The notes beneath the pieces were generated by a model. The model was not told the origin of the DNA. It saw only the letters and a program-made list of their open reading frames with translations, and made no database searches. Positions 1 through 64,000 of a stretch of DNA of 64,000 nt are shown one piece after another (position 1 is the first letter of the stretch; each line of letters begins with the position of its first letter). The stretch comes from an uncultured Deferribacteraceae bacterium (GTDB lineage Bacteria > Chrysiogenota > Deferribacteres > Deferribacterales > Mucispirillaceae): the NCBI GenBank assembly GCA_947039395.1, contig CAMQYS010000001.1, positions 62,001 through 126,000 of the forward strand, read 5' to 3'. The position numbers were made by a program, and so were the translations under genes.

Positions 1-1058
1 TCAATTGCTCCTGCATTACCGACAGGATCTATAGGAATACCTTCTCCTGATATCAATTGACCACCACCACCAAATTCATATCTGATAGTCTCTGTAATAT
101 TACCTAGCAACGCTATCGCTCCACCAAATGAAGTTATTCCGCCTAAACCAGTATAATCACCTTCTGCATTAATCATGCTACCTGCTGTAAATATTATAGG
201 CTGAAAATTAGGATTATGGTTTTGAGGTGTTAAACCAGTAAATATTGTACGCTCATAACCACCTATTCTAACTCCATCATAAAGTTCTCCATTCATTGAG
301 AAAAAACCTGAAAGTTGTAATGCAGCGTGCATATTAAAATCAAGCTTTGTTAAAAAACCTACATGAAATGCATTTGTTGCTACTGAAAGATTGTTACCAT
401 CAACTACATCTCCTGCCTCATCTGTATATGGAGTTAACTTAGTATTTATATTTGCATAACTTCCAAATACTTTAAACGAAAAAAGATCATTTACTTTCAT
501 AGAATACGCAAGCTCTAATCGTGGTAGTAAAAAGTTACCTGTAACTCCAACTGTATTAGGTATATTGTAATCTGAAAATAAATCTACTAATGCAACCTGT
601 AAACCAAAAATCTCATAGAGGATCGTTGCTGAAGAATTAAATACTGTATTACCGTAACCAACTAATCGCTGATCATACATAAATACATCGTTATACATAT
701 CCGCTACTGAAGCAATCGTAAATTGTTGTCCGATTTTTAATCTACCTAATGATCCTAAAAATAACCCAGCATAAAGCTGTCTTACACCTATCTGTAATGT
801 TTCAGAATCCGTAAACCCAAACTCAGCCTTTAAAAATAATGGTCTATATCCTAAATTAAATCCGATAAATGAGTCAGGGTTCATCGTATAGTTAATCTGA
901 GTTTTACCAGGATCGTTTAAATACAATCCACCAGTGATATTCGCTTTAACAGAACCATAAATATCAAACTGGACATTCCTATTTTCGATAGGAACATTAA
1001 ATGCAAATGCATTACTAGATATAACTAGAATAATGAAAGTTATAATAATTCTTCTCAT
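1..1058 (-). CDS. Porin-like outer-membrane beta-barrel protein, 3' end beyond the window
   Basis: The reading frame is open from a start at 1058 to the left edge (about 352 residues seen), so the C-terminus is missing. It begins with a clear signal peptide (MRRIIITFIILVISSNAFA, likely cleaved before FNV). The mature part opens with a strand-like FDIYGSVKANI segment and continues with alternating hydrophobic and polar residues rich in Gly, Asn and aromatics, as in outer-membrane barrels. A similar FxLYGSVR segment opens the neighbouring gene at 1607-2761, so the two are probably distant relatives. An AGGAGATACA-like ribosome site lies before the start. The substrate is unknown; it could be a general porin or a structural barrel. 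Confidence 0.75.
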   Translation of the reverse strand, partial: MRRIIITFIILVISSNAFAFNVPIENRNVQFDIYGSVKANITGGLYLNDPGKTQINYTMNPDSFIGFNLGYRPLFLKAEFGFTDSETLQIGVRQLYAGLFLGSLGRLKIGQQFTIASVADMYNDVFMYDQRLVGYGNTVFNSSATILYEIFGLQVALVDLFSDYNIPNTVGVTGNFLLPRLELAYSMKVNDLFSFKVFGSYANINTKLTPYTDEAGDVVDGNNLSVATNAFHVGFLTKLDFNMHAALQLSGFFSMNGELYDGVRIGGYERTIFTGLTPQNHNPNFQPIIFTAGSMINAEGDYTGLGGITSFGGAIALLGNITETIRYEFGGGGQLISGEGIPIDPVGNAGAI

Positions 1059-1606
1059 TGTATCTCCTCGATAACAATTAGGTATTGAATACAAAACAAA
1101 AGCATAATCAATAAAAGTAGTCAGCTTACCTAAAGGTAACACTAATAACATGTTCTGTTTATATAAAATCGGATAATTAATCAACAACTTAAGTATTTTA
1201 GATATGATTGTATAAAATATATATATAATGCTTAATATTATCATTAAAATCGTAAAGTTAAATATAGTATACTATAATTCATTGATCGTAATAGTACAAC
1301 TAAAAGTAAAATATATGTGCATATAAGTTATTATCTCAAACTCTACTTAAAATAATAGTAAATATTAATATCAATCATAAAATTAAAATATCATAAAAGT
1401 ACTATAGACTAAAAATATTTTAAGATTATAGAGTTGAGTTGATGAGCTTGCACTATTATACAATAAAGTTAGTTAAACAGATGCTATCAGTTTAAAAAAA
1501 TATTGTAATATATCTCAATAAAATCTTATTCATAACATTAAAAAGACAGGCTCAAATTAATAAGCCTGCCTTTATATTATATTTAATAATTTTAAATATT
1601 TTTAAA
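1059..1606. other. Intergenic region between two porin-like genes
   Basis: About 550 bases of very AT-rich sequence with stops in all frames. Apart from the hairpin at 1540-1570, which fits the end of the 1607-2761 transcript, I see no gene, RNA or convincing repeat. It should also hold the promoter of the gene ending at the left edge, but no single promoter stands out. Confidence 0.6.
1540..1570 (-). terminator. Intrinsic terminator of the porin-like gene
   Basis: On the minus strand GGCAGGCT and AGCCTGTC form an 8-bp stem (one G-U pair) around an AT-rich loop, followed by a short T run. It lies 36 bases past the stop of the gene at 1607-2761, in the right orientation. Confidence 0.85.
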
Positions 1607-2761
1607 TTAGAAATTAATTCTCAACTGTGTACCAGCTATAAAAGTAGCTTCAGTAAATGGATTTTCCTCATTAGCACTATCAATAACATAGTAACCAACT
1701 GTTGGAATTAACATAAAGTATTCATTTATGTTATATCTAAAAGCTAAATAAGCAGAGTAAGAGTTCAATGAACCAGTCGAGTCAAATGCTGCACTGTCTT
1801 TAGCAAATGTAGATTGATAACCACCACCAATAGTAACATCTAAACTATCCATAATTTTATACCCAATAGATAAAGCTGCACCCCAAGTATTTATATCATT
1901 ATATCCATCCCATTTACCATCTTTATCATACTGTGGTGAATTTTTATTAGGAAGAGAAGCGCTACCCCATCTAATTGCACCAATAAAGTCACCGTTTAAT
2001 GCATAAAAAGCTGAAAGAACAGTTGTAACACCAACAACTTCATAACTTAAAACAAACCCTGCTGATGCAGATTGTATCCACTCTCTTTCCAAAGCATTTT
2101 GTCCTCTTTCAGTCCCAACAGTTATACCTGAGTAGAAAGCAAAAATATTACCAGTAAGTTTACCAAAATCTAAACTATATGATAATTCAATAGCAGGCAT
2201 AACTTCATCTTCGACTGCAAAACCATCACCACTAAGAGCAAACTTATTTTTATCAGCATCTTTAAGTGCTATAAAAGATAGATGAACATTCTTCATAGAT
2301 AACCTAAGCATATTCTGACGACCAACACCCATTGTACCGTATCCTTTCATACCATCATCAGAATCAAATACATTATCGTACCATAAATACGTTTCAGAAG
2401 TTGAGTTAGTACGTCCAACTAAAACTTCTAAACCGTTATTAAATTTGTAACCTACATATAATTGACGAAATACACCAGCATCTGCATTATCATCAGCAGT
2501 AAACCTAAATTCTGCTTTACTGAAAAAATTACCAATAGAAAAATCTAAACCTAATCTTGAATTACCTTGCATATTATATACAAGATCATTAGATCCAGGA
2601 GATTGCGTAGATCCATTAGTGTTAACATTTTGGTATAAACCAAGTAAACGAACAGAACCGTAAAGACTAAACTTCTTATTTCCATCATCAACTAAAGTAA
2701 CCGCTGAATATGATGGTACTGTAAAAGCAAGAACGAACAGAATTGCAAAAATTTTCTTCAT
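1607..2761 (-). CDS. Porin-like outer-membrane protein
   Basis: 384 residues with a signal peptide (MKKIFAILFVLAFTVPSYS, mature protein from about AVTLVDD). The mature protein starts with a KFSLYGSVRLLGLYQ strand, and contains SRLGLDFSIGNFFSKAEFRF and RQLYVGYKFNNGLEVLVGRT strands. It ends with FIAGTQLRINF, whose terminal Phe is the usual barrel-insertion signal. This is the layout of trimeric-porin-like outer-membrane proteins; substrate unknown. An AGGAG site sits 6 bases before the ATG. The gene is flanked by its own terminator at 1540-1570 and by a long upstream gap, so it is probably transcribed alone. Confidence 0.8.
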   Translation of the reverse strand: MKKIFAILFVLAFTVPSYSAVTLVDDGNKKFSLYGSVRLLGLYQNVNTNGSTQSPGSNDLVYNMQGNSRLGLDFSIGNFFSKAEFRFTADDNADAGVFRQLYVGYKFNNGLEVLVGRTNSTSETYLWYDNVFDSDDGMKGYGTMGVGRQNMLRLSMKNVHLSFIALKDADKNKFALSGDGFAVEDEVMPAIELSYSLDFGKLTGNIFAFYSGITVGTERGQNALEREWIQSASAGFVLSYEVVGVTTVLSAFYALNGDFIGAIRWGSASLPNKNSPQYDKDGKWDGYNDINTWGAALSIGYKIMDSLDVTIGGGYQSTFAKDSAAFDSTGSLNSYSAYLAFRYNINEYFMLIPTVGYYVIDSANEENPFTEATFIAGTQLRINF

Positions 2762-3168
2762 ATTATTCTCCTCAAAAAAATATAAAACACGCTAATTATA
2801 CAATATAGAACCATCATATAATTAACATTTAGAAACTTAACAAACTACTTCCTTACAGTATCTAGAATAAACACAGAACATAAACATTCGATTAATATTT
2901 TCTGGAGGTGTAAATTCTAAGATTTCAAACTACAGTATCAAAATAATGTTATACTTACATTAAACATTAGTGTTAAATATGTAAATACAATACAACATTT
3001 CTACTAATTTGAAAAGAGTATATTTTAAAAATTGAATAATAATTTAAATTTTACTACTATTAATTACAGAATTCTTAACAATATAATATTAACTCACTCT
3101 ATATAAACAGTAAATTTATCTTAACTCGTACTATAAATCTGTATAGTAGAAAGAGTTACAATTTAATA

Positions 3169-3360
3169 TCAAATATGATTTATAGAATATATAAGTGTTA
3201 TAAAAACAGAGTAAAGGTTTGATAATATACCTGTTGAAAACTGATAGTTATAAGTAGCTGGGTTTGTACAACCAACATAACCTTTTAAACTATTATCGAA
3301 CTGATAACCGATATAATGGTAATCAATCACATCTGTATCTAGATTAGTTACTATTAAAAT
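3169..3360 (-). pseudogene. Possible remnant of a protein-coding gene
   Basis: One minus-strand frame is open for about 63 codons without a usual start codon and is bounded upstream by TAG and TGA. Its translation has a protein-like composition (for example VIDYHYIGYQFDNSLKGYVG, then CTNPATYNYQF), with Cys, Gly and Tyr codons unlike the A/T-run background around it. I do not recognise the family. It could be a truncated gene end or a chance open frame. Confidence 0.3.
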
Positions 3361-3520
3361 GTATCACTATGTTAAAGTTGAGTTTATTGTAAAATAGATT
3401 ATAAATTAATGATATGTGATATTTGAAAAATAACTTTGTGACGATCTATAAATCACTATATTTTAAGTATTAATTATGATAATCGTTTTTTATTAAATAA
3501 TATAAAACTATATTCTAGTT

Positions 3521-3574
3521 TGATACTTGATACTTGATACTTGATACTTGATACTTGATACTTGATACTTGATA
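3521..3574. repeat. Heptanucleotide tandem repeat, TGATACT x 7 plus 5 bases
   Basis: Seven perfect copies of TGATACT follow one another, then a partial copy TGATA. The array ends 3 bases short of the stop codon of the minus-strand gene at 3578-5194, so it lies in that gene's 3' untranslated region. Because 7 is not a multiple of 3, copy-number change inside a gene would shift the frame; here it is outside. Confidence 0.95.
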
Positions 3575-3577
3575 TTA

Positions 3578-5194
3578 TTACCTTAACTTAAATAAGTCAA
3601 CAATAGTCGTATTACCTGTTTTATATCTTTCAGCACTTATATTGTTGATAGATAAAATATATCGTTCTGAATTAATATTGACTATATCTAGCTCGGTGAT
3701 AACTGGTTGATCTATATCAACTCTAACAAATTCATTAACCGAACTACCTGTTATTGAGTAAAGTCCTAAACTAGATTTTGCAAATATATTTAAGCCTTTG
3801 ATATCGCTACCAACAGTAATATTTTTTAACAGTAGAAACCTTGTTGGATACACCTCAATAATACGTTGATATATCGGAACTGCAATTTTTCTTCTGTCTA
3901 CTATATACTCTTCGTGTCCAGCTTCATTCCTATTGCTACCTGTTACGATCTCTTTACTATAGTAGATATACCTATTATTATCTCCAAAAAAATCAGTTGT
4001 TGTAGCTTGTAATAAGCCTGTATCATCACGAGTAGTTATCATTCCTGCTTTATCTATTGATATCAACTTCTGATACTCCTCACCATAATTAGATACCCCA
4101 AAACCAAAAACTGGTAAACCAACTGAACCATCAATTTTTCTATCTATTGTGTATAAACCATCAATTATAGTAAACGTATACGCTTCGCCTACAAACTCTA
4201 ACGCACTATACTGCTGTGCAATAAGAACTTTTTGATTATTTGAATAAAATGTTCTAAAAAGATACGGTAAACGTGATTGAACTCTATGATATTTTTCTCC
4301 GTCATACTTATATATCTGCGATGCAATAGAAACTTCTTCATTCTTAATACCAGTAATGTTTGTTACTATCAACTCATATACAGAATCGTTATCTATATCG
4401 ACTAACTCAACGTTTAAAATATCATCAAGTTGAGATGTGATATCTTGAAACTTAACAAATGTATAGTTATCTGTTGCTGAATATAATCTAATTGAGTCTC
4501 TACTTGCTAATGCAATAATTACTCTATTATTTTCGTATCCGATGATACCTACTGCACCTGATTCAACTTCGCCATCAACGTTAAAAGATACCGATCTATT
4601 ATCAAGCAACTCTCCAATAGACATTGAAATAACCTCTATTGATGAATTAAGTATCTGATTATCTTTAAATGAAAAAATACAGTTAGCTAGATTATCAGTG
4701 CTATCATTACCACTTCCATTACAAGATATTTTATAGTCAGAGTTTTCAACTACATTATATAATGGATTGATAATAAACTCGGACTTGATCTCTGTTGCAT
4801 CTATAGTTGAAATATTATCAAATAGAAATGATACTTTAATAGGTTTTGAAATCTCAATACTATCACCTAATTTAACATTGCTGTTATTAGCCTTAAGCAT
4901 ATCTGATTTAGTGGCTGTAGCTGATCCTATGCTTGTTTTCTGCTTACTAACAAATTTACCCGTTATAGGGTGCATAATATCTTCGCCGTAACGAAAAACA
5001 TTAAACATCATTCCAGTATAGATCTTCTGATTGGAAGATACTTTTATATTATTATTAGTAGTTGAAAGTATATCAAACTTATAATCTAATGCCCACTTGG
5101 TAACTTTATTCATTAACTCTCTGCTATCTGCAACTGCAAAACTTGAGTATAAAGATAAAAATAACACCACAAACCAACTAAGTAATAATCTCAT
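3578..5194 (-). CDS. Secreted protein with FlgT-C-like and FG-GAP-like parts
   Basis: 538 residues with a signal peptide (MRLLLSWFVVLFLSLYSSFAVA). Residues about 55-115 (IYTGMMFNVFRYGEDIMHPITGKFVS) have the pattern seen in the C-terminal domain of FlgT-like proteins. Residues about 215-330 contain a calcium-loop-like DVELVDIDNDSVYELIVTNI typical of FG-GAP/VCBS beta-propeller repeats. A periplasmic or surface role is inferred; the exact function is unknown. It starts 44 bases after the hslU stop on the same strand and may be read from the hslVU transcript. A 7-bp tandem repeat abuts its stop codon. Confidence 0.6.
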   Translation of the reverse strand: MRLLLSWFVVLFLSLYSSFAVADSRELMNKVTKWALDYKFDILSTTNNNIKVSSNQKIYTGMMFNVFRYGEDIMHPITGKFVSKQKTSIGSATATKSDMLKANNSNVKLGDSIEISKPIKVSFLFDNISTIDATEIKSEFIINPLYNVVENSDYKISCNGSGNDSTDNLANCIFSFKDNQILNSSIEVISMSIGELLDNRSVSFNVDGEVESGAVGIIGYENNRVIIALASRDSIRLYSATDNYTFVKFQDITSQLDDILNVELVDIDNDSVYELIVTNITGIKNEEVSIASQIYKYDGEKYHRVQSRLPYLFRTFYSNNQKVLIAQQYSALEFVGEAYTFTIIDGLYTIDRKIDGSVGLPVFGFGVSNYGEEYQKLISIDKAGMITTRDDTGLLQATTTDFFGDNNRYIYYSKEIVTGSNRNEAGHEEYIVDRRKIAVPIYQRIIEVYPTRFLLLKNITVGSDIKGLNIFAKSSLGLYSITGSSVNEFVRVDIDQPVITELDIVNINSERYILSINNISAERYKTGNTTIVDLFKLR

Positions 5195-5238
5195 GTATTA
5201 ACCAACTTTTAATATATTAACCTGATATCTAATGTAAA

Positions 5239-6585
5239 TTAAAGAATATATTTAGCTAAGTCTTGGTTTGCAACAATAGAACTTAGATGTGATTTAACAT
5301 ATTCGTCGTTTATATCTACCTCTCCTTTAATCTCCTCAGGAGCATCAAATGCTATATCCTCTAAAAGCTTCTCCATTATAGTATGAAGTCTTCTTGCGCC
5401 GATATTTTCATTCGTTGAATTAACATTAAATGCAAATTCTGCTATCGACTCTATACCATCTTTAGTATAGTTTATATTCACATTATCTGCTTTCAATAAT
5501 GCAGTGTACTGTTTAGTCAACGCATTTTGAGGCTCACTTAATATACGTACAAAATCTTCTCTTGTTAAAGATTCAAGTTCAACTCGTATAGGAAATCTAC
5601 CTTGCAATTCAGGGATAAGATCAGATGGTTTAGCCATTGAAAATGCTCCTGCTGCGATAAATAGAATATGATCTGTTTTAACCATACCGTATTTTGTCAT
5701 AACCGTTGACCCTTCAACTATCGGTAAAAGATCACGCTGTACGCCCTCTCTTGATACATCTGTTCCTCTACCTGATGATGAGTCTCTTGTACAAATTTTA
5801 TCTATCTCATCAAGAAAAACTATACCAGACTGTTCAACACGCTTTAATGCAGCAAGTTTAACATCGTCCATATCTATCAACCTTGCAACCTCTTGAGATT
5901 CTAAAATTAATCTCGCTTCAGATAATTTCATCTTTCTTTTCTTCTTCTTAGATGGAAAGATATTCTTCATCATATCTTGTAAATCCATACCCATATCTTG
6001 CATTCCAACATTTGTTAAAACTTCAACATGAGGGGTTGGATCATCAACATCTATCTCTATCATTCTATCTTCTAGTTTGCCATCAGCAAGCATTTTACGA
6101 AATTTTTCACGTGTTTCTGTATCTGATGAAGCGTTACTATCAGTAGCTGTGTTCCCTGCTTGATTGATAGGAGGAATAAGAATATCTAATAATCTCTCAA
6201 CAACTAACAATTTAGCTTTCTCAAGATGTAACTCTTTAACTTCTGCTCTTACCATATTTACAGATATCTCTACAAGATCACGAATCATAGATTCCACATC
6301 TCTACCAACATATCCTACCTCTGTAAATTTTGATGCCTCTATTTTTATAAACGGTGATCCGGTTAATTTTGCTAACCTTCTTGCGATCTCTGTTTTACCA
6401 ACCCCTGTTGCACCTATCATTATTATATTTTTAGGAGTTATCTCATCTTGAAGCTCTAAGGGTAGTTGAAGACGACGCCATCTATTACGCAACGCAACAG
6501 CTACCGCCTTCTTAGCCGATCCTTGACCTACTATATACTTATCTAACTCTTTTACTATCTCTTTGGGTGTTAAATCATAATTCAT
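5239..6585 (-). CDS. hslU: HslU, ATPase subunit of the HslVU protease
   Basis: The AAA+ unfoldase that feeds substrates into the HslV peptidase in the cytoplasm. It begins with the family signature [21 protein letters not shown], has Walker A GATGVGKT and Walker [11 protein letters not shown], an intermediate (I) domain with a Lys-rich patch at about residues 210-220, and the C-terminal [19 protein letters not shown] segment. An in-frame ATG 24 bases further upstream exists (6609), but the start at 6585 matches the family N-terminus and has an AAAGG site in front. The usual C-terminal tail that docks into HslV is present as DLAKYIL. It follows hslV by about 100 bases. Confidence 0.97.
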
Positions 6586-6689
6586 TAAACTACCAACCTT
6601 TTCTCTCATTAATTAAACATTACAACGCTTCAACCGTTTTAAATCTCTATAAAGCTGTAAACTTTAATAGTTTATACAACTATTAAATA

Positions 6690-7223
6690 TTACAGCTCTT
6701 CAACAGTTATATTCTGATTTGTGTATATACAGATTGCTCCTGCTATCTCTAAAGATTTTACAGCAATCTCTTTAGCAGATAGTTCAGTGTTTTGTGCAAG
6801 CGCTCTAGCTGCTGCTAATGCATACGCACCACCTGATCCTATTGCAGTTATACCATCTGTTGACTCTATCACATCGCCTGTACCAGATAAAAGATACATA
6901 TCTTTCTTATCTGCTACAACCATCATCGCCTCTAATCTTCTTAAATATCTATCAGATCTCCAATCTTTAGCAAGTTCTACTGCTGCACGTGCTAATTGAT
7001 TAGAATGAGATTTTAACTTTCCTTCAAAACGTTCCATTAAAGTAAATGCGTCCGCAGCTGATCCTGCAAATCCACATAATACTGTTCCATCGCCCAACTT
7101 ACGCACCTTACGTGCATTATCTTTCATCACCATACTGCCTAATGTTACCTGTCCATCTGACGCTAACACTATACCGCCTCTAATATTTACTGCGACAACG
7201 GTAGTTGCATGAATATTTTCCAT
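6690..7223 (-). CDS. hslV: HslV, peptidase subunit of the HslVU protease
   Basis: 177-residue proteasome-beta-like threonine peptidase. The mature enzyme should begin at Thr7 in [11 protein letters not shown], so a six-residue leader MENIHA would be removed. Family blocks [36 protein letters not shown] and [16 protein letters not shown] are intact. It is transcribed just before hslU, with which it forms the double-ring complex. An AGGAAT-type ribosome site precedes the ATG. Confidence 0.97.
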
Positions 7224-7324
7224 AATATATTCCTCTAAATTCTTAACTAGAACATTTATACTTTTAAACTAGCACACCTACAAATACTTAACCGTAGCAT
7301 AATAGCACGTAAAACCATTATAGA

Positions 7325-9220
7325 CTATTCTAAATTTCCAGCCATTAATTTTGACATATATTTTGTAAAATTAGAAGGATCAATAGGTTTATCTCCCTCA
7401 AGGATTAACGCTTGATCATACAGTAATAATGTATACTCTTTTAAAATCTGTGATGTTTTGTCTTTCTCAAAAATAGCTTTCATCAATATAAATAGATCGT
7501 GATTAGGATTGATCTCCATAACTCGCTTACTAACAGGAATTTTCTCTCCCATAGCTTTCATCATCTGCTCTAAATATGGATCCATAGCCTGTTCGCCTGT
7601 AACTAAACATACAGCAGAATCTTTTAATCTACTCGATAATCTCACATCAGCGATATTATCTTTAAGCTCTTCCTTAATAAAATCTGTTAAAGCTGAAAAC
7701 TCTTTCTTCTTCTCTTCTTTATCTTCCTTATTATCATCAAGCTCAATATCACCTTTAACAACCGATTTAAACTTCTTACCTTTATACTCACCCATTGAAG
7801 AGATTACAATATCATCTATATCATCTGTCATTATAAGAACTTCAATATCTTTATCTCTAAAACCCTCTAAATACGGTGATGATATAGCTTCATTGTAACT
7901 TTTTGCAACGATATAGTATATATCCTCTTGCTCTGCTTTCATTCTCATTAGATAATCTTGAACTGTCGTATATGCACCGCTTTCCATATTAGTTGATGCA
8001 AATAGTAATAGATCTGTTATCTGCTCTCTTCTTTCTATATCGTAATGAAGCCCCTCTTTTAAAACTCTTGAAAATTCTTTATAAAATTTTAGATATTTTG
8101 TATCGTACTCACTCTCTTTAATACTTTTTAAATCATCTAAAACTTTCTTTGTTATATTCTTTCTTATAACTTCAATCTGCTTATTGTTCTGTAATATCTC
8201 TCGTGAAATATTAAGAGGTAGATCATCTGACTCTACAACACCTTTAACAAATCTTAAATATGGAGGAATAAGATCTTCACAATGCTCCATAATCTGAACT
8301 CGCTTAACATATAACATAGGTCCTGATTTATACTCTTTATATATAATATCCATAGGGCTTTTCTCTGGGATATATAATAATACTGAAAATTCGTAATTTC
8401 CTTCTGCTTTATAATGCACTCTTGATATAGGTGTTGAATAATCATGCGTTATATGTTTATAAAAATCGTTATACTCTTCATCAGTAATAGAATTTTTATC
8501 TTTTAACCAAATAGCTTTCTGAGAATTTAAAACCTCTTCAACGATTTCAACCTCTTCTGTCATCTTACCTTCAGTATCCATCTTCTTACGTTCAACATCC
8601 ATTACAATTTTATGTTCAATATAATCAGAGTATTTAGTAACAAGCTCTTTTAATGTCCACTCTTCAAGATACTTCATATCCTCATCTTTTAATGATAAGA
8701 TAACATCTGTTCCACGACACTCTTTTTCAGCCTTATCAATATTAAACTTACCATCAGCTTTTGAAGACCACTTAACACCCTCTTTCTCTAAAGCTTTACG
8801 TGTTAAAACTTCAACATTGCTAGATACCATAAACGCTGAATAAAAACCTACTCCAAACTGTCCTATCATCTTCGCAGTATCATCTTTATTCTTATCTTCT
8901 ATCATCTTCATAAATTCTTTAGTACCTGATGCTGCAATCGTTCCTAAAGTGTTTATCACTTCATCATATGTCATGCCTATTCCATTATCTGAAATAGTTA
9001 AAGTCTTCTTATCTTTATCTACTATTATCTTAATTTTAAAATCTGAATCATTCTCACATTTACTAGAATCAGTTAAAGACTCATAACGTAATTTATCAAT
9101 AGCATCTGAAGAGTTTGATATTAACTCCCTTAAAAAAATATCCTTGTTAGAATATAAAGAATGAATAACAATATCTAATAATTTAGATACCTCTGTTTTA
9201 AACTGCATGCTCTTTGCCAT
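7325..9220 (-). CDS. htpG: HtpG, Hsp90-family chaperone
   Basis: 631 residues, the usual length. The N-terminal GHKL ATPase domain shows NSSDAIDKLRYESL, DNGIGM and GQFGVGFYSAF; the middle domain has LPLNISREILQNN; a charged linker (DDNKEDKEEKKKEF) precedes the C-terminal dimerisation domain, which has MDPYLEQMMKAMG. The gene has its own sigma70-type promoter and a CIRCE operator upstream, so it should be repressed by HrcA and induced by heat or misfolded protein. Transcription could continue into hslVU, which lie about 100 bases downstream. Confidence 0.98.
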   Translation of the reverse strand: MAKSMQFKTEVSKLLDIVIHSLYSNKDIFLRELISNSSDAIDKLRYESLTDSSKCENDSDFKIKIIVDKDKKTLTISDNGIGMTYDEVINTLGTIAASGTKEFMKMIEDKNKDDTAKMIGQFGVGFYSAFMVSSNVEVLTRKALEKEGVKWSSKADGKFNIDKAEKECRGTDVILSLKDEDMKYLEEWTLKELVTKYSDYIEHKIVMDVERKKMDTEGKMTEEVEIVEEVLNSQKAIWLKDKNSITDEEYNDFYKHITHDYSTPISRVHYKAEGNYEFSVLLYIPEKSPMDIIYKEYKSGPMLYVKRVQIMEHCEDLIPPYLRFVKGVVESDDLPLNISREILQNNKQIEVIRKNITKKVLDDLKSIKESEYDTKYLKFYKEFSRVLKEGLHYDIERREQITDLLLFASTNMESGAYTTVQDYLMRMKAEQEDIYYIVAKSYNEAISSPYLEGFRDKDIEVLIMTDDIDDIVISSMGEYKGKKFKSVVKGDIELDDNKEDKEEKKKEFSALTDFIKEELKDNIADVRLSSRLKDSAVCLVTGEQAMDPYLEQMMKAMGEKIPVSKRVMEINPNHDLFILMKAIFEKDKTSQILKEYTLLLYDQALILEGDKPIDPSNFTKYMSKLMAGNLE

Positions 9221-9298
9221 AAAAAAAATACCCCTAATTTACTTATTTATATTATTTGATGATTTTTAAATTATCATAAACTACTACATAAAAATCTG

Positions 9299-9325
9299 TT
9301 AGCACTCACTATATGAGAGTGCTAA
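9299..9325 (-). promoter_or_regulatory. CIRCE element (HrcA operator) of htpG
   Basis: TTAGCACTC, nine bases, then GAGTGCTAA: a perfect match to the inverted repeat bound by the heat-shock repressor HrcA. It starts 79 bases before the htpG start and 5 bases after the predicted -10 box, so it would lie over the transcription start. Confidence 0.95.
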
Positions 9326-9329
9326 AAAT

Positions 9330-9358
9330 AATTTAATATCTCTTGCAACAATTGTCAA
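9330..9358 (-). promoter_or_regulatory. Predicted htpG promoter
   Basis: On the minus strand a perfect -35 box TTGACA (9353-9358) and TAAATT (9330-9335, 4 of 6 to the -10 consensus) are separated by 17 bases and followed at once by the CIRCE repeat. Confidence 0.75.
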
Positions 9359-9616
9359 GTGATGATTTTAGATAAAATAATCTTTAGAAAATATAGATAT
9401 TGCAAAATAATACTCTCTATTTGTAATATATACAGAATATATTCCATTATCCTAAACAGATAAAAGTATCGAATATTAAATATTAAACCGAAAAGTAATA
9501 TACCATTAATTACAATCTATAATAATCGCATTATAAATTATATAATTGATTTATAATAAAAATAAATATAGAATACAGGTGTATATTTATATAAAAATAA
9601 TAGTAAAGGTGTAGTA

Positions 9617-9715
9617 ATGGGGGAAAAACTAATTTTTATAACTATTCTAACATTACTTACTTTTTCTAATGCTATTGCAAGATCAAGTTCAGATGGAGCA
9701 AGCTACAGCACTTAA
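9617..9715 (+). CDS. Possible 32-residue secreted peptide
   Basis: ATG preceded by AAAGGTG at a suitable distance. The first 21 residues (MGEKLIFITILTLLTFSNAIA) read as a signal peptide, leaving an 11-residue mature tail RSSSDGASYST. The frame stays open for another 14 codons after the stop (SNTDRDENKNVKP). It may be a genuine micropeptide or the front of a longer gene with a nonsense mutation. Confidence 0.35.
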   Translation: MGEKLIFITILTLLTFSNAIARSSSDGASYST

Positions 9716-9890
9716 AGTAATACTGATAGAGATGAAAATAAAAACGTTAAACCGTAGATGTTTTCAGATAACGATTAAAAAATATTCAAGTAGTAAGTGA
9801 ATATTTACAGTAACATTAATATATATATATTACTAAAATAGAGTATAATCTAATTTTGGTTTTCTAGTATAATTACAAAAGGAGACTCTC

Positions 9891-10475
9891 ATGTCAAAAA
9901 GAATATTAGTTCTTGCAGGAGATTATGTTGAAGATTATGAAATAATGGTACCGTTTCAAATGCTTGTTATGTTAGGTTATGAAGTAGATGTTGTGTGTCC
10001 TGATAAAAAAGCTGGTGATACAATCAAAACAGCAATTCATGATTTTGAAGGAGATCAAACTTATAGTGAAAAACGTGGACATAATTTTCTAATAAATTAT
10101 GATTTTGATAAGGTAAATACAGCAGATTATGTAGGGCTATATGTTCCAGGTGGTAGATCTCCTGAATATCTTCGTCTTAATGCTCGTGTTATCGCTATAG
10201 TTAAAGAGTTTAATGATGCAAAAAAACCGATCTCATCAATCTGTCATGGACCTCAATTACTTGCAACAGCTGATGTTATTAAAGGTAAAAAATGTACAGC
10301 TTATCCTGCTGTTATGCCTGATGTAAAAAGTGCTTGTGGTACTTGGACTGAATCTAACGCTACATTAACTGATGCTACTGTTGATGGAAATCTTGTAACT
10401 GCTGCTGCTTGGCCTGCTCATCCTGCACTTATTAGCGCGTTTATTAAACTTCTTGGAGCAGAAATTAAAATATAA
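9891..10475 (+). CDS. DJ-1/PfpI family protein
   Basis: 194 residues of the class-I glutamine amidotransferase-like fold. Visible are the N-terminal strand [20 protein letters not shown], the [13 protein letters not shown] block and the nucleophile elbow SICHGPQLL, whose Cys is the conserved reactive residue. [13 protein letters not shown] block closes the domain. Family members act as proteases, glyoxalases, deglycases or chaperones; the sequence alone does not decide which. AAAGGAGA lies 7 bases before the ATG. It is probably transcribed alone. Confidence 0.85.
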
Positions 10476-10706
10476 ACTCACCATGTACCGCTGTACCTAA
10501 ATATTATTAATATCGTTTCTAATGTTAATAAAAAACTTTTTGTATTATTTAAAAGCTACTCAAATTCATAGAATTTTAATATCATCATTTTAAAGTTACT
10601 GTTACTCACAAATTCAAGGTTATAATAGTAGCCCTATCATCTTAAAAAATTGTTGGTAGGCTACGATTATATAGTTTAAACAAAACATTAGGAGAGGGGG
10701 AGTTTT

Positions 10707-12134
10707 ATGCCTAATTATATTTATTTCCTTATTGCATTAGCCACATTACTTGTGGGGTACAAAGTTTACGGTACAATTGTTGAGAAAATTTTTGGGGCAG
10801 ATCCAGAACGTAAAACGCCTGCTATAACTCAACCAGACGGAGTCGATTATGTTCCTATGGGAAGAGCTAGAGTTTGGTTAATACAACTGCTGAATATCGC
10901 AGGTATAGGGCCTATCTTCGGACCTATTCTTGGTGCACTCTACGGTCCTGCCGCTCTTTTTTGGATTGTCTTAGGTTCAATCTTCGCAGGTGGTGTTCAC
11001 GATTATTTCTCTGGAATGCTATCTATTCGTTATAAAGGTGCAAATGTACCGACTATCGTTGGATATAATCTAGGAGCTATATTTAAGCGTATCATGCAAG
11101 TATTCTCTATAGTTTTACTTCTACTTGTTGGAGTAGTGTTCGTTACAGCTCCTGCAATGCTTCTACAAAATCTTACTGAAATTGATAAAGTTATATGGCT
11201 AGTTGTAATATTTATTTATTACTTCGCTGCAACAATACTGCCTATTGATAAAATTGTTGGAAAATTATATCCAGTCTTTGGAGCTATACTTTTAATCATG
11301 GCTGCTGGTATGGTTATAATGCTTTTCGTTAAAGGTTACAATTTCTATCCTGCTGCTGAAATGGTAAATCAAGAACCTAATGGATTACCTATTTGGCCAC
11401 TTCTATTTATCACTATCGCATGTGGTGCATTATCTGGATTTCATGCTACACAATCTCCTATTATGGCTAGATGTGTGGAACATGAAGGACAAGGTAAATC
11501 TATATTTTACGGATCTATGATAGGTGAAGGAGTTATCGCTCTTATCTGGGCAACTGTTGGTATGACGTTCTATCAATCACCTGAAATGTTACAAGCTGCT
11601 TTAGCTAACGGTGGGCCTGCAAATGTCGTAAATGAAACCGCTATCGTACTTATGGGTAGTATTGGTGGATTTCTTGCTGTGCTTGGTGTTATTATTCTAC
11701 CTATCACGTCTGGAGATACTGCGTTTCGTGCTGCTCGTTTAACTATCGCTGAATCATTTAGTTATTCACAAAAACCTAATCTAAACCGTCTATTTATTGC
11801 TGTTCCTCTATTCTTGATCGGTGCTTTACTATCACAGATAGATTTCAATATTATATGGCGTTACTTCGGTTGGGCAAACCAAACATTAGCAACAGTTGTA
11901 CTTTGGGCAAGTGCTGCATATCTTTATCGTAAAGGTAAACTACACTTTATCGCATCAATCCCTGCAACATTTATGACTGCCGTAACAGTAACTTTTATCC
12001 TATCACAAAAAATAGGATTTAATCTGCCGATGGATATATCTAATATCGTTGGTATTATAGCTGCTGTTGTTTCTTTAGGAGCATTTTTAGGTCTAGGTAA
12101 AAAATCAGTACTAGGTGCACCTACTGATACATAA
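10707..12134 (+). CDS. cstA: CstA-family transporter (carbon starvation protein A)
   Basis: 475 residues, the short form of the family, with about a dozen hydrophobic segments. Signature stretches include GPILGALYGP, GVHDYFSGMLSIRYKG, FVTAPAMLL, SGFHATQSP and ITSGDTAFRAAR. Characterised members take up pyruvate or peptides in starvation; the substrate here is inferred only as a small carbon compound. A strong GGAGAGGGGGAG ribosome site precedes the ATG and an intrinsic terminator follows, so it is a single-gene unit. Confidence 0.93.
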   Translation: MPNYIYFLIALATLLVGYKVYGTIVEKIFGADPERKTPAITQPDGVDYVPMGRARVWLIQLLNIAGIGPIFGPILGALYGPAALFWIVLGSIFAGGVHDYFSGMLSIRYKGANVPTIVGYNLGAIFKRIMQVFSIVLLLLVGVVFVTAPAMLLQNLTEIDKVIWLVVIFIYYFAATILPIDKIVGKLYPVFGAILLIMAAGMVIMLFVKGYNFYPAAEMVNQEPNGLPIWPLLFITIACGALSGFHATQSPIMARCVEHEGQGKSIFYGSMIGEGVIALIWATVGMTFYQSPEMLQAALANGGPANVVNETAIVLMGSIGGFLAVLGVIILPITSGDTAFRAARLTIAESFSYSQKPNLNRLFIAVPLFLIGALLSQIDFNIIWRYFGWANQTLATVVLWASAAYLYRKGKLHFIASIPATFMTAVTVTFILSQKIGFNLPMDISNIVGIIAAVVSLGAFLGLGKKSVLGAPTDT

Positions 12135-12156
12135 AATTTTATATAGTTACTTAATT

Positions 12157-12190
12157 AAAGAGGTATCATTAACTTGATGCCTCTTTTTTA
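12157..12190 (+). terminator. Intrinsic terminator of cstA
   Basis: AAAGAGGTATCA pairs with TGATGCCTCTTT (one G-U pair) around a 5-base loop, followed by a T run. It begins about 22 bases after the cstA stop. Confidence 0.93.
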
Positions 12191-12264
12191 TTTTGTATTG
12201 ATGTTAATTGATTAATATTGTATATTGCTGATTAACTTCACAATTTAAAATTTGAGAGAATGAA

Positions 12265-13194
12265 GTGAATAATATACTATACATAGAAAAAATGATAAAA
12301 TTTAAAAAAACTAAACCTATAATTTTAATCTTCGTAATTGTATCTTGCTTTATAATCGGATGTAAAAAAAAAGATAAACCAACTGAACTTACATCTATCA
12401 AAACCACACAAAATGATAATACTCAACTAGAAAATAATAACAATAATATTACTCCTGAAAAAGATATAGATTTAAGCAAATATTTTGATGGCAAAAACGG
12501 TACTGCTGTTTTCTATATACCTCATCAAAATTACTTTATCTATAATAAAGAGATGGCGAGTAGTAGGTTTTCTCCGTTTTCAACTTTCAAAATCGTATCA
12601 ACACTGATCGGATTAAATAATAATATCCTTAAAAATGAAAGTAGTAAGATGAAATATAATGGTACGAAATATTGGCTTGATCTATGGAACAAAGATATCA
12701 ACTTAGAGGAAGCTTTTAAAGTATCGTGCGTATGGTACTATCATCAAATGATTAATAAAATTGATCATGGTACTGTTAAAAATGAGTTAGTAAAATTAAA
12801 ATATGGTAACGCTGATACATCTGAATGGTACGGTAACGGTAGTAATAAACTTGCAGACTTAAATGGTTTCTGGTTAAACTCATCACTTAAAATATCTCCA
12901 GTTGAACAGGTGAAAGTGCTTCAGAAAATTTTAGAGAACAAAAATATCTATAATCAAAAACATATCACAATACTTAAAAATATTATGAGAGTAGATAGTA
13001 GTAGTGAAAATAATATTTTCGGAAAAACAGGAAGTGGTGGAAACGGAAACGGTTGGTTTGTTGGGTTTGTTGAGAAAGAAAATAAGTTTATATATTTTGC
13101 AATCTTCTTAAATGATAAAAATACCGCTGGAGCTGATGCTAAAAAAATTGCACTAAAAATTATAGATAATTTTGATACACTCTCTATAAAATAA
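12265..13194 (+). CDS. Class D (OXA-type) beta-lactamase, lipoprotein
   Basis: 309 residues. All class D motifs are present: the active serine in S106-T-F-K109, S154-C-V, Y180-G-N, and K254-T-G. The supporting segments NKDINLEEAFKVSCVWYYHQ, FWLNSSLKISPVEQV and GWFVGFVE also fit. The N-terminus is a lipoprotein signal with lipobox FIIGC (Cys33) followed by a Lys-rich and Asn/Thr-rich linker, so the enzyme should be tethered in the periplasm. The start is a GTG with GAGAGAA in front; an ATG nine codons later (12292) is the alternative. It would hydrolyse penicillins. A BlaR-like sensor is unlikely because there is no receptor membrane domain. Confidence 0.9.
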   Translation: MNNILYIEKMIKFKKTKPIILIFVIVSCFIIGCKKKDKPTELTSIKTTQNDNTQLENNNNNITPEKDIDLSKYFDGKNGTAVFYIPHQNYFIYNKEMASSRFSPFSTFKIVSTLIGLNNNILKNESSKMKYNGTKYWLDLWNKDINLEEAFKVSCVWYYHQMINKIDHGTVKNELVKLKYGNADTSEWYGNGSNKLADLNGFWLNSSLKISPVEQVKVLQKILENKNIYNQKHITILKNIMRVDSSSENNIFGKTGSGGNGNGWFVGFVEKENKFIYFAIFLNDKNTAGADAKKIALKIIDNFDTLSIK

Positions 13195-13299
13195 TTTACC
13201 TTATAATTACATAATAGGTAACTCAACATTACAAATTATCAACATAAAATAATTTTAAATTTTTAAATTTAATAATTGTATAATATAGGAGAATTTAAA

Positions 13300-13890
13300 A
13301 TGGCAAGTCAAAAACATAACAGAAATATTTATATTGCAAAAACACTCTTAAAATTAATCGGTGGTGAGCCTAAAATAATACGCTTCAATAGTAACGATCC
13401 AAGATTTGGAGTAGATATTTTTATAGGGCGTGATCGTCCGTATAATAATATCACAACCTATAGCACAATCGGATTATCAGACTACTCAATAGGTATAACC
13501 ACTACTCGTAAAAAAGAGTTGAGAGTTGAATTTATCGGTGCATGTAATAATGAATATAATTTATTTTCTAACATTGTAAGTAGCGCTGCATTTAATATTA
13601 TAAACGATAAAGCTACCTGCAAACAAGGTACTGTGTTCACAGATATTATTGAACAATATTATAACGACGATGATATAACTATGAAACATATAATGCTTGT
13701 TGATCCATTTTTATGGAAAAATATTGAGTCAATAGAGTTTGATGATATGGTTGTAACATGGTTAATGGCTATCCCTATATCAGAAAGTGAATTTAAATTT
13801 CGTACGCAACATGGAAGCGACGCACTAGAAAAGGTTTTTGAAGAGAACGCTGTTGATGTCTGTGATTTAAAAAGAATACCCGTTATTTAA
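13300..13890 (+). CDS. Suppressor-of-fused (SUFU) domain protein, likely immunity protein
   Basis: 196 residues. The pattern of the central block (TYSTIGLSDYSIGI, LRVEFIGACNNEYNLFSNIVSSAAFNI) and of KHIMLVDPFLW, TWLMAIPISESEF is that of bacterial SUFU proteins, which act as immunity proteins or antitoxins (YqcF type) against polymorphic toxins. AGGAG lies 8 bases before the ATG at 13300, which is why I prefer it to a weaker start at 13276. No toxin gene is adjacent. It is the first of a run of immunity-like genes. Confidence 0.75.
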   Translation: MASQKHNRNIYIAKTLLKLIGGEPKIIRFNSNDPRFGVDIFIGRDRPYNNITTYSTIGLSDYSIGITTTRKKELRVEFIGACNNEYNLFSNIVSSAAFNIINDKATCKQGTVFTDIIEQYYNDDDITMKHIMLVDPFLWKNIESIEFDDMVVTWLMAIPISESEFKFRTQHGSDALEKVFEENAVDVCDLKRIPVI

Positions 13891-14002
13891 TATAAAATTT
13901 CACAATCGTATAATTAAGTCGTAATCACTTGAAAGATTTATTTATACGATTAATTAAATTGTATTTTGGATAAGAAACCTAAATAAAACGAAGGCGTAAA
14001 AA

Positions 14003-14551
14003 ATATCTAATAAATTAAAAAACACATCATTGACTGGTAGACTATGTTATCTATTTATGTGTATTGAAAAATATCTTACTGCAACTTATCCAGATAGAGA
14101 GTGGAATATTGTAGCAAAAAGATTTTGGCAATGGACAAGTATTTACTGGGATGAAGGTGTTCATATCTATTCACAAGTCGTTCCTGAATATCTTTTTGAA
14201 TTTGATAATTACGATGAAACTAATCTAAAATCATTTGAAGGAAATCTATCTAAGGATGACTATCATACGTTAATAAATTTGTTTACTGGTATAACAGATG
14301 GGAATTCTCAAGATGAAATAAATCAAGTATTAATGCTACCTATAGAGTTCAATAATCTATGTGATGGCATGTATTTTAAAAATGCAGATGAACCAACATT
14401 GACACTTTTATATAACTTACAACAATTATTATTATCGCATGATATCTCTCTTCCTGATATCGATAAAATCAGCTCCATGATTATTGAAGAGAAGAATGGT
14501 TTTGGTAAATCTATTGATAGTGAATATCTTTCAATTATTATTAAATCCTAA
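14003..14551 (+). CDS. Probable immunity protein of a polymorphic-toxin class, apparent ATA start
   Basis: 182 residues if read from ATA at 14003. The protein (SNKLKNTSLTGRLCYLFMCIEKYL, ending KNGFGKSIDSEYLSIIIKS) has the acidic, cytosolic, compact character of toxin-immunity proteins, and I recall similar sequences in such arrays but cannot name the family. A good Shine-Dalgarno GAAGG (13990-13994) lies 8 bases before the ATA. The first ordinary alternative is a TTG at 14030, which has no ribosome site and drops nine residues. So either ATA is used, or ATG was mutated and the gene is crippled. Confidence 0.6.
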   Translation: MSNKLKNTSLTGRLCYLFMCIEKYLTATYPDREWNIVAKRFWQWTSIYWDEGVHIYSQVVPEYLFEFDNYDETNLKSFEGNLSKDDYHTLINLFTGITDGNSQDEINQVLMLPIEFNNLCDGMYFKNADEPTLTLLYNLQQLLLSHDISLPDIDKISSMIIEEKNGFGKSIDSEYLSIIIKS

Positions 14552-14613
14552 TATTATACTAATAACCATACGATCAGACTTTATAAACTTGTATAAATTT
14601 GAGGGAGTAAATT

Positions 14614-14945
14614 ATGGAAGGTTTAAATATTATGACAGAAGAGTATCGAAATATATTTAACCATATTCTTTCTGAGATTAAAAATTTTTTACATATACAG
14701 AGTCTGTACAAAACCTAATTACAGAGATAAACTCTAAACTTGAAAACGGTTACTATAGATTCATAGCTTGGCTACCGTTCACACTTTCATCAGCGTTTCT
14801 ACACTCTGCAACAGAAGATAAAAAACGTGCTAAAGAGATTTTACTATCAATAAAAATTAAAGAAGATTATAAAGACGTTGAAGAAAAAATGTTAAAAAAA
14901 ACTGGAACAGTTACCAACATATTGGACGGTGTGATATTATATTAA
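14614..14945 (+). pseudogene. Frameshifted small gene in the immunity cluster
   Basis: A good GAGGGAG site and ATG at 14614 begin MEGLNIMTEEYRNIFNHILSEIKNF, which hits a stop after 34 codons. The +1 frame continues as a protein-like sequence (SVQNLITEINSKL, then GYYRFIAWLPFTLSSAFLHS) to a stop at 14945. Adding one T to the T6 run at 14685-14690 joins the two halves into one frame of about 110 codons. Family not recognised. The break may be a real mutation or a homopolymer sequencing error. Confidence 0.7.
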
Positions 14946-14971
14946 ATTTATTAAAAATTGAAATAATTTGC

Positions 14972-15051
14972 AAAATAATTAAGTCATATAATCACTAAGT
15001 TACAAAACCACTAAGCCATGCAATCACTAAGCCATAAAATCACTAAGCTAC
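14972..15051. repeat. 16-bp tandem repeat, five imperfect copies
   Basis: Units of the type AAAATCACTAAGCCAT start at 14972, 14988, 15004, 15020 and 15036. The middle units share CACTAAG exactly; the first is degenerate (ATAATTAAG). It lies in the gap between the converging genes at 14945 and 15145 and codes for nothing obvious. Confidence 0.85.
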
Positions 15052-15144
15052 ATAATTGTCTTTTAAAATTAATCTAGTACATTTCAGATCCTTCAACTAC
15101 TACATAATTCTATAACTCTTTTTCATAATTATTACGCCTAATAA

Positions 15145-15930
15145 TTATTTTCTAATCCAGCCTTTTGGATCAAGAAACTCTATATCTATAGCTTCACCGA
15201 TATTATTTATAGATATGGTTGCTAAACTATTATTTTTCCAAGCATATCCATCAAAGCTATCCTCTCCCATCTGTATTGCTGTAATCTCATATTTATTATT
15301 AAGATAAATATTATATCCTTCGTCATCTATCTCATAATTTTTCTCTGTAATTCTTTTCTCTATTTCATTTACATAATATTCTGCAACAGATTTCATATCT
15401 AGAATACCTGTAATAATATCAGTAGCTTTACGATCATCATAACCTAAATTTTTATAGTACTCAAAATATATAAAATGACTGTAAAGATTTACAACTATAC
15501 TTTTAGGATATTTATATAGTGGGATCTCTTTTGCAGCTTGTTCTGCTGTTTTATTATCATTAACAAGTATCGTCTTTCCTTCATATGTCAAAATCATTTC
15601 GTTGGGTTTTATATTAATTTTAAGCTCTTTATTATGTTTTGATTTAGAAATAATAACACTTATATTATCTTCGTTACTACTATCTATATATGTGTCGTAA
15701 GTTTTACCGATATTATCATCTCCTGCTTCTGCATTTGGATGGTACGCATAACCTGCATGATAATGACTCACTTTTATTTTTGTTTTACCTTTATACCCAA
15801 CAAGATTATTTGCTTTAATTATTTTTGTTCTATCAGCATACATTTTATCCAAATCTTCTTTTTTATACTCTGCATAAACATTCATACTAAACATCAAAAA
15901 CAATGTTGCTGTAAATAATAATTTTTTCAT
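15145..15930 (-). CDS. Unknown exported protein
   Basis: 261 residues with a clear signal peptide (MKKLLFTATLFLMFSMNVYA, cleavage before EYKKED). The mature part is polar and Lys/Tyr-rich, with two segments of note: KVSHYHAGYAYHPNAEAGDD, and a C-terminal NNIGEAIDIEFLDPKGWIRK. I do not recognise a family. Its ATG overlaps the TGA of a truncated Imm74-like remnant upstream (15927-16031), which could couple their translation. The exported form and its place among immunity genes suggest a periplasmic partner or inhibitor, but that is a guess. Confidence 0.55.
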   Translation of the reverse strand: MKKLLFTATLFLMFSMNVYAEYKKEDLDKMYADRTKIIKANNLVGYKGKTKIKVSHYHAGYAYHPNAEAGDDNIGKTYDTYIDSSNEDNISVIISKSKHNKELKINIKPNEMILTYEGKTILVNDNKTAEQAAKEIPLYKYPKSIVVNLYSHFIYFEYYKNLGYDDRKATDIITGILDMKSVAEYYVNEIEKRITEKNYEIDDEGYNIYLNNKYEITAIQMGEDSFDGYAWKNNSLATISINNIGEAIDIEFLDPKGWIRK

Positions 15931-16031
15931 TTTATATTCTCCAGAATTTTCATATTCGATAAATCAGTATAAATTATATCTGCTCGATCTGTAAAAATAA
16001 TATCCTCATACTTATCTACTTCTATACTCAC
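15927..16031 (-). pseudogene. Truncated copy of the Imm74-like gene
   Basis: From a GTG at 16031 the frame reads VSIEVDKYEDIIFTDRADII and then YTDLSNMK before a stop at 15927. It aligns without gaps with the first 27 residues of the intact gene at 16078-16431 (SIERDGCEDIRFTGRAGIIY, then TDPSNVK) and then loses similarity. The remnant is therefore the 5' end of a duplicated, decayed paralogue. Its stop overlaps the next gene's start. Confidence 0.8.
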
Positions 16032-16077
16032 ATTAATCATTTACATAAAGCACATATCTGACAACACATTTCAAGAA

Positions 16078-16431
16078 TTATACTAGATCAACTCTAATCC
16101 CTCTACTATTACATAACTCTACAACTCTTTTAATAATTTTTTCTTTATCGGCTTCTGAAACACGATAGAACTTTTTATCCATTCCCTTGACATATCCGAT
16201 CTCATCACCACTCTCATTATTACAATCCCAGACAAAGTCTAAATGTGACATCATCTTTTCATGATCCTCATAATATTGAATATCTGATGAAAAAATTACC
16301 ATGTCATGTTTTTTTCTGCAACCAAGCATTTCGGAGTTAATAGAATATTTTACGTTTGATGGATCAGTATAAATTATACCAGCTCGTCCTGTAAATCGTA
16401 TATCCTCACATCCATCTCGTTCTATGCTCAT
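16078..16431 (-). CDS. Imm74-like immunity protein
   Basis: 117 residues. The layout, an N-terminal strand with a sparse Gly-rich turn (RFTGRAGIIYTD), then YSINSEMLG, a hydrophobic MVIFSSDIQYYED strand, and a C-terminal helix EADKEKIIKRVVELCNSRGIRV, fits my memory of the Imm74 family of toxin-immunity proteins. The assignment is by pattern only. AGGTGATTAACAA lies before the ATG. A truncated copy sits just downstream, showing local duplication. No cognate toxin is seen in the window. Confidence 0.5.
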   Translation of the reverse strand: MSIERDGCEDIRFTGRAGIIYTDPSNVKYSINSEMLGCRKKHDMVIFSSDIQYYEDHEKMMSHLDFVWDCNNESGDEIGYVKGMDKKFYRVSEADKEKIIKRVVELCNSRGIRVDLV

Positions 16432-16516
16432 AATTTGTTAATCACCTCAAATATTTTAAGTTACTCATAGATATTTAATCGTCACATAATCTCCACTACT
16501 TACCTTGATAATAATT

Positions 16517-17323
16517 TTACAGGTTTTTAGAATATATAAATTTCATATATAACCAAATACCAATAAGTGGTAATCCACTTATAATAAAAGAAAGCGGAGA
16601 TTTTAGTATAGAGCCACTCATATAATTATAAACTGTCGGAAATACCGCAAGTGCAATATAACAAGAGATATAATACATGATAGATTTTATTTTATTCTCA
16701 CAAAAAAGTTTAGTCAATAAAAATATGCAAATAAGCAAACATAACATTACAACATAAGCTCCGATATCTGTTGCTCCTTTCATAAAGTCTGCTTTTAAAA
16801 TCATAGCTAAGAAAATCCCACAAAATGAAAATAAAATAGCTGAAATAATAGTAACTATAAACGGTTGTTTTATATTTTCAGATATCTTTAGATGAAACTT
16901 ACTTGTAACTAATATTGAGAAAAGAAGTGTTTGAGTAAGTAGCTCTGGCAATGATTTTAAATGAAATTCTAGTGGAAGTTGAGAGTAAATTATCCCCTCA
17001 ATAGATGCAGGAGCAGGTCCAGATGTACATATTATGCCGATGCCTGCAATAACTGCCCATAACCATAACCATGCAAAACGTTTTTCAAAAATACTATCTT
17101 TTATTATCAGTAATATAAGTGCTAAAATAAAACCTCGTATGATCTGAAAAATTGGTCCTACTAAAACTTGAATACTATTAGTTTCACGCATAAAATACTG
17201 AACGTTATCCATTTTGAATAACTCATTGTAATTAAGTAAATTAAAGAAAATAAGACCGCAAAAAATATAGCTTATAAAATGAATAAACACTACTTTAGAA
17301 ATAAATGGAATGGTTTTAAACAT
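16517..17323 (-). CDS. Unknown polytopic membrane protein
   Basis: 268 residues with about eight hydrophobic segments (for example VVFIHFISYIFCGLIFFNLL, IIRGFILALILLII, WLWAVIAGIGIICTSG, IISAILFSFCGIFLAMIL, VVMLCLLICIFLLTKLF). A short GPAPASIEGIIYSQLPLEFH loop follows the third segment and resembles no motif I can name. It lies between immunity-like genes and could be an integral-membrane immunity protein, but nothing in the sequence shows this. Confidence 0.55.
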   Translation of the reverse strand: MFKTIPFISKVVFIHFISYIFCGLIFFNLLNYNELFKMDNVQYFMRETNSIQVLVGPIFQIIRGFILALILLIIKDSIFEKRFAWLWLWAVIAGIGIICTSGPAPASIEGIIYSQLPLEFHLKSLPELLTQTLLFSILVTSKFHLKISENIKQPFIVTIISAILFSFCGIFLAMILKADFMKGATDIGAYVVMLCLLICIFLLTKLFCENKIKSIMYYISCYIALAVFPTVYNYMSGSILKSPLSFIISGLPLIGIWLYMKFIYSKNL

Positions 17324-17340
17324 ATTGCTCTCACTAGGAT

Positions 17341-17681
17341 TTATTTAACTGGTTTCTTCTTTGGTTTTGGAATAGGTGTAACTTTTTCTAAAATCTCTAC
17401 AATCTCTTTGCAAAAATCTGTATCTTCAATATCTAAAATATAATGCTCTTTCGCACCTTTATACGGAAAACCTCTATCTGCCTCACGCATCAACTCATCA
17501 ATACAATCTAACTTTTTAACATACACCGTACTATCACAAACTAAAAGCATAGGCTTATCGTTTACATATATCATATATTCGCCGAACATTTTTTAAACCG
17601 TATAATACCAACATCATTAATCTGTTCGCACACAAACTCTATATACTCCTCAGAGGTAGCTATAATAGACTCCTTTTTCAT
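17341..17681 (-). pseudogene. TfoX N-terminal-domain gene, frameshifted
   Basis: The first frame starts at 17681 (MKKESIIATSEEYIEFVCEQ, then INDVGIIRFKK) and breaks at a run of six A on the coding strand (17589-17594). The next frame continues KMFGEYMIYVNDKPMLLVCD and reaches a stop at 17341. A seventh A restores one protein of about 113 residues with the TfoX N-terminal domain pattern (RFKKMFGEYMIY...YVKKLD...). The 82-residue downstream piece (ATG at 17589) could still be translated alone, without the domain's first helix. A real mutation, slippage on A6, or an assembly error are all possible. Confidence 0.8.
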
Positions 17682-17742
17682 ACTGTCTTATATAATATAT
17701 TACAAATATTCTAACTGATCATAGTTTTAAAAAAATATTATA

Positions 17743-18141
17743 TCAATTCAATTTCTCTTTCTTTGCTCTATTTATAAAATCATCAAAATCTTTTGCTAAT
17801 ATAATAATCTCATTCTGATCTAAATCTTCAAGTGATAAAGTGAATATTGAACCCGAATTTAAAAAATCAAACCCATAACAAATATTATTACCATTTGTTC
17901 CAAATACAAAATACTTATCACCAAGATATTTTTTAATTTGATAATCTTTATTTAACTGAACTAAACTACTTAAGCTCCACAATGAAATATAGTTGTATCC
18001 GATATAACCTTCACCACCATCACTCCATAATAAAAACTCTTTATATCCACTATCAAACTCTATACCTAGTTCATTTACTATCTTTTTTATTTCTTTTAAT
18101 GAGCAAGGAGGAGCCGTGTTCCAATCTTTTATATTTTTCAT
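17743..18141 (-). CDS. SMI1/KNR4 (SUKH) family protein, likely immunity protein
   Basis: 132 residues. The SUKH layout is clear: SLKEIKKIVNELGIEFDSGYKEFLLWSDGGEGYIG, then YISLWSLSSLVQLNKDY, FVFGTNGNNICYGFD and a closing EIIILAKDFDDFINRAK helix. Bacterial members neutralise polymorphic toxins. The start at 18141 has AGGAG 6 bases upstream; an ATG five codons earlier (18156) lies before that site and is rejected. It sits in the immunity-like run with no adjacent toxin. Confidence 0.85.
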   Translation of the reverse strand: MKNIKDWNTAPPCSLKEIKKIVNELGIEFDSGYKEFLLWSDGGEGYIGYNYISLWSLSSLVQLNKDYQIKKYLGDKYFVFGTNGNNICYGFDFLNSGSIFTLSLEDLDQNEIIILAKDFDDFINRAKKEKLN

Positions 18142-18216
18142 GTTTTTCTCCTGCATTAGAAAATTATTTATATACCATCTTTTAAATATTATAAAGTTTA
18201 CTGCTAATTATATTAA

Positions 18217-18645
18217 CTACACAACAACTGTACAGTTAATAATACCATCATGACGAATCGATACAATCCATCTATATGTGTCATCAAAAATATCTATATC
18301 GTCAGACGATGGAAACCATAAGTCATAAAAATATTGACCAAAATCATTGAAAGAAATCTCATCAATATTCTCAAACTTACCCCAATTTATAAATACGTTT
18401 ACTGGAGCTATATCTAAAAATTTAAATAGCTCAAATAACCTAAATTCTGTCTCATTACTTGCATTAAAATCTGAAACAATATTTTCTGTATATAACTTTT
18501 CCATCAACTCATCAATCGTTAAATGATTGAAGTTTTCAAGAAGTATCTGCTGTATATTAAAGAGATCATCCTCATCTGTTAGGTGCAGAAAAAATGGGAA
18601 CTCTTTACCATCTTTCTCTAATAACTCAATCTTAAAACTATCCAT
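18217..18645 (-). CDS. Unknown small acidic protein, immunity-like
   Basis: 142 residues, strongly acidic, no signal peptide and no membrane segment. Segments include FPFFLHLTDEDDLFNIQQIL, NETEFRLFELFKFLDIAPVN and a C-terminal RWIVSIRHDGIINCTVVV. AAAGGTAGT precedes the ATG. Size, charge and position among SUKH, Imm74-like and SUFU genes suggest an immunity protein, but the family is not recognised. Confidence 0.5.
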   Translation of the reverse strand: MDSFKIELLEKDGKEFPFFLHLTDEDDLFNIQQILLENFNHLTIDELMEKLYTENIVSDFNASNETEFRLFELFKFLDIAPVNVFINWGKFENIDEISFNDFGQYFYDLWFPSSDDIDIFDDTYRWIVSIRHDGIINCTVVV

Positions 18646-18708
18646 TTACTACCTTTTCCCTTTTAACTATACAAAATTTAAACAATAAATCAGTTGATCT
18701 ATTTAAGA

Positions 18709-19190
18709 TTACGTTCTCTCATATTCAAAATTATCATCCCACTCATCTTCTATCTCTGTTCCTATCAACAAACTTGCTTTATTAATATTGATCTCACTCG
18801 GCAACCAATCCCAGTTACCATTATTATAAAATTCTATCCGATGTGAGTACTATTTAATAATTTTTCTATATCTTTATAAAAATGTTTTTTTGAATGCCAT
18901 GTAACCCCTGTCTCTCCACATCTATAAAATGAGTTTTATCCATCTTCAACATAACTGACAAACCCCTCTACTCCAGATAATTGTGTATACCGCTTTCTCA
19001 CTTCATAACTTAGAGTTTGAACTTAGGATTATAATCAAAATATTGCATATATACAGAACACTCTAATATCATAAAAGTCATACCCTTAGATTTAGACTCA
19101 ACTATAAACTGTTCTTGCTATTTATCCAATGTGAATGATTTCTCGCATTTAGAACATTTGATATCTATAACTACTCTCCGTAATTAAATC
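18709..19190 (-). pseudogene. Decayed gene with zinc-ribbon-like start
   Basis: Protein-like pieces follow one another on the minus strand in the same order but in several frames, broken by stops: DIKCSKCEKSFTLDK, QEQFIVESKSKGMTFMILE, SYEVRKRYTQLSGVEGFVSY, FYRCGETGVTWHSKKHFYKD, and RIEFYNNGNWDWLPSEIN up to a stop at 18709. At least two nonsense changes and two frame changes separate them, too many for sequencing error. The first piece has a CxxC zinc-ribbon-like pair. The parent was about 150 residues long; family unknown. Confidence 0.75.
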
Positions 19191-19240
19191 TAAATTATTT
19201 CATATAACTAATAAAATATTTGCATACTAACATTTAAAAC

Positions 19241-19894
19241 TTACTTACCTCTATGCGTGTATATCACTCTCATCTCTTTAAGAGTATTTGCATCCCACTT
19301 AATATTACGTAAAATGGGATCATCTCCTGCATATTCAAAAACAAATGTACTTACACAAATATTGTGAGGAAAGTTTGTTGTATTTTTAAATATACTCTCA
19401 TTTTTATGATTTCTACTTATGCTAACTAAATTATTTAAATCATCGTACTTATATTCTTCCTCTATATAATTGCCTACAGCGTCCATATTAATTGATATTT
19501 TTTTCTGTCCATTCTCTAACACACTTATCTGTACATAATCCAATTTCTTTTCATTATTAAAAGAAAAAACATACTCAATATCATCATTAATTTCAATAAA
19601 AATATATTGGTTTGGCTCATCATTTTTTGGTAGGTATCCATAGATAGCAGATATATTTTCATTTTCATCTAAATAGTGACAAAACTTATTGCCCTTATCT
19701 ACTAGTGGAGAATCAATCTTTTTGCCTCTTTCTAATCCTTTTCTTTCAAGCTCATACGGAGAGATATCATACAGTACCGATGTTCCCCAAAAAACATTAG
19801 TAGATAACATATTATCAAATTTTTCCTGAAAAAAAGACTTCTTATCGTAACCTAAAATTGTAACAAGTTCTGAAATTATTTGTGTTCTGTTCAT
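19241..19894 (-). CDS. Unknown cytosolic protein in the immunity cluster
   Basis: 217 residues without signal peptide or membrane segment. After an N-terminal helix (IISELVTILGYDKKSFFQEK) the protein is mostly strand-like with repeated charged turns (YIFIEINDDIEYVFSFNNEK, VGNYIEEEYKYDDLNNLVSI), ending IKWDANTLKEMRVIYTHRGK. The last piece recalls YD-repeat style strands, but I cannot assign a family. Weak GGGGGTTT-like sequence precedes the ATG. Function unknown; immunity role is inferred only from position. Confidence 0.5.
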   Translation of the reverse strand: MNRTQIISELVTILGYDKKSFFQEKFDNMLSTNVFWGTSVLYDISPYELERKGLERGKKIDSPLVDKGNKFCHYLDENENISAIYGYLPKNDEPNQYIFIEINDDIEYVFSFNNEKKLDYVQISVLENGQKKISINMDAVGNYIEEEYKYDDLNNLVSISRNHKNESIFKNTTNFPHNICVSTFVFEYAGDDPILRNIKWDANTLKEMRVIYTHRGK

Positions 19895-20017
19895 AACTAT
19901 TTTTAAACCCCCTCATTTCTTAGTAAGCATACTTAAAATTAATGTTATTTACCATCAACATATACATTATACTGAGTATATTAATTATCTGCAATATATT
20001 ATCATAGTTACCCATAA

Positions 20018-20881
20018 TTATTTTGTATTCAATTTAACAGTATTCACCTTAACATCAACATCAGTATTAAAATTGTTATCGTAGATTAGAAAACTTTTTG
20101 TATAGTATTGATTATTATTAAATGAAATTGTGAGCAATGGAGTTTTTAACGCTAACGTTGCTTTATCTAAACTATCTCCATCTATTGTATTCACATACTT
20201 TAATGAAATCTCTTTATCATTACTCTTAACAATTGCACACTTATACTCAAAACCTGTTCTATATCCATATCCTGAAAAAGTACAACCGTCTTTATCTATC
20301 AATATCTCATAATCAACTGAAGCCGATCCTACATCGCCTGTATCATTAAAGACAGTCGTAACATTATATTTACCGTACCAAAACTTGTTTGATCTATTAT
20401 TACTATCAATTGCATTAGTAGAATTTTTTGTAACACTATCCATATTCAGAAAATTATTTATTTTATATTGTTTATTCTCTTCTATTATAGAGACAGCAAT
20501 TACTATAGTTTTTTTTGAGTATGTATCCATATATGAAATTAAAAATTCATCATCTTTCTGTTTGTTTTTTTCAATTTTAAGTGTATCTAACCAATCAAAA
20601 GAACTATCTTGTGCGTCAATAATAGGGTCGTAACTAAGTTCTAATGAGTTGATTTTATCTTGTAAGCTTGATGTAAGGTATTTATTTTTTAGCGAATTTA
20701 TTACGGAAAAATTAATCTTATCTTTACTTATCTCACTAATATAACTTTTATAAAAATGATTAAGCATCTCGATTATCTGTTTATCTTGTGAAGGAGAAAA
20801 GGTGTTACCATATACCGATAAATTTAAGAGAGTAAAAATAAAAATACAGTAAAAAAAGTTTAACACTATTTTATATTTCAT
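20018..20881 (-). CDS. Unknown exported protein
   Basis: 287 residues with a signal peptide (MKYKIVLNFFYCIFIFTLLNLSVYG, then NTFSPSQDKQ). The mature half starts helical (QIIEMLNHFYKSYISEISKD) and ends in beta-rich sequence with two Cys (GCTFSGYGYRTGFEYKCAIV) that could form a disulfide in the periplasm. Such layouts (DUF3828-like helical front, lipocalin-like back) are common in accessory exported proteins, but no family is claimed. A perfect 40-bp tandem duplication copies its ribosome site and first codons. Confidence 0.55.
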   Translation of the reverse strand: MKYKIVLNFFYCIFIFTLLNLSVYGNTFSPSQDKQIIEMLNHFYKSYISEISKDKINFSVINSLKNKYLTSSLQDKINSLELSYDPIIDAQDSSFDWLDTLKIEKNKQKDDEFLISYMDTYSKKTIVIAVSIIEENKQYKINNFLNMDSVTKNSTNAIDSNNRSNKFWYGKYNVTTVFNDTGDVGSASVDYEILIDKDGCTFSGYGYRTGFEYKCAIVKSNDKEISLKYVNTIDGDSLDKATLALKTPLLTISFNNNQYYTKSFLIYDNNFNTDVDVKVNTVKLNTK

Positions 20882-20935
20882 CTTTATACTCTCCTAAGTT
20901 TAACACTATTTTATATTTCATCTTTATACTCTCCT
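20856..20935. repeat. Perfect 40-bp tandem duplication over a start codon
   Basis: The segment 20856-20895 is repeated exactly at 20896-20935. Each copy holds AGGAGAGTATAAAG, an ATG and the first eight codons of the exported protein. The upstream copy therefore makes a 16-codon leader ORF (start 20921, stop 20871-20873) that overlaps the real start at 20881 in another frame. Confidence 0.95.
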
Positions 20936-20967
20936 AAATTTAGCATGTATATATTTTATTTAAATCC

Positions 20968-21933
20968 CTACTCTGAGTCTTGATCCTCTGGATATAAGGT
21001 TAATGATGTCAATGTCCTATCTATAATAGTTATAGAAATAGTGTCAATATCTTTCAAATCTGTTAACTCCGATTTGATCTTTAAAAACACATCATTAATA
21101 TCAATATCTGGAAAATATTTTACAAAATCTACATCTATATAATCATCAACATAGATGTTTCTTAGTAAAAATTCATATCCATCATTATCAAACTTTAAAT
21201 CATTAATGATTACCATAGCTTCAAGTTCTTGATCTGCTGTACCTATATCTGATGCGAAATCATCCATAATACTTTTAATCTTTTTTTGTGCAAAATAATT
21301 TTCTACATTATTCTCTAAATCATGATCACACTCATCACCGCATTCATCACTATGCTCATGGTAATGTTCGTGATTATGTTCGTCGTTATGTTCTGTTGAA
21401 ACGTCTGATAAATTCTCTATCACTAAAGTGCGATTTAACCTATGAAAAGATCTTGCAGCAAATGAAAACTCATCTAATGAATCCTCTACATCTGTATCTG
21501 ATATTGCAAATATAAAAAATGCATTCTCTTCATCAGTTATATAAACTGTGTAAAGATATTTCTCCTCTTCACCTATCATTGTTGGAGCATATACTTCTAA
21601 TCCACGCATGCCATCAATGATAACATAGTTAAGAGAATCAACTGTAAAATCATCAGTCATAATCGGTGTAAGAAAACCTAACATATACTCTTCAACTTCA
21701 TCAGTATCACAACAATTAGCGATAGAGTAACCAAATAACGACTTAAGTGGATTACTCGGATAAACATCGTAACAAACAAAATAATCGTTTGATAATATCT
21801 TCTTATATTTATCCGATTTCAATTTGCCTAGAGAGTCTAGATCATCTGCTACTTCATTATATTCAAACGGAATAGAGAAAATATTTTTTACTATTTCTAG
21901 ATTACTATAATGCTGTGACATTGAATCCTGCAT
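20968..21933 (-). CDS. Unknown acidic protein with a His-rich metal-binding-like stretch
   Basis: 321 residues. Residues about 182-206 are a dense His/Glu/Asp/Cys stretch (HNDEHNHEHYHEHSDEC, then GDECDHD) like those of nickel, zinc or copper handling proteins. The N-terminal part (EYMLGFLTPIMTDDFTVDSL, RGLEVYAPTMIGEEEKYLYT) and the C-terminal part (IYVDDYIDVDFVKYFPDI) match nothing I recognise. No signal peptide. The ATG at 21933 overlaps the last 29 bases of fabI; an ATG at 21921 with AGGA before it is an equally likely start. It is the last gene of the yebC-fabI operon. Confidence 0.6.
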   Translation of the reverse strand: MQDSMSQHYSNLEIVKNIFSIPFEYNEVADDLDSLGKLKSDKYKKILSNDYFVCYDVYPSNPLKSLFGYSIANCCDTDEVEEYMLGFLTPIMTDDFTVDSLNYVIIDGMRGLEVYAPTMIGEEEKYLYTVYITDEENAFFIFAISDTDVEDSLDEFSFAARSFHRLNRTLVIENLSDVSTEHNDEHNHEHYHEHSDECGDECDHDLENNVENYFAQKKIKSIMDDFASDIGTADQELEAMVIINDLKFDNDGYEFLLRNIYVDDYIDVDFVKYFPDIDINDVFLKIKSELTDLKDIDTISITIIDRTLTSLTLYPEDQDSE

Positions 21934-22672
21934 CTAAATATACTACTTCACCAGTAATGTTTTTTGCCTTATCGCTACATAAAAAAGCTGCTAAATTTCC
22001 ACAATCTTCAATATCAATATTTCTATGAAGTGGTGCTCTTCCTACTACGGCATCAAGCATATCACTTAATCTTGATACCCCTCTTGCAGATAACGTTCTA
22101 ATTGGACCTGCAGAAATTGCATTTATTCTCATACCTTTATTTCCTAAATCTACTGCTAAAAACCTAACTACTGACTCCAGTGCTGATTTTGCTATACCCA
22201 TTACATTATAGTTTGGAAAAGTTTTTACCGCTGCGTAATATGTTAATGTTAAGAACGATGCATCCGCTGATAATATTCTTTCAAATCTCTGTGCTAATGC
22301 AACTAATGTATATGCAGAAATATTTAATGCAGTAATAAAGTCTTCTCTTTTTGTATCTAAAAACCTTCCTGCTAACGCCTCTTTAGGTGCAAACGCTACA
22401 GAGTGAATTATAGTATCTATCTTACCATAAACTTGTTCAGCTTTCTTTACAAGTTCATCTATTGCATTATCATCTGCTAAATCACACTCTTCACAAAATT
22501 TTGATTCAAACTTATCTGCGATCGGTTTTACATGTTTTTCAAACGCTTGATTAGCATAAGAAAATCCTACATTAGCTCCCTCCTCAAACATCTGCTTAGC
22601 GATACCGTAAGCGATACTTTTATCGTTTGCAACACCGAAAATAAGTACATTTTTCCCTTTCATTAATGACAT
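21905..22672 (-). CDS. fabI: Enoyl-[acyl-carrier-protein] reductase (NADH), FabI
   Basis: 255 residues, short-chain dehydrogenase fold, last step of fatty-acid elongation and target of triclosan. Visible are the NAD-binding start NVLIFGVANDKSIAYGIAK, HSVAFAPKEAL, and the catalytic pair Tyr155 and Lys162 in YNVMGIAKSALE, with Tyr145/146 before it. The C-terminal NITGEVVYLDAGFNV closes the domain. GGAGGATAT lies before the ATG. It is 20 bases after radA and overlaps the start of the His-rich gene. Confidence 0.97.
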   Translation of the reverse strand: MSLMKGKNVLIFGVANDKSIAYGIAKQMFEEGANVGFSYANQAFEKHVKPIADKFESKFCEECDLADDNAIDELVKKAEQVYGKIDTIIHSVAFAPKEALAGRFLDTKREDFITALNISAYTLVALAQRFERILSADASFLTLTYYAAVKTFPNYNVMGIAKSALESVVRFLAVDLGNKGMRINAISAGPIRTLSARGVSRLSDMLDAVVGRAPLHRNIDIEDCGNLAAFLCSDKAKNITGEVVYLDAGFNVTAL

Positions 22673-22693
22673 AATATATCCTCCATATACTTT

Positions 22694-24052
22694 TTAATTT
22701 AAATTCAAAATATCTATCAAATCTTTTATCTCTTTGATATCTATAATCTTTACACCCACTTCTGTATCTTTATTATAAGATGTAACCATCTTCTTTATAC
22801 CAAACTTTTTAGACTCATTCATCCTGCTTAACATATTAGATGCTTGTCTAACTTGAGATGTTAAACCAACCTCGCCTATAAAAACCGTATCATCATCAAC
22901 AATTATATCTTTAAACGATGATAGTATAGCAACAATCACAGCAAGATCAGCTGATGGTTCTTTAATCTTCAAACCACCTGCAATATTTAAATAAACATCT
23001 GCTGCTGATAAATTTATACCTAACTTCTTCTCAACAATCGCTATCAACATAGTTAATCTGTTTTGATCGAAACCTGTTGAGTTACGTTTTGGATATTGAA
23101 AAAATGTAGGAACTACTAACGCTTGAATCTCAACTATAAACGGACGTGAACCTTCAAGTACCGTTGTTAAAACTCTACCAGAGACCTTCTCACTTCCACT
23201 ATCCATAAATAAAACATCTGATGATGACTCAACTAAACCTGCTACAGTCATCTCAAATATTCCAACCTCATCGGTTGAGCCAAATCTATTTTTAACAGTT
23301 CGTAATATTCTAAGTCCACGATTAAAATCACCTTCAAAATATAGTACCGTATCAACTAAATGTTCTAATGTTTTAGGACCACCTAATGAACCATCTTTTG
23401 TTACCTGTCCTACTATAAAAACAGTTATATTATTCTGTTTAGCGATCTCAACAAGTCTATATGTTATATATCTGATCTGACCTACTGTACCTGCAACAGA
23501 CATAAGCTCTTTAGAATTTACTGTCTGTATTGAATCAACTATTATATAATCAAACTTCTGCTTTTCAATAGCATATAAAAGATCTTCAAACGATGTTGTT
23601 GATAGTAGACTGATCTTAGATGTATCTGCTCCTAATCTATCTGAACGCATCTTAATCTGTGTTAAAGATTCCTCTCCTGTAAGATATACAACACTCATAT
23701 CTTTACCAGAAAGTATTCCTGCTATTTGCAGTATAATAGTAGATTTACCTATACCTGGTTCACCACCGATTAATATAACCGATCCTGCAACTATTCCACC
23801 ACCTAGAACTTGATCGAACTCTTTCACACCAAGTTTTACTCTATCACTCTCTATAGATTCAACAGAGTCAAGTCGTACAGCCTCTGATGTTGGTTTATAG
23901 TTAGATGTAACAGATAACGAACTACTACCTTTTTTCTCAACAACCTCTTCAACGAATGAGTTCCATTCATTACATTCAGGGCATTTCCCTAACCATTTTG
24001 ATGAAACCGATCCACAAGTTTGACATATATATGTTGTTTTCTGTCTAGCCAA
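22694..24052 (-). CDS. radA: DNA repair protein RadA
   Basis: 452 residues, RecA-like branch-migration factor of recombination. An N-terminal zinc finger (YICQTCGSVSSKWLGKCPEC) leads to the RecA core with Walker A GGEPGIGKST and the RadA-specific KNRFGSTDE motif. The C-terminal Lon-protease-like domain (IAGGLKIKEPSADLAVIVAI) lacks protease function, as usual. It begins 3 bases after the ruvB stop, which places it firmly in the recombination operon. Confidence 0.97.
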   Translation of the reverse strand: MARQKTTYICQTCGSVSSKWLGKCPECNEWNSFVEEVVEKKGSSSLSVTSNYKPTSEAVRLDSVESIESDRVKLGVKEFDQVLGGGIVAGSVILIGGEPGIGKSTIILQIAGILSGKDMSVVYLTGEESLTQIKMRSDRLGADTSKISLLSTTSFEDLLYAIEKQKFDYIIVDSIQTVNSKELMSVAGTVGQIRYITYRLVEIAKQNNITVFIVGQVTKDGSLGGPKTLEHLVDTVLYFEGDFNRGLRILRTVKNRFGSTDEVGIFEMTVAGLVESSSDVLFMDSGSEKVSGRVLTTVLEGSRPFIVEIQALVVPTFFQYPKRNSTGFDQNRLTMLIAIVEKKLGINLSAADVYLNIAGGLKIKEPSADLAVIVAILSSFKDIIVDDDTVFIGEVGLTSQVRQASNMLSRMNESKKFGIKKMVTSYNKDTEVGVKIIDIKEIKDLIDILNLN

Positions 24053-24055
24053 CTT

Positions 24056-25087
24056 CTAATCCGTATCCAATAATTTTTCTATAGTTAACTCTTCGCAATA
24101 ATTTCTACCTAAATGCTCATACGCCATCTTTGTTGCAACTCTACCTCGTGGTGTTTTTTTGATAAAACCTTTATATATCAGAAACGGCTCTATCACATCT
24201 TCTATCGTATCTTTCTCTTCACTAGTTGCAGCAGCCAATGTATCAACACCAACTGGACCACCTTGATATTTATCTATTATCGCATATAGAAGCCTTCTAT
24301 CTGAACTATCTAAGCCTTCACTATCTATCTCTAATCTATCTAACCCATCTTTTGTAACTTGTAATGAGATTAAACCATCATTAAATATATCTGCAAAATC
24401 TCTCATTCTTCTTAGAATTCTATGTGCTATACGTGGTGTACCTCTTGACCTTTTTGCGATCTCTAAGGCTGCATCTTTATGTAATGTAGTATTAATTAAT
24501 GTTGAGCCACGAAGAATAATTGTTGCTAACTCTTCATCTGTATAGAACTCTAATCTTATTAACATTCCAAATCTATCACGCAGTGGAGATGTTAATAACC
24601 CTGCTCTAGTTGTAGCACCTATCAATGTAAATCGTGGAAGATCTAAACGCATTGATCTAGCAGCTGGCCCTTGTCCTATTAATAAATCTAACTTATAATC
24701 TTCCATCGCTGGGTATAATATCTCTTCTATTGATGAGTGAATGCGATGAATTTCATCTATAAATAAAACTTCATTTTTAGATAAGTTAGTTAATAGCGCT
24801 GCAAGATCTCCTGATCTTTCTATAGTTGGCCCTGATGTAGTTTTTATATTAACACCTAACTCATTTGCAATTATATATGCAAGAGTAGTTTTACCAAGTC
24901 CTGGAGGCCCATAAAATAAACAGTGATCTAAACTCTCATCTCTATCCTTTGCTGCTTGAACAAAAACCTTTAGGTTGCCTATTGTATTCTGTTGACCTGT
25001 ATAGTCTTCAAAACATTTTGGACGAATATCATTATTAGACTTATCTTCACTTTCAGAAATTTCCCTAAATAGATCATCATCCATCAT
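24056..25087 (-). CDS. ruvB: Holliday junction helicase motor RuvB
   Basis: 343 residues. AAA+ motor that drives branch migration with RuvA. Walker A is [13 protein letters not shown], Walker B is [10 protein letters not shown], sensor block [20 protein letters not shown], and the C-terminal winged helix has [12 protein letters not shown] and RTPRGRVAT-type sequence ([16 protein letters not shown]). The first two codons are both ATG (25087 and 25084). It follows ruvA by about 20 bases. Confidence 0.98.
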
Positions 25088-25107
25088 ACTTTAATCTTCC
25101 ACATAAA

Positions 25108-25686
25108 TTATTGTTTACCCGCTAATTTTATTAATGCTTGGCGAAGTACAAACTCAAAATCATCTCCTGACCCTATACCCTCTAATGCCTTACGTGATTC
25201 TTGTTGCCTATAACCTAGATTAATTAATGCACTTAAAACATCACTTCTCATATCTCCAGATGATATATCCTCTAAAATTTCATCTTTAGAAAATTTATCC
25301 TTTAACTCAACAATAATTCTTTCAGCAGATTTCTTACCTATCCCCGGAATTGTAGTAAGCATTACAGAGTCTTCTGACGCTATCGCTTTCTTTAAATTAT
25401 CACCACCAACACCACCTAAAATTTTAACAGCAACTTTAGGTCCTATGCCTGATACAGTGATTAATTGTAGAAACAACTTCTTCTCATCAAGACCCTCGAA
25501 ACCAAATAAATATACGCCATCGTCTCTACTTACATAATGAGTGTATATTATAACATCATCACCAACTGATCCTATTTTAGAATAAGTATGTAGAGATATT
25601 AACGCCTCATAACCAACACCGTTTACATCCACAACAACTGATGCGTGATCTTTAATTATTATTTTACCAGCTAATCTAAATATCAT
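25108..25686 (-). CDS. ruvA: Holliday junction DNA-binding subunit RuvA
   Basis: 192 residues. The OB-fold start MIFRLAGKIIIKDHASVVVDVNGVGYE is the family N-terminus. Two helix-hairpin-helix motifs follow (LITVSGIGPKVAVKIL and LTTIPGIGKKSAERII) and the RuvB-binding domain III closes the protein (ALINLGYRQQESRKAL). The ATG at 25686 overlaps the TGA of ruvC (ATGA), implying translational coupling; a longer frame upstream only adds ruvC-antisense-free non-family residues and is rejected. Confidence 0.97.
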   Translation of the reverse strand: MIFRLAGKIIIKDHASVVVDVNGVGYEALISLHTYSKIGSVGDDVIIYTHYVSRDDGVYLFGFEGLDEKKLFLQLITVSGIGPKVAVKILGGVGGDNLKKAIASEDSVMLTTIPGIGKKSAERIIVELKDKFSKDEILEDISSGDMRSDVLSALINLGYRQQESRKALEGIGSGDDFEFVLRQALIKLAGKQ

Positions 25687-26186
25687 ATCAGCTTCTTCGA
25701 TATCATATACGACGTTGCATGATATGATAGACATAACGCACACGCTAACGCATCTGTTATATCTAACGGAATTTTTTTATTAATTGAAATTAAATTCAAA
25801 TGCAACTCTACCATCTTTCTTACCTGCTCCTTATCTGCCCTACCATAACCAGATATGGATTTCTTTATCTGCAATGCAGTATACTCTTTTACTCGCACAT
25901 TCTTCAACACTAACGCTGCAATTATAGCACCCCTTGTTTGACCAAGAAGTAACGCACTCCTAGCGTTCGTTGAAAAAAATATATCTTCTATCGCTGCGTA
26001 CTCAGGTTTATGTATATCCACAAATTCTGTTACACCTTCTACTATCTGTTTTAATCTATCTACAAGTTCAGCCTTACTATCAGTCTTCACAAGTTTATGT
26101 GCTACATATTTTACGACATTATTCTCTGATGATATAAGTCCTATACCTGTACGATTTAAACCAGGATCAATACCGATAAATAACAC
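25683..26186 (-). CDS. ruvC: Holliday junction resolvase RuvC
   Basis: 167 residues, RNase H-fold endonuclease that cuts the junction moved by RuvAB. Acidic catalytic residues are visible: Asp7 (FIGIDPGLNRTG), Glu67 (AAIEDIFF), and Asp142/Asp145 (LDITDALACA). The start is GTG, immediately after the yebC stop with no gap, and the stop overlaps the ruvA start, so the three genes are translated as a coupled block. Confidence 0.97.
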   Translation of the reverse strand: MLFIGIDPGLNRTGIGLISSENNVVKYVAHKLVKTDSKAELVDRLKQIVEGVTEFVDIHKPEYAAIEDIFFSTNARSALLLGQTRGAIIAALVLKNVRVKEYTALQIKKSISGYGRADKEQVRKMVELHLNLISINKKIPLDITDALACALCLSYHATSYMISKKLI

Positions 26187-26930
26187 TTACGCCTCTTCAA
26201 ATGTTGAATCATCAATATCAAATGCACCGTAAACTTCTTGAACATCATCAAGATCTTCAAGCGCATCTATTAATGCGATAAGTTTTTCAGCATCTTCTCC
26301 TGCTACTTCAACAGTTGTTTTTGATTTCATAGTTAACTCTGAAAACTCGATCTTAACATGATTTTCAAGTAGAAAATTCTTAACCTTTTCATACTCTGAT
26401 AACGATGTTGAAACTGTAAACATATCATCTTCTAAAACAACATCATCGGCTCCTGCTTCAAGCGCAAGATCCATTAATGCATCTTCTAAAATTGAGTCTG
26501 CTGGGACAACAATTATACCTTTATGTTCAAACTGCCAAGATACAGCTCCAGGTTCTGCCATGCTACCACCACGCTTAACAACAACGTTTTTAACTTCCAT
26601 TATCGTTCTATTGCGATTTTCAGTAAGCGCTTTAATTAATATACCTATACCACCAGTTGTATAACCTTCATACATGATATCTTCATATATCTGATTGCCA
26701 CCTTCGCCAGTTCCTTTCTTAACAGCTCTATCAACATTATCTTTAGGCATGTTAGCCGATCTTGCTTTATCTAATGCTAAACGCAATCTTGAATTAGAAT
26801 CAGGATCTGATCCACCTATCTTTGCTGCAACAGTCAACTCTCTACCAATCTTTGTAAAAACCTTGCCTCGCTTTGCATCTTGAGCTGCTTTTCTATGCTT
26901 AATATTTGCCCATTTACTATGTCCTGCCAT
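26187..26930 (-). CDS. yebC: YebC/PmpR family protein
   Basis: 247 residues with the full family signature MAGHSKWANIKHRKAAQDAKRG and RSANMPKDNVDRAVKKGTG. Family members bind DNA or ribosomes; recent work links them to translation of difficult sequences, older work to transcriptional regulation. It is the first gene of the yebC-ruvC-ruvA-ruvB-radA-fabI run, a very common arrangement. AGAGGATA precedes the ATG. Confidence 0.97.
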   Translation of the reverse strand: MAGHSKWANIKHRKAAQDAKRGKVFTKIGRELTVAAKIGGSDPDSNSRLRLALDKARSANMPKDNVDRAVKKGTGEGGNQIYEDIMYEGYTTGGIGILIKALTENRNRTIMEVKNVVVKRGGSMAEPGAVSWQFEHKGIIVVPADSILEDALMDLALEAGADDVVLEDDMFTVSTSLSEYEKVKNFLLENHVKIEFSELTMKSKTTVEVAGEDAEKLIALIDALEDLDDVQEVYGAFDIDDSTFEEA

Positions 26931-27030
26931 ATCGTATATCCTCTATATATTATTTTGTTATAATCTCTTTCTGCTTACTCTTATTACTATTTAATATAAT
27001 CACTGTGAACACTTATAATCAAAATTAAAA

Positions 27031-28290
27031 CTATAAATTGTTGATTACAAACCCTGTAGCTATCTTCGGATAAAAATATGTCGATTTCTGAGGCATAACT
27101 AAACCTGCTTCTGAAACCTTTTTTATAACATCTAAACTCTCTGAATTTAATACAAATGCAATTGATCTATGCTCTGATAAATATTTCGATACACCATCAA
27201 CGCCTTGTATAAAATGTATACCCTCTTTATGCGATAACTTCTCATCTGTAAAACCTAACTCTTTCTTCAAAATCTTATTCTCTAAAAGATATGTATAAAT
27301 TTCACGATATATCTCTTGCTCATCATTGTAGATTTCATCTTTTATGAACATAGAGTATACTCCAGTTAAACCTATAAAACACCAACGTCCAGCGATACCG
27401 TCGTTAGCTTCTAATACTTTATTCATCGCATCTATATCATTTAACTTTTCAATATTAAAATCTGATGATAGATTTTTAAGTAGTTTCTCTTCATCGTAAT
27501 CAGCATCAACATCTACTACTCTATGAGTTGAAAATAGTTTTAATCCATCATCACAAAAATTGATGAACATCATTAAAACATAATCGTAATCACATTCAAC
27601 ATCTGTGCCGATACCCTCTGCTTTACGCATATCATCTCTATATGTTACTGCAGTTTCATAACGGTGATGACCATCTGCTATATAAATAGATTTGTCTTGC
27701 ATAAAATTACTTATATCTTCAATTATAGCCTTATCAGAAACTTTCCATAAACGATGCTTAACTCCATCATCATCAATAGCACACGCTTCATGTGTATTAT
27801 TTTTAACACTATCAAATGTAGGTTTCAACTCTTTACCATTATCTGAATATAATCCAAAAATAGATGACATATTAGTCTTACTTGCTTTCATAAGTTCATA
27901 TCTATCTATCTTAGGCCCTGCATGTGTTTTTTCATGTGGATATACGATCCCTTTACCAAACTCAGATAGTTTTAATAAACCGAAAAAACCTGTTCTTGTA
28001 TATGTATTACCATCATAACTATATATCTGCTCATAAAGATAATATGAAGGCTCATCATCTTCTAATAAATAATTATCTTCTATCCATTTACCATACAACG
28101 CAGCTGCATCTACATAACGATCTTCTCCACCAACTGGTAGATCAATCTTTACTACATTATGATCAGACCTTGAAACAAAAACTTCCCTCATTTCATCAGA
28201 AATAACATCGTAAGGAGGAGTAATCACCTGTTTAAGTAATACCTTTTCTAAGTTATATCGAACACCTTGAAACGCTCTAACTTTAGCCAT
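27031..28290 (-). CDS. DUF1015 family protein
   Basis: 419 residues, conserved over its whole length with this uncharacterised family: the start VRAFQGVRYN, TPPYDVIS, YPHEKTHAGPKIDRYELMKAS, the strongly conserved IADGHHRYETAVTYRD, and the C-terminal HFIQGVD. The family is cytosolic and often lies near serine-pathway genes; serA is in this window but 19 kb away. It is downstream of tyrS on the same strand, 136 bases apart, and may end the long envelope operon. Confidence 0.88.
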   Translation of the reverse strand: MAKVRAFQGVRYNLEKVLLKQVITPPYDVISDEMREVFVSRSDHNVVKIDLPVGGEDRYVDAAALYGKWIEDNYLLEDDEPSYYLYEQIYSYDGNTYTRTGFFGLLKLSEFGKGIVYPHEKTHAGPKIDRYELMKASKTNMSSIFGLYSDNGKELKPTFDSVKNNTHEACAIDDDGVKHRLWKVSDKAIIEDISNFMQDKSIYIADGHHRYETAVTYRDDMRKAEGIGTDVECDYDYVLMMFINFCDDGLKLFSTHRVVDVDADYDEEKLLKNLSSDFNIEKLNDIDAMNKVLEANDGIAGRWCFIGLTGVYSMFIKDEIYNDEQEIYREIYTYLLENKILKKELGFTDEKLSHKEGIHFIQGVDGVSKYLSEHRSIAFVLNSESLDVIKKVSEAGLVMPQKSTYFYPKIATGFVINNL

Positions 28291-28385
28291 AAAACAAAAC
28301 TCCTAAATAGATATAAAACTATAACTACTTATATTTAAAATAATGCCAACTTAACAAACATAGTTTGCTGACTTTTAAAACTATA

Positions 28386-28470
28386 TAATCAACTTAGCAA
28401 ACTTACGCTTACCAACTTTTAAAAAACTACTTAATCAACTTAGCAAACTTACGCTTACCAACTTTTAAAA
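28386..28470. repeat. Duplicated tail of tyrS
   Basis: The last 39 bases of similar sequence in tyrS (28432-28470) occur again, exactly, at 28386-28424, 46 bases further downstream. The copy lies beyond the tyrS stop, and a more degenerate third copy may precede it (about 28350-28385). The pattern is a tandem duplication that repeats the codons of [11 protein letters not shown] in the 3' region. Confidence 0.9.
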
Positions 28471-29608
28471 TACACTCACTATCTACTACTACACTAAGAT
28501 CTGTTATTCTTTCATTATTTAAAGTGATACCACCTTGCTCTGCTAAACGTCTAGCATTTGAACGACTATCTGTAAAGTTTAAACTCATTACTATATCAAG
28601 AAGAGTTTCGCCCTTTAACCTATACTCTACAATATCATCTGGAATCTCTTTCTTTGCAAAAATCTTCTCAAACTTCTCTCTAGCTTCAATCGCCTTTTCT
28701 GATGAATGATAACGTTCTATAATCTCCATCGCAAAAAGTTTCTTAGCTTCCATAGGATGAAGTGTTCCACTCGCAATATCTATCTTCATCTGCTCTATCT
28801 CTTTTATACTTTTATCTGATAACAGTGTATAGTATTTCATCATTAAATCATCTGAAATTGACATCAACTTACCGAACATATCATCTGATGATTCTGATAT
28901 TCCAACGTAGTTGCCTAATGATTTACTCATCTTCATCACGCCATCTAAACCTTCAATAATAGGCATAGTAATAGCAATCTGTGGCTTAAGTCCATAATCT
29001 CTTAACAACTCTCTACCAACTAATAAATTAAATTTTTGATCTGTGCCACCTAGTTCAATATCAGCTTTCATAGCAACAGAATCATAACCTTGCATCAACG
29101 GATATAAAAATTCGTGAACTCCTATCGGTTGATGATCTTTATATCGTTTTGCAAAATCATCACGCTCTAAAATTCTTGCAACAGTATATTTCGACATCAA
29201 CTCTAAAACACCACGCGTACCTAACTTATCTAACCATACAGAGTTAAACATTATATCTGTTTTATCTGGATCTAAAATTTTATAAACCTGTTCTTTATAC
29301 GTCTCTGCATTAGATAAAACTTCTTCCTTAGTCAACGCTTTACGAGTTTCTGATTTACCTGATGGATCACCTATCATACCTGTGAAATCACCGATTAAAA
29401 ATTTTACGTTATGTCCTAAATCTTGGAAATGTTTAAGCTTCTGCAACACAACCGTATGCCCTAAGTGAAGATCTGGAGCTGTTGGATCAAACCCAGCTTT
29501 AACCGTTAACGGTCTACCCTCTTTCAACTTAGAGATTAAATCATCTAATGAAATAATCTCCTCTGTACCACGTTTTATAAGCTCTAAGGACTGATCTATA
29601 TCTATCAC
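28427..29608 (-). CDS. tyrS: Tyrosyl-tRNA synthetase
   Basis: 393 residues, class I aminoacyl-tRNA synthetase. The HIGH motif is HLGH in [19 protein letters not shown], and KMSKS appears in [14 protein letters not shown]. The tyrosine pocket [16 protein letters not shown] is intact, and a C-terminal S4 domain ([17 protein letters not shown]) ends the protein. The start is taken as GTG at 29608 because GGAG lies 6 bases before it; a TTG at 29623 is the longer alternative. Confidence 0.96.
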
Positions 29609-29667
29609 AATATCTCCAAACAATAATTAATTTATCATACCTAAAGTTTTTAAACCAACACACTAAT

Positions 29668-30459
29668 CTAAAAAATTAATAACACTAAATAACAAACTGA
29701 TAACGCTGGTGCAAACGGGATACGAATATCATTAATGCTAAATCCTCGTTTCTTAAAATTATATCTCATCATTAACCATGTAATAATTCCAACCATAGAT
29801 GACACAATCAAAATAAACGATATATGTAACACAAGCTCTGTTGCATTATAATATGGAATGCACATAATAATTGCACCAAACAATATTATATCGCCATCAC
29901 CCATTGAATCTCTTTTAAAAATCACTCTCATCGTTGCAGATAAAAGATATAACAGTAAAAAACCTGCTGCAAATCCCATCAATCTATTACTAAAATATAG
30001 ATCACCAACTCTTAAAAAACCTGCATCTATCAACGGTAATAATATCAATATTATTAGATAAATCTCTGGGATCATACCTGAGGTAAATTTATCATCTAAT
30101 GATGTTACAATATCTGTAAACGATATCAATATTAAAATATAAACAACAGATATTTTAAAAACTATATCCCCAATCGTTGCTGATGAAAAATTGTATACGA
30201 AAAGAAATAGTATTGGAGTAATTAACTCCAATACTAAATATATAATCGGTATCTTAACGTTACATTTACGACATCTACCCTTTAACATTATATAACTTAT
30301 AACTGGGATATTATCGTAAAAACTTATCTTACTTCTACATTTTGGACACTCTGATCTAACTGGTGTTAATATAGATCCACCGTATGGAATTCTATAAACC
30401 AACACAGATGCAAAACTTCCAAGAATTAAACCAAGTAAAATAATTATAACGCTTACCAT
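29668..30459 (-). CDS. pilD: Prepilin peptidase (type IV leader peptidase)
   Basis: 263 residues, polytopic aspartic protease that cleaves and N-methylates type IV pilins and pseudopilins. The cytosolic zinc loop is present (CPKC ... CRKC), followed by GRCRKCNVKIP. The catalytic aspartates are in SFTDIVTSLDDK and in the GDGD of MGDGDIILFGAI. About seven membrane segments are visible. It starts 9 bases after the lpxI stop. Its pilin substrates are not in the window. Confidence 0.93.
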   Translation of the reverse strand: MVSVIIILLGLILGSFASVLVYRIPYGGSILTPVRSECPKCRSKISFYDNIPVISYIMLKGRCRKCNVKIPIIYLVLELITPILFLFVYNFSSATIGDIVFKISVVYILILISFTDIVTSLDDKFTSGMIPEIYLIILILLPLIDAGFLRVGDLYFSNRLMGFAAGFLLLYLLSATMRVIFKRDSMGDGDIILFGAIIMCIPYYNATELVLHISFILIVSSMVGIITWLMMRYNFKKRGFSINDIRIPFAPALSVCYLVLLIF

Positions 30460-30468
30460 AGATAAATA

Positions 30469-31311
30469 TTACGCCTCAAATAAAGTAGGTTTATATAAAT
30501 CTTTTGGATCAAAAACAAGAAAAATCATATCGTTATTGTTTGCAAACTCTATACACTCCTGCAAACCAACAACTAATGTTTTTCCAGCTTCAACTGCTAA
30601 AACTTTACCTTTATTTTCAACAACAGCTTTAAATGAAGCCATGCCTACTACTGGTAGATCAAACCTATCATCTTGTTGAGGTTTAGCTGCTTTAACAACA
30701 ACCGCATCCTCTACAGCTAATTGACAACCTCTTGCAATTGTCTTATCTGTCCCTTCTGCTGATTCCACAGCCATAACATTAAGTTTTTTGACAACTACTG
30801 TTTGTCCAACATCTAATCTACCAAGCTCACACGCAACCGTGTAGCCAAATTCAATATCTCTCATCATCGCTTTTGTAGGCTTAGATTTTGAATACACACC
30901 TATCTCTGGAACTATCTTCGCCAATACTTCTGACTGTGACATAATTGTTATACCTCTACTTTCAAATTCTTTAACTAATGCATAATGTATAGTATCATTG
31001 TTCCTATTTTTCAATCTAAATAATATCCATAAAGCTCGTAAATCTGGTTTTAAATTTCCATCATCTAAAACCGTTTTATCCATCTTACCTATCATAAGTA
31101 GATGAGTAATACCTTCTTTCTTAAAAATACTTAATACCTTGCCAACTTTAGCGATACCCGTCAAATATACTCTACTAACAATCTTCTCTAACCTAGCCTT
31201 AACATCATTATCATTAAAAACAATAGATATCGTATCAATACCTTTCTCTTTTAACGCCTCTGCAGCTAGTATCGGTAAATTTCCATCACCCGATATTAAT
31301 GCAACCTTCAT
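30469..31311 (-). CDS. lpxI: UDP-2,3-diacylglucosamine pyrophosphatase LpxI
   Basis: 280 residues, the LpxH substitute that makes 2,3-diacylglucosamine 1-phosphate for lipid A. Family blocks are ALISGDGNLPILAAEAL, HLLMIGKMDKTVL, LKPDLRALWIL, VACELGRLDVGQTVVVK, AVESAEGTDKTIARG and the C-terminal VVGMASFKAVVENKGKVLAVEAG. Its ATG overlaps the TAA of the preceding oxidoreductase (TAATG), a strong coupling. Confidence 0.95.
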   Translation of the reverse strand: MKVALISGDGNLPILAAEALKEKGIDTISIVFNDNDVKARLEKIVSRVYLTGIAKVGKVLSIFKKEGITHLLMIGKMDKTVLDDGNLKPDLRALWILFRLKNRNNDTIHYALVKEFESRGITIMSQSEVLAKIVPEIGVYSKSKPTKAMMRDIEFGYTVACELGRLDVGQTVVVKKLNVMAVESAEGTDKTIARGCQLAVEDAVVVKAAKPQQDDRFDLPVVGMASFKAVVENKGKVLAVEAGKTLVVGLQECIEFANNNDMIFLVFDPKDLYKPTLFEA

Positions 31312-32285
31312 TATAAAACTACCTCCTCTCCATAAAGATTTTTCTTTATCAAATTATCTATAATGAGAGCCACTTGTAACGAACGTAAATCGTGCTCTAC
31401 TGTAACTTCTCTACTCTTCTTACCTGAAATACAATCTATAAAATGCGTGATCTCTAATTTTAACGGATTATCCTTATACACAAAAAGACGCTCTTGAGTA
31501 AACTCATTTTTATAGCGTACTTCATTATCTCCAAATGACTGCTCTGTCTGTCCTGATCTAAATATATTTATATCTTGTGATGTAAAATCTAAAACAATTA
31601 ATGAATCCTCTTCATATATAGTCATCAATCTCTCTTTCATCTGTGATACCCTACTCACATGAATATGTGCTACTGTACCGTTCTCAAATAAAAGATTAAC
31701 TGATGCAAAATCAGCTATACTAGATTTTATAGGTGCCCCCATAACTTGAATAACTTTAACTGTTGATCCAACAATATTGATAATTATATCTATATCATGA
31801 ATCATTAAATCTAAAACAATACTATCTGATATAAAGTTATGATTAAATGGACCTACACGTTTTGAATCAATCAATATGGGATTATTGGATATCTTTTTGA
31901 ACTCTGATATAGCTCCGTTAAATCTTTCAACGTGTCCTATATGTAAAACAAGATTTTTGCTTTGTGCTATTTCAAAAAGCTCATTGGCTTGATCGTAATC
32001 TGTTGTTATCGGTTTCTCTACTAATAAATGCTTACCTAATAATAAACACTCTTTCGCTATCTCATAATGATATCTTGTCGGAGCTGCAATCGTTACTGCA
32101 TCAACAGTATCTAACATATCTCGGTAATCCTTATATCCTTTAACTCCTGCTTGTGATGACAATAATGACAAATTATTTTCATCTACATCAGAAATACCTA
32201 CAAGTTCCATACCTTTTATTTCAGGAGTAAGGTTTAGATGATACTTACCCATCTTTCCTATACCTATAATTCCTGTTCTTACCAT
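31311..32285 (-). CDS. Gfo/Idh/MocA-family oxidoreductase in the lipid A operon
   Basis: 324 residues. An N-terminal Rossmann fold (TGIGIGIGKMG-type: IIGIGKMGKYHL), the family EKP motif (HLLVEKPITTDYDQA) and the MIHDIDI region are clear. Such enzymes use NAD(P) on sugars. Position between lpxA and lpxI, with coupled starts, implies a sugar-nucleotide substrate. GnnA, which with aminotransferase GnnB makes the GlcNAc3N unit of some lipid A, belongs to this family and lies beside lpxA in those bacteria, but no GnnB is in the window. Function inferred from context. Confidence 0.8.
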   Translation of the reverse strand: MVRTGIIGIGKMGKYHLNLTPEIKGMELVGISDVDENNLSLLSSQAGVKGYKDYRDMLDTVDAVTIAAPTRYHYEIAKECLLLGKHLLVEKPITTDYDQANELFEIAQSKNLVLHIGHVERFNGAISEFKKISNNPILIDSKRVGPFNHNFISDSIVLDLMIHDIDIIINIVGSTVKVIQVMGAPIKSSIADFASVNLLFENGTVAHIHVSRVSQMKERLMTIYEEDSLIVLDFTSQDINIFRSGQTEQSFGDNEVRYKNEFTQERLFVYKDNPLKLEITHFIDCISGKKSREVTVEHDLRSLQVALIIDNLIKKNLYGEEVVL

Positions 32286-32305
32286 AATATTAATCCACCC
32301 TTATA

Positions 32306-33079
32306 TTATTTTCTAAGTAATGGTTTCTTTGAGCTAATTAAAAAATCTCTAAATTTTATTATCTCGTCATATTGAACAAGATTACTTAAACTATCTATAA
32401 CATTATTCTTTGAAAGAGACATATCCATCAATATTGATAAAGCTGTCTTAATCTCCAACCTTACCTCTGGCTTAACTCCACTTCTTTTCAGCCCAACAAC
32501 ATTTAGACCTTGAATTTTAATATCAGATCCAGCAGCTAAAATATATGGAGCTATATCCATGCGAACAGATGATGCTCCACCTAACATAGCATGTGATCCT
32601 ATAGAAATAAACTGATGCAATGCACAACAGCCACCAAGAATAGCACCCTCACCTATATGACTATGACCACCTATCATAGTGCCTGTTGAAATAATAACAT
32701 TATCTCCTAATATACAATCATGACTTACATGAGTTAAAGTCATAACAAAAACATTATCTCCTAAAACTGTTTCCCAATTCTCTTTAGTCGTACCTCTATG
32801 AATTGGAGCACTCTCTCTTATAATACAGTTCTTACCTATCTTTAATCTAGTATCTTCACCTTTATAACTATAGTCTTGAGGATCAGCACCTAAATGACTA
32901 AAAGGATATATCTTTGTTCCTTCGCCTATCTCTGTATATTTATCAATGTAACTATTACGACCTATCCAAACATTGTCACCTATTTTACATCCTTTGCCGA
33001 TATAAACTCCAGCTTCAATGATTGCTGTATCAGAGATCTCAGAAGAACTATCAATTTCTGCTGTTTTATGAATTGACAT
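32306..33079 (-). CDS. lpxA: UDP-N-acetylglucosamine acyltransferase LpxA
   Basis: 257 residues, first committed step of lipid A synthesis. The left-handed beta-helix hexapeptide repeats run from residue 5 to about 180 (IYPFSHLGADPQD, ESAPIHRGT, FVMTLTHVSHDCILGDNVIIS). The catalytic His sits in THVSHDC. The C-terminal helical domain has LNVVGLKRSGV. GGAGATTGTT precedes the ATG. It follows fabZ by 15 bases. Confidence 0.97.
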   Translation of the reverse strand: MSIHKTAEIDSSSEISDTAIIEAGVYIGKGCKIGDNVWIGRNSYIDKYTEIGEGTKIYPFSHLGADPQDYSYKGEDTRLKIGKNCIIRESAPIHRGTTKENWETVLGDNVFVMTLTHVSHDCILGDNVIISTGTMIGGHSHIGEGAILGGCCALHQFISIGSHAMLGGASSVRMDIAPYILAAGSDIKIQGLNVVGLKRSGVKPEVRLEIKTALSILMDMSLSKNNVIDSLSNLVQYDEIIKFRDFLISSKKPLLRK

Positions 33080-33094
33080 AACAATCTCCGTAAA

Positions 33095-33550
33095 TTAGCT
33101 AGACATATATAATGACATCGATGTTGAACATGCAAGCTTTCCATCAACTGTAGCTTTACACTCAAAATACCACAAATTCATCTTATCTTTTATATACTTA
33201 GACTCTAATGTAAGGACATCGCCCGGTCTTACTTGTGCCTTAAATTTACTATTATCTAACGATGTGAAAAAACAATCTTTTATTAAATTTATATCACTGC
33301 CTCTATCATCAAATATCAACTTAGCTAATACACCTGATACTTGTGCTAAAGACTCAAGAATAACAACTCCTGGAAGGATCGGATATGTTGGAAAATGTCC
33401 TTGGAAAAAATTCTCGTTTATTGTTACATTCTTCACACCTACAATACTATCCTCTGTGAATGAAAGAATTTTATCTAAAAATAAAAATGGGTATCTATGT
33501 GGTAGATACACTTCCCTTATCTCATCTATATTAATTACTCTTGTCTTCAA
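33095..33550 (-). CDS. fabZ: 3-hydroxyacyl-ACP dehydratase FabZ
   Basis: 151 residues from a TTG start. The hot-dog fold shows the catalytic His in LPHRYPFLFLDKI and the catalytic Glu in VVILESLAQVSG, with FFQGHFPTYPILPG between. The TTG at 33550 has GGAGG 10 bases upstream, inside the 3' end of lpxD, and overlaps lpxD by 20 bases. A longer frame from 33610 lies within lpxD and has no family match. It makes the acyl-ACP pool shared by fatty acids and lipid A. Confidence 0.95.
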   Translation of the reverse strand: MKTRVINIDEIREVYLPHRYPFLFLDKILSFTEDSIVGVKNVTINENFFQGHFPTYPILPGVVILESLAQVSGVLAKLIFDDRGSDINLIKDCFFTSLDNSKFKAQVRPGDVLTLESKYIKDKMNLWYFECKATVDGKLACSTSMSLYMSS

Positions 33551-34568
33551 GATCTTTGATCCTCCTTTGTAATTCTGGTAATTTAGAAAAAATTGCAACA
33601 GATTTTGCATATTTTACTAGTGGCATACATGGTGAACCCATATATAAACCCGGTTCCTTAATATCATTACTAATTCCTGCTTGTCCACCAAATGTAGTAT
33701 TAGATACTATATTTACATGATCAGAGAAACCAGCTTGACCTGCAACTAAAACATGATCTCCAACTATCATTGATCCTGAAAACCCTGCTTGTGATGCAAC
33801 TAAACATGAGTTACCTAATATTGTGTTGTGTCCAACCATAACAAGAGCTGCAAGTTTTGTTCCTTTAGATATTATGGTTGAACCTAATGTAGCTCTATCT
33901 ACACAGGCATTCGCACCTATTTCAACATAATCATCAAGTATAACATTACCCTTCTGCTGAATTCTTATAGGTAGATCTGCTGTTGGTATAAACCCAAAAC
34001 CATCTCCACCTATCACAGCACCTGAATGGATAATAACATTATCTCCGATTACTACATCGTCATAAATAGTTACATTAGGATAAATTATACAGTTAGAACC
34101 AATAGTTACAGAATTACCTATAACCACATTATGCCTAATAATCGTATTAGAACCTATAACTGTATTATCACCAAGTACTACAAAATGCCCTATCTCTACA
34201 GGAGATGAAATATCTGCCGACTCACTTATTATAGAGTGAGATGAAATACTATGTTTAACGGCTTCTTCTGGAAAAAATAAATTCAGTAACTTAACAACAG
34301 AAAGTCTGCTGTCACTAACTTTAAGTATAGGCTTACCAAAATCCTGTTTCCTCTTATATATATCATCTGAAATAATTAAAGCAGTTGCATCGCCATCATA
34401 AAGCTTTAATTTTGAGGTTAATGACAATATAGAAATTGTATTAATAACCTGAAAATCAATAGATGAGATACCATTCACTTCAATATCATCACCTATCAAC
34501 TCTGCACCGATTAACTCTGCAAGAAATGATAACTTATAATATGGTAAAGATAATTTACTATCTTTCAT
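33531..34568 (-). CDS. lpxD: UDP-3-O-acylglucosamine N-acyltransferase LpxD
   Basis: 345 residues. An N-terminal uridine-binding domain (about 1-100, ISSIDFQVINTISILS) precedes long hexapeptide repeats (FVVLGDNTVIGSNTIIRHNV and GDGFGFIPTADLPIRIQQ). The catalytic His lies in VGHNTILGNSCLVASQAGFSG. A short coiled coil ends the protein (LPELQRRIKDLEDKSN). It begins directly after the skp stop with no gap and overlaps fabZ. Confidence 0.96.
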   Translation of the reverse strand: MKDSKLSLPYYKLSFLAELIGAELIGDDIEVNGISSIDFQVINTISILSLTSKLKLYDGDATALIISDDIYKRKQDFGKPILKVSDSRLSVVKLLNLFFPEEAVKHSISSHSIISESADISSPVEIGHFVVLGDNTVIGSNTIIRHNVVIGNSVTIGSNCIIYPNVTIYDDVVIGDNVIIHSGAVIGGDGFGFIPTADLPIRIQQKGNVILDDYVEIGANACVDRATLGSTIISKGTKLAALVMVGHNTILGNSCLVASQAGFSGSMIVGDHVLVAGQAGFSDHVNIVSNTTFGGQAGISNDIKEPGLYMGSPCMPLVKYAKSVAIFSKLPELQRRIKDLEDKSN

Positions 34569-35087
34569 TTACTTCTTTTTCCATACTGCATTATATCTTT
34601 TAACAATCTCTGCAGTGATATCTAATTTAGGATTTACATACGCCGCACCTGCTTCTTTTGCTTCAAGAATAAGATCTATCTTCTTCTCTTTTGCATATGC
34701 GTCAATAATTTCTTTCATCTCCACAACTATACCACTAACAAGTTGCATCTGCTTACGTTGCAATTCATCGCCTGTATCTTTCTCTAATCTTTCAAGCTCT
34801 ACTTTCTTCTTTTGAACATCAGCAACTTTTTTCTGTAAAGCAGCTTGAGTTAAAACACCTCTTTGTGTTTCTATCTCTTTAGATATTGTTTCAACCTCTT
34901 TAGCAATCCTTACACCTCTTGCTTGTGCTGCTTCTAACTCTTTCTGTAATGCAGTATTAGCTTTTTTACCTGCTTCTGATTCATTCATCGCTCTTTCAAG
35001 ATCTATTATCGCAATAGATACCTGTGCTGATGCTGTGCCTAATGCAAAAAACAACGTAATCAATGTAAAATACAAAACTTTTTTCAT
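34569..35087 (-). CDS. skp: Skp/OmpH-family periplasmic chaperone
   Basis: 172 residues with signal peptide MKKVLYFTLITLFFALGTASA. The mature protein is largely a coiled coil rich in Lys, Glu, Gln and Ala (LEAAQARGVRIAKEVETISK, QKKVADVQKKKVELERLEKD) with the C-terminal IDLILEAKEAGAAYVNPKLDIT block. It holds unfolded outer-membrane proteins for BamA, whose gene is next to it. GGAG lies 10 bases before the ATG at 35087; the GTG at 35102 contains that site and is rejected. Confidence 0.93.
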   Translation of the reverse strand: MKKVLYFTLITLFFALGTASAQVSIAIIDLERAMNESEAGKKANTALQKELEAAQARGVRIAKEVETISKEIETQRGVLTQAALQKKVADVQKKKVELERLEKDTGDELQRKQMQLVSGIVVEMKEIIDAYAKEKKIDLILEAKEAGAAYVNPKLDITAEIVKRYNAVWKKK

Positions 35088-35206
35088 AAATATAATCTCC
35101 ACTTTATAGTATTATAAGAAATTTTAACCAAAACAGCAATTACATATTATAATTAGAATACTCAAATATTAAAAATTCGTATTAAAATAATAATTACATA
35201 TCATAA

Positions 35207-37471
35207 CTAGAACGTTCCACCTATTGAAAATTCAAATCTGTATGGATCTTCATCTGGTTTCTTATCTAACTTATATCCGAACTCTAATCTAAATACACCC
35301 ATAGGAGTTGACCAGCGTATACCTGCTCCAATAGACTCTCTTGTACCATTTTCAAATAAATTCTCACCAACATCATTTACTTGTCCGATATCAAAAAATA
35401 TTAATCCTCTAAGTTTAATATCCTCTTTTAATGGAAAAATTAACTCTATATTTCCTTGCGCAAACTTATCCCCACCATATCTATAGCCTGCACTATCAAC
35501 TGGAGATATATCACCGTATCCAAAACCCCTAATACTATTTATTCCACCTAATCTAAATCTCTCATCTATAGGAATAGGGGCATCACTTGTTGGAAAAATA
35601 AATCCTATTTTAACTCTTAAAAATAAAACTATATTTGCAAATAAAGGTATGAACTGAACACTCTCTGCTCCTACTTTTACAAAATCAGCATCTCCACCGA
35701 AAATTGTTCCAGCAAGATCTACATAAAGCTCACTCTTATTACCCTTTTTAGGATCTATATAGTTATCTAAATTATTCCATATGATTGATGGTGAGAAACT
35801 ATGTGTCCATATATCTCCAGCTTGACTTTTTATAATCTCTGAAGCATCTGCTGGTATATCATCTATATCAACATTATATATAGAAAATCTGTAGTTCATA
35901 AATAAACGACGCTTAACAATCGCATGACCTACACGGATAGATCCACCTGTTGATGTTCTTGTATATTCATCCCACACATATGTCATACTAAATGCATCAA
36001 GCCCTGCCGATACCTGCCAATCAAATAACCACGGCTCTGTATAACTAAATGAGAAATCTGTACGAATTTTAGAAACTTCTGCTTGTAAAGATACTGTATG
36101 TCCTAAACCTAAGAAGTTGTTACGCTGTAACTGAACTGAACCTAATAAACCATCAAGTGTTGAGTATGCTACACCAAATGTGAATGAACCTGTTGATTCC
36201 TCTTCTACAGTGATTACTACATCAACTGTATCTGGAGTTACCTGTACCTCTCTTATCTCAACATTAGAAAAATACCCAGTAGACATAATATTAGCACGTG
36301 CTTGATTGAGATATGAACTATTATATATCTCACCTTCCATCTGATCTATCTGACGTCTTATTACATTATCACGAGTTGTTCTATTTCCCTCAATCTCAAT
36401 CCTGTTAACTCTAACTAAATTACCTGTATCAATCTTATAGGTGATATCAACTTCTTTCGTTTCATCATCTAAATTAATAATAGGTTCAATGTTTGCATAC
36501 GCATAACCTATTGATGAAAACTTACCTGTTAAATTAAGAATATCTTGTTGATAATTTTGAATATTAAATATGCCACCTTCTTCTAATAATGTAGCTTTTT
36601 CTAGATCTTCAAGAGAGACAACTGAATTTTCTGTATAAGCTATTGATCTAACTTTATACTGGGAATTCTCTTCTATTTTGATAGTCATATTAATCTTATG
36701 AGGATCATCACCATCTATACTTAATTCAGGTTCTGAAACAGAAACTTTAGCGTAACCTTCTGTAAGATATAAAAATCTAATAATCTCTCTTGTTGCTACC
36801 ATCATATCTTTCTGAATTTTACCACTCGATGATATGATCGTCCAAAAATGACGCTCTTGAGTTGGTATAGCACTTTTAATTTTATCATCAGATATATTTT
36901 TGTTACCTATTAATATAATATTATATATCTTTGATTTAGAGGCTTCCTCAATTGTGAAAATAACATCTACACTATTTACAGTTCTCTCTTCTATACTAAA
37001 ATCTATCTTTGTGCCGAATCTATTTTCATCTTCATAGAAAGCAAGTAGATCCATCATAGCTTTTTCAACAGCGATAAAACTTAATTTATCTCCCCTCTTC
37101 AATGATATCTCGTCCTTTAACTTAGAAGATTTTTCAGTTTTATTTCCTTCAAACCTAATACTTGATATAAGTGGCATCTCATCAATTATATATTTTAGAA
37201 TAACTTTACCATCAACAACTTCAAAATCTACACCGATATCTAAAAACAACCCCGTTGAATATAATGTTTTAACCGTTTCATCAATCAACTCAATACTATA
37301 TTCATCTCCTGCTTTTAATGTGTACTGTTCAATATTTGATAAAGGTACACGACGATATCCTTCCACAATAACCTCATCAATAACAGCAGCTATTGATTCA
37401 GCTGACAATAAATGAAATGAAAGAATAGTAAAATTTAATAAAAGAACCGTTTTAAAGAAAAACCTCAACAT
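35207..37471 (-). CDS. bamA: Outer-membrane assembly factor BamA
   Basis: 754 residues with a signal peptide (MLRFFFKTVLLLNFTILSFHLLSA). About five POTRA domains follow (residues 30-430; VIVEGYRRVPLSNIEQ opens the first, IEGNRTTRDNVIRRQ the last). The C-terminal barrel has the conserved RLGGINSIRGFGYGDISP lid-loop motif (RGF) and ends with FRFEFSIGGTF-type terminal Phe. It inserts barrel proteins such as those at 1-2761. It is followed by skp, as in many genomes. Confidence 0.97.
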   Translation of the reverse strand: MLRFFFKTVLLLNFTILSFHLLSAESIAAVIDEVIVEGYRRVPLSNIEQYTLKAGDEYSIELIDETVKTLYSTGLFLDIGVDFEVVDGKVILKYIIDEMPLISSIRFEGNKTEKSSKLKDEISLKRGDKLSFIAVEKAMMDLLAFYEDENRFGTKIDFSIEERTVNSVDVIFTIEEASKSKIYNIILIGNKNISDDKIKSAIPTQERHFWTIISSSGKIQKDMMVATREIIRFLYLTEGYAKVSVSEPELSIDGDDPHKINMTIKIEENSQYKVRSIAYTENSVVSLEDLEKATLLEEGGIFNIQNYQQDILNLTGKFSSIGYAYANIEPIINLDDETKEVDITYKIDTGNLVRVNRIEIEGNRTTRDNVIRRQIDQMEGEIYNSSYLNQARANIMSTGYFSNVEIREVQVTPDTVDVVITVEEESTGSFTFGVAYSTLDGLLGSVQLQRNNFLGLGHTVSLQAEVSKIRTDFSFSYTEPWLFDWQVSAGLDAFSMTYVWDEYTRTSTGGSIRVGHAIVKRRLFMNYRFSIYNVDIDDIPADASEIIKSQAGDIWTHSFSPSIIWNNLDNYIDPKKGNKSELYVDLAGTIFGGDADFVKVGAESVQFIPLFANIVLFLRVKIGFIFPTSDAPIPIDERFRLGGINSIRGFGYGDISPVDSAGYRYGGDKFAQGNIELIFPLKEDIKLRGLIFFDIGQVNDVGENLFENGTRESIGAGIRWSTPMGVFRLEFGYKLDKKPDEDPYRFEFSIGGTF

Positions 37472-38089
37472 CTAAATACCTAGCTTCGACAAAAATGGCT
37501 TAATAACTGAATGTTTTGTCCTAATTGTATATCTATTTGCAACAAGCCTTGCGGTTGACTGCATTATCGTCTCTAACTCTATCATACCGTTCTTCTTAAT
37601 CGTTTCACCTGTTGACACAAGATCTACTATAAAATCAGATAACCCAACAATAGGTGCGATCTCTATTGAACCGTAAAGTTTTATCGTCTCTACTTCAAAC
37701 CCTTTCTTCATAAAAAATGATTTAGTAATACTTGGATATTTCGTAGCTACTTTCATATTATGATGATAACCTATATTACTATCTTTAATGCCTGCAACAG
37801 ATAACCTACAATGTCCAAAACCTAAATCCATCATCTCAAAAAGATTGGGATTTAACTCCTCTAATATATCTTTACCTATAACTCCAAAATCCGCAGCACC
37901 GTTTTCAACGTAGCTTGGAATATCCATATTACGGATAAGTAAAAATCTGATAGATCTATCTACTGTTGTAAAAATTAATTTACGTGAATTAAAATCTATT
38001 ACATCTCTACTACAAATACCACGCGATACAAAAAGATCTAAACTTTCTTCAGCAAGTCTTCCCTTAGGTAGTGCTATAGAGATACTCAT
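37472..38089 (-). CDS. hisG: ATP phosphoribosyltransferase, short form HisG
   Basis: 205 residues, first step of histidine synthesis. Present are IALPKGRLAEESLDLF, the phosphate-binding GAADFGVIGKDILEE and the VDLVSTGETIKKNGM motif. It lacks the C-terminal regulatory domain of the long form, so it should need a HisZ partner encoded elsewhere. Its ATG overlaps the murA stop (ATGA), coupling it to a cell-wall gene. No other his gene is in the window. Confidence 0.95.
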   Translation of the reverse strand: MSISIALPKGRLAEESLDLFVSRGICSRDVIDFNSRKLIFTTVDRSIRFLLIRNMDIPSYVENGAADFGVIGKDILEELNPNLFEMMDLGFGHCRLSVAGIKDSNIGYHHNMKVATKYPSITKSFFMKKGFEVETIKLYGSIEIAPIVGLSDFIVDLVSTGETIKKNGMIELETIMQSTARLVANRYTIRTKHSVIKPFLSKLGI

Positions 38090-39360
38090 GCTTTACCATC
38101 TCCACTCTTCACTCTTTTTATATCTGCACCGATATTAGATAACTTCTTCTCAAATGTTTCATATCCTCTATCTAGGTGATATATACGACTTATCTCACTC
38201 TCACAATCTGCAATAAGTGCTGCAATAACTAATCCTGCTGATGCTCTAAGATCTGATGCCATTATCTGTGCACCTGTAAAATGTTTTACACCCTTGACAG
38301 TTGCTGTATCTCCATCAACATTTATATCAGCACCCATTCGCTTATACTCTGCAACATGCATAAATCTATTCTCAAAAATATTTTCAGTAACTAATGATAC
38401 TCCATCAGCTTTTAACATCGCTGCCATAAATTGAGCTTGCATATCGGTTGGAAAACCTGGATATATAGATGTCTCTATATCAACTGATTTTACATAACCT
38501 GATGATTCAACCGTTAATGTATTATCATCCTCTATATCTAACTCTAAGCCTGCTACTTCTAAAGAATTTAATATCGCTGTCATTGATAATATAGGTGCGT
38601 TATGTAATCTTATCTTACCGCCTGTTGCAGTAACCGCTGCTAAAAATGTACCACACTCTATCCTATCTGGCATAACTTTATAATCAACCGATTTAAGAGA
38701 TGAAACTCCATCAATTATTATACAAGGCGTTCCTGCACCATCTATTTGTGCACCCATCTTAATTAAAATATTAGCTAAATCCTCTACCTCTGGCTCTGTT
38801 GCTGCATTATTAAGAATAGTTCTACCTTCTGCTAATGTTGCAGCCATTAAAATATTTTCAGTACCAGTAACCGTTACCTTTTCAAAATCTATTACACAAC
38901 CTTTTAGTTTTTTACAAATAGCATGGATATAACCATCTTCAACAGAAATAGTTGCACCCATCTTTTCTAACGCACTAATATGAAGATCAACTGGACGCTC
39001 ACCTATAGCACAACCACCAGGAAGTGATACCCTAGCCTCGCCTCGTTTTGCAAGTATTGGACCTAAAAGAAGAATAGATGCTCGCATAGTTTTAACTAAA
39101 TCATACGGAACTTCAATTAATTTATCTTCTCCATTATTCATAAGGTGTAATACATCACCCTCAAATATATGAGTAATACCAAGCGTAAACAATAACTTAC
39201 TCATTGTTTTAATATCGTTCAATAATGGAATATTTGAGATTTGATAACTACCCTCTGATAAGATAGTTGCTGCTAATATAGGAAGTGCAGCATTCTTTGC
39301 TCCAGAAATATGAATATCTCCGTAAAGCCTATTTTTTCCAAAAACTACCAGCTTCTCCAA
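38086..39360 (-). CDS. murA: UDP-N-acetylglucosamine enolpyruvyl transferase MurA
   Basis: 424 residues, first committed step of peptidoglycan synthesis. Visible are LSGAKNAALPILAA-like HISGAKNAALPILAATIL, the active Cys117 in LPGGCAIGERPVDLH, and PDRIECGTFLAA and YPGFPTDMQAQFMA. The Cys rather than Asp at this position predicts sensitivity to fosfomycin. The stop overlaps hisG; it starts 5 bases after prmC stop. Confidence 0.97.
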   Translation of the reverse strand: MEKLVVFGKNRLYGDIHISGAKNAALPILAATILSEGSYQISNIPLLNDIKTMSKLLFTLGITHIFEGDVLHLMNNGEDKLIEVPYDLVKTMRASILLLGPILAKRGEARVSLPGGCAIGERPVDLHISALEKMGATISVEDGYIHAICKKLKGCVIDFEKVTVTGTENILMAATLAEGRTILNNAATEPEVEDLANILIKMGAQIDGAGTPCIIIDGVSSLKSVDYKVMPDRIECGTFLAAVTATGGKIRLHNAPILSMTAILNSLEVAGLELDIEDDNTLTVESSGYVKSVDIETSIYPGFPTDMQAQFMAAMLKADGVSLVTENIFENRFMHVAEYKRMGADINVDGDTATVKGVKHFTGAQIMASDLRASAGLVIAALIADCESEISRIYHLDRGYETFEKKLSNIGADIKRVKSGDGKA

Positions 39361-39364
39361 TTGT

Positions 39365-40210
39365 CTACCCCTTGCTACAAACTAATACTCGATTAATTCC
39401 TAAATAATCTTTTAAAAAATAATGAGCTAATCCATATTTAGAACATAATTCTAACATATAATCCGATTGATCAAAACCTAACTCTGCTATCAAAATCTTC
39501 TTATCCGTACACTGCATAAGGATATATATTAACATATTATAATAAAATAATCCATTATCTTTTGAAACTAGTGCAATCTTAGGCTCATACTTTAAACTTT
39601 CCACCATCTCAACATAATACTCTTCTGAAACATAAGGTGGATTTGCTAATATAATATCGTTATCTATGAGTATACTCTCAACATTACTCTCAACTGATAA
39701 ATCTAATTTAACTACATCTACCCTATCGCTAACATCAAACTTATCTACATTAACTTTAACTACTTTTAACGCCTCATCTGAAATATCTACAACCTTTACC
39801 TTTAATTCTTCTATCTCATTTACTAACGTTATACCTATTACACCTGAACCTGTAAATAGATCCACTACCTTCAATTCAGCTAAATCATTATCTAATAGTT
39901 TTTGATTTTTTATAAGTCGTATAGCTTCTGATATAAGTATCTCTGTTTCAACTCTTGGAATTAAAACTCCACTGTCAACATAAAACTCATAGCCATAAAA
40001 CTCACGTCTACCTGTTATATAAGCAACGGGGATTTTTTTACTAATTTTCGATAATACAACATCAAGTAACGGCGAAGAAATAACTGTACCACCATCTAAT
40101 GATGTCACATCACTATACGGGACATCTAACATAAATGATATTAAATCTAGTCGATCTGATAGGTTTAAAACTTGTAACTTAACCTCTCTATGAAAATCAT
40201 CTATTCTCAT
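39365..40210 (-). CDS. prmC: Release-factor glutamine methyltransferase PrmC
   Basis: 281 residues. The N-terminal helical domain leads to the SAM-binding fold (VVDLFTGSGVIGITL) and the NPPY motif in ILANPPYVSEEY, which holds the target glutamine. It methylates the GGQ glutamine of release factors; its partner prfA lies directly upstream, 10 bases away. IPVAYITGRREFYG is also a family block. Confidence 0.95.
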   Translation of the reverse strand: MRIDDFHREVKLQVLNLSDRLDLISFMLDVPYSDVTSLDGGTVISSPLLDVVLSKISKKIPVAYITGRREFYGYEFYVDSGVLIPRVETEILISEAIRLIKNQKLLDNDLAELKVVDLFTGSGVIGITLVNEIEELKVKVVDISDEALKVVKVNVDKFDVSDRVDVVKLDLSVESNVESILIDNDIILANPPYVSEEYYVEMVESLKYEPKIALVSKDNGLFYYNMLIYILMQCTDKKILIAELGFDQSDYMLELCSKYGLAHYFLKDYLGINRVLVCSKG

Positions 40211-40219
40211 AGTAAAATT

Positions 40220-41287
40220 TTATAATCCTGCCGTCTTTAATCTCTCTGCTTGATGAAAGTTAGCTAATAGATCTAGAACATCATCTAATACCCCTTCCAT
40301 AACTCTATCTAAACTGTAGATTGTTAAATTGATACGATGATCGGTTAATCTGTTTTGAGGAAAGTTATACGTTCTAATTCGCTCTGATCTATCTCCCGAC
40401 CCTACCTGTAACTTTCTTGAGTCTGCTTGCTCTTTTGCAGCTTTACTCATCTCTTCCTCTAAGATTTTTGATCTTAGATGTTTCATAGCTTTCTCTTTAT
40501 TTTTAATCTGACTTCTCTCATCTTGACAAGTTACAACTATATTCGTTGGGATATGTGTGATCCTTACAGCAGAATCTGTAGTATTAACATGCTGTCCACC
40601 TGCACCACCTGCACGATATACATCTATACGTAAATCTTTCTGTTCTATAGCAACATCTATATCATCTGCCTCTGGTAAAACAGCTACCGTACAAGCTGAT
40701 GTATGGACTCTTCCTGAACTCTCGGTATCTGGGATACGTTGAACTCTATGTCCACCTGCTTCAAACTTTAATCTACTAAATGCACCTTGCCCCTTAATAA
40801 GTAAAACGATATCTTTATATCCACCAAGACCTGTTTCACTCATATCAACAATCTCTACCTTATAACGCTTTAACTCTGCATATCTTGTATACATTCTATA
40901 AAGATCCGCTACAAATAATGATGCCTCATCACCACCTGTACCTGCCCTTATCTCTAAATATATATTCTTATCATCGTATGGATCTTTTGGAAGAAGTAGT
41001 AATCTTAGATCATCTTCATACTTATGTATCTCTACCTTTAAATCAGAAATCTCTTGCTCTGCTAAATCTTTCATCTCTTTATCACCAGATATAAGTAACT
41101 CTTCTGCATCACTCATTGATGTTGCTAATGATTTTAATTTTAAATAAGTATCTACTATCTCTCTCTTATCTGAATGCTCCTTAGATAATTTCCTATACTG
41201 ATCTTGATCCTTAATCACTTCTGGATCAGATAACAGATCATTCAATTTATTATAACGTTCAACGATCTCATCTAACTTATCATACAT
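40220..41287 (-). CDS. prfA: Peptide chain release factor 1
   Basis: 355 residues. The GGQ motif is in RAGGAGGQHVNTTDSAVRIT and the RF1-type anticodon-like tripeptide region lies in EIRAGTGGDEASLFVADLYRMYTRYA and GGHRVQRIPDTESSGRVHTS. It ends translation at UAA and UAG. Its ATG overlaps the end of the DUF1385 gene by 8 bases. It is followed by prmC, which modifies it. Confidence 0.97.
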   Translation of the reverse strand: MYDKLDEIVERYNKLNDLLSDPEVIKDQDQYRKLSKEHSDKREIVDTYLKLKSLATSMSDAEELLISGDKEMKDLAEQEISDLKVEIHKYEDDLRLLLLPKDPYDDKNIYLEIRAGTGGDEASLFVADLYRMYTRYAELKRYKVEIVDMSETGLGGYKDIVLLIKGQGAFSRLKFEAGGHRVQRIPDTESSGRVHTSACTVAVLPEADDIDVAIEQKDLRIDVYRAGGAGGQHVNTTDSAVRITHIPTNIVVTCQDERSQIKNKEKAMKHLRSKILEEEMSKAAKEQADSRKLQVGSGDRSERIRTYNFPQNRLTDHRINLTIYSLDRVMEGVLDDVLDLLANFHQAERLKTAGL

Positions 41288-42227
41288 ACTCTATACCTTC
41301 CTGTTTAACATATACATCATCAGGAGTTATAGCCTCTTTTATAGATAGTAATGCAACCTCTAACATACTATCATCTGGTTCATTCGTTGTAAGTCTCTGT
41401 AACCATAAACCTGGTAAAATTAACAATCTCACAATCATATTTTTAGAATATTTATCCGACAACTTTAATATCTCATACGATATACCAGCAATAAGCGGAA
41501 TAAAAACTATTCGTGAACCGAACTTAATTAAAAAATGAGAATCACCTGGAACTAATGAAAATACAAATATCGCAACTATCATAACAATAAGTAGAAAACT
41601 TGTACCACATCTTGGATGTAGGCTACTCATACTTCTTGCATTATCAATAGTTAAATCTAAATTCTGCTCATATGCATATATAGCCTTATGCTCTGCACCA
41701 TGATATGCAAATACTCGCTTAATATCCTTTAACCTAGATATAATAAATATGTACAGAACAAAAAATATTACCCGTATAATACCATCAACTAAATTAAATA
41801 ATAAATAAGACTTAGCAATAGCTGGAATAATCGCTTTTGAAAGATCTGTTAACAGTAACGGTAAATATACAAATAACCCTACACCTATTAGTAATCCACC
41901 TATGATTGATAGATATGTTTCTAGCTTCTTCTTAAATGGAGTAGACTCTTTCTCATCTGGCATAGCATACTCTGCTGAAATATTAAGCGCTTTTATACCA
42001 AGAACTAGAGAATCGTATAGTCCGATCAAACCTCTCAAAATCGGTTTCTTGAAAATCGGTTTTTTATCTATTGAGATATTTTCTCTCTTAACAACAATCT
42101 GTCCATCTGGCTTTCTAACAGCTATTACAAACTTGTTAGGTGCACGCATCATAACGCCTTCAATTAACGCCTGTCCACCGATATTCGGTTTCTTCTTTAT
42201 AGTCAAGCTACAATCAGCTTTATCCAT
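41280..42227 (-). CDS. DUF1385 membrane protein (YqhQ-like)
   Basis: 315 residues. The family start NIGGQALIEGVMMRAPNKFVI is followed by about five membrane segments, the conserved YHGAEHKAIYAYE motif (a probable metal site) and LHPRCGTSFLLIVMI. The family is uncharacterised but very often sits next to prfA and rpmE, as here. The ATG comes directly after the thyX stop. Function unknown. Confidence 0.92.
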   Translation of the reverse strand: MDKADCSLTIKKKPNIGGQALIEGVMMRAPNKFVIAVRKPDGQIVVKRENISIDKKPIFKKPILRGLIGLYDSLVLGIKALNISAEYAMPDEKESTPFKKKLETYLSIIGGLLIGVGLFVYLPLLLTDLSKAIIPAIAKSYLLFNLVDGIIRVIFFVLYIFIISRLKDIKRVFAYHGAEHKAIYAYEQNLDLTIDNARSMSSLHPRCGTSFLLIVMIVAIFVFSLVPGDSHFLIKFGSRIVFIPLIAGISYEILKLSDKYSKNMIVRLLILPGLWLQRLTTNEPDDSMLEVALLSIKEAITPDDVYVKQEGIEYV

Positions 42228-42935
42228 TTAATTCTTCTCCTTAATTAATGCTATGTGGATTTTAACCTCTTTAGCAAGTCCACAATTAAACTTGCCTTCG
42301 CTACATCTACCTCTAACACAAGAAGGACCTGCTGATTTAAATATCACTGGTGCAACCTTATAAGCTAAAGATAACATCTTATCTGATAGATTACGGATCT
42401 CCCATTGAGCTCTATTACACGATCTTAATGAGAAGAAATGTAGTAACTCCCTCGCATTCATAGTAACTATAATTTTTGTCTCTGTAGCATTTGGTAATAT
42501 ATACCTTGCATCTTCTGCTGGAACATTAAGAGATAGTAACTCATCATATAGTTTAGCTATATCGTTCATCAAACTATCAAACTTAGCATGTGATTGGTTA
42601 TCTGATTTTATACTATCAGGTGTGATATATTCAAACCCGCCATCTGACTTGACATAGCGTTGTGATTGTTGTGAATACGATGCTAATCTGTGTCTAACAA
42701 GCTGATGTGTTAATACCCTTGAAACACCCTCAATAGAAAATGTAAAAGATACATGTTCAAGTACAGACAGATGACCCATATCAACGATACCTTTTATAAA
42801 ATCTTGCTGATCATTACTCTCTATCTTATTTTTTAGAGAAGTAATATCTGATGGAGAGTAACAAAGTTTTGCAGCCATAGCAACCTTTAGCTCTGCATCA
42901 GATGGATATGATAATAGTTCAACATTTAACGACAT
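42228..42935 (-). CDS. thyX: Flavin-dependent thymidylate synthase ThyX
   Basis: 235 residues, FAD enzyme that makes dTMP from dUMP with methylene-tetrahydrofolate. The diagnostic motif RHRLASYSQQSQRY (RHRxxSxxxxSxR) is intact, as are the folate and FAD blocks MGHLSVLEHVSFTF and NARELLHFFSLRSCNRAQWEIR. Presence of ThyX suggests the organism lacks classical ThyA, or has both. It may be the first gene of the long envelope operon. Confidence 0.96.
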   Translation of the reverse strand: MSLNVELLSYPSDAELKVAMAAKLCYSPSDITSLKNKIESNDQQDFIKGIVDMGHLSVLEHVSFTFSIEGVSRVLTHQLVRHRLASYSQQSQRYVKSDGGFEYITPDSIKSDNQSHAKFDSLMNDIAKLYDELLSLNVPAEDARYILPNATETKIIVTMNARELLHFFSLRSCNRAQWEIRNLSDKMLSLAYKVAPVIFKSAGPSCVRGRCSEGKFNCGLAKEVKIHIALIKEKN

Positions 42936-43559
42936 AAACTAGCTACCCACACTATAGATAGTGTTACTAAAAACTTATTCATATATAATCCCTTTAACCT
43001 TTTTGTATAGATAATATCATATATATAATCTCGTATACATAATCTTTATATCATAACATTTGCATAGATAATCTTTATATATATTATAATAGAAAATATG
43101 CTATATCAACATCTTTATAATATAGTAAATAGTCTAACTAACTACAATACATTAATCACTATATAATTGCAATTTATTTATATAAATTAGATATAATTAC
43201 ATATATAATTACAAATAGAATATTGACACATAAAAAAACTCCCTCACCAACTGGTAAGAGAGTTTTATATTTGTAATTATATTAACTTTAAATTTTTTCT
43301 AAATTCTTATTATAAACTATAAATTAACCATTATTCAATAAATATAAATATTATCTACATTGCAAGTAACTGTATACTTACATTTTAAAAATCAATACAA
43401 CTTACCACGCTGATAACTTAATGTATCAACATAGTAACTTATAAAACTCTATGAAGTATTAAAGTCGTGTATATTACTTCATAGCACATATATAGTAACA
43501 ACACTTACTTTAACAGCAAATAATTATAATATCTATCTGTTTATGTTGCTAAGTTAATA
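42936..43559. other. Intergenic region between thyX and rpmE
   Basis: About 620 AT-rich bases. The left part has loose direct repeats of ATAATCTTTATAT (about 43030-43085) and should hold the thyX promoter. A minus-strand terminator lies at 43238-43265, about 295 bases past the rpmE stop, so the rpmE transcript has a long tail. No gene seen. Confidence 0.55.
43238..43265 (-). terminator. Intrinsic terminator, probably of the rpmE transcript
   Basis: On the minus strand AACTCTCTTACCA and TGGTGAGGGAGTT pair (two G-U) over a very short loop, followed by TTTTTTT. Orientation fits transcription from rpmE. Confidence 0.85.
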
Positions 43560-43793
43560 TTACTTAGTTTTTGCTGTTTTTTCTGCTTCTGGTTTATGTT
43601 TGTCGTATTTTCTCATGAATTTCTCAATTCTACCTGCAGTATCGACAAATTTTTGCTTACCAGTATAAAACGGATGACAGTTTGAACAGATCGCAATAGA
43701 TGTTTTCTCTGTTGTTGATCTACTTTTATGTTCTGCTCCACAAGCACATTTAAATACAACATCATTGTATTCAGGATGAATATTCTCTCTCAT
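43560..43793 (-). CDS. rpmE: Ribosomal protein L31
   Basis: 77 residues, C+ type with the zinc-binding cysteines in FKCACG and [11 protein letters not shown]. It starts [16 protein letters not shown], the family signature, and has a Lys-rich tail ([11 protein letters not shown]). It forms a bridge in the large subunit. Upstream are two hairpins and a T8 run (43805-43848), which could control it. GGAGAT lies before the ATG. Confidence 0.96.
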
Positions 43794-43804
43794 TACTTAT
43801 CTCC

Positions 43805-43848
43805 AAAAAAAATTAACGGTTACCAACCGTAAGGCTACCAACTGTAGC
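43805..43848 (-). promoter_or_regulatory. Double hairpin and T run in the rpmE leader
   Basis: On the minus strand GCTAC-AGTTG-GTAGC (43834-43848) is followed by ACGGTT-GGT-AACCGT (43816-43830) and a run of eight T, ending at the GGAGA ribosome site. A terminator-like hairpin this close to a start suggests attenuation or autoregulation, possibly by L31 itself. No protein-binding site is proved. Confidence 0.55.
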
Positions 43849-44156
43849 GTAGCTAAATACTCTATGATATTTTTAATAATATTGCAATACATATCTATAT
43901 AATACAGATATATCATACATGCAACTTGTACATAATATAGATACTTAATATAAAAAATCAAGTGATAATTTAAATGCAATAACTTAACTAGCTACTATTA
44001 ATTATCTATAATAAAGCATCAACTTATAACTACTATATCATACCATTTATATAATTAATAAATAACTATCTAATTTATCATTACTAATCATCTACGATAA
44101 AGTACTAAGTTATAATACGTTACATCTTTCTTTAATCAAATTATCAACTATAAAAA

Positions 44157-44189
44157 ACACCCTACAGTAATTAAATTACTATAAGGTGT
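44157..44189 (-). terminator. Intrinsic terminator of the peroxidase operon
   Basis: On the minus strand ACACCTTATAGTAATT pairs with AATTACTGTAGGGTGT (G-U pairs included), then TTTTTTA. It lies about 80 bases past the cytochrome c peroxidase stop. Confidence 0.88.
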
Positions 44190-44266
44190 CAAAAACTATT
44201 TTCTATTATGTGGTATCAATATTAATATCAACACCGTATAATTAAATTATACTATTAATTCTAAAA

Positions 44267-45343
44267 CTACTTCCAAACTGGTTTAGGAGTGTTATCTGTT
44301 GAAGGAGGTAGAGTAGGATACATAATCTGTGGTTGTTCACCAGTGAAAGCATCCATTAAAGCTAAAAGTTGTTTTATATTCTCTTCGCTTAATTCAATAC
44401 CTAATTGTGATGATGACATAAGTTGAGTTGCTTCAGCTAATGACCATACTTTACCTGTATGAAAATATGGTGCTGTGTACTCTATATTTCTTAAGGTAGG
44501 AGCTTTAAATGCAAATTCATCACCTTCAGCCTGCGTTAATGCAAATCTTCCTTTATCGCCTGCTACTACATCTGCATCTGGAGATTCAAAAACACCAAAC
44601 TCAAAATATCCGTCTCCGCCTAAGTTCACGCCTGTATGACATGAAACACAACCTTGATCAATATAAACAGCTAAACCTGCTTTCTGCTCTGAATTTAATG
44701 CAGCTAAGTCACCTCTTAAATATTTATCTATCGGTGCGTTTGGAGTTGTTAATGTAGCTTCAAATAAAGCAATCGTTGCTGCAACATTATCAAATGTTAC
44801 TGGATCAGCTTCGCCAGGAAATGCTAATTTAAATTCTTCAACATATTCAGGTATTGATTTTAATACTTCAACAACATACTCAGGTGTTGCAGCCATCTCA
44901 ACTGATGCTTGAATAGGACCTTTTGCTTGCTCTTTTAAATCTGCTGCTCTACCATCCCAAAATTGAGAGGTGTTATAAACAGAGTTGAAAACCGTTGGAG
45001 AGTTTCTTGGACCTTTTGCCCAACCATGTCCTAATGATGTCTCTTGATAATCATCTCCACCAAAACCGACATTATGGCAAGTGTTACAACTTAATAACTG
45101 ACTCTTAGATAACCTTGGATCAAAATATAAAAGTTTACCTAATTCAATCTTTTCAGGAGATGATGGATTGCCTTCCATCACTTTAAGCTCATACGGTATC
45201 GGAAGCATTCCTGCATCTAATGCAGATTGTAAAAGAGGCTCCATACCACCCGTTATAACGCCTTTGCTACCATCTTTCTTTGTACAACTAATTGCAACTA
45301 CTACTAAAACTGTCAATACTACTGGTACTAAAATCTTCTTCAT
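44267..45343 (-). CDS. Di-haem cytochrome c peroxidase, lipoprotein
   Basis: 358 residues. A lipoprotein signal (MKKILVPVVLTVLVVVAISC, Cys20) tethers it in the periplasm. Two haem c motifs are present, CNTCH after LLYFDPRLSKSQLLS and CVSCH in YIDQGCVSCHTG, together with WAKGPRNSPTVFNS and RNIEYTAPYFHTGKVW, as in bacterial CcpA/MauG peroxidases. It reduces hydrogen peroxide with electrons from small cytochromes. GAGG lies 8 bases before the ATG at 45343. It follows rubrerythrin by 41 bases, so the two are probably co-transcribed. Confidence 0.95.
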   Translation of the reverse strand: MKKILVPVVLTVLVVVAISCTKKDGSKGVITGGMEPLLQSALDAGMLPIPYELKVMEGNPSSPEKIELGKLLYFDPRLSKSQLLSCNTCHNVGFGGDDYQETSLGHGWAKGPRNSPTVFNSVYNTSQFWDGRAADLKEQAKGPIQASVEMAATPEYVVEVLKSIPEYVEEFKLAFPGEADPVTFDNVAATIALFEATLTTPNAPIDKYLRGDLAALNSEQKAGLAVYIDQGCVSCHTGVNLGGDGYFEFGVFESPDADVVAGDKGRFALTQAEGDEFAFKAPTLRNIEYTAPYFHTGKVWSLAEATQLMSSSQLGIELSEENIKQLLALMDAFTGEQPQIMYPTLPPSTDNTPKPVWK

Positions 45344-45384
45344 AATCTTCACCTCATAAATCTAAGATATTTTAAAATAATTAA

Positions 45385-45930
45385 TTAATAGTTTTTTGTT
45401 GCAAGTTGATAGTAAGCTTGTGGATGTGCACATACTGGACAAGCATTTAACGCTGATGTACCGATATGAATATGTCCACAATTAGCACATTCCCATGTAA
45501 CTTCTTCAGTTTTTTGAAATACTCTATTGTTCTTAACATTGTCAAGAAGAGCTAAATATCTTAATTCATGTTGTTGTTCAATTTTAGCCACTGCACCAAA
45601 AAGTGCTGCTATATGAGTAAATCCTTCTTCTTCTGCATCTGCCTTCATACTAGGGTACATTACTGTATTTTCATAATGTTCGCCTTCTGCTGCATCTGAT
45701 AAGTTCTGAGCTGTTGTAGGCACTTCACCTGCATGAAGAAGTTTGAACCACATTTTTGCATGCTCTTTCTCATTGTTAGCAGTTTCTTCAAATAAAGCTG
45801 CAATTTGATTGTAACCCTCTGCTTTAGCTTTAGATGCGTAGTAAGTATACTTGTTACGAGCCATTGACTCTCCTGCAAAAGCATCTTGCAAATTCTTCTC
45901 CGTTTTCGTTCCTTTTAAATCTCTAGACAT
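45385..45930 (-). CDS. rbr: Rubrerythrin
   Basis: 181 residues. The N-terminal four-helix di-iron domain has the carboxylates in FAGESMARNKYTYYA, ETANNEKEHAKMW and AVAKIEQQHELRY. The C-terminal rubredoxin-like domain binds one iron with four cysteines (WECANCGH and ACPVCAHPQ). It detoxifies hydrogen peroxide in anaerobes. GGAGG lies 9 bases before ATG 45930; the ATG at 45936 is the alternative. A Per-box-like site lies upstream, and perR is the next gene. Confidence 0.96.
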   Translation of the reverse strand: MSRDLKGTKTEKNLQDAFAGESMARNKYTYYASKAKAEGYNQIAALFEETANNEKEHAKMWFKLLHAGEVPTTAQNLSDAAEGEHYENTVMYPSMKADAEEEGFTHIAALFGAVAKIEQQHELRYLALLDNVKNNRVFQKTEEVTWECANCGHIHIGTSALNACPVCAHPQAYYQLATKNY

Positions 45931-45995
45931 ATTCATATTCCTCCATTAGTTAAATACATATATAATAATGTATATTAATTGCTATACAAAAATGA

Positions 45996-46010
45996 TAACT
46001 ATAATTGTAA
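45996..46010 (-). promoter_or_regulatory. Per-box-like operator of rubrerythrin
   Basis: On the minus strand TTACAATTATAGTTA matches the PerR box TTATAATNATTATAA in 11 of 15 positions. It lies in the 99-base gap between perR and rbr, some 60 bases before the rbr start. It is proposed because rbr and the peroxidase are standard PerR targets and perR lies beside them. Confidence 0.5.
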
Positions 46011-46035
46011 TATATAATTTTAAATTAACACAAAT

Positions 46036-46428
46036 TTATGATTTATTGCCCTTGCAATTAGGACATTTGTGATAGAAAACCAAGTTATGATTATCAATAT
46101 TTAGACCATATTTAGATGATACTACTTCATCAATAAAATTAAAATAATCAATTTCAAGATCAGTAATCGACTCGCATACAGTACAAATTAGATGATAATG
46201 TTCATCTATATTTCCGTCATATCTATCAATATCATTCGGTAAAGTTATTTTTCTTACCCTACCTGTATCTGATAAATATTGTAGATTTCGATAGACTGTA
46301 CCTAGACTTAATTTTAGGTGACTGACTTTTAACCTTGCATAAATGTCATCAGCTGTAAAATGTTTTCTCTCACTCATAATAGTATCAAAAACTATTTCAC
46401 GCTGTAATGAATATCTTACTCTTTCCAC
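46036..46428 (-). CDS. perR: PerR-type Fur-family peroxide regulator
   Basis: 130 residues. A winged-helix DNA-binding domain (about 1-80; LSLGTVYRNLQYLSDTGRVRKI) is followed by the dimer domain with two structural zinc CxxC pairs, Cys82-Cys85 and Cys122-Cys125. The regulatory site has Asp71 with His77 and His79 (RYDGNIDEHYH), the Asp being typical of PerR rather than Fur. Its place before rubrerythrin and peroxidase agrees. The start is GTG with only a weak ribosome site. A palindrome overlaps its promoter, so autorepression is likely. Confidence 0.88.
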   Translation of the reverse strand: MERVRYSLQREIVFDTIMSERKHFTADDIYARLKVSHLKLSLGTVYRNLQYLSDTGRVRKITLPNDIDRYDGNIDEHYHLICTVCESITDLEIDYFNFIDEVVSSKYGLNIDNHNLVFYHKCPNCKGNKS

Positions 46429-46479
46429 GATAAAATCTACTTATCCTTAATAAACTTAATTATCAATAACATTCCATGT

Positions 46480-46504
46480 ATTAATAATAGTAATCATTAT
46501 TAAT
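46480..46504 (-). promoter_or_regulatory. Palindromic operator at the perR promoter
   Basis: ATTAATAAT, seven bases, then ATTATTAAT: a perfect 9-bp inverted repeat. It resembles Fur/PerR boxes and overlaps the predicted -10 box, the classic place for autorepression. Confidence 0.7.
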
Positions 46505-46528
46505 AATATAAAAACAACCTTATGTCAA
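46500..46528 (-). promoter_or_regulatory. Predicted perR promoter
   Basis: On the minus strand TTGACA (46523-46528), a 17-base spacer, and TATTAA (46500-46505). The -10 box lies within the palindrome at 46480-46504. Confidence 0.7.
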
Positions 46529-46726
46529 CTATAATTTAATATGCTAGACTATAAATATATACTCTCTGCATAACATTTTACATATTGATTTAATATAATT
46601 ATGATATAAATATATATTATCAATTTAAGATATTTATTATGTCACTTGTTATATTACTTGACTTAATAATCTACAAATATATTCTATTAGAAAAATATAT
46701 TCTCCACATTGATTTACATACTTACA

Positions 46727-47482
46727 TTATAAGTAAGTTCTTGCACCTTGATACACTTTTTTCCAATAAGATGAATGAAGATTGGCAACACGAACTGTTT
46801 TGCCAGCACTTGGTGCATGAATAAATTGTCCATTACCTACGTATACACCTACATGATTTATTCTACTACCTGATGTGATAAAAAATACTAGATCACCTTT
46901 CTGTAGTTTACTAATCTTAACTGCTTTTCCAGATCTATATTGATCTCTTGATACTCTTGGAAGGTCTAGTCCATTTAATCTATAAACAGCTCTAGTTAAA
47001 CCGCTACAATCAAAACCAGACTTTACCGAGTTTCCACCCCATTTATATGGAACTCCTTTATATGAGTGTGCAGCCTTAACAAGTTGATTACGAAGATAAT
47101 CGTTATCGCTTAATTTTTCCGATCTATAGTATGATAAATCTTCGGGAGACACTATATAGTAATCTGTTATAACTTTACTGCTAATAAGTGATTTAGCTAC
47201 AGCTGATGCCTCATTAAATGATTTATACTTTCCAAACCGAACTTTAAATAATCCATTCTCCTTGAATAGAAATGCATCTAGATTCTTACGGTCTAATTCA
47301 TCAGTGAACGCTGTTGCTAGATCAACACTCTTAAATGCACCAGCTTGTATATTATAATCTCCTTCGTACTTAGGTTTTACTGATTTATTACTATCGGTAG
47401 ACGACGCAAAACCTCTAAAATCATAGCCTGCACACGAACAAATAAAAAGTATACTTAAAAAACTTATCAATATTTTATTCAT
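46727..47482 (-). CDS. SPOR and NlpC/P60 domain lipoprotein, peptidoglycan hydrolase
   Basis: 251 residues. Lipoprotein signal with Cys17 (LFICSC). Residues about 40-112 form a SPOR domain (YNIQAGAFKSVDLATAFTDE) that binds denuded glycan at division sites. Residues about 135-250 form the NlpC/P60 endopeptidase: catalytic Cys in GFDCSGLTRAVYR, His in INHVGVYVG, and a third polar residue in FIHAPSAG. It should cut stem peptides in the periplasm. Next to serA, but on its own by spacing. Confidence 0.93.
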   Translation of the reverse strand: MNKILISFLSILFICSCAGYDFRGFASSTDSNKSVKPKYEGDYNIQAGAFKSVDLATAFTDELDRKNLDAFLFKENGLFKVRFGKYKSFNEASAVAKSLISSKVITDYYIVSPEDLSYYRSEKLSDNDYLRNQLVKAAHSYKGVPYKWGGNSVKSGFDCSGLTRAVYRLNGLDLPRVSRDQYRSGKAVKISKLQKGDLVFFITSGSRINHVGVYVGNGQFIHAPSAGKTVRVANLHSSYWKKVYQGARTYL

Positions 47483-47607
47483 TACAACTCTTCTATCCTA
47501 TTAATATAATATGTTTTGAATTATCTCTATCCTATATTACAGTTTAACACTATCTAAGTTCAGAACTATTTTAAACCTTTAAATGATTGAAACTATTATT
47601 ATATTGT

Positions 47608-49236
47608 CTATAGTTTAATCTGTTTAACTGCAATGATACCCTCAACCTTTGATATAGAATCTATAACAGAATGGTTAATATGATCATCTACAAGCACAAA
47701 TGCAACCGCTTCATGAGCAAAATTATCTTTATGAACTCTTGATAGCTCAAAATTAGCAATATTGATATTGTTATTACCAAGATGAGTGCCTATCTTACCT
47801 ATTATACCTGGAGTATCATTATTTCTAAAATATAGATAATTGCCAGAAGCTAGCAGATCTAAATTAAATCCATCTATAGATGTTATATATGCTCTTTGAT
47901 CAGGATATACAGCTCCTGTAATAGTTAACTCTCTATCTTTACTTCTTGCCTTTAAAACAAGTAGATCGTTATATTGATGATAATGTTCAAGTTTCTGTTC
48001 CATCACAGTAATATTATGATCTTTAGCAGAGTAAGGTGCTGATACAAATGTTATATTATCATTTAAACTAACTTCTAAAAATCCTTTAAGCGCTGCAACT
48101 GTAAAAGGTTGATAGTTATATGGAGAGTCAAATGTACGTTCTCCAAAATCTTCTTCAAATCTTTTACCGATCATAGATAACATTAATTCATCTGGACTAA
48201 TATCTATCATCTGTGCTGCAAGTCTTCCCATACTTATTGCAAGTTCAAAATATATTTTCATCTCTGCTGGAAGTTGTGATTTCATATATGGTATATTCAC
48301 AGCGTTCAGATACTGTCTACCATTTAACGCATGAGCGACTTGTTCACATATAATAACTGCAACACCTTTTTGTCCTTCATCGGTATTTGCACCGATATGA
48401 GGAGTGATAAAAATATTCTCTAACTCTAATAGTTTGCTACCAACTGGTGGCTCTTGATCGAAAACATCTACCGCTGCTGCGAAGAGTTTACCTGATTTTA
48501 CGCCATTATATATAGCATCTTCAGAAACTATCCCACCTCTTGCACAGTTTACAAGAATAGCACCATCTTTCATTTTGTTGATTTCTTTATCAGATATAAG
48601 GTTGCGTGTCTCATCTGTTAAAGGGGTATGAAAGGTTAAAACATCTGCTACTGCTAAAACCTCATCTAATGTTTTACATAATGTAACACCTAATTTTTCA
48701 GCTCTTGATTCTTTAACATATGGATCGTATGCGAAAACTTTCATACCAAACGCTTTACAACGAGAGATAACATTGCCACCAATTCTGCCTATTCCGACTA
48801 TTCCTAAATTTTTATTATAAAGCTGGATACCCATAAAACGTTTTCTATCCCACTCACCTTTCTTGGTTGATTCACTTGCAGCAGGAATTTTACGAGCAGC
48901 TGCCATAATCATACCCATAGTTAATTCAGCTGCAGCTAACGTGTTACCTGTTGGAGCGTTCATTACTATTAAGCCTTTTTTACTTGCTGTTTCTATATCA
49001 ACATTATCTAGTCCAACACCAGCTCTTGCTATTATTTTTAATTTACCTATATTCTCAAGAAGATCAGCATCAACGTTCGTTCCTGAACGAGTTATTATCG
49101 CATCATAACCATGTAATATTTTCTTTATCTCATCGTTACTTATACCAGGGATTACATCGTATGAGATATTCGGATCTTTCTCTAAAAACTCTATCCCTTC
49201 TGCCGCTATATGGTCAGTTATGAGAACCTTATACAT
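47608..49236 (-). CDS. serA: D-3-phosphoglycerate dehydrogenase
   Basis: 542 residues, first step of serine synthesis. The NAD-binding domain has LGIVGIGRIGGNVISR, the catalytic region DVFDQEPP and FITPHIGANT, and ARGGIVSEDAI. A long C-terminal part carries the ASB domain and an ACT domain (FRNNDTPGIIGKIGTHLGNNNINIANFEL), which allows feedback control by serine. Two ATGs are possible (49242 and 49236); AGGAG is 4 bases from the first and 10 from the second, favouring the second. Confidence 0.96.
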   Translation of the reverse strand: MYKVLITDHIAAEGIEFLEKDPNISYDVIPGISNDEIKKILHGYDAIITRSGTNVDADLLENIGKLKIIARAGVGLDNVDIETASKKGLIVMNAPTGNTLAAAELTMGMIMAAARKIPAASESTKKGEWDRKRFMGIQLYNKNLGIVGIGRIGGNVISRCKAFGMKVFAYDPYVKESRAEKLGVTLCKTLDEVLAVADVLTFHTPLTDETRNLISDKEINKMKDGAILVNCARGGIVSEDAIYNGVKSGKLFAAAVDVFDQEPPVGSKLLELENIFITPHIGANTDEGQKGVAVIICEQVAHALNGRQYLNAVNIPYMKSQLPAEMKIYFELAISMGRLAAQMIDISPDELMLSMIGKRFEEDFGERTFDSPYNYQPFTVAALKGFLEVSLNDNITFVSAPYSAKDHNITVMEQKLEHYHQYNDLLVLKARSKDRELTITGAVYPDQRAYITSIDGFNLDLLASGNYLYFRNNDTPGIIGKIGTHLGNNNINIANFELSRVHKDNFAHEAVAFVLVDDHINHSVIDSISKVEGIIAVKQIKL

Positions 49237-49368
49237 AATCATAAAACTCCTGTTCTTAATGATAATTTAAAGGGTAATGTTAGCAAATTAATATAATTTT
49301 AGCAAGTTTTATATACTATAAAACAGTACACAATATTTAATCATACCTATAATTATAAAATTAAAAAC

Positions 49369-49397
49369 TTGAATTTTAATATTTTAAAAGTTATCAT
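49369..49397 (+). promoter_or_regulatory. Predicted promoter of the hem-ubi operon
   Basis: TTGAAT (49369-49374), a 17-base spacer and TATCAT (49392-49397), about 78 bases before hemE. It would drive the plus-strand genes to 54261. Confidence 0.5.
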
Positions 49398-49475
49398 AAC
49401 GTTTAATTATTATTATTATCTATAAGTTATAGGCTAAAGATACAAATAAAGTAAGTTGTTAAAGATGGAGTTAAA

Positions 49476-50480
49476 ATGATGAATGATCTAATTATGCGTG
49501 CTATAAATAAAGAAAAAACAGAAAGATCTCCTATATGGTTAATGCGTCAAGCTGGAAGATATATGAGTGAATATAGAGATCTTAGATCTAAATACTCTTT
49601 TCTTGAACTATGTAAAACTCCTGATGCAGCATATCAAGTAACTATGCAACCTATTAAAGCTTTCTGTCTTGATGCAGCTATATTGTTCTCTGATATTTTG
49701 ACAGCTGTTGAACCGCTTGGTGTAAATTTAGAGTTTAGCCCAGCTCCTACTATATCAAACCCTATCAGAAATATCTCCGATCTTAATAGATTAAAAAGTT
49801 TTAATGTAGAGAGTGACTTAAAATATGTTTACGATACAATAAAATTATTAGTTAAAGATTTAAATGTACCATTAATAGGATTTTCAGGAGCACCATTTAC
49901 ACTTGCTTGCTATATGGTTGAAGGAAAAGGTTCTAAATCTTTTACAGAAATTAGAAAGCTTATGTTAAATGATAATAAAACGTACTCACAACTTATGGAG
50001 CTATTAACGGACACAATGATTAAATATCTTCAAGCACAAATTGATACTGGTTGTTCAATCGTACAAATATTTGATACGTGGGCTGGGATACTTCCACCTG
50101 ATGAGTATAATAAATCTGTACTACCTTACGTAGAACATCTAATAAATTCACTTAAAGGTGCTGCAACTGTTTATTTTGCAAAAGATGGCGCTAACTATTT
50201 TGATTCAATTAAAACTCTTAAGGCTGATTGTATCGGTGTTGATTGGAAGATATCTTTAAGTGATGCTGATGATAAACTTGATAATAAGTTCTGTCTTCAA
50301 GGAAATCTAGATCCATCTATACTTTTTGCTGACAAAACAATGATTAAAGAAGCTACTGAAAATATTCTAACATCTGCATCAAATCTTAAAGGACATATTT
50401 TTAATCTAGGACATGGTATTATGCCACTTACTCCTGTTGAAAATGTTAAATATCTTGTAGATCTTGTTAAAAACTCGTAG
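49476..50480 (+). CDS. hemE: Uroporphyrinogen decarboxylase HemE
   Basis: 334 residues. The family start TPxW-like RSPIWLMRQAGRYMSEYR is present, followed by LFSDILTAVEPLGVNLEF, FSGAPFTLACYMVEGKGSK and the C-terminal FNLGHGIMPLTPVENVKYLV. It makes coproporphyrinogen III in haem synthesis. GGAG precedes the tandem ATGs (49476, 49479). The neighbour hemH gives the last step. Confidence 0.97.
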   Translation: MMNDLIMRAINKEKTERSPIWLMRQAGRYMSEYRDLRSKYSFLELCKTPDAAYQVTMQPIKAFCLDAAILFSDILTAVEPLGVNLEFSPAPTISNPIRNISDLNRLKSFNVESDLKYVYDTIKLLVKDLNVPLIGFSGAPFTLACYMVEGKGSKSFTEIRKLMLNDNKTYSQLMELLTDTMIKYLQAQIDTGCSIVQIFDTWAGILPPDEYNKSVLPYVEHLINSLKGAATVYFAKDGANYFDSIKTLKADCIGVDWKISLSDADDKLDNKFCLQGNLDPSILFADKTMIKEATENILTSASNLKGHIFNLGHGIMPLTPVENVKYLVDLVKNS

Positions 50481-50490
50481 TCTAATAAAT

Positions 50491-51462
50491 ATGGCTATAA
50501 AAAAAGATGTAGTTATTCTACTAGGAATGGGTGGTCCTGATTCTACTCATTCTATACAAGCATTTTTAAAGAACCTTTTCTCCGATAGAGATATAATTGA
50601 TTTCCATTTAGGAAATATAGGACAAAAAATATTGTCATCAGTTATATCTAAAAGAAGAGCAAAAAAAATTGCACCTGAATATGAAATGATGGGAATGCCT
50701 AATGGTGGGTCTCCACAAAATTATTATAATAATCAACTTATAAAACTCCTACCTAAACTCTACCACGAAAAAACTGGTGTTGAAGCCGATTTCTTACTAG
50801 GTATGTGTTACTTTAATCCGTTTATTGAAGATACTATTAAAACAGTTTTAAATGGAGATTATAGAAATATAATTCTACTGCCTCTATATCCTCATTACTC
50901 TGATACTACTACTGGAACAACTCTAAAACGTATCAGAAATAGCAACTTAATTAATAAAGCAAAATACGAAAAACTTATCATTATCAATGAATGGTACGAT
51001 AACAATATGTATAATAACGCAGTAGTGACAAGAATTGAGAATGCAGCAGGTAAATTAAACTGTACATTGAAAGATATATTCGTGCTTTTTTCTGCTCACT
51101 CTATACCATTAACATATTTAGAAAAAGGCGATACATACCAAAAAAGTATTGTAAATCATGTGGAAATGATAGCTACTAAAGTGAAGTTAAAAAATTATGC
51201 AATATCGTATCAAAGTAAAGTTGGACCTGTTAAATGGCTTACTCCATCAACTAAAGATACATTAAACGATTTAAAAAATAAAGGAATTGATAATGTTATT
51301 GTTGTTCCTATATCATTTATATCAGATCATATTGAAACATTAATTGAAATTGATCATCAATTAATTAATGATTATAAGAAAGCAAACTTAAATATCGTTA
51401 GAAGTGAAAGTTTAAATGAAGCAGATGACTTCCTTCATGCGATTATAGATATAATAAGTTAG
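50491..51462 (+). CDS. hemH: Ferrochelatase HemH
   Basis: 323 residues, inserts iron in the tetrapyrrole. Visible are VVILLGMGGPDSTHSIQAFL, the metal-site His in LFSAHSIPLTYLEKGD and the Glu in PISFISDHIETLIEIDH, and YQSKVGPVKWLTP. The start at 50491 fits the family; a TTG at 50464 would overlap hemE. A strong ribosome site is not visible, so coupling to hemE is likely. Confidence 0.95.
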   Translation: MAIKKDVVILLGMGGPDSTHSIQAFLKNLFSDRDIIDFHLGNIGQKILSSVISKRRAKKIAPEYEMMGMPNGGSPQNYYNNQLIKLLPKLYHEKTGVEADFLLGMCYFNPFIEDTIKTVLNGDYRNIILLPLYPHYSDTTTGTTLKRIRNSNLINKAKYEKLIIINEWYDNNMYNNAVVTRIENAAGKLNCTLKDIFVLFSAHSIPLTYLEKGDTYQKSIVNHVEMIATKVKLKNYAISYQSKVGPVKWLTPSTKDTLNDLKNKGIDNVIVVPISFISDHIETLIEIDHQLINDYKKANLNIVRSESLNEADDFLHAIIDIIS

Positions 51463-51478
51463 GTGGTATATATTTTAG

Positions 51479-52339
51479 ATGAAAGATTTTATAACTTATT
51501 TCAAAATGATAAAATTTGAACACTCGGTGTTCGCTCTACCATTCGCATTTATGTCGATGGTGTTAGCTGCAAATGGACTGCCAAATAATAATACTATTTT
51601 ATGGATAGTAGTTGCGATGATATCTGCTAGAACTGCTGCGATGGGTATCAATAGATATGTAGATAAAGATATCGATGCTGCCAATCCTAGAACTAAAGAT
51701 AGAGATCTACCTAGTGGAAATATATCAGCAAATAAAACATTAGCTTATACAATTACCTTCACCATTATATACTTCTTCGCAGCGTATATGCTTAATAGAT
51801 TAACATTAATCTTATCTCCGATACCTATAATAATATTTGTGCTATACTCATACTCTAAACGATATACAGCATTCTGCCATCTACTACTTGGCATAGCTTT
51901 AGGGCTTGCACCTATAGGTGCTTGGATCTCTGTAACTGGAACAATATCTATCGTTCCGATCATAATCTCTTTAGCTGTTATATTCTGGGTTGCAGGGTTT
52001 GATATGCTTTATGCTATTCAAGATATGGATTTTGATAGAGAGAATAATCTGTTCTCAATACCTGCCTTGATCGGAGTGAGAGTAACATTAATATTATCTA
52101 AAGTATCACACGTAATTACATTAATATTTCTTATTTCACTATTTTTTAACTCTAGCTTAGGGTATATTTATATCTCTGGATTAATAATTATATCTGCTTT
52201 TATGGCGTATGAGCATTCACTTCTATCTAAAGATGATCTATCTAAATTAAATATAGCATTCTTTAATATTAACGCATATATTTCTGTAACATTAGGTTTA
52301 TTTACGATAGCTGATATACTGGTACAAGTTTATGGATAA
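51479..52339 (+). CDS. ubiA: UbiA-family prenyltransferase
   Basis: 286 residues with about eight membrane segments. The two aspartate-rich motifs are NRYVDKDIDAANPRTKDRDL and DMLYAIQDMDFDREN. Such enzymes prenylate 4-hydroxybenzoate or, in the futalosine menaquinone pathway, act as MqnP. The next gene is a ubiX-type flavin prenyltransferase, which supports a quinone role. Which quinone is made cannot be decided here. AGGTGG lies 12 bases before the ATG. Confidence 0.9.
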   Translation: MKDFITYFKMIKFEHSVFALPFAFMSMVLAANGLPNNNTILWIVVAMISARTAAMGINRYVDKDIDAANPRTKDRDLPSGNISANKTLAYTITFTIIYFFAAYMLNRLTLILSPIPIIIFVLYSYSKRYTAFCHLLLGIALGLAPIGAWISVTGTISIVPIIISLAVIFWVAGFDMLYAIQDMDFDRENNLFSIPALIGVRVTLILSKVSHVITLIFLISLFFNSSLGYIYISGLIIISAFMAYEHSLLSKDDLSKLNIAFFNINAYISVTLGLFTIADILVQVYG

Positions 52340-52916
52340 AAAAAAACGTATCTTTGTAGGAATTACTGGAGCATCAGGAAATATATATAGTAAAAGGTTG
52401 ATCTCATATCTTTCAAAACAAAATTATCATTTATCTGTTGCTGCAACAAATAATGCTATTCTTAATGCAAACGCAGAAGATAATACTGTATATAAAAACA
52501 TAGAAGATTTTATAGAAAGAAATAACCTTAATGTTAATAAAATTTATGATATAAATGATATAGGCGCAGATATAGCATCTGGATCAAATAGAGTAGATTA
52601 TACTTTTATTGTACCTGCATCTATGGGATATATAGCAAGAGTTGCAAATGGTATAAGTATAAACCTTATAGAAAGATTAACCGATGTTGCATTAAAAGAG
52701 AGAAGAAAATTAGCTGTCGTTTTTAGAGAGATGCCTCTTTCAAAAATTTATCTTGATAATATGAGAAAGCTGATCGACGCAGGAGCGATCATAATGCCTG
52801 CTGCACCTGCATTTTATCATCAACCAAAAACAATTGATGATCTTATTGATTTTGTGATAGGAAAACTGTTAGACTCTGTAGAAATAGATAATAATCTATA
52901 TAAAAAATGGGAATAG
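52332..52916 (+). CDS. ubiX: UbiX-family flavin prenyltransferase
   Basis: 194 residues. The N-terminal IFVGITGASGNIYSKRLISYL loop binds FMN, and VVFREMPLSKIYLDNMRKL and IIMPAAPAFYHQPKTIDDLIDFV are the family blocks. It makes the prenylated FMN cofactor of UbiD-type decarboxylases. It overlaps ubiA by 8 bases. The matching UbiD-type decarboxylase is not in the window. Confidence 0.93.
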   Translation: MDKKKRIFVGITGASGNIYSKRLISYLSKQNYHLSVAATNNAILNANAEDNTVYKNIEDFIERNNLNVNKIYDINDIGADIASGSNRVDYTFIVPASMGYIARVANGISINLIERLTDVALKERRKLAVVFREMPLSKIYLDNMRKLIDAGAIIMPAAPAFYHQPKTIDDLIDFVIGKLLDSVEIDNNLYKKWE

Positions 52917-52935
52917 AAATGGAAGGGTATAGAAA

Positions 52936-53406
52936 ATGAAAATGCTATGTGCTAAATGTTTTAGTCCTATGGAAAATGTGAGTAAGTCAATTGCAGTATG
53001 TAACTCTTGTGGATCTAAATATATTTTACAAAATAAAGCAACCATCTTTAGAGTTTTACTTGATGGCGGATTTATTAAAGAAGGAATGAGTTCTAATGAT
53101 ATTATTAAAGCAATAGAGATAGGAAATATTCTACCTGATGAATATATCGCTACTTATAATGGACCTTGGATTGCGATTATTGATTCTCCTTTCTCTAAAT
53201 TTATTAAAGAAAATACTGCTGTAAAAACTACTAAAAAACGAATAGGTGTTTTTCTATACTTTAAGAATAAAAGAAGATTTATTGCTGTAACAATCTTATC
53301 ATCATTCTTTCTACTATCATTAATTGCAAATGTTATCCTCTTATGGATAATAAATAACATGAACGATAAAATTGAAGATCTTATAACTAAAATAACTGCT
53401 GGATAA
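52936..53406 (+). CDS. Zinc-ribbon, GYF-like, membrane-anchored protein
   Basis: 156 residues. An N-terminal zinc ribbon (MLCAKCFSPM ... VCNSCGSKY) is followed by a GYF/DUF4339-like stretch (LLDGGFIKEGMSSNDIIKAI, then LPDEYIATYNGPWIAI) and a single membrane segment near residues 118-140. Such proteins may sense or recruit partners at the inner membrane. It follows ubiX by 19 bases with GGAAGG upstream, so it is in the hem-ubi operon. Function unknown. Confidence 0.6.
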   Translation: MKMLCAKCFSPMENVSKSIAVCNSCGSKYILQNKATIFRVLLDGGFIKEGMSSNDIIKAIEIGNILPDEYIATYNGPWIAIIDSPFSKFIKENTAVKTTKKRIGVFLYFKNKRRFIAVTILSSFFLLSLIANVILLWIINNMNDKIEDLITKITAG

Positions 53407-53438
53407 ATTACTGTCATAATCCTAATAAAGGAGCAAAT

Positions 53439-53819
53439 ATGGAAAAGTCAAATGGTAGAAGTAAATTAGCAATAGCTATCAATAGTATAACTATTGAGTC
53501 TGCAAAACTAGTTACTATCTCTAAGAAAAAAATGGAAATAAATACACTTAAAAGAAGTTTATCCGAAAAAGAAAGTATAATATTAAACAAGCTTTACAAC
53601 TATATTGAAGAAGGAAAAATTAATCCAGAACTTTTCATTCATGAATATAATAGTATTGAAAATATTAGAAACGCTATAGCACAGCTAGGAGAAGATAATA
53701 CAGCCATTAAGTCAAACTCTAAATTACCACTTGATAAAATAACTGGATTTTCTAAAAACATAACTACTGGAGTAAATAACATTGCTCACAAAATTATTAA
53801 CAAAATTACTAAAAAATAG
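53439..53819 (+). CDS. Unknown small basic protein
   Basis: 126 residues, no signal peptide, rich in Lys, Ile and Asn, with a predicted helical core (EINTLKRSLSEKESIILNKL, and LYNYIEEGKINPELFIHEYN) and a Lys-rich tail. AAAGGAGCAAAT precedes the ATG. It lies between a zinc-ribbon membrane protein and a lipoprotein in the same strand run; the three may act together. No family recognised. Confidence 0.55.
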   Translation: MEKSNGRSKLAIAINSITIESAKLVTISKKKMEINTLKRSLSEKESIILNKLYNYIEEGKINPELFIHEYNSIENIRNAIAQLGEDNTAIKSNSKLPLDKITGFSKNITTGVNNIAHKIINKITKK

Positions 53820-54261
53820 ATTTAACTTACAACTCTTATCTCTATCTATACTGATAATTGTAATAGCTGTTGGATGTGCAACTAAGTCTAAAGTAGATAT
53901 TTTAAGACAATATACTGTATCTAACAACGTCGTATCTCTCAACTATAGTAAAGATGAAGATACTATGTCGTTCAAATTAACAAATGTATATGACAAAATA
54001 TTAGGATATCCAGTAATAACTTTAACATGTAGTTTTAATACTCAAAGAATGTCTAAATCATACACTATAGGTACTATCAAAAAAAATATATCTAAAATAT
54101 TTGAATGGGATATAAGTTATAGTCAATGTGATACTATTAAACTAGATTACATATTTACTATAATAGATTCTGAATCATATTTTGATAAAAAAAAGGATAA
54201 AACTAAACTATATAATAGCTTAGATAGAAACATACAAGGTGTACTTTATATCAAAGAGTAA
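53782..54261 (+). CDS. Unknown lipoprotein (YcfL-like size)
   Basis: 159 residues from a TTG start with GGAG 9 bases upstream, overlapping the previous gene by 38 bases. A hydrophobic stretch (LQLLSLSILIIVIAVGC) ends in lipobox AVGC. The rest is beta-rich (MSFKLTNVYDKILGYPVITL, VDILRQYTVSNNVVSLNYSK). No family is claimed, though a small, one-domain outer- or inner-membrane lipoprotein is likely. It may end the hem-ubi operon. Confidence 0.55.
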   Translation: MLTKLLTKLLKNRFNLQLLSLSILIIVIAVGCATKSKVDILRQYTVSNNVVSLNYSKDEDTMSFKLTNVYDKILGYPVITLTCSFNTQRMSKSYTIGTIKKNISKIFEWDISYSQCDTIKLDYIFTIIDSESYFDKKKDKTKLYNSLDRNIQGVLYIKE

Positions 54262-54577
54262 TCTACACTTCAGTAATCGCTCATAAAATTTTTAATATTA
54301 ATTTAACAACTCACACTCTCATTCATCATTTATCCTAAATACAATAAATTTTATTTTTAACTATCTATTGAAAATCTATCAATTAACTTTATATCTATAT
54401 CATCTACATATTATAAGTTGCTTGACAAACAAATGCTTAATATATGATAATGTTAAATAGTTTCATTGATAATATTTTTCTGTGTTGTAAAAACTATTTA
54501 TCGATTTTTCTATAATTTTTTTAAGTTAATATTATTTAGATGCAGTATAATAAATCAAATAGAGGAGGAAGTAGTAA
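54262..54577. other. Upstream region of the aldolase gene
   Basis: About 315 AT-rich bases without a gene. A clear promoter lies at 54422-54451. The transcript then has a leader of roughly 120 bases, in which no riboswitch-like structure stands out. Confidence 0.55.
54422..54451 (+). promoter_or_regulatory. Predicted promoter of the aldolase gene
   Basis: A perfect -35 box TTGACA (54422-54427), an 18-base spacer and GATAAT (54446-54451, 5 of 6). Confidence 0.75.
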
Positions 54578-55555
54578 ATGGCTATTTCTTATAAAGAGTT
54601 GGGACTTGTTAATACTAAGGATATGTTTAAAGATGCAATGGATGGTGGTTACGCTGTACCTGCATATAACTTCAATAATCTAGAACAGATACAAGCGATC
54701 GTTCAAGCATGTGTTGAGACTCGTTCACCAGTGATATTACAAGTATCAAAAGGTGCAAGAAATTATGCAAACAGTACTATCCTTAGATATCTTGCGATGG
54801 GTGCTGTTGAATTTGCAAAAGAGTTAGGTTGTAATATTCCTATAGCTCTTCATTTAGATCACGGTGATTCATATGAGCTATGTGTTGATTGTATAGAGAA
54901 AGGCTTCTCATCTGTAATGATAGATGGTTCATCACTACCTTATGAAGAGAATGTTGCACTAACTAAAAAAGTTGTTGAGTACGCTCACGCACACGGTGTT
55001 ACAGTTGAAGGCGAACTTGGAGTGCTGGCTGGAATAGAAGATGATGTATCACATGAAGTATCGCATTATACCGATCCTGATGAAGTAGAAGATTTTGTAA
55101 AAAGAACAGGTGTTGATAGTTTAGCGATATCAATCGGTACATCACATGGTGCATATAAGTTTAAACTTAAAGAGGGTGAGTCTGTACCTCCATTAAGATT
55201 TGATATATTAGAAGAATGTATGAAAAGATTACCCGGTTTCCCTATAGTTTTACATGGTGCATCATCAGTTCTTTCAAAATATGTTGATATGATAAATAAG
55301 TACGGTGGATCAATGGAGAACGCTGTTGGTGTTCCAGAGGAACAGTTACGTAAAGCTGCAGCCTCATCTGTATGTAAAATTAATATTGATTCAGATGGTA
55401 GATTAGCATTCACAGCAGTAGTTAGAGAGACATTATTTAACGATCCGAAAGAATTTGATCCTAGAAAATATTTAGGTAACGCTCGTGCAGAGTTAATCGT
55501 TGCATATAAGCAGAAAAACGAATCAGTTTTAGGTTCAGCTAATAGAGTTAAATAG
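54578..55555 (+). CDS. fba: Class II fructose-bisphosphate aldolase
   Basis: 325 residues. The zinc and substrate motifs are visible: VPAYNFNNLEQIQAI, the zinc His in IALHLDHGDSYELC, VEGELGVLAG, and LHGASSV. The Lys/Asp-rich C-terminus is typical of the longer class II type (AGRVK-like end). It splits fructose-1,6-bisphosphate in glycolysis and gluconeogenesis. GGAGGAAG lies before the ATG; a strong promoter upstream and a terminator downstream make it a single-gene unit. Confidence 0.96.
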   Translation: MAISYKELGLVNTKDMFKDAMDGGYAVPAYNFNNLEQIQAIVQACVETRSPVILQVSKGARNYANSTILRYLAMGAVEFAKELGCNIPIALHLDHGDSYELCVDCIEKGFSSVMIDGSSLPYEENVALTKKVVEYAHAHGVTVEGELGVLAGIEDDVSHEVSHYTDPDEVEDFVKRTGVDSLAISIGTSHGAYKFKLKEGESVPPLRFDILEECMKRLPGFPIVLHGASSVLSKYVDMINKYGGSMENAVGVPEEQLRKAAASSVCKINIDSDGRLAFTAVVRETLFNDPKEFDPRKYLGNARAELIVAYKQKNESVLGSANRVK

Positions 55556-55679
55556 TTTTACGGATTTTATGTACACAGTTGTTGTTACGGTTTTGTAGTT
55601 TTATCTATACGGACATTATTACAGTTTAAGGTTATTACAGTTTAAAATTTTAAAAATTTAAGTTTAGAGTACGATATAT

Positions 55680-55717
55680 GAGGTGGATAGTTTTTGGACT
55701 ATTCGCCTCTTTTTTTA
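55680..55717 (+). terminator. Intrinsic terminator of the aldolase gene
   Basis: GAGGTGGATAGT pairs with ACTATTCGCCTC over 12 positions (two G-U pairs) around a short loop, followed by a run of eight T. It lies 125 bases past the stop. Confidence 0.92.
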
Positions 55718-55728
55718 TGTTATTAACA

Positions 55729-55760
55729 GTTGTATATAGTTGTTAATAACTATATACAAC
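55729..55760. repeat. Perfect 13-bp inverted repeat
   Basis: GTTGTATATAGTT, six bases, then AACTATATACAAC. It begins 12 bases after the terminator's T run and lies 140 bases before the next gene. It could be an operator, a second hairpin or the scar of an element. Confidence 0.9.
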
Positions 55761-55899
55761 AACAATTTATCCATATAATAAATAAATTACAATTTTATAA
55801 TTTGTGGATTAAGGTAACGTTTCGGAAGTTCATAAACACAAGAAAAGTTATGAGGAGAAAACATGGATAATCGTATTATAGTTCTCAAAGGAGTATTTT

Positions 55900-56442
55900 A
55901 TGATTAGTGATATAATTTCTGTTTTAGGATTTTTGGGTAAAATTAATGATAAAGCCGATAGGGAACTTAAAGAAAAAGAGCTTTTTAATGCTACTAAAAA
56001 TATAATAATTGATTTTATTGAAACTAGCATAAAATTAATGAATGATAAAAGTAACAACAAACAATATGTAATTGGTATAAAAAGTAACGGACATATGCCA
56101 CATATCACAATGATCATTGCTGATAAAAAAGAAGATATGATATGGGATATTACTAGAATAGAAATAGCAAATAAATATAAATTTACAAAGAAACAAGAAC
56201 AAAATATCATATCGATAATTATTAATATGCCCCCAACGGTATATAATGGAAATTTATTTAGTTCTCGAGATGATAAGCTGTATATGTTTAAGGTTACAGA
56301 AATAATTTCAAACTCAATTCAGATAGATGAAGTAAATAATTATTACTATAGCCCAACTGCTGGAATAGTAAAACGATTAGAAGAGTTAAAACAAGGTGAT
56401 TGGGATTCTTATATTATGACTTCTATTTTAGAACTTGGTTAG
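55900..56442 (+). CDS. Unknown protein, 180 residues
   Basis: AAAGGAG lies 6 bases before the ATG. The N-terminus is helical and may be amphipathic (MISDIISVLGFLGKINDKAD) with no signal peptide. The middle part is beta-like (YVIGIKSNGHMPHITMIIAD, DMIWDITRIEIANKYKFTKK). The C-terminus is YYSPTAGIVKRLEELKQGDW. No family recognised. It precedes the paralogue pair at 56.5-57.7 kb but has its own spacing. Confidence 0.55.
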   Translation: MISDIISVLGFLGKINDKADRELKEKELFNATKNIIIDFIETSIKLMNDKSNNKQYVIGIKSNGHMPHITMIIADKKEDMIWDITRIEIANKYKFTKKQEQNIISIIINMPPTVYNGNLFSSRDDKLYMFKVTEIISNSIQIDEVNNYYYSPTAGIVKRLEELKQGDWDSYIMTSILELG

Positions 56443-56488
56443 CCTCTCACAAACCTATAACCTCTACCAACATAAACCACTGATAGAC

Positions 56489-56517
56489 TTGATATAAAAA
56501 ATAATATATAATAATAT
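56489..56517 (+). promoter_or_regulatory. Predicted promoter shared by duplicated genes, copy 1
   Basis: TTGATA (56489-56494), a 17-base spacer and TAATAT (56512-56517). It is followed by AAGCAAGGTTTTA. The same order GACTTGA ... AAAGCA-GGTTTT recurs before the second paralogue. Confidence 0.5.
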
Positions 56518-56559
56518 ATAAAGCAAGGTTTTAAAAGTAAATTGCCATAGGAGAAACTT

Positions 56560-57030
56560 ATGATAAAAATAATGACTCAAATAGTTAAAATTGCACCCAT
56601 ACTTGTGGCACTATTTTCCGTCTTTATAACTTTAGTCACTTTTCTTACTCTACGAAGTGGTGTTAAAAACTGGAGAGTAAGTAAAACTTTAAAATATTTT
56701 AAAAATTTAAAATCTGAACAAAAACAACTTTTAAAGATCTTGCATAATAATAAAGATAACAAATATAAAAAAATAGCTTGCTATAACTATTTTGATGAAC
56801 AAGAAACAATCTTAACATTACTAGAAAATGGTAAACTAGAGCAATCTATATATAACGATCTCATTAAACCACAGATAATTGAGTTTTGTACCATAAATAC
56901 AATAAGTATCTATATCGCAGAAATACAAACTAATATTAACAACAATATACTATCTAAAAATACTTATAAATATCTGATAAAACTTATTAATGAACATAAT
57001 CAAAAGAAAATAATAATCACTGCTAAGTAA
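56560..57030 (+). CDS. Unknown membrane-anchored protein, paralogue 1
   Basis: 156 residues with one N-terminal membrane segment (IAPILVALFSVFITLVTFL) followed by a conserved cytosolic part. The stretches TLKYFKNLKSEQKQLLKIL and KIACYNYFDEQETILTLLEN, and YNDLIKPQIIEF, recur in the gene at 57225-57698. The layout recalls DUF4760-like proteins, but no family is claimed. GGAGAAACTT precedes the ATG. The frame stays open for 34 codons past its stop. Confidence 0.6.
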   Translation: MIKIMTQIVKIAPILVALFSVFITLVTFLTLRSGVKNWRVSKTLKYFKNLKSEQKQLLKILHNNKDNKYKKIACYNYFDEQETILTLLENGKLEQSIYNDLIKPQIIEFCTINTISIYIAEIQTNINNNILSKNTYKYLIKLINEHNQKKIIITAK

Positions 57031-57153
57031 GTAAAATTAAATAAAATAATATCTCAAATATATGAAACAAAAACTTTTAAAAATAAAGTAAATAATCCTG
57101 TTAATAATATTAAAACTAAATACAATGAAAATAAATAATAGCTGCTAATAGAC

Positions 57154-57182
57154 TTGAGACGAAAATTGATGTATGATAAGAT
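57154..57182 (+). promoter_or_regulatory. Predicted promoter shared by duplicated genes, copy 2
   Basis: TTGAGA (57154-57159), a 17-base spacer and TAAGAT (57177-57182), then AAAGCACGGTTTTA, matching the layout of copy 1 at 56489-56534. Confidence 0.45.
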
Positions 57183-57224
57183 TTAAAGCACGGTTTTACG
57201 CTTAATTTATTCTGGAGAACATTA

Positions 57225-57698
57225 ATGATAGAAGCAATTATTGCAGTAATAAAAACTGAGCCACTTCAAGTAACAACAATCACTGTACTTATAACTATCT
57301 TTACTTTTATTGCTATAAAAAGCGAATTGAAACATTGGAGAATAAATAAAACATTAAAATATTTCAGAGATTTAAAACATGAACAACAACAATTATTATA
57401 TGTTTTAAAGGGTAATAAAGAACCTCAATATAAAGAAATTGCTTGCTATAACTATCTTGATGAGCAAGAAAAAATTCTAAATTTGATGGCAAATGGAAAA
57501 TTACAATATTCCCTATTTAATGATCTAATTAAACCTATGATAATTGAATCTATTAACATGAATATAGTAAACACATATATTATAGAAATTAATAAAGAAA
57601 ATCTTACTTTAAATCCAAATGAAATTAGTTATCCTCTTATGTTTCAATTTATAATGGATAATAACAACGATAGAGTAAATATGAGCAAAGAGATCTAA
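57225..57698 (+). CDS. Unknown membrane-anchored protein, paralogue 2
   Basis: 157 residues, close paralogue of the gene at 56560-57030: one N-terminal membrane segment (VTTITVLITIFTFIAI), then NKTLKYFRDLKHEQQQLLYV, EIACYNYLDEQEKILNLMAN and FNDLIKPMIIES. The two differ mainly in the last 40 residues. GGAGAACATTA precedes the ATG. Function unknown. Tandem duplication took the promoter and leader along. Confidence 0.6.
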   Translation: MIEAIIAVIKTEPLQVTTITVLITIFTFIAIKSELKHWRINKTLKYFRDLKHEQQQLLYVLKGNKEPQYKEIACYNYLDEQEKILNLMANGKLQYSLFNDLIKPMIIESINMNIVNTYIIEINKENLTLNPNEISYPLMFQFIMDNNNDRVNMSKEI

Positions 57699-57943
57699 AG
57701 ACTGTAAAACTTAAATGAGTTCACTATAAATAATATAATTTAATATTAAAAATATATGAAATCGTTACGGCATCAATATTTAAATTAGTTAGACGATAGT
57801 TAATATGAGATGACTAAACATTATCAATAGTAACCTAAAAGCATAGCTATTCTAATAAAATAACACCATAAATAATATTAATAAATATCTTAATAATATA
57901 CTCTGTCTCATTAATACTCTCAATCAACCTATCATGTTAAAAT

Positions 57944-58741
57944 CTATAATTTCAGAAAATCATCCATATTATAAAACCCAGCTGGTTTATCTACTATCCA
58001 TTTTGCAACTTTTACTGCACCGTTTGCAAAAGCATCTCGTGAGTGTGCACGATGAGTAATCTCTATCCTCTCGTTATTTCCAAAGAAATAAACTGTGTGA
58101 TCTCCAACAACATCGCCACCACGTAATGTTTGTATACCTATTTCATTCTCACGACGCTCACCTATGATACCTTCTCTACAATACACAGCATTTTCTGCTA
58201 AATCTAGCCCTGCACCATCTGCTGCTGCTTGTGCCATTGCAAGTGCTGTTCCACTTGGTGCATCTTTCTTTAATCTATGATGGATCTCTGATAACTCTAT
58301 ATCGTAACTCTCAAGCATTGATGCTGCAAGATTAATTAATTTTAAAGATACATTTAAACCTAATGAGAAATTAGGTGCTAAAAATATCGGATAATTTTTT
58401 GACGACTCATATATCGCCTGCTTCTCATCGTTTGAAAACCCTGTTGAACCTATAATTAATGGTTTCTTTAACTCGTTAAAATATTTCATGTTAAATGTTG
58501 TTATCGCTGCTCCTGTGAAATCAATTATAACATCTGATTTTGCACACTCAACTAATATATCATCACTTAGTTGAGCGCCACCCTTACCTGCCCCTGCAAC
58601 TTCATATATAGGCTCTCCGTAAAATGGAGAAGTTTTTGTATCAATAGCTGCAACAATATCAGCATCTTTATCTAAATAAACTATATTAGTTATAGCCTTA
58701 CCCATTCTACCAACTGCACCTATCATCGATATACCTAACAT
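57944..58741 (-). CDS. dapB: 4-hydroxy-tetrahydrodipicolinate reductase DapB
   Basis: 265 residues. The Rossmann start ISMIGAVGRMGKAI, IIDFTGAAIT, and the catalytic EIHHRLKKDAPSGTALAMA (family HHxxKxDAPSGTA) are present. It makes tetrahydrodipicolinate for lysine and peptidoglycan. Two adjacent ATGs exist; the second (58741) keeps a better distance from AAGGAG. It ends the dapF-dapA-dapB run. Confidence 0.96.
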   Translation of the reverse strand: MLGISMIGAVGRMGKAITNIVYLDKDADIVAAIDTKTSPFYGEPIYEVAGAGKGGAQLSDDILVECAKSDVIIDFTGAAITTFNMKYFNELKKPLIIGSTGFSNDEKQAIYESSKNYPIFLAPNFSLGLNVSLKLINLAASMLESYDIELSEIHHRLKKDAPSGTALAMAQAAADGAGLDLAENAVYCREGIIGERRENEIGIQTLRGGDVVGDHTVYFFGNNERIEITHRAHSRDAFANGAVKVAKWIVDKPAGFYNMDDFLKL

Positions 58742-58845
58742 CATAACTCCTTGTAAAACATCTTCATAATTTTAAACATCAATTATATAATCTATAGATA
58801 ATTAAATCTAAACTTAACACTCTCTATCTTAACAATAACACATAT

Positions 58846-59736
58846 CTAACTATTAACTAAATCTAATCCTAACTCATGCATAGTTGACTTTAATACATCT
58901 GTTCCTTGCTCACTCATACAAGTTAATGGTAACCTAACTTCATCTTGGATCATACCCATTAAGTATAATGCTTTTTTTACAGGTATAGGATTAGTTTCGC
59001 AAAATAGAACTTTAAATAATTTTGATAATTTAAAATGTATCTCCCTTGCATCAAGATATTTACCATCAAGTATACTGCTACACATTGTAGCCATTAGGTT
59101 TGGAACAACATTATTTGTTACAGATATAACTCCTGTAGCTCCTAATGTCATCAATGGATAAGTTAGAAAATCTTCTCCAGATAGAAGTGAGAAATTTTCT
59201 GTATATTTCATAATCTCTACAGATTGTTCTATGCTTCCTGATGCCTCTTTTATACCTATAATATTATCTATCTTAGATAATCGTATAACTGTTTCTGGCA
59301 ACATATTAAGAGCTGTTCTTCCAGGTACGTTATATAGTACAATAGGGATATCAACAGATTTAGCAATCTCGTTATAATGTTGATACAATCCCTCTTGCGT
59401 AGGTTTATTATAGTAAGGCGTAATTAAAAGTGCCGCATCAGCTCCTGCATCTTTTGCATGTTTCGTTAATAATTTTGTCTCAAGTGTAGAGTTTGATCCT
59501 GCACCTGCAATAACAGGAACTCGTCCTGCAACTTGATCTATAACAATCTCTACAACATCAAAATGTTCATCATGTGATAATGTAGCCGACTCACCAGTTG
59601 TACCACATGGAACAATACCGTTTGTACCGTTTAATATATGAAACTCAACAAGATTTCGTAAAACTTTCTGATCAACATTTCCTTCTTTATCAAACGGTGT
59701 AATAATCGCTGTAATACTACCTTTTATATCTAACAT
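58846..59736 (-). CDS. dapA: 4-hydroxy-tetrahydrodipicolinate synthase DapA
   Basis: 296 residues, condenses pyruvate with aspartate semialdehyde. The start GSITAIITPFDKEGNVD, the VPCGTTGESATLS loop, LYNVPGRTALNM, and the Schiff-base Lys in IIGIKEASGSIEQ are present. It lies 24 bases after dapF. GAGAGGTT precedes the ATG. Confidence 0.97.
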   Translation of the reverse strand: MLDIKGSITAIITPFDKEGNVDQKVLRNLVEFHILNGTNGIVPCGTTGESATLSHDEHFDVVEIVIDQVAGRVPVIAGAGSNSTLETKLLTKHAKDAGADAALLITPYYNKPTQEGLYQHYNEIAKSVDIPIVLYNVPGRTALNMLPETVIRLSKIDNIIGIKEASGSIEQSVEIMKYTENFSLLSGEDFLTYPLMTLGATGVISVTNNVVPNLMATMCSSILDGKYLDAREIHFKLSKLFKVLFCETNPIPVKKALYLMGMIQDEVRLPLTCMSEQGTDVLKSTMHELGLDLVNS

Positions 59737-59760
59737 AATTAACCTCTCACATAAAAAATA

Positions 59761-60570
59761 TCAATATTTATAAGACTCTACAGTAAGCTCTGCGTCATAA
59801 ATATGTCTCGTTGCACCCTGTAGATAAACTTTATCACCCTCTTTTGAAACAGTTAGATATCCGTTATCAGCTGTTTTCAATACTGTTTTAGAAGTTGTAA
59901 AACCTTTCTCTATAGATATAAGTGTCGCAGCCGTTGCACCTGTTCCACATGCTAATGTTTCATCTTCTACGCCACGTTCATAAGTTCTGATATTTAATTC
60001 ATTACTACTTACTACTTTAATAAAATTTACGTTCGTACCTTTTGGTGAAAAACTCTCATGATATCTAATTTTTGAACCTATTTTTTTAATATCTATACTA
60101 TCTATATCATCAAGAAAAATCACAACATGAGGCACACCTGTATTAATAAATGAGTAGTTATATTTAACACCATCAATATCAATAACTTTATCTAACTCTA
60201 ATCCATGAGGGGTAGTTAATTGAACTTTCACATCAAGATCGTTGATGATAGTTGCCTCAATAATACCAGCACCTGTTTCAAACTTCATCTGACTTTTTGC
60301 AATTTTATTTTTGTAAGCATATTTTGCAACACATCTAGAACCGTTACCACACATATCTGCCTGACTACCATCTGAATTGAAAAATCTCCATGCAAAATCT
60401 ACTTTATCAGATTTACAAAGAAAAAATACTCCATCAGCACCGACGGATAATGCTCGCCTTGATATCTTCACTACAAAATCAGCATTGATATACTGATCTA
60501 GTGATCCGTCCATATTGTTAAAAACAATAAAATCGTTACCGTTACCAGTTAATTTTGAAAATTTAATCAT
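59761..60570 (-). CDS. dapF: Diaminopimelate epimerase DapF
   Basis: 269 residues, interconverts LL- and meso-diaminopimelate. The two catalytic cysteines are in ADMCGNGSRCVAKYA and ETLACGTGATAATLI; the start FSKLTGNGNDFIVFNN is the family's. It is the first gene of the dap run and supplies meso-DAP to peptidoglycan. The gene for direct diaminopimelate aminotransfer (dapL) or the succinylase route is not seen. Confidence 0.97.
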   Translation of the reverse strand: MIKFSKLTGNGNDFIVFNNMDGSLDQYINADFVVKISRRALSVGADGVFFLCKSDKVDFAWRFFNSDGSQADMCGNGSRCVAKYAYKNKIAKSQMKFETGAGIIEATIINDLDVKVQLTTPHGLELDKVIDIDGVKYNYSFINTGVPHVVIFLDDIDSIDIKKIGSKIRYHESFSPKGTNVNFIKVVSSNELNIRTYERGVEDETLACGTGATAATLISIEKGFTTSKTVLKTADNGYLTVSKEGDKVYLQGATRHIYDAELTVESYKY

Positions 60571-60738
60571 TGCCTAGAATAACATATTTATCTTTTTATT
60601 GTCAAACACTCATTAATATAAAACCTAGCATAAATATTTAAATGGCGTATATATAATAAATACAGTAAGTATAAATATTGTAGCAGTCATTACGCTACTC
60701 TTTATATATAGATGAAAGTAATGCAATGGAGAAAATAG

Positions 60739-61116
60739 ATGAATGATAAATTTAGTGCCGAATATGAAAAATATAAAAATAGTGCATCTGAAAAAGATTT
60801 TGAAAAGATAACTGATAACGAAGAAGAAATATTAAATAAAGCTTCAAAAAAATCACTCTTAAAATATTTTGAACAGATTAAAATTATGCTATCAATGGTA
60901 AAAGATTACGCTCGTGGAAATTATAAGGCTATACCAATATCTACTATATTAGGTGTTGTTGGTACATTAATATATATCTTCTCACCGATTGATACCATAC
61001 CTGATTTTATACCTTTTGCAGGGCTAATAGATGATGCAGGTGTTGTTGCTATTTGTCTTTCACTACTTAATTCAGATCTTGAACGATATACTGAATGGAA
61101 AAATAAAACAGTTTAA
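60739..61116 (+). CDS. YkvA-family (DUF1232) membrane protein
   Basis: 125 residues. A charged N-terminal half (about 1-55) precedes the DUF1232 core ARGNYKAIPISTILGVVGTL, IYIFSPIDTIPDFIPFAGLI and DDAGVVAICLSLL, which holds two short membrane segments and the SPIDTIPDFIP signature. The family is common and uncharacterised. GGAGAAAAT precedes the ATG. Confidence 0.88.
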   Translation: MNDKFSAEYEKYKNSASEKDFEKITDNEEEILNKASKKSLLKYFEQIKIMLSMVKDYARGNYKAIPISTILGVVGTLIYIFSPIDTIPDFIPFAGLIDDAGVVAICLSLLNSDLERYTEWKNKTV

Positions 61117-61336
61117 TTTAAAGTTATTAAATATAGAAAGCGTTATCTTTTACAGCTTTATAAAATATAGTTTGAGAGATACTTTAGTCGTATTATAAAA
61201 TAAATAAGTATACAATTACAAATATAATCAAATGATAGTTTAATATGAAATAATATTTATAATATTTATCCAGTTGATATAGTTACTCTTTCATGTTAGC
61301 ATAAAGTTAAATTTAGATTTAGCAGAGGGTGATTTA

Positions 61337-61783
61337 GTGGTTCTTGCAACAAATAGAAAAGCGTATCATGAATATGAAATTATAGAAAAGTTTGAAGCTG
61401 GGATCGCTCTTCAAGGTACTGAAGTGAAATCTATTCGTCAAAGTAAAATCAACCTCAAAGAATCGTATGTGAGAGTGATTAATAATGAAGTGGTACTTGT
61501 TGGTTGTCATATATCTCCGTACGATTTCGGTAATAGATTTAATCACGATCCATTAAGAAGTAGAATACTTCTACTGCATAGAAAAGAGATTAATAAGTTA
61601 GTAGGAAAAGTTAATGAGAAAGGTTTAGCACTCACTGCTCTTAAAGTCTATCTTAAAAAAGGGTTGATAAAAGTTGAAATAGCTCTTGTTAGAGGTAAAA
61701 AACTTTACGATAAACGTAGAAGTGAAAAAGAGAAAGATCTATCTATTGAAATGAACCGTGCATTAAAAAGTAAAACCGATTAA
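61337..61783 (+). CDS. smpB: SsrA-binding protein SmpB
   Basis: 148 residues, tmRNA partner in ribosome rescue. The start ATNRKAYHEYEIIEKFEAGI, the GTEVKSIRQSKINLKESYVR block, the NRFNHDPLRSRILLLHRKEI region and the basic tail VRGKKLYDKRRSEKEKD are all present. The start is GTG with GAGG 8 bases upstream. The tmRNA gene itself is not in this window. Confidence 0.96.
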   Translation: MVLATNRKAYHEYEIIEKFEAGIALQGTEVKSIRQSKINLKESYVRVINNEVVLVGCHISPYDFGNRFNHDPLRSRILLLHRKEINKLVGKVNEKGLALTALKVYLKKGLIKVEIALVRGKKLYDKRRSEKEKDLSIEMNRALKSKTD

Positions 61784-61876
61784 AGTTGAGATAGATATAA
61801 TTTACTTTAAAAAACAACTGATCAAAGTGTAAATTCATCAAACGTACAGCGATAATTATATACTAGTTACCATGCA

Positions 61877-62359
61877 TCAAGCGTACATCTGCTCCATAGA
61901 CAATAACTTAGATTTAATATCAAGCCCACCTGCGTAACCAGTTAAACTATTATCACTACCTACTACTCTATGGCACGGAATAATAATCGGTAACGGGTTT
62001 TTATTGCACGCCATACCAACCGCTCTATAACCTTTAGGCATCCCTATCTTACTGCATATATCCTTATATGAAACCGTTGTACCGTAAGTTATCAATTTAA
62101 GCGCATACCAAACTGAAAGTTGAAAATTAGATCCTTTAATATCATATGGAATATCTATCTTTCTACTCTTGCCTAAAAGATAATTATTTATACTCTCCAT
62201 ACTCTTTTTAATAAAACCTGTCTCACTCATATTATGGTTACTATTAATATTAATATAACTTTCATTATCATCTACAAAAACTATCTTCTGTAAATAATTG
62301 TTTGAAGCAACTACTGCTAACCTACCGATAGATGTATTATAGATCCAACACTCTGACAT
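61877..62359 (-). CDS. ogt: Methylated-DNA-protein-cysteine methyltransferase Ogt
   Basis: 160 residues, repairs O6-methylguanine. The active Cys lies in IIPCHRVVGSDNSLTGYAGG (PCHRV), preceded by FQLSVWYALKLITYGTTVSY and GMACNKNPLP. Small for the family because it lacks an AdaB-like extension. GGAGG lies 11 bases before the ATG. It is convergent with smpB. Confidence 0.95.
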   Translation of the reverse strand: MSECWIYNTSIGRLAVVASNNYLQKIVFVDDNESYININSNHNMSETGFIKKSMESINNYLLGKSRKIDIPYDIKGSNFQLSVWYALKLITYGTTVSYKDICSKIGMPKGYRAVGMACNKNPLPIIIPCHRVVGSDNSLTGYAGGLDIKSKLLSMEQMYA

Positions 62360-62709
62360 AAAAATATATTCCTCCCATACAATAAACTATAATATACTAG
62401 CTACAATATTATTAATAGTATAAAAGCTGAACACTTAAATTAAAAAATTTTTAAATCTAGGTAATGTCGGATTATAATAAAAATCTTTCTGTAAATTAAG
62501 AAATATTCGTCCCCACACATAAGTGAGAGGACGATAGATATCAGACTACTTAGATAATTATTGAGGAATTCAATCGTAAGTATACTGTACCTAACTTTAT
62601 CTCATAAATAAATTATAACTAAAACTAATCAGAAACTTTATCTAGCTCTCATAATGAATTTTAAGTTCATTATCTACTCTAATAACTATCAATTTTAAGT
62701 TCACTATTA
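62360..62709. other. Intergenic region between ogt and a DUF805 gene
   Basis: About 350 AT-rich bases. It holds a hairpin at 62508-62533 (CGTCCTCTCAC / GTGTGGGGACG on the minus strand, one mismatch and one G-U) with a poor T tail, perhaps a weak terminator of the DUF805 gene. No gene seen. Confidence 0.5.
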
Positions 62710-63096
62710 TTAAGCAGTAACAGGATGTTTTCTTCTGTTAGATGGTGCAAATATACACATAATATATGCAACAAGTTGTGCTACTGGTACTAAAAATAAT
62801 AATATCCAATATGGTGATAATCCAGCATCTCTTAATCTGCGAACAGATAGCGAAATCCAAGGTATTAAAGATATAATAAAAAACGCTATTGATGTATATC
62901 CAAATCTTATAGTCATATCATTTACAATAAAATTTCCTACCACATCGTATGTTATAAAAAAATCTGATGATGTGTCAAACATAAATAAAAACGTCCAAAC
63001 AATTAATGAAAAAATCATAAAAATATTATAATCCATTCTTGTAGATTTACCATTAAAATTAAAATAATTTTTATAAACTTCTAATATAATACGCAT
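62710..63096 (-). CDS. DUF805 membrane protein
   Basis: 128 residues with four membrane segments. The family start NYFNFNGKSTRMDYNIFMIF and the signature LSVRRLRDAGLSPYWILLFLVP are present. The family is inner-membrane and uncharacterised. A second DUF805 gene lies 219 bases upstream on the same strand (63315-63683); they share the SCRRLRDxxLSPY core but are otherwise diverged. Confidence 0.88.
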   Translation of the reverse strand: MRIILEVYKNYFNFNGKSTRMDYNIFMIFSLIVWTFLFMFDTSSDFFITYDVVGNFIVNDMTIRFGYTSIAFFIISLIPWISLSVRRLRDAGLSPYWILLFLVPVAQLVAYIMCIFAPSNRRKHPVTA

Positions 63097-63314
63097 AAAT
63101 ACTCCTCTAATTTAAAAAATAGTTTACTCTCTAAAACTAATTTAATAATATTAGTGGACTCTATCTATGTCAATTTTATAATTATGACATATTAAATAAT
63201 TTGTTTAACATTTGAATAATAAGAGCTAGAAAGAAAATTATAACCTATCATAGATCACAATAATCATCGTAAGATAATCTGAAAATATCGTAAAGAAATC
63301 TTGTACAAAAATTA

Positions 63315-63683
63315 TTAAAAGAACTTTAACTCATCTGATTCGTTCTCTCTACTTCTTACCAATGCATAAAACACTAAAATAAAAACATTTCTGATCGGTA
63401 TCAAATATAAAAATACTAGATATGGTGATAAAGAAATATCTCTCAATCTGCGACAACTTAACGATAGTAGTGGTATGCCTAAAAAAATAATAAGCACCAT
63501 TATCGTGCCTATGAGAACTGAAACAATAACACTCTCACCAATAAACAATACAATTAAAACACTTATTAAAACTGTAAGTGTTGCAACTATATATCCAAAA
63601 ATACAAAACGTTATAAACTCTTTTCTTTTTGCAACACCTTCAAAATTAAAAAAGTTTTCATAAGTTAATAGTAACTCTTTCAT
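63315..63683 (-). CDS. DUF805 membrane protein, second copy
   Basis: 122 residues with four membrane segments (IVATLTVLISVLIVLFIGES is one). The start TYENFFNFEGVAKRKEFITF and the signature LSCRRLRDISLSPYLVFLYLIPI mark the family. It is a diverged paralogue of the gene at 62710-63096, from which the order and spacing suggest an old tandem duplication. Function unknown. Confidence 0.87.
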   Translation of the reverse strand: MKELLLTYENFFNFEGVAKRKEFITFCIFGYIVATLTVLISVLIVLFIGESVIVSVLIGTIMVLIIFLGIPLLSLSCRRLRDISLSPYLVFLYLIPIRNVFILVFYALVRSRENESDELKFF

Positions 63684-63864
63684 AGTAGTAGTCTTCTTGA
63701 TTTAAACACCTATATACCCACTACTCTATTACTCTAAATTTTAAACAATTGGTTCAATATAGTATTACTAAAACAGTAGTAAAAAGAGTTCCAATATACT
63801 TAACTTTTTATACTAAATAAGCATATTAGAACTCTATTAATTTAAACAGAAAATAAATTTAATA

Positions 63865-64000
63865 TTAACCGATAAGTAACTTCATCTTTTCATATGATTT
63901 ATCTGCGATCTCTTTATGCAACGATCCACCGTGAGAATCCATAGTTACAACACATGGAAAATCCTCAACCTCTATTACCCAAAAAGCCTCTGGTGATCCA
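63865..64000 (-). CDS. Fumarate hydratase class I, C-terminal end
   Basis: Only the last 44 codons are in the window, on the minus strand, stopping at 63865. They read GSPEAFWVIEVEDFPCVVTM and then DSHGGSLHKEIADKSYEKMK, the C-terminal part of the fumarate hydratase beta subunit or fused class I enzyme (PEAxWVIEVEDFP). The start lies beyond the right edge, so the fused or split form cannot be told. Confidence 0.9.
   Translation of the reverse strand, partial: GSPEAFWVIEVEDFPCVVTMDSHGGSLHKEIADKSYEKMKLLIG

Follow-up and report, generated by a model that had tools for sequence, protein, structure and literature searches.

Two adjacent genes in the window, the 64-kb stretch of DNA analysed here, almost certainly represent groups B1 and B3 of an old tandem array of three genes that belongs to a single genus. 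Copy 1 (156 aa, group B1) occupies 56560-57030 and copy 2 (157 aa, group B3) occupies 57225-57698, both on the forward strand, and both were defined by ORF calling, BLASTP, an alignment of the eight known copies and a protein tree. The two products share a predicted architecture of one N-terminal membrane helix followed by a cytosolic alpha-helical domain. Profile comparison and predicted structure make a distant relationship to the DUF4760 proteins, carried by phages, fairly probable.

BLASTP alignment of the two products gave 46% identity over 153 aa (E 2e-47), and each gene is preceded by a TAGACT-N17-TATRAT site, bearing out the original prediction of tandem paralogues with a duplicated promoter. 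That prediction also described a small membrane-linked system of two genes; hydrophobicity and the structural model agree with small, membrane-anchored products, but the two-gene unit does not hold, as the sister genomes carry an array of three copies. The window derives from a 2.1-Mb genome in 64 contigs (G000). In the sister genome G002, the three copies (L016 4466, 5062 and 5785) come after fba and gene A, and are followed by an extra ORF, a small Cys-rich ORF and dapB, in that order. In the sister genome G003, three copies lie on a 5-kb contig ending in dapB, dapA and dapF. The flanking genes, class II fructose-bisphosphate aldolase (fba), dapB, dapA and dapF, were identified by NCBIfam matches over the cut-off. 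The genome context of the homologues, proposed earlier as a check, placed the array beside dapB in all three genomes that have copies (G000, G002 and G003).

The protein tree of the eight copies from three genomes revealed three groups. B1 contains copy 1 and the first genes of the sisters, B2 contains the middle genes of the sisters, and B3 contains copy 2 and the third genes of the sisters; the B2 and B3 forks are each supported at 100/99, and the B1 fork at 89/89. Judged from this tree, B2 probably predates the species split and was then lost from the window, the deciding fork having a support of only 89/89. No B2 coding remnant was detected by blastn in the 194 nt between the window copies, a stretch that matched only the B3 upstream region, apart from short and weak matches. 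All eight array copies are open reading frames.

A profile of all eight copies, used to search for the shared core, recovered array genes from three of the 50 genomes searched in the phylum, each of which belongs to the genus of the window; the remaining 47 gave no array relatives. Three of the four genomes of the genus (G000, G002 and G003) thus carry copies. No copy was found in the fourth, G001, where the fba contig ends about 100 nt past fba and the dapB contig about 690 nt past dapB; because both contigs end nearby, the array of this genome may sit in an assembly gap. Viral contigs and plasmids yielded no relative of the array genes in scans seeded by short patterns or one sequence, which detect close relatives only, and phages yielded just two matches (E 2 and 3) in a seeded scan of the same reach. 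A seeded scan of genome contigs, again covering close relatives, found relatives solely in two sister MAGs, and an earlier scan of genome contigs with a two-row alignment found nothing. No phage-like genes were recognised between fba and dapB in the window.

Other genes also lie in the fba-dapB interval. Gene A (180 aa, 55900-56442, forward strand, defined by ORF calling) has no Pfam family and no PADLOC match at E 10, and is syntenic and 60% identical in G002. Its clear relatives are limited to 2 of the 50 genomes, those of the window and G002, with two further weak matches in G002; the G003 contig ends before the corresponding position. Gene A is a possible partner of the array, or possibly another orphan of the same interval. 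Downstream of copy 2, window positions 57838-57913 are what is left of a small Cys-rich gene whose product begins with a signal-like stretch; about 76 bp from its 5' part survive, with 83% identity to the G002 sequence (E 8e-16). This gene is open beside dapB in G001 (L021), G002 (L016 6920-7228) and G003 (L017 2654-2974). The extra ORF of G002 between the array and dapB (150 aa, L016 6303-6755) is absent from the window, has no Pfam family over the cut-off, and contains GSTDKGKTS, which by eye is P-loop-like. A strong hairpin resembling an intrinsic terminator (13 pairs followed by seven T) lies after fba at 55680-55709, is also present in G002, and marks the left edge of this fast-evolving interval.

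Searches of Pfam, NCBIfam and PADLOC did not place the array proteins in any known housekeeping family: copies 1 and 2 had no Pfam match over the cut-off, none in NCBIfam, and none in PADLOC at E 10. The family is therefore unnamed, as originally predicted, in that none is assigned over a cut-off, but it probably has relatives, resembling phage-borne DUF4760 in profile and predicted fold. PHROGs returned weak matches of the window copies to function-unknown families (phrog_28543, E 0.0066; phrog_35549, E 0.26; phrog_35889, E 0.012), and a search of solved structures by sequence gave no significant match (best E 1.5 and 0.064).

DUF4760 corresponds to PF15956 in Pfam, with a gathering cut-off of 25 bits, and to phrog_2284 in PHROGs. 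Copy 1 scored 15.4 bits against PF15956 (E 0.022), under the 25-bit cut-off, and copy 2 gave no match even at E 10. Sub-threshold matches were obtained for five of the eight array members (best E 0.0036), and none for the other three. In a Pfam search of the 50 genomes, the array genes were absent from the DUF4760 matches over the cut-off, and the window copies were not listed at all. The array proteins thus fall outside Pfam membership, and we call them DUF4760-like. An ORF on contig 3 of G000, in what appears by eye to be a flagellar gene cluster, scored 18.3 bits for DUF4760, above copy 1. As a relative of DUF4760 this ORF was rejected, its score being read as a chance helical match; because such an unrelated-looking ORF scores as well, the sub-threshold Pfam scores were taken as a lead only.

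DUF4760 proteins were gathered from G030, a genome of the same order, from two plasmid records and from four phages; all seven exceeded the cut-off and all seven matched phrog_2284. Viral contigs contained 58 DUF4760 loci, of which 39 were read and 22 kept, giving with two others an alignment of 24 rows. Profile comparison with the 7-row DUF4760 alignment was not significant (hhalign probability 1.75%, 40 columns). Profile-profile comparison with the 24-row alignment gave a score of 26.5 over 109 colinear columns, extending from the membrane helix to the C-terminal part, with an hhalign probability of 13.8%. The score of 26.5 exceeded all of 100 column shuffles (largest 22.4), in which the first 40 columns were shuffled separately from the rest, and also the reversed profile (16.4).

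As a control with real proteins, the same DUF4760 profile was compared one by one with the 61 window ORFs of at least 120 aa. Copy 1 ranked first (26.4, 110 columns) and copy 2 second (19.0, 29 columns), the latter barely exceeding the other window ORFs, the best of which reached 18.7 over 5 columns. When the eight members were scored singly, three exceeded 26, and the B2 protein of G002 reached 15.3, within the range of other window ORFs. The invariant residues of the DUF4760 alignment are T42, L94, N95, E98, E111, K115 and W156. The best-kept DUF4760 motif, the signature LN-x-YE with a downstream DE, is matched only in part by the window family, which has no invariant LN, DE or W; E82 of the window family falls near the DUF4760 YE position in the 24-row profile alignment. 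Of the two controls, the flagellar-cluster ORF lowers the case for a relation to DUF4760, and the ranking of the 61 ORFs raises it.

AlphaFold models were obtained for the window family (copy 2 with 8 rows, mean pLDDT 76) and for DUF4760 (22 viral-contig proteins as rows, pLDDT 88). Helices were predicted at residues 2-11, 13-63, 67-89, 95-110, 113-125 and 137-155 in the window family, and at residues 2-9, 12-50, 53-67, 73-76, 85-105, 111-140 and 147-158 in DUF4760; the helix order is alike and the breaks are placed differently. The membrane helix, judged by hydrophobicity, covers about residues 13-33 and is followed by a Lys/Arg-rich stretch, and an N-terminal membrane helix with a helical bundle is present in the predicted models of both families. 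Separate searches of a viral structure library returned A0A3G8F6F1, an entry listed without a name, first for both models, with a probability of 1.00 and TM-scores by query of 0.62 (window family) and 0.65 (DUF4760). The next-best listed viral row had a probability of 0.84 and 0.16, respectively. The E values of the first match were weak (0.042 and 0.021). A Foldseek search of the PDB with the window model remained at chance level (best E 1.1). A second look at the PDB gave plant EDS1-PAD4-ADR1 immune complexes as top chains for both models (Z 9.0, 147 residues, 7.8 Å for the window family; Z 10.2, 120 residues, 3.1 Å for DUF4760), a likeness that lies below the tool's stated chance level among helical bundles and was rejected.

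Many proteins combine a membrane helix with a bundle, and much of the above would also fit a genus-specific orphan family that is unrelated to DUF4760 and resembles it through this generic layout: none of the eight members reaches the Pfam cut-off, copy 1 scores below the ORF of the G000 flagellar cluster, which is apparently unrelated, both hhalign probabilities are low, and the second look at the PDB was filled by unrelated helical proteins. Against this stand a profile score that beats every shuffle, the first and second ranks of copies 1 and 2 among the window ORFs, and the same first match in the viral structure library for two separate models. On balance we regard an unrelated orphan family as rather unlikely, and distant relationship of the array proteins to DUF4760 as the reading to be favoured with some caution.

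The promoter of copy 1, TAGACT-N17-TATAAT, is located at 56484-56512, and that of copy 2, TAGACT-N17-TATGAT, at 57149-57177, both on the forward strand; the first was assigned from conservation before six of the eight array genes, and the second likewise from conservation before array genes. The spacing from the -10 element to the ATG is 47 nt in both copies. The GACTTGA word originally noted ahead of the -10 is present at both sites (56486-56492 and 57151-57157), but the layout is better read as TAGACT-N17-TATRAT, GACTTGA being the end of the -35 element TAGACT plus TGA. Exact matches to TAGACT-N17-TATRAT in the 64-kb window number only two, one before each copy; with one mismatch allowed there are 3, compared with 3.58 expected in shuffles, and promoter-like sites in this A+T-rich region number 22, compared with a shuffle mean of 21.8. 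Since the site counts match shuffles, the case for the promoters rests on conservation across the array genes. TAGACT-N17-TATRNT precedes five of the eight genes across the three genomes, a sixth has TAGACT-N17-TAAACT, and the two sister B3 genes are without TAGACT. A reading as a regulon was rejected: TAGACT-N17-TATRNT is not over-represented (9 matches in G000 versus 16 in the backwards control), and the promoter thus marks common descent rather than a regulon.

The leaders, with starts placed from the position of the -10 element, extend over 56519-56559 for copy 1, containing AAAGCAAGGTTTTA and an AGGAGA ribosome-binding site, and over 57184-57224 for copy 2, containing AAAGCACGGTTTTACGCTTAAT at 57185-57206 (both forward strand). 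Alignment of the two leaders scored better than 500 of 500 base shuffles. The AAGCA-GGTTTT leader that had been proposed as copied with the gene is therefore partly common to both copies, but that of copy 1 is closer to B3-type leaders (32/46, 33/44 and 32/46) than to the leaders of its own orthologues (26/44 and 26/40). The leader word AAAGCAMRGTTTTACGCTTAAT, with up to three mismatches, occurs once each in G000, G002 and G003, always before the B3 gene, and at the same tolerance is absent from G001 and the backwards control. An RNA element was considered and rejected, as folding of the eight leaders gave z-scores from -2.53 to 1.38, with one of eight (G002 B2) below -2. The B2 leaders of both sisters contain a hairpin before the ribosome-binding site (L016 5022-5047 and L017 4261-4290); the hairpin sequences, UAAUGAGGU/ACCUUAUUA and AAGUAAGG/CCUUAUUU, are partly different, and one of the two has a z-score below -2.

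The eight-copy alignment contains 23 invariant columns, with LIKP as the sole run of four. The stretch IACYNY-DEQE, taken as invariant from the window pair, did not survive the wider comparison: only I72, Y77 and E82 are kept among the eight copies, and its first motif reads IACYNY in both window copies, ISFYNY in sister B1 and IACSNY in sister B3. In the second stretch, NDLIKP, the LIKP part is kept in all eight copies, but ND is not.

For comparison of rates, the last 45 alignment columns were defined as the tail and the rest as the core. The window paralogues have a pN of 0.49 in the tail versus 0.21 in the core, in line with the strong C-terminal divergence originally described. Comparison of orthologues shows a faster tail in each of the three B3 pairs (0.27-0.35 versus 0.12-0.15 in the core) and in one of three B1 pairs (0.23 versus 0.15); the two remaining B1 pairs and the single B2 pair show no such difference. 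This pattern, read from the alignment, is compatible with a paralogue-specific tail; no sign of positive selection on the tail was found. Orthologue dN/dS is 0.14-0.38 in seven of seven pairs, indicating purifying selection, with a partly saturated dS of 0.6-1.6, and dN/dS between the two window copies is 0.55. The window copies are 59-63% identical to their sister orthologues, compared with 97-98% for fba and 89-91% for dapB between the same species.

Copy 1 resembles copy 2 against its own two agreeing orthologues at 26 of 104 sites, all within alignment nt 61-360, and copy 2 resembles copy 1 against its agreeing orthologues at 19 of 93 sites. A run-length permutation for the window pair was not significant (p 0.48), and polarising by B2 split the 26 copy 1 sites into 10 with the window state, 8 with the sister state and 8 mixed. 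Gene conversion between the window copies is suggested by the leader and the 26 shared sites; ancestral retention would account equally well for the shared sites, given that the tree groups G002 and G003 as sisters.

The fixed place beside dapB in three genomes, the purifying selection and the conserved sigma-70-type promoters would all suit an accessory protein, peculiar to this lineage, that serves the cell envelope in a process such as division, secretion or motility and has no phage link. We find this possible but doubtful: the genes are confined to one genus, their copy number is 2 or 3, and their orthologues diverge far more than fba and dapB, which sets them apart from most housekeeping genes of the envelope. 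It is highly improbable that the copies are mobile-gene duplicates in decay and without present function, since despite a degraded neighbour gene in the same interval of the window and the absence of B2 from it, all eight copies are open and the low orthologue dN/dS largely refutes decay, even with a dS that is partly saturated.

DUF4760 genes occur singly in phages or phage-like regions in the six annotated records. In all six regions the gene starts 320-1095 nt past the previous listed gene, with incomplete gene tables for the plasmids, and protein numbering suggests an unlisted gene inside the 1095-nt gap of the Alteromonas phage. Both listed neighbours are on the other strand in three of the six (Kingella, L050; Acinetobacter phage, L051; Alteromonas phage, L052). 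Two of the six have an integrase near the DUF4760 gene, directly beside it in L052 and one gene away in L051. Portal and parM flank the gene in L053 and L054. A PADLOC search of the 22 DUF4760 proteins gave a match for one at E 6.5e-4 ('Effector' model, 2TM), and three weaker families. In G030, about 700 bp separate the DUF4760 gene from what by eye resembles a toxin-antitoxin pair of the ParE/RelE type (L037 259-734 and 1441-2121).

Taken as a whole, our best explanation, which we hold tentatively, is a chromosomal three-gene array of DUF4760-related single-pass membrane proteins, with an exclusion-type activity as the likeliest role. In the predicted model, a short N-terminal helix would be followed by one membrane helix running into a long helix. 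By the positive-inside rule, the Lys/Arg side of a membrane helix faces the cytosol; because the Lys/Arg-rich stretch follows the membrane helix, the topology would be N-out, C-in, and the helical bundle would lie at the cytosolic face, much as in DUF4760. The bundle may bind a partner at the inner membrane face, and in each paralogue the C-terminal part may contribute to this binding in its own way. The chromosome could have captured, and then multiplied, a gene for a moron-like accessory protein of exclusion type.

In temperate phages, accessory genes that stand alone frequently modify the host or keep other phages out. Exclusion is proposed because the DUF4760 genes are solitary and accessory, and lie in phages or phage-like regions with room for a promoter of their own. 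We know of no exclusion activity for DUF4760, and an activity in accessory, moron-like phage exclusion, argued by analogy, is unlikely enough to be named only as a candidate. Still more speculative, and improbable in its full form, is the conversion of a phage DUF4760 gene into a chromosomal exclusion family. Each of the three paralogues, equipped with a promoter and tail of its own, would then act against a different phage or target, and gene A might supply a cytosolic partner.

DUF4760 is already known as an uncharacterised family; what is new here is a divergent, DUF4760-like tandem array on a chromosome. Paralogues retained in a chromosomal array would demonstrate that a DUF4760-type protein can become a fixed bacterial trait, and they form a small, testable gene set. 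Otherwise, the array would be one among many lineage-specific membrane-protein families.

The nearest known system is DUF4760, which is named in a table of a Serratia genomic island, the accompanying passage stating no function. The DUF4760 signature is LN-x-YE followed by DE, and the window family has YNYxDEQE and LIKP instead; no window-family member is at the Pfam cut-off; and the DUF4760 genes in annotated records are single, whereas the window family forms a chromosomal tandem array. Most DUF4760 members share with the array proteins a length of about 150-180 aa, and both families have a short helix at the N-terminus, a single membrane helix followed by Lys/Arg, then a long helix and a helical bundle. 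They are also linked by the 109-column colinear profile match and the same first viral structural match. The superinfection-exclusion proteins, for example SieA of P22, are membrane-linked prophage products with accessory functions, and would be comparable to the array proteins by functional analogy only.
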